Shown piece by piece: positions 1-32,639 of a DNA stretch of 32,639 nt. Positions within the stretch are counted from its first letter, which is position 1, and each line of letters starts with the position of its first letter. Under the pieces are notes generated by a model. The model searched no databases, was not told the origin of the DNA, and saw nothing but the letters and a program-made list of their open reading frames with translations. The translations under genes were made by a program, and so were the position numbers. Origin of the DNA: Sorangium cellulosum (GTDB lineage: Bacteria > Myxococcota_A > Polyangia > Polyangiales > Polyangiaceae); the NCBI GenBank assembly GCA_020720045.1, contig DYPH01000069.1, positions 1 through 32,639 of the forward strand. Reading direction: 5' to 3'.

Positions 1-1
1 C

Positions 2-46
2 GGCCGCACCGTCGGCGCCGGCATCGTCACCAAGATCATCGAGTGA
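2..46 (+). CDS. tuf: Elongation factor Tu, C-terminal end (partial)
   Basis: Only the last 14 codons and a TGA stop (44-46) are in the window. They read GRTVGAGIVTKIIE, the near-invariant C-terminus of bacterial EF-Tu, part of the third beta-barrel domain. EF-Tu carries aminoacyl-tRNA to the ribosome as a GTP complex. Its place directly before rpmG, tRNA-Trp, secE and nusG is a common arrangement in many bacteria and supports the call. Promoter and start lie upstream of the window. Confidence 0.93.
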   Translation, partial: GRTVGAGIVTKIIE

Positions 47-68
47 TCGACCGCGTGTGAAGCGCAAG

Positions 69-97
69 AACCGGCACCTCCCGCGAGCGTGCCGGTT
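69..97 (+). terminator. Hairpin after tuf (terminator-like, no U-tract)
   Basis: A perfect 9-bp stem (69-77 with 89-97, arms AACCGGCAC and GTGCCGGTT) with an 11-nt loop lies 22 nt after the tuf stop. The bases that follow are GC-rich, not a T run. It may act as a partial terminator, an attenuator or a 3'-end stabiliser between tuf and rpmG. Sequence alone cannot decide. Confidence 0.5.
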
Positions 98-122
98 CGG
101 CGTCTCACCGCATTGAGGTGTT

Positions 123-275
123 ATGTCAGGACGGATTGAAATTTCGCTTCAATGCGAGAAGTGCGGGACACGTAACTACCGCACCACGCGCCGTCCAGAC
201 ACACAAGGGCAGCTAAAGTTCAACAAACACTGCCCGGTGTGCAAAGCGCACACGCTCCACCTCGAGACGAAGTAA
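123..275 (+). CDS. rpmG: Large ribosomal subunit protein bL33
   Basis: A 50-residue protein beginning MSGRIEISLQCEKCGTRNY, typical of bL33. It has the two CxxC pairs (C11/C14 and C37/C40) of the zinc-binding form of L33, and the usual lysine-rich end. L33 sits near the E site of the 50S subunit. The ATG at 123 is preceded by GAGGTG (115-120), a normal ribosome-binding site. It is too short for many ORF callers. It lies between tuf and tRNA-Trp, as in many bacteria. Keeping all four cysteines suggests the zinc-replete paralogue; any zinc-independent copy would be elsewhere. Confidence 0.96.
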   Translation: MSGRIEISLQCEKCGTRNYRTTRRPDTQGQLKFNKHCPVCKAHTLHLETK

Positions 276-307
276 CAAATTTCTGCCGCGCACCAAACGC
301 AGCAGAT

Positions 308-329
308 GCGACACTAGCGATAGTGCCGC
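308..329 (+). other. Small hairpin between rpmG and tRNA-Trp
   Basis: CACTA (312-316) and TAGTG (321-325) pair around a GCGA tetraloop of the GNRA type. GCG/CGC (308-310 with 327-329) extends the stem past one mismatch. No U-tract follows. It may be a processing or stabilising element in the rpmG-tRNA transcript. I see no separate gene in 276-395. Confidence 0.35.
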
Positions 330-395
330 AAACGCGATGAAACGGACGAGCGACAGTTTCTGCCGTCTCGCACGATCCGGGAAACCGGCCATCGA

Positions 396-468
396 AGGGG
401 TATAGCTCAGTTGGTAGAGCAGCGGATTCCAAATCCGCAGGTCGTGGGTTCGAGTCCCCCTGCCCCTG
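396..468 (+). tRNA. trnW: tRNA-Trp (anticodon CCA)
   Basis: The cloverleaf folds by eye. The acceptor stem is 396-402 with 461-467, the D arm 405-420, the anticodon stem 422-426 with 434-438, and the anticodon loop TTCCAAA (427-433) places CCA at 429-431. The T loop is TTCGAGT (449-455) and the discriminator base is G468. The 3' CCA is not encoded (bases after 468 are CT), so the tail must be added by CCA-adding enzyme. The T stem (444-448 with 456-460) has one U-C mismatch at 445/459. The location between rpmG and secE is a common place for tRNA-Trp. A long antisense frame here is a well-known artefact. Confidence 0.95.
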
Positions 469-523
469 CTACGAACAAACAAAATGCGCGAAAGGATTGC
501 ACCCCACGCGCACCGTGAGTAAA

Positions 524-552
524 GGATGCCGCCCCACCCCGGGCGGCATTCC
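524..552 (+). terminator. Strong hairpin between tRNA-Trp and secE
   Basis: ATGCCGCCC (526-534) pairs perfectly with GGGCGGCAT (541-549) around a 6-nt C-rich loop. GG/CC extends the stem past a one-base bulge. No U run follows, so it is not a canonical intrinsic terminator. It may separate tRNA processing from secE-nusG or reduce read-through. I did not find a convincing sigma-70-type promoter between it and secE. Confidence 0.5.
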
Positions 553-644
553 TACGTAAGCGCCGCCCGCGGATAATCGGTTCTCCGATCCGCGATCGGA
601 CCTTGCCCGCCGGAATGCCCCGGCCGCTTTTTCTGGAGGAGCCC

Positions 645-1148
645 ATGGCCGCCGAAGACGACACGACGAACGAAGCGGAAAGCGCCGACGAGCGTCCGCT
701 GCTCGGTGACGTCGCCGATGAGGGCCTCGAAGGCGCTCCCGAAGGCGAAGAGGCGGCGCCCAGCACCCTTGGGTATCTCCGCTTCGTGTACGCGGCCTTC
801 TTCGGCTTCGCGATCCTTTCGGCCTTCCTTTTTGCGAAGGCTGGCCAGGCCGGCTGGCACAAACTTGCGACCTACAAGCCGGCGGTGGGCGAGCCCCACG
901 ACGAGTACTTGTACCCGGCGGCAGCGGTCCTAGGAGCGCTGCTCGCGCTCTACTACTGGCGCAGGGACTCTTCCCGAACCTACATCGAAGAAGTTGCTGC
1001 GGAACTCGCGAAGGTCACCTGGCCGACGCGGAAAGAAGTCACCAACGCGACCACCGTCGTCGTCGTCGCGACCCTCGTCTCGACGGTCTTCTTCGCGCTC
1101 ATGGATCAGTTTTGGCGGGTCGTGACCGATAAGGTCTACGGCATTTGA
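645..1148 (+). CDS. secE: Preprotein translocase subunit SecE
   Basis: A 167-residue membrane protein of the SecYEG channel. The C-terminal half holds the conserved SecE stretch, an amphipathic helix reading AELAKVTWPTRKEV followed by the last membrane segment. Two more hydrophobic segments precede it, giving the three-segment form known from E. coli rather than the one-segment form common elsewhere. The first ~45 residues are acidic and low in complexity. I chose the ATG at 645 because GGAGG (635-639) sits 5 nt before it; the in-frame TTG at 603 lacks such a site. The stop TGA (1146-1148) overlaps an in-frame ATG of the nusG frame, so secE and nusG are co-transcribed and probably coupled. 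Confidence 0.95.
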   Translation: MAAEDDTTNEAESADERPLLGDVADEGLEGAPEGEEAAPSTLGYLRFVYAAFFGFAILSAFLFAKAGQAGWHKLATYKPAVGEPHDEYLYPAAAVLGALLALYYWRRDSSRTYIEEVAAELAKVTWPTRKEVTNATTVVVVATLVSTVFFALMDQFWRVVTDKVYGI

Positions 1149-1162
1149 TGGAGAAGGTCGCG

Positions 1163-1696
1163 ATGGCGAAGAAGTGGTACGTCGTCCAGACTCATTCCGG
1201 GTTTGAGAACAAGGTCAAGGAGTCGCTCCTTACCCGCGTCAAGGAGCAGGCCAAGGAGGCCTCCTTCGGCGAAATTCTCATCCCGAGTGAAACGGTCACC
1301 GAGACGTTGAAGAGTGGGAAGCAGAAGGTCAAACAGAAGACCAGCTTCTCCAACTACGTCTTCATCGAAATGGAGATGACCGAAGAGAATTGGCACTTTG
1401 TCAAAGATACTCCGAAGGTCCTCGGCTTCATCGGGAACCAGCGCCCCCAAGAGGTGCGCGCCCAAGAGATCGACGAGCAGCGTCGCCGCTCCGTCGAAGG
1501 GGCGGTTAAGCCGAAGGTTCGTGTCAACTTCGAAGTTGGCGAAGAGGTCCGCGTCACCGAAGGGGCGTTCGCGAACTTCTCGGGGACCGTGGAAGAGGTC
1601 ATGCCCGAGAAGCAGAAGCTCAAGGTCAAGGTCTCGATCTTCGGCCGCCCGACGCCCGTCGAGCTTGAGTTTTCCCACGTGGAGAAGCGAGCCTGA
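1163..1696 (+). CDS. nusG: Transcription termination/antitermination factor NusG
   Basis: A 177-residue protein starting MAKKWYVVQTHSGFENKVK, the usual start of the NGN domain. NGN spans about residues 1-115, and a KOW domain follows at about 125-175. NusG binds the clamp of RNA polymerase, suppresses pausing and links polymerase to Rho or to ribosomal uS10. Upstream in-frame ATG (1148) and TTG (1145) exist. The ATG at 1163 is preferred because GAGAAGG (1151-1157) is spaced 5 nt from it and the protein then starts where the family starts. It lies directly after secE and before rplK, as in most bacteria. No insertion is seen between NGN and KOW. Confidence 0.96.
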   Translation: MAKKWYVVQTHSGFENKVKESLLTRVKEQAKEASFGEILIPSETVTETLKSGKQKVKQKTSFSNYVFIEMEMTEENWHFVKDTPKVLGFIGNQRPQEVRAQEIDEQRRRSVEGAVKPKVRVNFEVGEEVRVTEGAFANFSGTVEEVMPEKQKLKVKVSIFGRPTPVELEFSHVEKRA

Positions 1697-1800
1697 GTAT
1701 CGCGCTCGCCGTCGGCCGGGGAACCCCCTCGCGAAAGCGCTCGCAGAAGCTTGCGATTTCGCCCGCGGGACCTCGATAGACGACGCGCGAAAAAAAGCGC

Positions 1801-1828
1801 TTGACGGCCGACGCTTACACGTGTAAGC
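1801..1828 (+). promoter_or_regulatory. Possible rplK promoter with 16-bp palindrome
   Basis: The 284-nt nusG-rplK spacer (1697-1980) holds no gene I can support. TTGACG at 1801-1806 matches a sigma-70 -35 box. Just downstream is a perfect 16-bp palindrome, GCTTACACGTGTAAGC (1813-1828), covering where a -10 box would be; TGTAAG (1822-1827) is a poor -10 at a short 15-nt spacing. The dyad could be an operator. The promoter call is weak; the palindrome is certain. Confidence 0.4.
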
Positions 1829-1980
1829 CGCGCCCTCCATTCTGTCTCGTTCGGTTGCCCGCGCGCCGAAACGGTCCTCGTTCCGAAGCCCCGCTTCCGA
1901 ACCCGCACCCTGTGTACGAACTACGCACCCGCTTGCACGAATGCACGAAGGGCCCCGCGTAGGAGCAAGGTAGAAGAGTC

Positions 1981-2418
1981 ATGAAGAAAGTCACCGGCAC
2001 CATCAAGCTCCAGCTCCCGGCTGGCAAAGCGAACCCCGCCCCCCCCGTCGGTCCGGCCCTCGGCCAGCACGGCGTTAACATCATGGGGTTCTGCAAGGAA
2101 TTCAACGCGAAGACCGCCGGTGGCGACATGATCATCCCTGTGGTGATCACCGTCTACTCGGACCGCTCCTTCACGTTCATCCTGAAGAACCCGCCGGTCG
2201 CCGTGCTCCTCAAGAAGGAAGCGGGACTCGCGACCCAGAAGAAGCCGGGTTCGGGCTCCAAAGAGCCGAACAAGGTCAAGGTCGGCAAAGTGACCGCAGC
2301 CCAGGTGAAGAAGATCGCCGAGATCAAGGTCTCGGAGATGAACACCACCGACCTCGATGCCGCGATCCGTACCGTCGAGGGCACCGCCCGTTCGATGGGC
2401 CTCGTCGTCGAAGGCTGA
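1981..2418 (+). CDS. rplK: Large ribosomal subunit protein uL11
   Basis: A 145-residue uL11. The N-terminal domain has the conserved Pro-rich loop ([20 protein letters not shown], about residues 18-37), the part that meets thiostrepton-class drugs and the GTPase centre. The C-terminal RNA-binding domain ends with the usual [17 protein letters not shown]11 and 23S rRNA form the stalk base used by EF-Tu, EF-G and RelA. AGAAG (1972-1976) lies just before the ATG and AGGAG (1961-1965) further up. It is followed by a structured 145-nt spacer and then rplA. Confidence 0.97.
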
Positions 2419-2426
2419 ATCTCTCG

Positions 2427-2523
2427 GGATTGCCGACGCAATCCTTATGTGTTGAACGCGGGAATGGTTCCCGCGACGACAACCTCAAAACCACCCGTAG
2501 AGACGTCGTTCTCTCGAGGGTGG
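2427..2523 (+). promoter_or_regulatory. Three tandem hairpins between rplK and rplA
   Basis: Three separate stems fill the 145-nt spacer. (1) 2427-2433 with 2438-2444, a 7-bp perfect stem with loop CGAC. (2) 2457-2464 with 2468-2475, an 8-bp perfect stem with a 3-nt loop. (3) 2491-2496 with 2518-2523, an outer CCACCC/GGGTGG stem enclosing AGAGA/TCTCT (2499-2503 with 2510-2514). None is followed by a U-tract. They could include the L1 autoregulatory site or RNase processing sites; in E. coli the L1 site lies before rplK, not here. Confidence 0.6.
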
Positions 2524-2563
2524 GAGGCACCGGCGAAGCACGCCGAGGCCGATCCGGAGGAAA

Positions 2564-3274
2564 ATGGCGAAGGTCAGTAAAAATCGCGCGAAGATCGACG
2601 GACTCGTCGACCAGACGCGCAAATACACGATCGACGAAGCGGTCTCCCTGGTCAAACAGGCGAAATTCGCGAAGTTCGATGAAACGGTAGACATCGCGGT
2701 CCGCCTCGGCGTCAACCCGAAGCACGCGGACCAGATGGTTCGTGGAGCGCTTGTTCTCCCGCACGGCACCGGTCAAACGGTCCGCGTTCTCGTGTTCGCC
2801 AAGGGCGACAAGGAACGCGAAGCTCGCGAAGCGGGCGCCGATTTCGCAGGCTCCGACGACATGGTCGCGAAGGTTTCCGAGGGTTTCCTCGACTTCGACC
2901 GCGTCATCGCCACCCCGGATATGATGGGTGTCGTCGGTAAGCTCGGTCGCGTGCTCGGTCCGCGTGGTCTCATGCCGAACCCCAAGGTCGGCACGGTCAC
3001 GTTCGACGTTGCAAGCGCCGTTCGCGAAGCCAAGGGCGGCAAGATCGAATACCGCGTTGAAAAAGCCGGTATCGTCCACGCCCGCATCGGCAAGAGCTCC
3101 TTCGAAGGGCCCGCCCTCGCGGAGAACGCGAAAGCACTCATCAACGCTTTGGTTCGCGCCAAGCCGTCCACCGCGAAGGGCACCTACCTTCGCAGCATCA
3201 CGGTCAGCTCCACGATGGGGCCGGGCGTGAAGGTTGACACCGGCGCGTTCCTTGGGAAGACCGAGGAGGCCTGA
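2564..3274 (+). CDS. rplA: Large ribosomal subunit protein uL1
   Basis: A 236-residue uL1, full length for the family. It carries the conserved signature in [19 protein letters not shown] (about residues 125-143) and the GPGVKVDT-type C-terminus. L1 binds 23S rRNA at the mobile L1 stalk and helps release tRNA from the E site. In many bacteria it also represses its own mRNA. The ATG at 2564 has GGAGG at 2556-2560, a short 3-nt gap. The stop (3272-3274) is 1 nt before the rplJ start, so the two are tightly coupled. Confidence 0.97.
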
Positions 3275-3275
3275 C

Positions 3276-3824
3276 ATGGCAGCGCAAACCAGCACCCGTG
3301 AGGGCAAAACCGCCCTCATCGGAGAGGTCAAAGAGAACTTCGGCAAGTCGACCTCGGTCGTCTTCGTCGACTACAAGGGTCTCACGGTCGACAAGGTCAC
3401 GAAGCTCCGCGCGAAGTTCCGCGCGGCCGGCGTCGAGTACAAGGTCGTCAAGAACACCCTCGTCAAGCAGGCGATCAAGGACGAAGCCTGGGCCTCGAAG
3501 CTCGACAAGACGCTTACCGGCATGACCGGCGTGGCTTACAGCTTCGAAGACCCCTCGGCGGCCGCCAAGGTCCTCAAGGAGTTCAAGAAGGATCAAGGCG
3601 ACGCCGGGCAGAAGCTCGTCGTTAAGGCCGGCATCCTTGACGGGCAGTTCCTCGACGGCAACGCCGTTGAGAACCAGCTCGCCAACCTCCCGGGGAAGAA
3701 CGAGCTTCGCCAGATGCTCCTCGCAACCCTCCAGGCGCCGAGCCAGCAGTTCGTCGCCCTCCTCCAGGCCCCCGCGCAGAACTTCGCGTATCTGCTCAAG
3801 GCCAAGGAAGAGCAGCAGGGCTGA
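3276..3824 (+). CDS. rplJ: Large ribosomal subunit protein uL10
   Basis: A 182-residue uL10. The N-terminal globular domain has the family features (KTALIGEVKENF, VVFVDYKGLTVDKVTKLR, YKVVKNTLVKQAI). The C-terminal helix (about residues 135-180, rich in Leu, Ala, Gln) is where L7/L12 dimers dock. The ATG at 3276 has GAGGAGG (3263-3269) inside the end of rplA. With 1 nt between rplA and rplJ there is no free leader for the L10 mRNA-binding site known from E. coli. Any L10 control must act inside rplA or further up. The longer frame opening at 3234 runs inside rplA and is not preferred. Confidence 0.96.
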   Translation: MAAQTSTREGKTALIGEVKENFGKSTSVVFVDYKGLTVDKVTKLRAKFRAAGVEYKVVKNTLVKQAIKDEAWASKLDKTLTGMTGVAYSFEDPSAAAKVLKEFKKDQGDAGQKLVVKAGILDGQFLDGNAVENQLANLPGKNELRQMLLATLQAPSQQFVALLQAPAQNFAYLLKAKEEQQG

Positions 3825-3861
3825 TCCCCAGCGGTTCACCGTTTCATCGTCAAGTTCCTCA

Positions 3862-3903
3862 GGTTTGTTCCGTCGGGCAAGAGTCCCAAAGGGCGGGCAA
3901 ACC
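3862..3903 (+). other. Structured spacer rplJ-rplL
   Basis: The 105-nt gap between rplJ and rplL contains GGTTTG (3862-3867) pairing with CAAACC (3898-3903), with short internal GC pairings. Such a fold could tune the high relative translation of L7/L12 (several copies per ribosome). rplL has its own site, GGAGA at 3920-3924. The evidence is base pairing only. Confidence 0.3.
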
Positions 3904-3929
3904 CAAAGTCAAAGGTACGGAGAATAGTC

Positions 3930-4307
3930 ATGTCCCAGGTTTCCCAGGATCAGGTTGTCGAATTCCTCTCCAACATGCCGGTCATCGAGCTCGCCGGTCT
4001 CATCAAGACCCTCGAGGACAAGTGGGGCGTCAAGGCCGCCGCTCCGGTCGCCGCTGTCGCCGTCGCCGCTGCCCCCGCGGCCGCTGCGGAAGCCCAGACT
4101 GAGTTCAACGTTGAGCTCGCCGAAGGCGGCGCCAACAAGATCGCGGTCATCAAGGTCGTCCGCGAGCTCACGGGTCTTGGCCTCAAGGAAGCCAAGGACC
4201 TCGTCGAAGGCGCCCCGAAGGTGCTCAAGGAAGGCGTTGCCAAGGCAGACGCCGACGACATGAAGAAGAAGCTCGAAGAAGCGGGCGCGAAGGTCAACCT
4301 CAAGTGA
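3930..4307 (+). CDS. rplL: Large ribosomal subunit protein bL12 (L7/L12)
   Basis: A 125-residue bL12. It has the N-terminal dimerisation/L10-binding helix (residues 1-30, [18 protein letters not shown]), an Ala/Val/Pro-rich flexible hinge (about 34-52), and the C-terminal factor-binding domain with [20 protein letters not shown] and the usual [12 protein letters not shown] end. It is the multicopy stalk protein that recruits translation GTPases. The start is ATG 3930. It is followed by a 437-nt gene-free, hairpin-rich spacer before rpoB. Confidence 0.97.
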
Positions 4308-4322
4308 TCTGACCCGCTGGAA

Positions 4323-4389
4323 GGGCCACTTCGGTGGCTCCCTCCCGGCAACCCTTGTGCCTCCGTGGGCGAAATCGCCTACGGAGGCA
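4323..4389 (+). terminator. Two strong hairpins after rplL (attenuator/processing candidate)
   Basis: First hairpin: GCCAC (4325-4329), UUCG tetraloop (4330-4333), GTGGC (4334-4338), extended two pairs to 4323/4340. Second: TGCCTCCGT (4358-4366) with ACGGAGGCA (4381-4389), continuing through a G-U pair and GGCG/CGCC to an AAAT loop, 14 consecutive pairs in all. No U-tract follows. The position matches that of the E. coli rplL-rpoB attenuator and RNase III site, where transcription is reduced before rpoB. Similar function is inferred from position and structure. Confidence 0.65.
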
Positions 4390-4527
4390 TTCGTGTCTCT
4401 GGTGTCCTACTCCTGGACGCACGTTCCGCTTGCGGAGCGTCGCGATCGGAGGTATGGGGACCCTCCGCTTCGCACCTTCCGGTAAATGCAAGAAGCTTTC
4501 CCACCCAGGTAAAAAACTCTGCGGGGC

Positions 4528-4727
4528 AAGGGGTTTACCCCTTCGTCCCTATTGGCGTTTCTTCCCTTTCTCTTCGACTTCGTTCGGGTTGCCGACCCTC
4601 TGTCCGCACCGAACTTTCCCCTCCGCGACTTGCTTGCACTGTGCAAGTACCTTCGGAGGGCGCACCCCTCGTCCGATCCGCCGGCGTCGGCACCCCCTTG
4701 GGTGACCCGCGTGCGCGCCGACACCGG
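4528..4727 (+). promoter_or_regulatory. Further hairpins in the rpoB leader
   Basis: The rest of the rplL-rpoB spacer holds AAGGGG/CCCCTT with loop TTTA (4528-4543). A two-tier hairpin follows, with outer CCCTCCG/CGGAGGG (4619-4625 with 4654-4660) and inner near-palindrome CTTGCACTGTGCAAG (4633-4647). Last is a large stem at 4681-4691 with 4717-4727 (10 of 11 pairs) enclosing CACCC/GGGTG (4691-4695 with 4700-4704). That last stem ends 8 nt before the rpoB ribosome-binding site AGGAG (4735-4739), so it could gate rpoB translation. I saw no coding frame with support in 4308-4744. Confidence 0.5.
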
Positions 4728-4744
4728 CAACCTCAGGAGCAGCG

Positions 4745-8875
<4,131 letters not shown>

Positions 8876-8886
8876 GCTCGCGAGAA

Positions 8887-8921
8887 GGCTCGGTTTCTCC
8901 CGAAAGGGGAGGGACCGAGCC
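8887..8921 (+). terminator. 15-bp hairpin after rpoB
   Basis: GGCTCGGT (8887-8894) pairs with ACCGAGCC (8914-8921). The stem continues through two G-U pairs and CTCCC/GGGAG (8897-8901 with 8907-8911) to a GAAAG loop, 15 continuous pairs in 35 nt. It starts 12 nt after the rpoB stop codon. C/T-mixed sequence follows, not a U run. It is more likely an RNase processing or stabilising element, or a partial terminator, than a full stop before rpoC. Confidence 0.6.
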
Positions 8922-8969
8922 CTCTTCTCCGCTCGAGTTCCTCGTTTGAAGTGAGTTCTGCAGTTTTTC

Positions 8970-9025
8970 GTCGACCGGACATGTACCGGTCGCAACATTT
9001 GTCGACCGGGATGTGACCGGTCGCA
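8970..9025 (+). repeat. Twin 25-bp dyad repeats before rpoC
   Basis: Two near-identical 25-bp units, 8970-8994 and 9001-9025, begin GTCGACCGG and end ACCGGTCGCA or CCGGTCGCA. They differ only in the middle few bases. Each unit is itself a dyad: CGACCGG and CCGGTCG arms (7 bp) around a 7-nt centre. Start-to-start spacing is 31 bp, close to three helical turns. They could be a tandem protein-binding site or two RNA hairpins just before the rpoC ribosome-binding region. Confidence 0.7.
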
Positions 9026-9049
9026 CAAGAATCGGAAAGGTTCGAACCG

Positions 9050-13309
<4,260 letters not shown>

Positions 13310-13384
13310 GCCCAACGTTCCGCCGCCGCCGAGCCCTTCCTGGGTAGGCGGCCGTCGGGACGGGGAGTTTCCCCTCCACGCAAA

Positions 13385-13412
13385 AAAGGCTCTGGATCGC
13401 TCCAGAGCCTTT
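13385..13412. terminator. Bidirectional intrinsic terminator after rpoC
   Basis: AAAGGCTCTGGA (13385-13396) pairs perfectly with TCCAGAGCCTTT (13401-13412) around a TCGC loop, a 12-bp stem. An A run precedes it and a T-rich stretch follows, so it can serve rpoC on + and the convergent lipoprotein gene on -. It marks the boundary between the core block and the accessory block. Confidence 0.9.
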
Positions 13413-13436
13413 CTTGCGTTTGTGACGGCGCAGTCC

Positions 13437-14726
13437 CTACTCGGGGACGCCTACGAGCGCCGCCCCCGCACGGGCGTAGTGGGAGATTCGTTCCGTGATT
13501 TCGCGCACATGCTCGTCGTTTGCCGGGTCGCCATCCTTCACGAAGTGGGTCTCCCGAACGACGATGCCGTCCCGGTCGACTTCAAGCCGATCGTGGTCGC
13601 CTCCATCGTCCTCATCAAGGACGCCCGGCCGGACCGGCGAGAGCTTCAACTCCCCGAATTTTACGACCGATTTTCCGTTCTCTTCCAAGAGATAGCCGTG
13701 CGTGGCGTAGGTGAATGGCGCGGCGTCGGGCGTGAACGCGACCGCGCGCAGCGACTCGCGGAGCCCAAGCTCGATGCCGAAAGCGGGCGCCCCCGGCAGT
13801 GCAACGACGTCTTTCGGCCCGATTTGCCGCTCCCAAACGCCAGCCTTCTTTTGGTAGGACGTGTACTCCCCCTCGGCGGCGCCGCGGCCCCCGCCGTAGA
13901 AGACCTCTCGCGGTTGACCATTTGCGTCATCGCGCTCGACGGCACTCTGCCATGTCGGATTGAATTCGTGGTCCTTTCCACGGAATTCAAACGTGAACAT
14001 CTGAGCGCCGCGCTCATTTTCTCCGTTTGTCGTCCCCTGGAAAGTCCGTCGTACCGCGAGGCCGACGGTCTGGGCGCCATCGCGAACCCTGTAAAAATGC
14101 AGGCTTGTCGTTACTTCGGGATCGGGGGCCGGCGCCCACTGGCTCGCGTCCCAGAGGCCTCGCGTGATGCGCGTCAGATCCCCTTCTGCGGCCCCCCCAA
14201 GAGTCACACAGTGTACGGAACGGCGGTCCCCTACGACTCCCGCCGCAGAAAGAACAAACGGCGCTTCATCCGCCGGCTTCACCGTGATCGAAAGGAAGAA
14301 GAAGACCCCTTCGCGCGCCGGCTCCACGCGGACGGTTGCACGCCCGCGCGCTTGCCCGACTTCACGAATAAATCCTGCCAAATAGGAAGGGAACGTCGCG
14401 TTCCCGTCTCGATATGCGCCACACATCGTCGGCACCGGCAGCGACGGCGAGAAGGTCGCGTGGAGGCCGGCGGGGTCGTGGCTCTCACGAATTGGCCCGT
14501 CGGACTCAAGCGCGGAGCGAAACGCGCCGTTGAAGAGCGAAAACGCAACCGGTGGCCGCGGGGTGAGCGGCACTACGGTTCGCAGCGCTCCGCTCGGCTC
14601 CTTGGCCGCGCCGGGAGGATTCGGCGCTGCAACCGTGGGCGGTTGCCCAGTCCGGGCAGGTCCCGTCGGGGGGACGCAGGCGGCTAGCACGAAAATTGAG
14701 AAAATTCCAAAGGATCGGCCCCTCAT
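13437..14726 (-). CDS. Hypothetical lipoprotein
   Basis: A 429-residue protein that I do not recognise. The N-terminus is a clear lipoprotein signal with a classic lipobox (LAAC, Cys17), so it should be processed by signal peptidase II and anchored in the envelope. A Pro/Ala/Gly-rich linker (about 18-45) follows, then a mixed alpha/beta region with no motif I can name. It is the second gene of a two-gene operon: its ATG overlaps the stop of the upstream protease gene in ATGA (14723-14726), implying translational coupling and perhaps a shared role in envelope protein quality or secretion. It is convergent with rpoC. Confidence 0.75.
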   Translation of the reverse strand: MRGRSFGIFSIFVLAACVPPTGPARTGQPPTVAAPNPPGAAKEPSGALRTVVPLTPRPPVAFSLFNGAFRSALESDGPIRESHDPAGLHATFSPSLPVPTMCGAYRDGNATFPSYLAGFIREVGQARGRATVRVEPAREGVFFFLSITVKPADEAPFVLSAAGVVGDRRSVHCVTLGGAAEGDLTRITRGLWDASQWAPAPDPEVTTSLHFYRVRDGAQTVGLAVRRTFQGTTNGENERGAQMFTFEFRGKDHEFNPTWQSAVERDDANGQPREVFYGGGRGAAEGEYTSYQKKAGVWERQIGPKDVVALPGAPAFGIELGLRESLRAVAFTPDAAPFTYATHGYLLEENGKSVVKFGELKLSPVRPGVLDEDDGGDHDRLEVDRDGIVVRETHFVKDGDPANDEHVREITERISHYARAGAALVGVPE

Positions 14727-16534
14727 TTTCCGCCTCCGAGGCTCTTCGGTTTCGCCGAGTCTCCGCTCGGCGCTGGTGAAATCCCGGTGAGCAGGTAGTG
14801 CCCGCGCTCCCAGCGGAACGTGAGCGTCCGGGGGGCCGTTAGCGTGGCGATCGTCACCGTCGGCGCGGCGACCGTTCCTCCGGCGCGCGCGACGCTCGCA
14901 CAGGTCTCTTCGGGGGCGACGCCCCCCGTATCGCTCAGCGACGCCGAAAGCCCCAAATAGGCGACCGTCTCAAAGGCCCGAGCCTCCTCCATTCCACGAA
15001 GTTTGACGACTTCGCCGAACCGATCGAGACCGACATAACCAAACGAAACCATAGCATCTTCTGCGATTCGGTCGTGTCGGCTCCGCCAGGTGTCGTAGCC
15101 GACGGTCGCCACGATATCGAGGCAGGCGACGCGGAGCGCCTCTTGAAGGAGCGCGGGGTCGCTCGGCGGCGCCGGATCGTCCCAATAGGCATGCGCGGTC
15201 GCTTCCGCGAGCGCCTCCCGCGGGATGGCAAACCCCGCATTTTCGCGGCTCGTCGCCTTCAGCGTATTCACGCCAACGAGGAGGCCCCGCTCGTCGAGGA
15301 GGGGCCCACCGCTGTTTCCAGGATCGATGGCGGCTGTATGTTGCACGTAATGGAGCGTCCGTCCGCCGCTGCGCTCCGTTACGTCACCGTTGGAAACTTT
15401 TCCGGTGGTAATTTGATAACTTGCGCGGCCACCGAGACCAGGAAATCCGACGGCAACAACCGCCGCGAGGTCGGGCAGGGGGGCATCGCTCAAGCGGACG
15501 CCGCTGCGATCGATGGGCGTCTCCGGCGCAAGCACCGCGAGATCGAAATCGGGATCGATGTACACTGCACGTGCGCGACCGAGGGACGTTCCGTGGCCAT
15601 CGGTGAGCGTGAAGGTCGCCCCCCCTTCGACGACGTGGCGATTCGTTACGACGACCGGGCTCGCCCCCACGGTCCCTCGCCCTGCGACGATGAAGCCGGA
15701 ACCGATCCACTCATTGGAGGCGCGTGTCCCGAGGTGGGGGGCGAGCTTGCGGAGCAGGCCGCCGCGCGCGGGGCCGCCATCGACGGCGATCGACACCGTA
15801 AGTGCCCGCGGATCTGGCGATTCTTCGCCGGTCCAGGTGCCCGCCCACGCGCGCGTGCAGCGACCGGATAGTGCCTCTTCGGGGGGCGCCGGGATCCGGC
15901 CTGCGACCGCCGTCTCAATCGACGCGAGCTGATTGTCGGCGGAAACTTGGCTGAGGAGCGCCTGCCTCGCTTGTATGTAGAGTGCACTAAATGCGGTCAC
16001 CCCGTTATGCGCCGCGAGGAACGCATCGAGGCGCGTCAGGCGATCGCCACTCTCCCGCTCCCCCTCATCGCCGATCGCCGCGCGCAGCTGCTCGGCCTCC
16101 GCGCAACGCTCGGTCCGTTCGCCGTGGCCGCAGCCTTGACGGAGCGCGTCCCGCACCGCCACGAGCGCCTTTTCGCCGGCCCCCCACACCCTGAGCGCCT
16201 CCGCGTTCGCCCCATCGGCCTCGGCGAGGTCTGCTTCGAGGGTCGCAAGGCCTGCGCAGTCTCCGGAGGTCACATCGCCGCCGCAGAGGGAAACGCGGTC
16301 CCGATGAACCCGCTCCCGAACCTCGGCCGCATAGGCGGCAACGTTCTGCCCGTGACCGGCCTTCCGTTCGCCGAAGCGCACGAAGGCGTGGGCACGGAGC
16401 TCGCTTCGAACCGCCGCCTCGTCGCAGCTCGCCCCCGTCGGCGCTTGCGCCGGTGGGGTGCATGCGGCGCCGGCGGCCAGCGCACCCAAAACCAAGAGAG
16501 ATGCAGACTGCACCTTGCGAACACGGAACACCAT
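14723..16534 (-). CDS. Trypsin-like (S1C/HtrA-type) serine protease, envelope-anchored
   Basis: A 603-residue exported protein. The signal peptide ends near Cys25 (AAGAAC), a possible but non-ideal lipobox. Residues about 35-200 look helical and charged, with no named domain. A chymotrypsin-fold protease occupies about 275-445. Catalytic His300 lies in VVTNRHVVEGG, Asp331 in IDPDFDLAVL and Ser408 in AIDPGNSGGPLL, the order and motifs of HtrA/DegP-like enzymes. No PDZ domain is seen; the C-terminal ~150 residues are unassigned. GAGGTGA lies 7 nt before the ATG on the minus strand. The gene overlaps the downstream lipoprotein gene by 4 nt. The substrate is unknown. Confidence 0.85.
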   Translation of the reverse strand: MVFRVRKVQSASLLVLGALAAGAACTPPAQAPTGASCDEAAVRSELRAHAFVRFGERKAGHGQNVAAYAAEVRERVHRDRVSLCGGDVTSGDCAGLATLEADLAEADGANAEALRVWGAGEKALVAVRDALRQGCGHGERTERCAEAEQLRAAIGDEGERESGDRLTRLDAFLAAHNGVTAFSALYIQARQALLSQVSADNQLASIETAVAGRIPAPPEEALSGRCTRAWAGTWTGEESPDPRALTVSIAVDGGPARGGLLRKLAPHLGTRASNEWIGSGFIVAGRGTVGASPVVVTNRHVVEGGATFTLTDGHGTSLGRARAVYIDPDFDLAVLAPETPIDRSGVRLSDAPLPDLAAVVAVGFPGLGGRASYQITTGKVSNGDVTERSGGRTLHYVQHTAAIDPGNSGGPLLDERGLLVGVNTLKATSRENAGFAIPREALAEATAHAYWDDPAPPSDPALLQEALRVACLDIVATVGYDTWRSRHDRIAEDAMVSFGYVGLDRFGEVVKLRGMEEARAFETVAYLGLSASLSDTGGVAPEETCASVARAGGTVAAPTVTIATLTAPRTLTFRWERGHYLLTGISPAPSGDSAKPKSLGGGK

Positions 16535-16622
16535 CGCAGCGTCACCTCACGTCCTAAAGGCCTCAGCGAGCCTGGCATACCAGGTTCGCCTTCCGATTTA
16601 GGTGACTACGCTACGGCAGAAA

Positions 16623-17564
16623 TCACTGGAACGTTTGCAGAAACTTCCAGCCAAGGGCGGCGCTCCCGTTCCAGATTCCGTGGTCGCCGCCAGCGACCGG
16701 GCAGAAATACGCCTCTTTGCCGGCGGGGCAGTCGTCGTGGAGCTCGCAGGGGGAATAGGCGGCGGGAGCGGCCGAGCGTGCACCCTTACAGCCATTGACG
16801 GCTGCCCAGTAGGTGGCACTGTACTCGCCGCTCCCGACGACGACCGTGTTGTCCGAGGTGCCGTGAATCGCCATAATCGGGACCGGACCTTGGCCGCTCT
16901 CGCATTTGAAGGAGTCGTTCGGCCATTTCGGACCGTTGTAGTTCGCCTGGCCGGAGTCTGGCGCGCCGCCGGCGATGGAAACGATCGCGCGGACCTTCTG
17001 CGAGCGCCAGCACGAGAACTGATTTGAGTAGAAGCCGCCTTGGCTCCAACCGACGAAAAAGATTCGCTTAGGGTCGGTGTTGTACTTCGCCTGGAAGTCG
17101 GTGAACATGGCGTCGAAGTAGGGATAGTCCCCGGCCGGAGGGACCGCATACAAGTCCCAGCTGCCGCCATTCTTGCCGCTCGGGAAGACGACGATCGCGT
17201 CGTTCTTCGTCGTCTGCTCAAAGGGGAAATAGGAGTGCATGCTCGGGCCGCTTCCGCCGTCGCCGTGGAGCACAAATACGAGAGGTAGGCTTGCCGACGA
17301 GGGCTTCTTTGGGACGTACGCCACGTAGGCGCGCCCCGCTGAAATGCCATTCACCGTCTCAAAATCGCTCGGCGGACCGGCATCGACCGCCGGGCCGCTA
17401 TCGGTCCCCGGGGCGGCATCGACGCCGGCGTCCTCCGGTCCGGCGTCGGGTGCTCCGGCGTCGTCGTCCTCGACCACGATCGCTTGCGGCGTCGGCGAGC
17501 AGGCGGGGGTGAAGGCGAGGAGAAGCGGGAAGACGAGGGCAAGGTCGAGTTTGGGCGAGCGCAT
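16623..17564 (-). CDS. PHB depolymerase/feruloyl-esterase-like alpha/beta-hydrolase (exported)
   Basis: A 313-residue exported alpha/beta-hydrolase resembling polyhydroxybutyrate depolymerases and CE1-type esterases. After a hydrophobic signal with Cys22 there is a low-complexity Asp/Ala/Gly/Pro linker (about 34-66), a style common in myxobacterial lipoproteins. The oxyanion loop HGDGG is at 100-104, nucleophile Ser174 in GWSQGG, acid Asp238 in HGTSDN and base His295 in GGDHGIW, a complete triad. C-terminal cysteines may form disulfides. I chose the ATG at 17564 over an in-frame TTG at 17573; no strong ribosome-binding site is visible for either. It lies 88 nt upstream of the protease gene. 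The true substrate (polyester, xylan ester or other) is not determined. Confidence 0.85.
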   Translation of the reverse strand: MRSPKLDLALVFPLLLAFTPACSPTPQAIVVEDDDAGAPDAGPEDAGVDAAPGTDSGPAVDAGPPSDFETVNGISAGRAYVAYVPKKPSSASLPLVFVLHGDGGSGPSMHSYFPFEQTTKNDAIVVFPSGKNGGSWDLYAVPPAGDYPYFDAMFTDFQAKYNTDPKRIFFVGWSQGGFYSNQFSCWRSQKVRAIVSIAGGAPDSGQANYNGPKWPNDSFKCESGQGPVPIMAIHGTSDNTVVVGSGEYSATYWAAVNGCKGARSAAPAAYSPCELHDDCPAGKEAYFCPVAGGDHGIWNGSAALGWKFLQTFQ

Positions 17565-17613
17565 CGCGGGCAAACTAGCTTGAAACGATGGGGAAGACCC
17601 GCAGGAATCGGCG

Positions 17614-18231
17614 CTACAGCGTCGTCCCCGGCCGGTAGCGTCGTCGCCCCCATTCGCCGAGCACCATGCCGACGGTGATGGCGACGGGGAACGAGTTGTT
17701 CACGCCGAACATCGGGAGCGCGACCGTTTGTGTGCATTGCGCAAGGAAATCGGCGGGGATCCCGTAGCGCTCACTGCCGAAGACGAAGACGACATCGTCG
17801 GGAATTTCTGCGACGCCGTAGAGATTCGTTGCTGCTGCAACTTTTTCGACGGCCCAGAGCGGGCGCCCTGCGCAGTGGCGGAGGAGCTCACTCTCGTCGG
17901 CGAGGCGAACGATCGTTTCGTACTTTTCCATGCCCATCGACGCCTTCTCGTAGAAGGGGGCGTCGCCGACGATCAGGATCTCGTCGACGAGAAAGCTGTG
18001 GGATACACGGATTGCGGCGCCGATCGCGAAGGGGTTTCCGAAGGAGAAAAGCGCGACGCGGATGCGGTTTCGTAGCGGCTTGAGGGCGGCGCGCACCGTC
18101 TCTGCTTCGTCGTCGATGGGCGGAAACAGCACGCGGCGAGGCTTACCGCTTCCGTCCGCGAAGCGGAAGACGGCCGCGGCGCGGCGGCCTGCATTGCGAG
18201 GGCGTCGCCCCCCGTGCGAGGGTGACGCCAT
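17614..18231 (-). CDS. SpoU/TrmH-family RNA 2'-O-methyltransferase
   Basis: A 205-residue SPOUT-fold methyltransferase. The three SpoU motifs are present: motif 1 NPFAIGAAIR (66-75), motif 2 VFVFGSERYGIP (148-159) and motif 3 ALPMFGVNNSFPVAITVG (171-188). These build the knotted SAM-binding site. The family methylates ribose 2'-OH in tRNA or rRNA; the substrate cannot be told here. The family's usual N-terminal L30e-like substrate domain is absent; only ~55 residues precede motif 1. The ATG at 18231 has GGAGG about 7 nt upstream on the minus strand. That ATG and the divergent + gene's ATG share one CATG. An upstream ATG at 18249 would add six residues. Confidence 0.88.
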   Translation of the reverse strand: MASPSHGGRRPRNAGRRAAAVFRFADGSGKPRRVLFPPIDDEAETVRAALKPLRNRIRVALFSFGNPFAIGAAIRVSHSFLVDEILIVGDAPFYEKASMGMEKYETIVRLADESELLRHCAGRPLWAVEKVAAATNLYGVAEIPDDVVFVFGSERYGIPADFLAQCTQTVALPMFGVNNSFPVAITVGMVLGEWGRRRYRPGTTL

Positions 18232-19045
18232 GGCTCGCCTCCACGGCATCTTCGGGCGCCCCTTTGTCGACCTCTCCCCCTACGTCGATACTGACGTATT
18301 TCCTGAAATTCACGAAGAAATTACCCGGGGACTCGTCGATGCGCCGGCGACCTACACCGGTGGGACGCTCAAGTGGATGGGCGTCGTCGCCCCCTGGCAG
18401 CTCGACGATGGGTACCTCGACGCGAACGACGTTCTCGCCGGACTCAACGCCAAGGAATTCGAGGCGTTCCTCGCCCTCGGGGATCAACCAGCAACCGATG
18501 AACGCACCTTCGGCGATGAGACCGAGCGCCCGTTCACCCACCGTCAAATGCGGTGGCTCGAACTCCGGCACCAGGTCTATTTCCCCTGGAAGACCTGCCA
18601 TCATTTCCTCGAAAATGACACCTGGGATGACAAACACTCAGGAAAGGGGAAGTCGTTTGATCCCGTCCTTGAGGAACTGTTTCCCAAGACCGTCCGATTT
18701 ATCAAGGATCTTCCGTTCCTCGAGATTGGTCGCGCGGTGCTCTTCGGGATTGCGCCGAACGACCACGCCCCCTTCCATCGGGACGCAGAGCCGGGCGTCG
18801 CGTTGAGTATTGCCCAGAGCATCAATTTCGTCCCCGGCTCTGGCAAGCAGCTCGTGCTCGCCAGCCCCGACGGTGCCGAGGAGTGCCCCATCGACGCGCC
18901 GATTTATTGGTTCAATGACATGGATTGGCACGGGGTCCCGGCGGCGCCGACCTTCCGCTACAGCATCCGCGTCGACGGCGCCTTCGACCATGACTTCCTC
19001 CGCCGCGTCGAAAGCGCGTGCCGCGAGGGCCGGAAGCGGCGATGA
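18230..19045 (+). CDS. 2OG-Fe(II) oxygenase-like protein (copy 1)
   Basis: A 271-residue protein of predicted double-stranded beta-helix fold. The iron ligands fit the 2-oxoglutarate oxygenase pattern: HxD at H183/D185 (PFHRDAEP), distal H234 (NDMDWHGV) and a basic 2OG-binding candidate R243 or R247 (TFRYSIRVDG). The N-terminal half (PFVDLSPY, VYFPWKTCHHF) is shared with the protein at 23161-23984, so the two are paralogues. GAGGGTGA (18217-18224) precedes the ATG at 18230; a longer upstream frame exists but runs inside the SpoU gene. The stop overlaps the next gene in ATGA, so it is co-transcribed with the sulfatase-like gene. The substrate is unknown. Confidence 0.75.
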   Translation: MARLHGIFGRPFVDLSPYVDTDVFPEIHEEITRGLVDAPATYTGGTLKWMGVVAPWQLDDGYLDANDVLAGLNAKEFEAFLALGDQPATDERTFGDETERPFTHRQMRWLELRHQVYFPWKTCHHFLENDTWDDKHSGKGKSFDPVLEELFPKTVRFIKDLPFLEIGRAVLFGIAPNDHAPFHRDAEPGVALSIAQSINFVPGSGKQLVLASPDGAEECPIDAPIYWFNDMDWHGVPAAPTFRYSIRVDGAFDHDFLRRVESACREGRKRR

Positions 19046-20910
19046 GCGGCTTCATCACGCGCGCCTTCGGCCCAGCGCCGCGAAAGCTCCTCGCGATCGC
19101 CGTCCCGACGGCGCTCGGAGTGCTGTTTGATGTCATCGTTCGTCATCCCCATTTTACCAATGTTGGGCGATTCATCCTCGTCTATGCACGTGGCATTGCT
19201 ATCAGCCTCGCCTTCTGGGCATTTGCGTTTTCGATCGTCGCGAAAATTCCGACAGGGCGCGCTCGTCGTATCGTCGTTCCCCTGTTTGTCGCGCTCGTCT
19301 TTCCGATTTGCTTTCTTACCTACGCGGTCCAGTGGCGCTATTTCCGCGAAGCCGATGCCTTCTTCCAGGCAAACACGCTGACGCTCGCCTGGCGTCAGCG
19401 CGACTCGCTCGCGACGGCGGCCCAGGGCCTCGGCGCGCTCTGGATCCTCGGCGCGTGCGTGGCGGCGGCGCTGACGGCGGGTGCCTACCAACTCGCGAAA
19501 AAGACCGCAGAAACCCTCAAACCGGCCGCCTTCCATGTGCCGCTCGCCGCCGTCGCGACGCTCGCCGTGATGCTCCCGTTTCCGGGGCCTTGGACGGGCG
19601 GCTTCGGCGTCCTCCCGCCCGACACAAGCGTGCTTCAGGCGGTCGCTGGCGCGGCGGTCGGCGGCGATCGTCCCCTCGGCATGGCGCTCCGCACGCCGCT
19701 CGTCACGCCGCCGCTCCCCCGAAGCGAAACGGCGACGCCGACAGTAATATTAATTATTTCCGAGAGTTTGCGGGCCGATTCCTTTCCGTCAAGCGGCGCG
19801 GGGAACCCCCTCGACGCCGTCATTCCTGCGCGCCTCTCGCTTACGCAGCTCCGCACGCCGGCCGCCTCCACGGTGATCGCGAGCCTCGCCATCGCCACCG
19901 GGCTTCCGCCAACCGTCAACTCGACGACCGCCCTCGAAGCGCCGCTCCTATTTGAGGTCGCGAAGAGCGCCGGCTACCGGACCGCCTACGTCGGCTCCCA
20001 GCTCGGAACCTTCCATAGTTTTTCGACCTTCCTACGGAATGCAGGCATTGATGAGCGGGTCTTCGCCGAAGATCTTACGAATCATCCCCACCCGGAATAC
20101 GGCGCCGAAGATCGTCTCGCCCTCGAACGCGCCTTCGCAACGCTTCGCGATCACCCGGAGCCGACGTTCCTCGTGATCCACCTCTCTTCGACCCACTACC
20201 CCTACCTCGTTCACGACGACCTCGCGCCCCATCAGCCGATGAGCACCGTCCCCGACCGGGCCCACAAGGAAGGGCTGTGGAACCGCTATAGAAACTCGAT
20301 TTTGCTGCAGGAACGCTCGCTTGCAGCGTTCTATAAGAGTCTCCAGACGCTGCCGCGCTTTGCCCATACAACGACGCTCTTCCTCTCCGATCATGGCGAG
20401 CAGTTCTTCGAGCATGGCGCCTTCTCTCATACGATCAATCTCTTTGAAGAAGAGCTACGCATCCCCGGTTTTGTCGTCGCTGGACCGGAAGGGATCTCCG
20501 CCGAACAAACCGGGAACCTCCGCGCGTGGAGTTCGCGCAATACCTACAGCCAAGACTTCCACGCCACGATCCTCGACCTCCTCGGCGTGTGGGACGTCCG
20601 TGACCGCATCCCGCTCGCGGTGCGCCGGGTTGGCCGCTCGCTCCTCCGCCCGCCGCCCTCTCAGGATGGCACCGCCGGGGAGCCGATCGTTCTTCTCAGC
20701 CATCAAAACGGTTTGTGGGAGGACGACAATCCCGCTTTTGGAGCCCTTCAATCGGGGATGAAGCTCCAGGGGCGCTTCCAGACCCCCTTCGCCTGCTTCG
20801 ATCGCACCGAGGACCCGGCCGAGGCGCATCCCCTCCCAGCCGTCGCCTGCCCGCCGGAACTTCTCGCCGCCGCCCGCAGCGCGTTCCCCTTCGTCCCCCG
20901 CGGCGACTAG
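19042..20910 (+). CDS. Membrane sulfatase / LTA-synthase-like alkaline phosphatase superfamily protein
   Basis: A 622-residue protein with about five N-terminal membrane segments (first ~190 residues) and a C-terminal alkaline-phosphatase-superfamily domain outside the membrane. VILIISESLRADSF (about 245-258) gives the first metal-binding acid. A Ser/Thr nucleophile is likely in RTPAASTVIASLA, and LSDHGEQFFEHGAFSH is the DHGE-type metal motif. This layout is that of lipoteichoic acid synthases, phosphoglycerol transferases and phosphoethanolamine transferases, which move head groups onto envelope glycans or lipids. The ATG at 19042 overlaps the oxygenase stop by 4 nt. The stop TAG shares a CTAG palindrome with the stop of the convergent ATP-grasp gene, leaving no room for a terminator. 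Confidence 0.85.
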   Translation: MSGFITRAFGPAPRKLLAIAVPTALGVLFDVIVRHPHFTNVGRFILVYARGIAISLAFWAFAFSIVAKIPTGRARRIVVPLFVALVFPICFLTYAVQWRYFREADAFFQANTLTLAWRQRDSLATAAQGLGALWILGACVAAALTAGAYQLAKKTAETLKPAAFHVPLAAVATLAVMLPFPGPWTGGFGVLPPDTSVLQAVAGAAVGGDRPLGMALRTPLVTPPLPRSETATPTVILIISESLRADSFPSSGAGNPLDAVIPARLSLTQLRTPAASTVIASLAIATGLPPTVNSTTALEAPLLFEVAKSAGYRTAYVGSQLGTFHSFSTFLRNAGIDERVFAEDLTNHPHPEYGAEDRLALERAFATLRDHPEPTFLVIHLSSTHYPYLVHDDLAPHQPMSTVPDRAHKEGLWNRYRNSILLQERSLAAFYKSLQTLPRFAHTTTLFLSDHGEQFFEHGAFSHTINLFEEELRIPGFVVAGPEGISAEQTGNLRAWSSRNTYSQDFHATILDLLGVWDVRDRIPLAVRRVGRSLLRPPPSQDGTAGEPIVLLSHQNGLWEDDNPAFGALQSGMKLQGRFQTPFACFDRTEDPAEAHPLPAVACPPELLAAARSAFPFVPRGD

Positions 20911-22160
20911 CCGGTCTCGACGAGGACGCCGGTGCTGAACGCGCGGTCGTCGGTCGCCCCCGCTTGGCGCCGCAGGTAGAGACCGCAGGCGCGCCCGGCA
21001 ACGAGGTAAAGTCCGAAATTCGTGGTCAATCCGTCCGCATCGACTGCCGCGCGGAAGGCCTGCTGGGCGACCCAACGGCGCGGTCGCGCGTGGGCGAGCG
21101 TCTCGGCGAAGAGCTCCTTCGAGACCTCCCGACCGACGACGACCTCCCCCCCTTCGGCACCAAAATCGCTTTTGAGCACCCACCCGTCCTTGTCGGCGCG
21201 GAGCTCGTCAAAGTCGCACGCCTCCAGCCGGAACGTCGGCGGAACGTAGCGGCGAATCGTCGCCTGGGTCTCCAGGGAAAAGTGGTCGAGGTGCTCCCAA
21301 AACCAGGCCATACTCCGTTTGTTCTGGGGAAGCATCGAGGCAAACGGATTCACGAAAGCGGCTTTGTTCTGCTCGATGGCGCGAGCGACCAATGCCAGTT
21401 CGCGGGTCAGCGGATCGCTGTCTTCGATCGGCTCATCGTCGAAAGCGCTCTCTCGCTCGCTCCACCAGTCGGTCTTGTAGTGGCGGATCGCGAGGGCGAT
21501 CGGGGTGCCGAAGAGGCGCAGCGTCCCGTCTTCGTCGCCGTCGAGGTTAAACGGGCTCCCGAGAACGACCGGGTGCCCGGCTGCCGCGAAGGCCTTTCGG
21601 TAGAGGCGGACGAGTGGAAGATCTTCGGTAAATTCAGTGGGATAAATGATGCCGACGGCGCCGCTTTCCGGCGCGAGCCGCTGGGCCGCTGCGACGTAGC
21701 GGGCGAGGAGCACCGCGTTGGGGTCGACGAAGCGCGCGTCGCCATGGTCCTCGCGGGCGAGGGCGCCCAGCTCGATGGCCTCCGCCTCCCCGGTCGGAGT
21801 ATCGGCATTGATCTCCGTCGTCACGAGCTCGAAATGGGGGGAATCCCCCAAAGAGAAAAGATCGACGCGAGCGATTCCGTGCCAGCGCGGGGCGTCGACG
21901 CGGGCGAGGGCAATTTGCAGCGGCGAAAGTCCGAGCCGTTCACCAAGGGTCGCGTCGTCGGCGGCAAGGGCCACCTGGGTGAACTCATTCCAGGCGGCCC
22001 CGAGCGCCTCGGCGGCGGTGTAGAGGGCGATCGCCTTCGCCTCCGGGAGCAGGTGCGGTTCTGGGGCAAAGCGCGGTTCGCCCTCGACCCAAGGATCCGT
22101 AATGATTCCACGCGCAACGAGGCGGTCGGCGAAGGTGTTGTAGGCGCTGGGGGCGCTCAT
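20907..22160 (-). CDS. Glutathionylspermidine-synthase-like ATP-grasp ligase
   Basis: A 417-residue ATP-grasp protein of the glutathionylspermidine synthase C-terminal type (YjfC-like, no amidase domain). Signatures are TTEINADTPTGEAEA (114-128), the NP...NK stretch (271-281, NPFASMLPQNK), and the nucleotide-binding loop VLKSDFGAEGGEVVVG (328-343), then RRWVAQQAF and GLYLVAGRACGLYLRR near the end. The family joins a carboxylate to an amine, using ATP through an acyl-phosphate. Known members couple glutathione to spermidine; most relatives have unknown substrates. It is second in an operon with a DUF350 membrane protein (ATGA overlap 22157-22160), a pairing also seen as yjfL/yjfC in E. coli. 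It probably makes an amide bond in a small molecule or peptide. Confidence 0.85.
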   Translation of the reverse strand: MSAPSAYNTFADRLVARGIITDPWVEGEPRFAPEPHLLPEAKAIALYTAAEALGAAWNEFTQVALAADDATLGERLGLSPLQIALARVDAPRWHGIARVDLFSLGDSPHFELVTTEINADTPTGEAEAIELGALAREDHGDARFVDPNAVLLARYVAAAQRLAPESGAVGIIYPTEFTEDLPLVRLYRKAFAAAGHPVVLGSPFNLDGDEDGTLRLFGTPIALAIRHYKTDWWSERESAFDDEPIEDSDPLTRELALVARAIEQNKAAFVNPFASMLPQNKRSMAWFWEHLDHFSLETQATIRRYVPPTFRLEACDFDELRADKDGWVLKSDFGAEGGEVVVGREVSKELFAETLAHARPRRWVAQQAFRAAVDADGLTTNFGLYLVAGRACGLYLRRQAGATDDRAFSTGVLVETG

Positions 22161-23059
22161 GGAAGCGCCGCCGTGAAGAGCACCGCACCGACGTAGCTCG
22201 CCGCTTCGAGGGCCGCCACGCCGACGGCCCGCTCGCCGCCGACCGCCTCATCGAGGTAGCCGCCCCGGAGCGTCGGCCGCTTTCCAAGGAGGAGCCCCTG
22301 GACGAAGAGCTGGCGGACGGGGAAGATCGCAAGGGCGGGAGCGAGCGACTTTCCGAAGTCGCTCAATGCCTCTTTCCAGGTCGTAAAATCGCCGTCGACG
22401 GCATCGGCAACGACGATCGAAACGGCGATGGTCAAGCCGGCGTAGCTCACAGCTGCTGCGACGTTGCCGCTCGCGATTTGCGAAGAGTCGTCATAGACGG
22501 TGAGGGCTCGGAAGAGGATGATTGCGCATTGAACGGCGACGAGCCCAAGGACTGCGAAGGGGAGGGAGGTCGCGAGTTCCGCGTAGCTCGTGCCGGAGAT
22601 GCTGCCAGCGACGACGAGCGCCGTACCGACCGCATGGCCCGCTTTCGCGAGGGCAACTGCTTCATTCCCTTTGGAAAGTTGTTCGTTCTGGCCGCTGTGC
22701 GTCCCGAGGAGGACGCGGCTGAAGGTCGCGTCGCCGGCGACCCAAAGGGCAAGCGACGCCAGGGCGGCGACGGTTGCGACGGCGAAGGCAGGCCGCTTTG
22801 CCTCCTCGGCGATCAAACAGGTTTCGCCGACGCGGGCCGCCAATACAAACGCTCCAAAGAGGCGCCCGCCCGCCACGAGGTGGGTGGCCGAAGGGGCCGG
22901 TCCGTTCGCGACCGCCAGCGAATTTACTGGGGGAGGCGTCGCGAGAGACGGGCCCACTTCAACGGAGGCTTCGGCCGGCTTTCCCGCGGTCGCGCGGAGG
23001 AACACCAAATAGCCGACGAGGACGGCAGCGACGAATGCTTGAGGGGCCAAGGCTTCCAC
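22157..23059 (-). CDS. DUF350-type multi-pass membrane protein
   Basis: A 300-residue integral membrane protein with roughly eight hydrophobic segments. It starts with an anchor at about 5-23, then a Pro/Ala-rich linker (24-60). Two or three DUF350-like units follow, each with an NxAxAxxxAG-type pattern: GNEAVALAKAGHAVGTALVV and GNVAAAVSYAGLTIAVSIVV, and possibly the last segment. The start is GTG at 23059, without a clear ribosome-binding site. It leads the operon that continues into the ATP-grasp gene. DUF350 proteins (E. coli YjfL) occur next to such ligases, but their function is not known. Transport or membrane anchoring of the ligase product is possible. Confidence 0.78.
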   Translation of the reverse strand: MEALAPQAFVAAVLVGYLVFLRATAGKPAEASVEVGPSLATPPPVNSLAVANGPAPSATHLVAGGRLFGAFVLAARVGETCLIAEEAKRPAFAVATVAALASLALWVAGDATFSRVLLGTHSGQNEQLSKGNEAVALAKAGHAVGTALVVAGSISGTSYAELATSLPFAVLGLVAVQCAIILFRALTVYDDSSQIASGNVAAAVSYAGLTIAVSIVVADAVDGDFTTWKEALSDFGKSLAPALAIFPVRQLFVQGLLLGKRPTLRGGYLDEAVGGERAVGVAALEAASYVGAVLFTAALP

Positions 23060-23160
23060 GGTGACGCGACGCTATCGCGATTCCTTCGCCGGTGGCGCTG
23101 GGAACGATCATCGCGAAGGGGACTCGGAGATCCACGCGCTTCGTGTAGCCTCACGCCGCT
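23060..23160. promoter_or_regulatory. Divergent promoter region between the DUF350 and oxygenase operons
   Basis: This 101-bp gap must hold the promoters of both operons. It contains a direct repeat of ATCGCGA (23074-23080 and 23110-23116, 36 bp apart) and a 7-bp inverted repeat CCTTCGC/GCGAAGG (23083-23089 with 23113-23119). No clear -35/-10 pair is visible. A shared regulator binding here is plausible but unproven. Confidence 0.35.
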
Positions 23161-23984
23161 ATGGCGGTTTCCGGCTGCGGCCCAGCACGCACCCCCTTCG
23201 TCGATCTTGCGCCGTTCCTCCCCCTCGACGGGCTCGCGGAGGTCCACGACGAGATCTGTCTCGCGCTCGCGCGCCTCCCGAGCGGCTTCACGGGAGGGTC
23301 CCATCGTAGCCTAGGGATTCTTCCGAAAAATCGAGAGGATGACGTCTTCGGGGACTACGGCGAGGTCTTCGCGACCCTCGACGACCAAGACCTCGCGACG
23401 CTCGCCAAGCTCGGCGATTCCCCCCGCTGGCGGGCCCCCTCGACGAGCTCCGCGCCGGGACCCTCGGCGAAGAGCGCGATCTGCCGCTCTCCTGGGCCCA
23501 GCAGCGGTGGCTCCTCGTTCGCCACCGCGTCTATTTCCCCTGGACGACCTTCCATGAGCTGATGCCGGTCGATCGCTGGGAGGACAAGGACGACCTCGCG
23601 GGGAAAGATTTCACCCGGGAGGCGAAGGCGTTTTTTCCGAAGACTCTCCGCTTCTTGCGTCGCCTGCCGCTCGTCGGGATCGGTCGTGCGTCGATCCTCG
23701 GGCTCGCCCCGTTCCACCACGGTACGGTCCACCGTGATGCCGATCCGGACGCGGAGCCGGCCGAGTTCATCATGCTCGTCCCGACGGCCGACAAGCAGCT
23801 TTTTGTCTGGGATGACGCCGCCGCGTGCGCCCATCCTGCTCCCAAGACGCATGCCCTCTGGTTCCACGACGGCGACTACCATGGCGTCGCAGCGGCCCCC
23901 TACTTCCGGTACAGTGTGCGGGTTGACGGCCCATTCAATGATGAATTTCGCCAAAAAATCGGTATCCAAGAGCCCCTCCGATGA
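23161..23984 (+). pseudogene. 2OG-Fe(II) oxygenase-like protein (copy 2), frameshifted
   Basis: Paralogue of the gene at 18230, in two frames. Frame A starts at ATG 23161 (PFVDLAPFLPL) and runs to about 23420. The rest of the protein lies in the frame that ends at 23984: LSWAQQRWLLVRHRVYFPWTTFHEL, then FFPKTLRFLRRLPLVGIGRAS, the HxD of VHRDADP, the distal His of GDYHGV and FRYSVRVDG. The switch falls at a run of six C (23420-23425); a seventh C would restore one 274-residue frame that aligns along its whole length with copy 1. All iron ligands are kept. It could be a real frameshift, a phase-variable tract or a sequencing error. The stop overlaps the next gene in ATGA. Confidence 0.8.
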
Positions 23985-25336
23985 GTGACTTCAAACGCGT
24001 ATTTTCTGTGGACGACCCTGCGATGCAGGGGGCTCAATGGTGGCAGGACAGCGTCGACGGAAACGTGGGCCTCACCCGTCGGACGACGCTCATCGCCCTC
24101 GGCGTCGGCGGAGGGACCTACCTCGCCTACCGGGCCATCGACGCCATCGCCTCCGACGACGCGCCGGAAACGACGCGCCTCGAAACGGCGCTTTCCATGC
24201 AGCGGCGCTTCGGGTGGAGCTTCGGCGCCCACGGATCGCCCCTGCGGACGCTCCCCTTCGCCGTGGCGGGGATCGCCGATGCAAAGACGGTGGGCCAGCT
24301 CGACTCGCCCCCCGCCGAGGGGTGGCTTCGCCCCTTCTACGCCGGAGTCCTTGCGGAAGCGCCGACGGCGATTCCGACGGAATCCTCCAATGAAGGGACG
24401 GAACCCCAAGCACTTGCAGGCTTGATTCCTGCGATTGTTCTGGACGGGATGGATGGCGCCTTTCGCGTAGGCGCCTGGTTCCCCGAGCACCTCCCCGGCG
24501 TGGGCGACGCCGCCCTCATCGTCGACCTCGTAGGCGTCGAGTCGGTCGCCTTCGCCGCTGGGGCCTGCGGGGCATATAGCCCCGTGTTTTGCTTCGGAAA
24601 TTGGCCCCACCCCAACGGTGTCGTCGACGCCCACGGAGTCCTTGCCGCGCTTGCCTACTTCCAGCCGCTCTTCCAATCGAGCACGCAGACGGCGCAGGCG
24701 CTTGGCGGGAAGCGTTCCCCGCTGTTCTGCCTCGATGGCCAGCGGCTTGCCCCCTACGACGGAGACTCCCTCACCTTTGACAACCGCTACCGGGTGACGC
24801 TTCCGACCGCAGAAGTCCTCAAGAAGAATGGAATTCGGACCGTCGTGCACGTCGTCGCGAATGCGTCAGAGCCGGTGCGTGAGGATCTGGTCGATCCCTT
24901 CGTCGCCTATGCGGCGGCCGGCCTTGTCGTGCGCCGCGTAGCGACCGCCGAGTTCCTACCGCCTGCGGGCGAGCTGAAGCTCACGAAAATAGGCCGGTTC
25001 GCCACCGCGACTCTCGAAGCGAGCGCCAAACAACCGAAGGTTTTCGGCGGGTTTGCCGACTTCTATCGGCGCTTCTCGCTCGCCTATCCGGACGTCATGC
25101 CGCCGGCGGCCGAATCGCTCGGCGCCCTTCGTCGCGTCGGTCCGCCGGTGGAAACGTTGGCCGATGCCCCGTTCGGCAGCGCCTACGCTTGGCGCCCCCC
25201 GGCGCGGGCCCTCGCGACGCCGCCTACGCAGATCGGCCTCGTGCCGGTCGTTCTCGTCGGTGCCGCCGTCGTCGGCGCAGAGATGGCCCGGCGTCGAGGG
25301 ACGTGGACGCGTGCTTCTGGAGGGTGGGGCGGATGA
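23981..25336 (+). CDS. Unknown membrane-anchored protein
   Basis: A 451-residue protein that I do not recognise. A hydrophobic segment at about 35-53 follows TRR (residues 32-34), so it may be a Tat-like or a plain N-terminal anchor. A second hydrophobic segment near the C-terminus (about 416-435) is followed by Arg-rich residues. The large middle part would lie outside the cytoplasm. It has six or so aromatic/Gly-rich stretches and few cysteines, and no catalytic motif I can name. Both ends overlap neighbours in ATGA (23981-23984 and 25333-25336), so it belongs to the same transcript as oxygenase copy 2 and the next gene and probably acts with them. Confidence 0.7.
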   Translation: MSDFKRVFSVDDPAMQGAQWWQDSVDGNVGLTRRTTLIALGVGGGTYLAYRAIDAIASDDAPETTRLETALSMQRRFGWSFGAHGSPLRTLPFAVAGIADAKTVGQLDSPPAEGWLRPFYAGVLAEAPTAIPTESSNEGTEPQALAGLIPAIVLDGMDGAFRVGAWFPEHLPGVGDAALIVDLVGVESVAFAAGACGAYSPVFCFGNWPHPNGVVDAHGVLAALAYFQPLFQSSTQTAQALGGKRSPLFCLDGQRLAPYDGDSLTFDNRYRVTLPTAEVLKKNGIRTVVHVVANASEPVREDLVDPFVAYAAAGLVVRRVATAEFLPPAGELKLTKIGRFATATLEASAKQPKVFGGFADFYRRFSLAYPDVMPPAAESLGALRRVGPPVETLADAPFGSAYAWRPPARALATPPTQIGLVPVVLVGAAVVGAEMARRRGTWTRASGGWGG

Positions 25337-25940
25337 GCACTTCAGAAATCTTCTTTGCGATCGAGATCGCCGTTCCGCTCGCCGGATCAAACGCAGGACT
25401 AGTTGGTTACTTTCGCTCGCTCGTTCACCATCACGGCGAGGGGCCGAGCCGCGCCGATAAGGCGAAGTTCTACACAGCAGTCGCAGGTTCGCTCTATACT
25501 CAATTGCCGAATACCCTGCGTGGTATTTGGGATTACTCCGACGACGTGAACGAGGCGAAACGCATGTACGCCGACTACACGAGCGTCCTCTCGACGCGCC
25601 GAGGGGCACGGACAACGCCGTCGCGCGTCGCGAATGGGGCGTCGGCTTCCGGGCGCCCGAGCTGCCGGGACAGCCGGTACTTACAGCAACCATTGCACTT
25701 TCTGTGGTCGAGGGGACGCCGGCTGCGCAGATGATCGCCCAGGCGTGTGGCGTCCCGAAGAACGATCTCTGGACGCGTCGAACCTTCGCGTCGCTGCTTC
25801 AGTTGATCCCGCGGATTCCGTTCTCTGCGGTACGGAGTGACGTCTTTTACGTGATTCCTGGCAGCCCCGATTGGGCATTGACGGAACCCGACCTGCTGAC
25901 ACCCGAGTTCTCCTACCTGCGATTGATTGAGAATCGCTAG
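25333..25940 (+). pseudogene. Unknown protein, frameshifted
   Basis: It starts at ATG 25333 (MSTSEIFFAIEIAVPLAGSN), overlapping the previous stop by 4 nt. It reads well to about 25602 (MYADYTSVLSTRR), then continues in the next frame from about 25605 (TDNAVARREWGVGFRAPEL...) to TAG 25940. Adding one G to the GGGG run at 25603-25606 would give a single frame of about 202 residues. No signal peptide is seen and I do not recognise the family. The break is the same kind (one base short in a homopolymer) as in oxygenase copy 2, 2.2 kb upstream. The TAG stop shares CTAG with the convergent gene's stop. Confidence 0.65.
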
Positions 25941-26713
25941 AACCAGCTCGTCCACGCCCCGGTCGTCGGATCTTGGAGGGCGTGGGCGGTGATCGAAATG
26001 CGCGGTCCGCCCCCGGAAAATGGGCGGATCTGGTGGAGGGTGCGGCTCGCGAAAAGAATCGCGTCGCCCGCTTCGTAGCGGGCATCGAGGGGGAGGATGC
26101 CCGGCGGGAGGGCGGGGGCGTCTTCCCCCGCGTAGTCGACCCCCCAGACGCGGAGTTCGCCGCCGATTTCTGGGGGGCGCAGCATCACCACGAGGGAGAG
26201 GGCCGCCGCGTTCGCGGTGTGGTGGATCTCTTGAAAGCCCTCGGTATCAAAGTGAATTACGCCGCCGGTCCGCGCGACGGGGCCGTCCTCCGGGAACACA
26301 TGCACGCCGGGGCCGCACCAGCCGGGGCGCGGGAGGACCGGCGCGCCGACGAGTTCACTGTAGAGTGCACGAATACGCGCCTGCATCCCGGGGAGGATCC
26401 GCTCGACGAGGGCATCCGAGGCGGCCGCTTCCCGGAAATAATGGCGGCTCCTGCCGGTCTCGAGGTGCGTGTAAAAGGCGCGTCCGAGGGCGAACTGATC
26501 GCCGCCGAAGTCCTTCGTCCAGTGGCGCTCGGCGTCCTCCACGGAAGCGGCCCATGCGCGCGCCTCCTCGGGCGTAAGCGCCGCGCGGCAGCGGACGATC
26601 CGATGCTTCGCGAGGAGGTTGAGCGCAGTTTCTTGGGGAAAATCCGCCGCTTGCGCGTGCGGATCGTGCCCCTTGTGCTCTCGTCGCTTCCAGTTACCCT
26701 CGCTCGCCACCAT
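25937..26713 (-). CDS. 2OG-Fe(II) oxygenase (third, different type)
   Basis: A 258-residue protein with a 2-oxoglutarate/Fe(II) oxygenase core: HxD at H154/D156 (GGVIHFDTEGF), distal H227 (RTLHQIRPF) and R238 (PRISITAH) as the 2OG-binding Arg. GGELRVW and EAGDAILF fit the usual strands before the distal His. It does not share the PFVD or VYFPW features of the two paralogues, so it is a separate lineage. The start is uncertain. ATG 26713 would share a CATG with the divergent DUF4139 gene, ATG 26800 would run into it, and the recognisable protein begins only near residue 25. No clear ribosome-binding site is seen. Confidence 0.75.
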   Translation of the reverse strand: MVASEGNWKRREHKGHDPHAQAADFPQETALNLLAKHRIVRCRAALTPEEARAWAASVEDAERHWTKDFGGDQFALGRAFYTHLETGRSRHYFREAAASDALVERILPGMQARIRALYSELVGAPVLPRPGWCGPGVHVFPEDGPVARTGGVIHFDTEGFQEIHHTANAAALSLVVMLRPPEIGGELRVWGVDYAGEDAPALPPGILPLDARYEAGDAILFASRTLHQIRPFSGGGPRISITAHALQDPTTGAWTSWF

Positions 26714-28784
26714 GCGCCGGATTTTGCCCTTCTTCGCTCTCGCCGCTTTCACGTCCTTCGGTGCGCTTGGCTGTGCCCGGGGGCCCGATGTCGGCTCCAA
26801 CCTGCCCCTTCAAAAGGTCGTCGTCTACCGGAACGGCATCGCCTACTTCGAGCGCGGCGGCAACGTCGACGAAGAGGAGATCCACTTTCACGTGAAAGAG
26901 GGGACGATCGGCGACTTCCTCGCGACGCTCGCCGTGATGGAAAAAGGGGGATCGAGCGTAAAATCGGCCGCTTTCCCGATCAGGGCCCCGGAGGACGTCC
27001 CCGAGTGTGATCCCTCCCCCGAGTACGAATACGTGCCGGTCACCAAGGAGAACGATTACCCGCGCCTCCGCCGCTGCACCGACGCCGAACGCCGCAAAAT
27101 CCGGGACGTCGTCCTCTCCCTCGACGGCAAAGAGCACGACCTCCGCGTAAGCTACGTGACCGAAGCGCCCGTCTGGCGCCCCTCCTACCGGCTCGTCGTC
27201 GGCGACAACGGGAAGGCGGAAATCCAGGCCTGGGGCATCGTCCAGAACCTCTCCGGCGAAGACTGGAAAGATGTTCATTTGACACTCGTTTCCGGCGCGC
27301 CGCTCGCCTTTCAAGCGACCCTCGGGACGCCGAGCATTCCCCAGCGACCGATCGTCAGCGATGAAGGGGAGGTCGTCTCTGCGGTGCCGACCGGCGAGAC
27401 GAGCCTCGCCCAGGCGGCCGACGCGGCCGCTCCCGCCGCGGTCCAGGCGCAGATGTTCGGCGGCGAAGTGGGCGATGCCTTCGGCGTCGGCGGGCTAGGC
27501 CTTTCCGGCACCGGCGAAGGCGGCGGCGGCATCGGCGACGGGATCGGGCAGGGGTTTGGTTCCGGCCACGGTCGCGCCGGCTCCAAGAAGGCCGCCGACT
27601 ATGACCTCGAAGAGGCGCCGAAGAACGAACGTCGCCGCGACGCCAGGCCGTCGCCGAAGAAGCCGGCGGGGGGTGGCTACAAGGTCGCTCGCGCCGAGTC
27701 TGCGCCGGTCGCTCCGCCGGCGCCCCCGTCGTTTGCCCCTTCAGCGCCGCGAAACCTTCGCAATTTGGCGGCGGTAGCGGCGAGCGGCGCGACGACCCAG
27801 TTCACGCTCCCGTACACGGTGACCGTGCCCGACAAGAGCGCCACGATGGTGCTCCTGCTGAACAAGAGCGTCGCCGGCCAGGCCGCTTGGCTCTTTGCGC
27901 CGGATGGCGGCGTCAGCGACTCCTACCGGCACCCGTTCCGCGTCGCCCGCTTCACGAACGAGTCGGGCGGCACCCTCGAGAAGGGGCCGATCGCCGTCTT
28001 TGAGAAGGGCTCGTTCCTCGGCCAGGGGCTCGTCGACCCGCTCCCGAACAGCGCGACTGCGAGCGTCCCCTTTGCGCTCGACCGCAGCATCGGTATCGAT
28101 AAGTCGAACAAGTACGAAGAGAAAGACGAGCGCGTCCTCCGCATCGAAGGCGGGGATCTCTGGCTCGAACGGGACGCAGTCACCCTCACGACCTACAAAG
28201 CCAAGAACGGCAGCGAGAAGGCGGCGAAGATCTACGTCAAGCACCCGCGGCAGAACGGCTCGCGCCTCGAAGGGGCCCCCGCGCAGACGGAAGACAACAC
28301 CGGCACCGGCAGCGCGCTCGTCCCCTTTGAAGTCGCCGCCGGCGCGACGAAGGAGCTCGTCGTCGATGAGCGCCGCAGCTTCGATCGCCAGGAGGGCTGG
28401 TTCTCGCCGGTCGCCAAGAGCGCCCTCGAGAAGCTCCTCACCGGCACCGCCCTCACCAGCGACGACAAGAGCAAGCTCGACGCGCTCCTCAAGCTCCGCG
28501 CCGAAATCCTTACGAAGCGCGACGAAGTGAGCGCCCTCGACGTGACCCTCCGCGACGTGGAGCAGCAGAGCGAGGAGCTCCGCCGGAACCTCGCCGCCAT
28601 CGAAAAGAACAAGCTCGCCGACAAACTCCGCGGGGAGCTCACCAAGCGCCTCTCCGAGCTCGCGACGAAGGGGCAGGAGTACGGAAAGCGGAAGGTCGAG
28701 ATCGACGCCAAGCTCGCTGAGCTCGACGTCCGCTTCCGCGACGGGACCCGCCAGTTCAAGTACGACAGCAAAAAGACGAAGTAG
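26712..28784 (+). CDS. DUF4139 lipoprotein with Gly-rich insert
   Basis: A 690-residue protein. The signal peptide ends at Cys21 (GALGC), probably a lipoprotein. Residues about 30-130 resemble the N-terminal part of DUF4139 proteins (VVVYRNGIAYFERGG). The typical core follows (APVWRPSYRLV, NLSGEDWKDVHLTLVSGAPL). An insert rich in Gly (about 247-290) and a basic, Pro-rich linker separate it from the second half (about 350-590), where the beta-rich DUF4139 fold resumes. The last ~90 residues are a charged coiled coil. The function of DUF4139 is unknown; the location suggests envelope structure. I chose the ATG at 26712 because it gives a clean signal peptide, although no ribosome-binding site is visible. 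A terminator follows at 28908. Confidence 0.85.
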   Translation: MRRILPFFALAAFTSFGALGCARGPDVGSNLPLQKVVVYRNGIAYFERGGNVDEEEIHFHVKEGTIGDFLATLAVMEKGGSSVKSAAFPIRAPEDVPECDPSPEYEYVPVTKENDYPRLRRCTDAERRKIRDVVLSLDGKEHDLRVSYVTEAPVWRPSYRLVVGDNGKAEIQAWGIVQNLSGEDWKDVHLTLVSGAPLAFQATLGTPSIPQRPIVSDEGEVVSAVPTGETSLAQAADAAAPAAVQAQMFGGEVGDAFGVGGLGLSGTGEGGGGIGDGIGQGFGSGHGRAGSKKAADYDLEEAPKNERRRDARPSPKKPAGGGYKVARAESAPVAPPAPPSFAPSAPRNLRNLAAVAASGATTQFTLPYTVTVPDKSATMVLLLNKSVAGQAAWLFAPDGGVSDSYRHPFRVARFTNESGGTLEKGPIAVFEKGSFLGQGLVDPLPNSATASVPFALDRSIGIDKSNKYEEKDERVLRIEGGDLWLERDAVTLTTYKAKNGSEKAAKIYVKHPRQNGSRLEGAPAQTEDNTGTGSALVPFEVAAGATKELVVDERRSFDRQEGWFSPVAKSALEKLLTGTALTSDDKSKLDALLKLRAEILTKRDEVSALDVTLRDVEQQSEELRRNLAAIEKNKLADKLRGELTKRLSELATKGQEYGKRKVEIDAKLAELDVRFRDGTRQFKYDSKKTK

Positions 28785-28795
28785 TTGCGCGTCCG

Positions 28796-28915
28796 CCCGG
28801 AGCCGCCGAAGGCGGTGAGGAACCGGCGCGCACGAAGTACCCGGAGCCGCCGAGGGCGGTGAGGAACCGGCGCGCACGAAGTACCCGGAGCCGCCGAAGG
28901 CGGTGAGAAACCGGC
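28796..28915 (+). repeat. 44-bp tandem repeat (2.7 copies) after the DUF4139 gene
   Basis: Units start at 28796, 28840 and 28884, exactly 44 bp apart. They are nearly identical, with an A/G change in unit 2 and a G/A change in unit 3. Each has CCGCC-GAA-GGCGG (a 5-bp hairpin; GAG in unit 2), then AACCGG and a GCGCGC stretch. The third unit is cut short where it merges into the terminator stem. Probably a local duplication of the gene-end hairpin. Confidence 0.9.
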
Positions 28916-28945
28916 CCCGGGAGACCCCCGCGGGCCGGTTTTTTT
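28908..28945 (+). terminator. Strong intrinsic terminator
   Basis: AAACCGGCCC (28908-28917) pairs perfectly with GGGCCGGTTT (28932-28941), and the pairing runs into a tract of seven T (28939-28945). It is a textbook rho-independent terminator for the DUF4139 transcript. It separates the accessory block from fusA. Confidence 0.93.
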
Positions 28946-29010
28946 CTTGCCGCTAGAACTCAGAAATTCATGCGGAATTCGGTGCTCGGCCCCCTGCGAC
29001 GGCAAGAAAA
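28942..29010 (+). promoter_or_regulatory. 11-bp inverted repeat in the fusA upstream region
   Basis: TTTTCTTGCCG (28942-28952) and CGGCAAGAAAA (29000-29010) are perfect inverted repeats 47 nt apart. The left arm includes the T-tract of the terminator. The fusA promoter must lie in 28946-29076, but I see no convincing -35/-10 pair. The repeat could be a regulatory structure or a binding site. Confidence 0.4.
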
Positions 29011-29076
29011 TCGGCCTCGGGTAGATCACGAGGTTCCGTTCCGGTCCGACTTTGAGTAGTGGGCGCCGCACTAGCC

Positions 29077-31206
29077 ATGGCAGCCCGCATCCCCATCGAA
29101 CGCATCCGCAACATCGGTATCTCGGCCCACATCGACTCGGGCAAGACCACGCTCACCGAGCGCATCCTCTTCTACACCGGCCGAATCCACGAGATCCACG
29201 AAGTCCGTGGCAAGGACGGCGTCGGCGCGAAGATGGACTCGATGGACCTCGAGCGCGAGAAGGGCATCACGATCCAGTCGGCGGCGACCTACTGCGTGTG
29301 GCCGGGCTCCCAGCGCCAGCTCGAAGACTTCAACGTCAACATCATCGACACGCCAGGCCACGTCGACTTCACCATCGAAGTCGAGCGCGCCCTCCGCGTC
29401 CTCGACGGCGCGATCCTCGTTCTCGACTCCGGCAAGGGCGTCCAGAGCCAGTCGATCACCGTCGACCGCCAGATGAAGCGCTACAGCGTTCCGCGCATCG
29501 CGTTCGTCAACAAGATGGACAACCCGGGCGCCAACTACGAGCGCGTCTCGGACATGCTCCGCGAGAAGCTCGGCCACCACTCGGTCACCATCCAGGTGGC
29601 GATGGGCGCCGAAGACAAGTTCGCCGGCCTCATCGACGCGGTCACCCAGCGCGCCTACTTCTTCGACGGCGATGACGGCGAAAAGGTTCGCGAAGCCGAT
29701 GTCCCCGCCGAGTACGTCGAAGAGACGAAGGCGGCCCACCAGCGCATCATCGAGAAGGTCGCCGACGTCGACGACACCCTCGGCGAGAAGTTCCTCAACG
29801 AGGAAGAGATCACCGTTGCCGATCTCCGCGCCGCCATCCGCCGCGCGACGCTCGCCCTCAAGATGACGCCGGTCATGTGCGGCTCCGCGTACAAGAACAA
29901 GGGCGTTCAGCTCCTCCTTGACGCGGTCACCTACTACCTCCCGAACCCGACGGAAGTCCGGAACGAAGGTCACGACCAGTCGAACAACGAAGAGAAGATC
30001 GTCATCGACTCCGACCCGACGAAGCCCTTCGTCGCGCTCGCCTTCAAGCTCCAGCAGGACAAGTACGGTCAGCTGACCTACTTCCGCGTCTACCAGGGCA
30101 CGATCACCGCTGGCGACACGATCTACAACGTCTCCAACGAGAACCGGAAGGTCCGCGTCCCGCGTATGTTCCGTATGCACTCGGAAGACCGCGAAGAAAT
30201 CCAGTCGGCGGAAGCGGGCGACATCGTTGCCTTCTACGGCGTCGAGGCGAGCTCCGGCGAAACCTTCACCGACGGCAAGGTGCAAATCACCATGACGTCG
30301 ATGCACGTGCCGGCGGCCGTTATCTCGCTCGCCGTCGCCCCGAAGGATCGCGCCTCGGAAGCGAACTTCTCGAAGGCGCTCAACCGCTTCACGAAGGAAG
30401 ACCCGACCTTCCGCGTGCACCAGGATGAAGAGTCCCAGCAGACGATCATCTCCGGGATGGGCGAGCTCCACCTCGACATCTACATGGAGCGCATGAAGCG
30501 CGAGTACGGCTGCGAAGTCGTCGCCGGCAAGCCGCAAGTCGCCTACCGCGAGACGATCACGCAGCGCAGCGAGATCAACTACACGCACAAGAAGCAGACC
30601 GGCGGTTCCGGCCAGTTCGCGAAGATCCTCGGCTTCATGGAGCCGCTTCCGGAAGACGCCGTCGAAGCCTACGAGTTCGTGGACGAAATCGTCGGTGGTT
30701 CGATCCCCCGCGAGTACATCCCGGCCTGCGACAAGGGCTTCAAGGACGGCATCAAGAAGGGGCGCCTCATCGGCTTCCCGGTCGTCGGCATCCGCTGCAC
30801 GATCAACGACGGCGCGTTCCACGCGGTCGACTCCTCGGAAATGGCGTTCAAGACCGCCGCTCTCCAGGGCTTCCGTGAGGCCTACGTCGGCGCGAAGCCG
30901 ATCATCCTCGAGCCGATCATGAAGGTCGAAATCGAAGCGCCGGTCGAGTTCCAGGGTTCCGTCGTCGGCCAGGTCAACCAGCGCCGCGGCATCATCCAGG
31001 ACACGATCTCCGCCGACGTCGTCACCGTCACCGCGCTCGTCCCGCTGAACGCCATGTTCGGCTACTCGACCGACCTCCGTTCGGCGACCCAGGGCAAGGG
31101 GCAGTTCACGATGGAATTCGCGAAGTACGCCCCCGTCCCGCGCCAGGAGCAGGACGAAATGGTCAAGAAGTACAAGGAGCAACTCGCTCTCGAAGCGAAG
31201 AAGTGA
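29077..31206 (+). CDS. fusA: Elongation factor G (spdEFG1-like)
   Basis: A 709-residue translational GTPase that moves tRNAs and mRNA after peptide transfer. The G domain has the P-loop AHIDSGKTT (17-25), switch I with GITIQSAAT (63-71), DTPGHVD (91-97) and NKMD (145-148). Domains II-V follow, with [19 protein letters not shown] and the C-terminal domains complete. [12 protein letters not shown] and [28 protein letters not shown] differ from the E. coli type (HIDAGKTTTTER, GAATMDWMEQE). They match the type known in mitochondria, spirochaetes, planctomycetes and deltaproteobacteria. A second EF-G gene may exist elsewhere. ATG 29077 is chosen over GTG 29059; neither has a clear ribosome-binding site. 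The neighbours are not rpsL, rpsG or tuf. Confidence 0.96.
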
Positions 31207-31236
31207 TTCTTCGATTCCTTCGTTAAGAGGGAGAAG

Positions 31237-31270
31237 AAAAGCCGGAGTGGGAAACCGCTCCGGCTTTTTT
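31237..31270. terminator. Bidirectional intrinsic terminator after fusA
   Basis: AAAAGCCGGAG (31237-31247) pairs perfectly with CTCCGGCTTTT (31258-31268), followed by T to 31270. Eleven pairs with flanking A and T runs let it end fusA on + and the convergent lipoprotein gene on -. Confidence 0.93.
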
Positions 31271-31286
31271 GCGTCGGCGGGGGACG

Positions 31287-31913
31287 CTACTTACAGAAGC
31301 CCGCCGTGCACGTGTACGTGCCGTCCGGCGCGCACGTTGTGAAGGAACGCCCTTCCACAGACGTGTACGTGTACTCCTGGGTGCCGGCCCCACACGCGAC
31401 CTTCGTGCCGTCGTCCACACAGACGCCGCGCCCGCCGCTCGTCGGCACGCAGTAGCCCCGCCCGCCAAACTCGGGCGTCGGGCAGTCGGCAGAGCGGCTG
31501 CACGTGGCGTAGGCGACCGGGGCCGCATAGCAGGCGTCGACCTTCTCGCACTTCGCCTCGACGACCTTCACGGTCAGGCTCCGTGTGGTGGAGGCGCACG
31601 AGTTGTCGGAGGAATCGGCGCGCAACGTAAACGTGTAGTCGCCGATCGTCGTGGCGGTCCCCGCGAAGGTGCCGCCGGAAATTTCAATTCCTGGGGGGAG
31701 TTCCCCGCTCACGACCGTATAGACGCTCGAGCCCGCCTGCCCACCGACGGCGATGGCCCGGCCGAATTCATGGCCTTGCGCGACCTCGTAGGTCCGCGCG
31801 GCCGACTCGCTGAACGTGTTCGGCTCAAAGCCGCAGGGATAGAGCTCGTCGTCGCTGCAGGCGACGAGGGACGCGACGAGGGGGAACAAGAACCATGCGC
31901 GGGAAGCTTGCAT
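31287..31913 (-). CDS. Lipoprotein with Ig-like domain and Cys-rich tail
   Basis: A 208-residue protein. The signal peptide has a good lipobox (LVAC, Cys19). Residues about 40-110 resemble a putative-Ig (He_PIG-like) domain: VVSGELPPGIEISGGTFAGT and IGDYTFTLRADS, as in cadherin-like surface proteins. The C-terminal half has about a dozen cysteines in short Gly/Ser/Thr-rich segments and is probably disulfide-bonded. The ATG at 31913 is chosen over the longer frame opening at 32054 because it gives the clean signal; AAAGG lies 7 nt upstream on the minus strand. Surface-exposed binding or a structural role is likely, with no enzymatic motif. Confidence 0.8.
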   Translation of the reverse strand: MQASRAWFLFPLVASLVACSDDELYPCGFEPNTFSESAARTYEVAQGHEFGRAIAVGGQAGSSVYTVVSGELPPGIEISGGTFAGTATTIGDYTFTLRADSSDNSCASTTRSLTVKVVEAKCEKVDACYAAPVAYATCSRSADCPTPEFGGRGYCVPTSGGRGVCVDDGTKVACGAGTQEYTYTSVEGRSFTTCAPDGTYTCTAGFCK

Positions 31914-31958
31914 AACGTGCCTTTGGAAGGAGTTCGGTGAGGACAGGCCCCTGTTGAA

Positions 31959-31989
31959 GTGGGCCGCCGTCTCGAACGGACGGGCCCAC
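31959..31989. other. Hairpin upstream of the lipoprotein gene
   Basis: GTGGGCC (31959-31965) pairs with GGCCCAC (31983-31989), with inner CCGT/ACGG (31967-31970 with 31976-31979) around CTCGA. It lies 46 nt upstream of the minus-strand lipoprotein start, in its likely leader. I see no clear promoter here and no gene on + in 31914-32219. Confidence 0.4.
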
Positions 31990-32219
31990 CGACGCCCCCA
32001 CTCGCACCGAGGATGCCAGTCCTGAAGTGTTCGATTTACTTGCAAATGTGGCACTCGGGTTCACGATGCCCGCGCGTGCTTGTGGACGGTTTCCAGGCGC
32101 TCTTCGTCGCCAAAACGCAGCTTTCTGCCTATTCTGGCCTTCTCGCGTAGCGCGTCGTGGGAGGGTTTGCGGGGGGCATTGCCGGGCGACCGATGGAACC
32201 GGGAAGGGACCGGTCCTTC

Positions 32220-32264
32220 AACCGTGGACGACGGTTCACGCACCCCTCGTTCCCGTTTACGGGA
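32220..32264. other. Two small hairpins beside the 21-bp array
   Basis: AACCGT/ACGGTT (32220-32225 with 32231-32236) and TCCCGT/ACGGGA (32251-32256 with 32259-32264) lie directly before the tandem array. The second has the same layout as the array unit: an arm, a 2-3 nt centre, and the complementary arm. The array may have grown from such a dyad. Confidence 0.35.
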
Positions 32265-32390
32265 GCCGTCTCACGGCACAAAAGAGCCGTCTCACGGCAC
32301 AAAAGAGCCGTCTCACGGCACAAAAGAGCCGTCTCACGGCACAAAAGAGCTGTCTCACGGCACAAAAGAGCCGTCTCACGGCACAAAAGA
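32265..32390. repeat. Six-copy 21-bp tandem repeat
   Basis: Six direct copies start at 32265, 32286, 32307, 32328, 32349 and 32370. All are identical except one C-to-T in copy 5. Each unit has the dyad GCCGTCTCACGGC (5-bp arms, 3-nt centre) followed by ACAAAAGA. Because 21 is a multiple of three, frames stay open through it on both strands; these are not credible genes. There are no unique spacers, so it is not CRISPR. The spacing equals two helical turns, so all dyads and A-tracts face the same side. Confidence 0.95.
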
Positions 32391-32402
32391 GCCGCGGACG
32401 GC

Positions 32403-32612
32403 CTACTCGGCCCGTGTGACGCGCCCATCGCGGTCGACGACCAACGACTCCCGCGCGCCAAACGAGGCCGGCGGGATCCGGAGCCGCCATCGGTGGAGCC
32501 CCGGTTTCGTCGGTGTGGAGAACACGGGCGCTTTCGTGTCCTCGTCGAGGACCTTGAGTTCGACGATGCGCGGAGCCGCAGGCGTCTCTAGGTAGCTGCT
32601 CGGAATTGCAAT
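32403..32612 (-). pseudogene. Open frame resembling a protein C-terminus, no start
   Basis: The minus-strand frame from 32612 to TAG 32403 encodes about 69 residues with protein-like composition, for example RIVELKVLDEDTKAPVFSTP and LRIPPASFGARESLVVDRDG. An in-frame TAA (32613-32615) closes it upstream, and there is no ATG; a GTG about 40 codons before the end is the only ordinary alternative start. The stop sits 12 bp from the tandem array. It could be a truncated gene, a frameshifted gene running in from beyond 32639, or a chance frame in GC-rich DNA. I do not recognise the family. Confidence 0.35.
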
Positions 32613-32639
32613 TTACACGGGATGTGATCAAAGCAATGT

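Follow-up and report, generated by a model that had tools for sequence, protein, structure and literature searches.

The 32,639-nt window analysed here, the whole stretch of DNA taken from Sorangium cellulosum contig DYPH01000069.1 (GCA_020720045.1), carries a conserved core of four genes, which encode a DUF350 membrane protein, a YjfC/YgiC-type ATP-grasp ligase, a 451-residue protein (P451) and a protein of about 200 residues (P3). This core is present in Myxococcota, Planctomycetota, Chlorobiota, Acidobacteriota and other groups, and mainly in Myxococcota it is accompanied by 2OG-Fe(II) oxygenases (the OxyA/OxyB family and OxyC) and, in relatives, by a Rieske oxygenase. P451 ends in a conserved tail. 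We favour, tentatively and at somewhat less than even confidence, the reading that the module modifies an envelope protein: the ligase would conjugate an amine to the P451 tail, and the oxygenases would oxidise P451 or the conjugate.

The ligase gene (20907–22160, minus strand; 417 aa) and the gene of the multi-pass DUF350 protein (22157–23059, minus strand; 300 aa), which overlaps the ligase start by 4 bp, form a minus-strand pair flanked by two plus-strand operons. This is the arrangement described in the earlier note, and profile searches agree with it (PF03994, 64.7 bits against a threshold of 26; PF03738 GSP_synth, 50.1 bits against a gathering score of 29.3). By ORF coordinates, a divergent intergenic region of 101 bp (23060–23160) separates the pair from the second plus operon. 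The first gene of each plus operon does belong to a single oxygenase-like family: OxyA (18230–19045, plus strand; 271 aa) and its paralogue OxyB (23161–23984, plus strand), the C-terminal part of which matches OxyA at 46%. OxyB overlaps P451 (23981–25336, plus strand) by 4 bp, and P3 (25333–25940, plus strand), a soluble protein of no known family, follows. The two proteins after the second oxygenase had been called unknown; neither matches Pfam or NCBIfam, and the last of them, P3, is frame-broken in this assembly. The window has one frame change each in OxyB (near 23434) and P3 (near 25635), while in a sister genome both genes are open (274 and 202 aa) and both halves of each are under purifying selection. 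The end of the cluster had been set too early, at 25940, since OxyC (25937–26800, minus strand; 287 aa) is convergent with P3, abuts it and belongs to the cluster. Also overlooked had been the place of P451 and P3 in the core with the ligase and DUF350, the tail conserved at the C-terminus of P451 and a Rieske oxygenase that relatives carry.

In a sample of 331 Myxococcota genomes, P451 is present in all 25 that have the ligase, with 27 P451-positive genomes overall (p=1.4e-35). These co-occurrences include pairs on separate contigs, and the ligase lies elsewhere in the genome in 12 of the 13 genomes in which it does not adjoin P451. P3, the ligase and DUF350 are found at 46, 42 and 37, respectively, of the 50 P451 loci with room for them. 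The OxyA/OxyB family occurs in 17 genomes, 14 of them P451-positive (p=7e-15), and the other three are without a full-length P451. The expectation of co-occurrence beyond the DUF350/ligase pair thus held in the neighbourhoods of relatives, where ligase, DUF350, P451, P3 and oxygenases stand together far above chance. Clustering the neighbours of 80 P451 loci gave no further genes common across groups beyond the named families, and the window ligase was not found on plasmids. A search of the genome from which the window comes gave no match to the Rieske gene, an empty result that is weak by itself. The survey adds three families without a Pfam model: one of 2OG oxygenases, P451 and P3.

No physiological role has, to our knowledge, been settled for DUF350 proteins or for YjfC/YgiC-type ligases, both of which are widespread. 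The profile of the window ligase matches E. coli YjfC (7UK6, E=4.5e-4) and YgiC (7UK8, E=0.0058), even if its identity to YjfC, YgiC and glutathionylspermidine synthetase (Gss) is only 18–19%. Seven residues of E. coli Gss (R316, D318, E330, N332, K498, K533 and R598), which have catalytic and Mg/ATP roles in the Gss structures, are all aligned and identical in the ligase (R98, D100, E116, N118, K281, K330 and R397). Family and catalytic residues argue for amide formation by the ligase, as had been proposed. Glutathionylspermidine synthetase amidates a C-terminal glycine. The earlier view of YjfC as having no settled function is out of date, because E. coli YgiC and YjfC are described as peptide-spermidine ligases in PMC12568646, which cites Pederick et al. 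2023, and RefSeq product names give them the same activity.

P451 has an N-terminal twin-arginine and hydrophobic segment, a Rossmann-like core and the conserved C-terminal tail. An assignment of its fold was dropped (model pLDDT 60.7; best Foldseek E 0.025; best Z 4.1), and sequence searches of the PDB with P451, P3 and OxyA/OxyB returned chance matches only. The tail, residues 438–451 (RRGTWTRASGGWGG; 25292–25333, plus strand), is the proposed target of the ligase. With tail patterns defined post hoc, when the tails had already been seen, the motif R-S-G-S-[FWY]-x-R...GG lies inside the last 32 residues of 69 of the 70 P451 proteins and elsewhere in none of the 70, against 2.1 of 70 in shuffled tails. 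The final residue is glycine in 53 of the 70, some of the others ending in Ser, Ala or Leu. Some relatives of P451 have a lipobox, and from its N-terminus P451 is probably a signal-anchored or Tat-type exported protein. At one Acidobacteria locus (L162) P451 is apparently fused to P3 and the tail is degraded, which would bury the C-terminus unless the fusion is a sequence error.

Tails of the RGGFG...GG type are also found on unrelated proteins that adjoin other YjfC-type ligases. In E. coli, YjfM ends in ...SRGGYGRSSSARGHWGG and YgiB in ...TRGGFGES...SRSMGG, and comparable tails occur on DUF1190 or unnamed lipoproteins of Rhizobium, Vibrio, Asticcacaulis, Roseomonas, Pseudomonas, Methylorubrum and Tsukamurella. 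Further Myxococcota ligases have a different partner, ending in GGFG...GGGGG. A common tail rule, likewise post hoc, is passed by 8 of 10 partners, against none of 64 neighbouring annotated proteins and none of 179 other module proteins. The literature found, which did not cover Pederick et al. 2023 itself, does not name the YgiB or YjfM tails as ligase substrates. The conserved tail speaks for the modification of a protein no less strongly than for a small metabolite.

For the substrate, the amine, the order of steps, the localisation and the cellular role, we infer the following scheme. A cytoplasmic YjfC-type ligase would spend ATP on linking an amine to the carboxylate of P451's C-terminal glycine. 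A polyamine, for instance spermidine, is the likeliest candidate, because the E. coli enzymes are published peptide-spermidine ligases. If P451 is signal-anchored or Tat-exported, its modification could come before export, whereas co-translational export would put the C-terminus beyond the reach of a cytoplasmic ligase. DUF350 and P3 would be dedicated membrane partners. In Myxococcota, 2OG oxygenases would have been added to the module (OxyA, OxyC and OxyB, the last of them coupled to P451), often with a Rieske oxygenase, and these may oxidise P451 or its conjugate. The conjugation and oxidation proposed for P451 would bear a loose analogy to hypusine, in which a protein carries a group that derives from spermidine and is hydroxylated. 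A wider proposal, which we consider doubtful, is that YjfC-type ligases across bacteria carry out a general C-terminal polyamination of unrelated exported proteins with a convergent or shared R-[GS]-G-[FYWS]...GG tail, and that in Myxococcota dedicated oxygenases of the 2OG and Rieske types further oxidise the modified protein, as a bacterial envelope equivalent of hypusine and its formation in two steps.

The assignment of OxyA and OxyB to the 2OG oxygenases has no support from Pfam, in which none of 26 members matches any family at E<=1, yet a confident structure model of OxyA (pLDDT 93.9) bears it out. The predicted fold is clearly the 2OG-Fe(II) double-stranded beta-helix: Foldseek gives 238 matches at E<=0.001, the best 50 of these 238 being nearly all 2OG enzymes, and fold alignments to 2OG oxygenases reach Z 12.5, with 148 residues aligned at 2.9 A. 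The HxD...H iron ligands and the 2OG-binding arginine (H183, D185, H234 and R247) are invariant in 56 sequences, so that family, catalytic residues and predicted fold all support the suggested oxidation by 2OG enzymes. OxyC passes the gathering score of 2OG-FeII_Oxy_3 (PF13640; 29.4 bits against 27), and in a profile-profile comparison with OxyA/OxyB its HxD motif was aligned, but the score was not significant. A small-metabolite pathway, allowed for in the earlier note, is an alternative: the oxygenases, 2OG and Rieske, could instead make, together with the ligase, a diffusible peptide- or acid-polyamine conjugate, and P451, P3 and DUF350 would serve as its binding proteins, sensors or transporters. 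The E-64 pathway does pair a Fe/2OG oxygenase with an ATP-grasp ligase that has YgiC/YjfC among its closest structural homologues (PMC12568646), and the Rieske enzyme of relatives best matches stachydrine demethylase-type and carnitine oxygenases, which act on small amines. However, most P451–ligase loci outside Myxococcota are without an oxygenase, the neighbour survey gave no other recurrent biosynthetic gene, and the tail common to partners of different families would be left unexplained, so we think that such a pathway is unlikely.

Quite unlikely, in our opinion, is an envelope-stress or scaffold complex, in which DUF350 or the ligase would recognise the glycine-rich tail as a docking or sorting signal, the product of the ligase would be some unrelated conjugate of a polyamine, and the oxygenases would sense oxygen or redox state. 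PMC11237479 links PspA and membrane-dynamics operons with DUF350 and with ATP-grasp genes of the SpermGS type, and the oxygen-sensing PHD2 is among the fold neighbours of OxyA; but the window cluster holds no PspA, CesT/Tir or band-7 gene, apart from the named families no gene recurs among the 80 loci, and resemblance of fold is not evidence of function.

That these genes are chance neighbours with only DUF350 and the ligase linked is highly improbable, being refuted for the core and OxyB by the co-occurrence statistics and by repeated adjacency in distant phyla, even if some genes change place, namely those of OxyA (29–53 kb from OxyB in some relatives), the Rieske enzyme and the transferase; for the transferase it stands. 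The membrane alkaline-phosphatase-superfamily gene reported after the first oxygenase is indeed there (19042–20910, plus strand; 4-bp overlap with OxyA), as a member of PF00884, the sulfatase/phosphoethanolamine-transferase/LTA-synthase superfamily; against the lipoteichoic acid synthase equivalog it scores 17 bits (cut-off 970). It had been counted as part of the system, but it adjoins oxyA only in the sister genome, the single one of 80 loci to have it, and is genus-specific and outside the conserved system.

Among known systems, the E-64 cluster, like that of Sorangium, sets a Fe/2OG oxygenase alongside an ATP-grasp amide ligase (PMC12568646), but it is fungal, yields a small molecule and has neither DUF350 nor a tailed envelope protein. 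PHD2, AspH and proline 3-hydroxylase share with the OxyA model the double-stranded beta-helix and the HxD...H iron site, whereas OxyA/OxyB match no PDB chain or Pfam family at the sequence level. E. coli Gss is an ATP-grasp synthetase with the catalytic residues of the window ligase, in which its N-terminal amidase domain is absent (Pfam shows ATP-grasp families only). As YgiC is without the activity of Gss (Sui et al. 2012, cited by PMC12506659), the window ligase is not expected to use glutathione. In the PSP-linked polyamine/ATP-grasp operons, DUF350 is accompanied by a gene for an ATP-grasp enzyme or a spermine synthase and by a secreted protein, which is DUF1190, DUF4247 or another lipoprotein, and the available text of PMC11237479 makes no mention of P451, P3 or oxygenases for them. 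Closest are E. coli yjfIJKLMC and ygiBC, alike in the ligase superfamily and in an adjacent exported partner with a glycine-rich C-terminal tail, and, for yjf, in the DUF350 neighbour. Their partner is DUF1190, of which the whole Sorangium genome has none (controls were positive in E. coli and Caulobacter); the Sorangium cluster has P451 instead, together with P3 and 2OG (in relatives, Rieske) oxygenases, and is without the PspA, YjfK and YjfI of yjf. The conservation of the P451 tail and its likeness to the tails of other YjfC-type ligase partners are new in this analysis. A long-unexplained ligase family is thereby given a testable target: should the tail prove to be the substrate, the targets of peptide-spermidine ligases could be tested at once in E. 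coli K-12 and in myxobacteria, and the amidation of envelope proteins with a polyamine at their C-terminus would be a new kind of protein modification.

The cluster lies on contig 124 of a draft genome of 6.34 Mb; among the relatives of this genome are Myxococcales and Polyangiaceae MAGs, Sorangium and Minicystis. On the plus strand, the oxygenase gene OxyA (18230-19045) is followed by that of a PF00884 membrane enzyme, the transferase (19042-20910). The YjfC/YgiC-type ATP-grasp ligase (20907-22160) and the DUF350 protein (22157-23059) are encoded on the minus strand, and then come OxyB (23161-23984), the paralogue of OxyA, P451 (23981-25336), a protein of 451 residues, and P3 (25333-25940), one of about 200, all on the plus strand, and a third 2OG oxygenase, OxyC (25937-26800, minus). 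Overlaps of 4 bp link OxyA to the transferase, the ligase to DUF350, OxyB to P451 and P451 to P3. Upstream are two very large plus-strand ORFs (4745-8875 and 9050-13309; 1376 and 1419 aa), and the cluster is flanked by a trypsin-like protease-domain protein (14723-16534, minus) and a DUF4139 lipoprotein-like protein (26619-28784, plus).

This cluster is a genuine module that is found in several phyla and has a lineage-specific extension by oxygenases. Of 59 relatives scanned, 16 had OxyA/B and 17 had P451 or a P451 paralogue, with much overlap between the two sets; in the loci fetched, the ligase, DUF350, OxyB, P451, P3 and usually OxyC are clustered, sometimes with OxyA 9-53 kb away, and the transferase is present only in the sister genome G001. 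When about 85,000 genomes were scanned with a P451 profile, 80 loci were recovered, distributed over Myxococcota, Planctomycetota, Chlorobiota, Acidobacteriota, Ignavibacteria, Thermoanaerobaculia and Tectomicrobia/Entotheonella. The 50 with sufficient flanking DNA have P3 (46 loci), the ligase (42), DUF350 (37), OxyB (24), OxyC (16), OxyA (12), a Rieske oxygenase gene (11) and the transferase (1). Beyond Myxococcota nearly all loci consist of the core without oxygenases; L109, from Thermoanaerobaculia, has the complete oxygenase set. Of 331 Myxococcota genomes, 27 carry P451 and 25 a ligase of this type, all 25 together with full-length P451 (Fisher p=1.4e-35, shared ancestry ignored), while 14 of the 17 with OxyA/B have P451 (p=7e-15, likewise ignoring ancestry). 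Where no ligase adjoins P451, one was predicted elsewhere in the genome, and the search then found it in 12 of 13 genomes. In L090, L094, L100, L101 and L161, some of them Labilithrix MAGs, OxyB-P451-P3 stands apart from the ligase, with more conserved genes after P3, 2-5 kb downstream of P451.

OxyA/B matched no Pfam family and no PDB sequence; the structure model (pLDDT 93.9, 56 sequences) is clearly that of a 2OG-Fe(II) oxygenase, and the HxD...H...R set is invariant. OxyC belongs to PF13640. The Rieske gene adjoins OxyA in eight loci (L067 4734-6002, L072 5981-7120 and six more), and the alpha subunit that it encodes most resembles structures of the stachydrine-demethylase and carnitine-oxygenase types. 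A search of the window's own genome found no match to it; there OxyA is followed by the transferase, not the Rieske gene.

OxyB and P3 each show one frame change (window positions 23434 and 25635) relative to G001, in which both are open. Since comparison with G001 gives a dN/dS of 0.01-0.13 for all cluster genes and for both halves of OxyB and P3, the breaks are recent or assembly errors. The latter is likely, because no other frame-breaking difference lies inside the cluster genes in the 10.6 kb compared, which are 93% identical, and both fall in short single-base runs.

A profile of the ligase hits YjfC (7UK6), YgiC (7UK8) and E. coli glutathionylspermidine synthetase, and the window's protein has the same residue at 7/7 catalytic positions of this synthetase that were checked. 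E. coli YgiC/YjfC are reported to be peptide–spermidine ligases (Pederick et al. 2023, as cited in PMC12568646), and RefSeq product names agree. In P451 an N-terminal Arg-Arg pair precedes a hydrophobic stretch, and some relatives have a lipobox; its core is predicted to be Rossmann-like, and comparison of the structure model gave no assignable fold. Close to the C-terminal end, Gly residues follow the motif R-S-G-S-[FWY]-x-R, which is found within the last 32 residues in 69/70 members and elsewhere in the protein in 0/70 (2.1/70 expected in shuffled tails); the final residue is Gly in 53/70. In L162 (9905-11872), P451 and P3 share a single open frame in which the tail is degraded, by fusion or sequencing error; the locus is well suited to testing the tail idea.

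Similar tails accompany other YjfC-type ligases. E. coli YjfM ends in SRGGYGRSSSARGHWGG; YgiB contains TRGGFGES and ends in SRSMGG. Comparable ends occur in ligase partners from Rhizobium, Vibrio, Asticcacaulis, Roseomonas, Pseudomonas, Methylorubrum and Tsukamurella, and in P451 paralogues beside ligase paralogues. Pairs of a paralogous ligase and a P451-like lipoprotein (tail RGGFG/RSGFG...GG), with neither DUF350 nor oxygenases at the pair, were seen at L062 (6325-8264; contig 309 of the window's own genome, its ligase copy apparently incomplete), L063, L064, L194 and L197. A further Myxococcota family downstream of a YjfC-type ligase ends in GGFG...(Gly/Ser-rich) and may represent a third type of tailed partner; it was seen at L168 (1794-2921), L169 (3532-4476), L170, L171, L172, L173, L180 and L182. 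A common tail rule passes 8/10 ligase partners and 43/56 P451 proteins, against 0/64 annotated neighbouring proteins and 0/179 other module proteins. The tail rules were composed after the tails had been seen, so the in-protein and neighbour controls outweigh the shuffles. More distant ligases (e.g. L174-L177, Azospirillum, Arthrobacter) had no tailed neighbour among adjoining proteins. As far as could be checked, the tail observation is new, the 2023 YgiC/YjfC paper apart.

Because the ligase family joins an amine to peptide C-termini and is regularly found with an exported protein whose Gly-rich tail is conserved, this tail is the putative ligase substrate. The ligase would join an amine to the C-terminal tail of P451, possibly before export if P451 is exported folded (Tat-type). 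Either P451 or the conjugate would then be the substrate of the oxygenases, foremost of OxyB, which overlaps P451 and is almost restricted to P451 genomes. Production of a small metabolite by the ligase and oxygenases, for which E-64 biosynthesis is a precedent (PMC12568646), is a somewhat less probable reading. Others have noted a DUF350/ATP-grasp theme (PMC11237479), and the module is a new variant of it.

Follow-up and report, generated by a model that had tools for sequence, protein, structure and literature searches.

A 21-bp tandem dyad array near fusA in Sorangium cellulosum is probably a lineage-restricted dispersed minisatellite

In bacterial minisatellites, or VNTRs, units longer than about 10 bp follow one another head to tail, and closely related genomes carry different numbers of them at one locus. 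The array studied here lies near the end of a 32,639-nucleotide contig of Sorangium cellulosum (the whole of this stretch is referred to as the window) and consists of such short intergenic units, near-identical in the window, with a copy number that differs between relatives at one locus, as seen in one orthologous pair only; unlike typical minisatellites, its units are partly dyadic, and the genome has related units at several loci. Intrinsic (Rho-independent) terminators combine a GC-rich hairpin with a T tract, and both are present in the array, where, on the minus strand, a hairpin and a T-rich tail follow a stop codon. The array differs from these terminators in its 5-bp stems, its interrupted T tract and its tandem arrangement, and its placement and sense with respect to genes are not consistent among loci. 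Direct repeats of about 21 bp also resemble iterons in size, and the iteron arrays of plasmid origins likewise consist of direct repeats spanning about two helical turns; in contrast to them, the present array has a chromosomal core-gene context, no initiator gene among the frames scanned and no plasmid match. REP/BIME sequences, as portrayed in excerpts of PMC4666352, are palindromic units of 20-40 bp, single or clustered. Going by the same excerpts, the array shares with them the small, extragenic, inverted repeats that are dispersed and clustered, but it occurs at very few loci rather than in many dispersed copies per genome, keeps a strict 21-bp period and has lost its symmetry in most units of the sister arrays, and the weak Y1 transposase matches of the two genomes lie on contigs other than its own.

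The first-pass annotation of the window had reported six near-identical dyad copies at a spacing of 21 bp, and this description held: five of the six units are identical, and unit 5 (32349-32369) reads GCTGT for GCCGT, a C-to-T change that leaves one mismatch in its dyad. Tandem Repeats Finder delimits the array to 32263-32394 (period 21, 6.3 copies, 98% matches) with a score of 257, compared with a best score of 61 among 300 dinucleotide shuffles of the window's last 1000 bases, confirming that the array is real and far above chance expectation. The dyad is GCCGT-CTC-ACGGC, with a 3-base centre, and is followed by ACAAAAGA; since the units abut, the same arms form a second dyad across the spacer, ACGGC-ACAAAAGA-GCCGT. 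The period corresponds to about two helical turns. A degenerate seventh unit directly adjoins the stop codon of a minus-strand gene, here called gene X, and the array is therefore slightly longer than first noted (Table 1). Sampling 20 stretches of the genome of the window, about 0.36 Mb in all, revealed no further tandem array built from the window unit. Periods of 21 or other multiples of 3 recur among the tandem repeats of this sample, mostly with two to four copies, a 30-bp array and a degenerate 18-bp array with about six copies being the exceptions; the window array is unusual, but its period alone is not. A coding reading of the arrays (21 bp equal seven codons, and several frames are open throughout) was set aside, as the arrays appear to lie after stop codons or before likely starts. 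A search against Rfam returned nothing at the array and two matches below the gathering score near the end of fusA, and three sister loci gave no match at gathering score.

Table 1. Positions and settings of the array, its neighbouring genes and its sister loci (G000, genome of the window; G001, congener)
Feature	Place	Position	Strand	Remarks
fusA (elongation factor G)	window	29059..31206	+	DNA 99.2% identical to the congener's fusA
Putative lipoprotein gene, Ig-like domain (He_PIG)	window	31287..31913	-	start codon inferred
Six tandem 21-bp units, GCCGTCTCACGGCACAAAAGA	window	32265..32390	+	starts 32265, 32286, 32307, 32328, 32349, 32370
Degenerate seventh unit, GCCG-CGGACGGC	window	about 32391-32402	+	one base short; direct sequence reading
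Gene X, 3' part	window	32403..32593	-	stop codon 32403-32405; from alignment to G001:C219
Array of eight units	G000 C311			between divergent open frames, starts inferred
Array, three units visible beside a run of N	G000 C212			array begins 13 bases beyond a minus-strand frame's stop codon
Array of six units	G001 C265			orthologous to C311
Array of five units, cut by contig end	G001 C490			starts one base after an SMI1/KNR4-like gene's stop codon; fusA lies about 610 bases upstream
One lone exact unit	G001 C219			upstream of gene X, between divergent open frames, starts inferred

A Pfam scan of frames in the window identified rpoB, rpoC and fusA, together with a DUF4139 protein and a He_PIG protein. 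Between the DUF4139 frame and fusA, Tandem Repeats Finder also reports a 44-bp tandem repeat (28796-28915; 2.7 copies, 96%). The minus-strand putative lipoprotein gene lies downstream of fusA and is separated by about 350 intergenic bases from the array, behind which comes the 3' part of gene X, also encoded on the minus strand; the contig ends about 240 bases past the array. Gene X has no Pfam family; it matches its counterpart in the congener in 153 of 174 alignment columns, the 174 including 15 gap columns, and the start of the congener's gene resembles a lipoprotein signal as judged by eye. The similarity ends at 32593, beside a repeat common to many contig ends: the last 52-55 bases of the window (32586-32639) match at least 38 other places in the same genome, of which at least 28 lie at contig ends and point outwards (16 contig starts and 12 ends). 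This sequence is probably the border of a multi-copy element that breaks the assembly, and the element apparently interrupts gene X. At the border point the congener's gene X reads CTCTAGGTGG, and CTCTAGGT may represent the target preference of the element. The 3' end of gene X in the congener carries no array; it is followed by a 25-bp repeat and then by the contig end. Both species carry units of this 25-bp type (TGTAATCAGAGGACCCGG and variants), alone or as runs of two or three and frequently close to contig ends (G001:C219:6234-6301, G001:C265:5658-5675, the contig starts C46, C183, C198 and C210 of G000, and others). They were considered as a second array family, but since several copies lie at contig ends they were interpreted as the probable terminus of a further multi-copy insertion element.

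The genome of the window (G000) was compared with those of its relatives, its single sampled congener being referred to as G001. Allowing up to three mismatches, a pattern of two adjacent units was found in 2 of 97 relatives, namely the genome of the window and the only congener in the set, while the other 95 have no two-unit arrays. The exact two-unit pattern matched only the congener's record (two contigs of a Myxococcales MAG) in a genome collection and had no match in viral contigs, and a blastn search of plasmids and phages likewise returned no match to the array. With a single unit and up to three mismatches, seven matches were obtained in 6 further genomes of 59, all of them with three mismatches, compared with two for the reversed-pattern control; though above the control, these matches are probably mostly chance. 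Within the sets searched, the array family is limited to this genus. Among the literature matches listed, no paper on such arrays in myxobacteria was apparent from titles and abstract starts. The comparison covers two species with one genome each, both as draft assemblies in which C490 is cut by a contig end and C212 by N, and in which frame starts are inferred.

Three loci are present in G000 and three in G001, which has one additional site with two mismatches. All five arrays keep a period of exactly 21, and variation in the scored arms is limited to GCCGT/GCTGT and ACGGC/ACAGC. In three arrays the distance between the stop codon and the array is 1 to 13 bases, which is perhaps non-random; the window and C212 arrays follow the stop codon in the T-rich sense, and the C490 array follows it in the A-rich sense. 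The SMI1/KNR4-like gene beside C490 was recognised by a Pfam match below the cut-off, and the scanned frames beside C311 and C212 have no Pfam family. A 21-bp array thus lies downstream of fusA in the congener as well: the window array and C490, the latter ending within its array, are on the same side of fusA and in the same orientation with different genes in between, and might go back to one ancestral site.

To what extent the units keep their symmetry was scored for 28 units from all arrays. Watson-Crick pairing of the dyad with the 3-base centre is complete in 5 of 6 window units versus 4 of 22 sister units, the latter being made up of 1 of 8 in C311, 0 of 3 in C212, 2 of 6 in C265 and 1 of 5 in C490. 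The alternative dyad across the spacer is formed at 4 of 5 window junctions and at 15 of 24 others. Similarly, the A4 spacer is present at all five scored window junctions, and the 24 junctions outside the window carry ACAAAAGA (13), CCCAAAGA (10) or ACAAGAGA (1). Neither dyad showed significant covariation of its arms, with Fisher p values of 0.08 for the 3-base centre, in the direction against pairing, and 0.19 for the 8-base centre, in the direction for pairing, the units being non-independent in both cases. Perfect symmetry and regular A4 tracts are accordingly a feature of the window copy, as expected from a recent amplification of one unit type. That the array has expanded recently had already been proposed in the first-pass annotation, and the contrast between the almost uniform window units and most of the sister arrays, which are mosaics of several unit types, bears this out.

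The same annotation had taken the array for an iteron- or operator-like structure and had suggested a genome search for single dyads as a check, which did not favour this assignment. When up to three mismatches were allowed in the 19-base core, G000 had two sites outside the arrays, each with three mismatches, versus three for the reversed-pattern control; G001 had five versus one, namely the exact lone unit on C219, one site with two mismatches and another three sites with three. Allowing one mismatch in the unit pattern yielded three non-array matches per genome, the control giving five in G000 and none in G001. Stand-alone sites thus give no sign of a regulon; in the congener, where they exceed the control, they are too few for one.

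A direct view of copy number is provided by C311 and C265, which are orthologous by their alignable flanks and have eight and six units, respectively, in this one pair. The two loci are collinear except for a 42-bp gap and four substitutions. Within the array 4 of 146 columns differ (2.7%), compared with 20 of 198 in the left flank and 11 of 61 in the right (31 of 259 combined; Fisher p 0.001, with the caveats that columns are non-independent, that the left flank is maybe partly coding and that gap placement favours the array). The closer likeness of the arrays may reflect constraint or homogenisation; homogenisation, array-favouring gap placement and constraint would each give such a pattern. 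Copy number differs in this pair, and free variation in it had been named in the first-pass annotation as a sign of a neutral minisatellite, but the array is less diverged than its flanks, which argues against free drift; strong upkeep, on the other hand, is consistent with the exact period in five arrays and with the likeness of the orthologous pair, but homogenisation would give the same.

On the whole, we consider a dispersed minisatellite, restricted to this lineage and without a dedicated function, the probable explanation. In agreement with it, sister arrays share the 21-bp period but differ in unit types, the orthologous pair differs in copy number, most sister units have lost the dyad, the family is confined to the genus in the sets searched, and gene context and sense differ among loci, whereas the exact period in five arrays with few arm variants, the lower divergence of the orthologous arrays relative to their flanks and the position of three arrays close to stop codons speak against it. 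Alternatively, the array might be a terminator or mRNA 3'-end array that ends or protects the gene X transcript and insulates the downstream lipoprotein gene. As minus-strand RNA, each unit would form the hairpin GCCGU-GAG-ACGGC followed by UCUUUUGU, directly past the gene X stop codon. A loose consensus detects five minus-strand terminator-like sites within the array or at its border (six in the scanned region versus a shuffle mean of 1.5), the predicted minus-strand fold has -67.4 kcal/mol (z -4.5), and the C212 array is placed past a stop codon in the same sense. However, the plus strand, which lacks the U tract, has the stronger z score (-6.0), both strands folding better than shuffles as an inverted-repeat array would; moreover, the stems have just 5 bp, the T tracts are interrupted, the C490 array is oppositely oriented to the gene whose stop codon precedes it, C311 is flanked by divergent frames, and the changes between units do not preserve the hairpin. 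We therefore regard a terminator as rather unlikely to be the main explanation. A weak terminator activity for gene X is perhaps a side effect of the window copy, and it is rated as no more central than that because the sense relative to genes is inconsistent among loci.

A protein-binding array appears more doubtful still. Here, the units would be bound cooperatively by a sequence-specific or nucleoid protein along one helical face while the A-tracts bend the DNA, and the exact period, the dyads (perfect in five of six units) and A4 spacers of the window and the closer likeness of the orthologous arrays than of their flanks are all compatible with such a platform. The sister arrays, however, keep neither the dyad nor the A4 spacer regularly, own-genome stand-alone sites do not exceed the control, those of the congener are too few for a regulon, and no common type of target gene was seen; most of the tests of the operator-like proposal, including copy number and core-gene context, thus went against it. 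Very unlikely is a relic of a mobile element, with units representing transposase-moved binding sites or hairpins like those of REP/BIME. Dispersed positions, a genus rich in other dispersed repeats and weak Y1 transposase matches in both genomes are in line with it, but the loci are very few, no shared terminal structure besides the unit was seen, and the Y1_Tnp matches are marginal (one of six over the cut-off) and located on contigs other than those with arrays. An identity as origin iterons or as a partition site has, in our view, hardly any chance: the direct repeats have an iteron-like size, but rpoB, rpoC and fusA share the window, several loci occur in one genome, and there is no plasmid or phage match. 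No replication initiator was found among the part of the window frames that was scanned, and this reading was set aside on the gene context and the missing plasmid and phage matches.

Other dispersed repeats are abundant in the genus. A nested-hairpin repeat of 70-75 bp (starting GTGGGCCCGCCGTCTC), often in tandem pairs, has at least 52 matches in G000 and at least 51 in G001, some of them overlapping; a copy lies in the window at 22892-22957 on the minus strand, a remnant at about 31941-31987 and a further occurrence at L034 273-413, for which Rfam gave no match. It looks like a REP-like or small mobile element. Open frames of 318-361 aa with the marginal Y1 transposase matches, located at G000:C83:2633, G000:C219:24764 and four G001 sites, are possible partners of the abundant 75-bp repeat.

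According to the minisatellite explanation, a 21-bp unit with imperfect inverted-repeat character is scattered over a few intergenic sites in one myxobacterial genus, and for its dynamics we infer replication slippage or unequal recombination, through which arrays would expand, contract and homogenise locally; because of such local changes, the window copy would be near-uniform while most sister arrays are mosaics. No dedicated binding protein or regulon would belong to the unit. It might also be speculated that genus-specific, 21-bp-phased arrays at gene ends or between divergent genes act as a tunable expression element (by termination, insulation or bending) which is set by unit number and type and held by selection beyond the level of the flanks, a possibility to which we give little credence, about as little as to the binding platform. 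Should a terminator or tuning role prove correct, the arrays would be an example of repeat-number tuning of expression in uncultured myxobacteria. The minisatellite explanation, in turn, carries a caution: a perfect, phased dyad array in one genome resembles a binding platform, and a single congener sufficed to show that its symmetry, its A-tract and its copy number are not all conserved.
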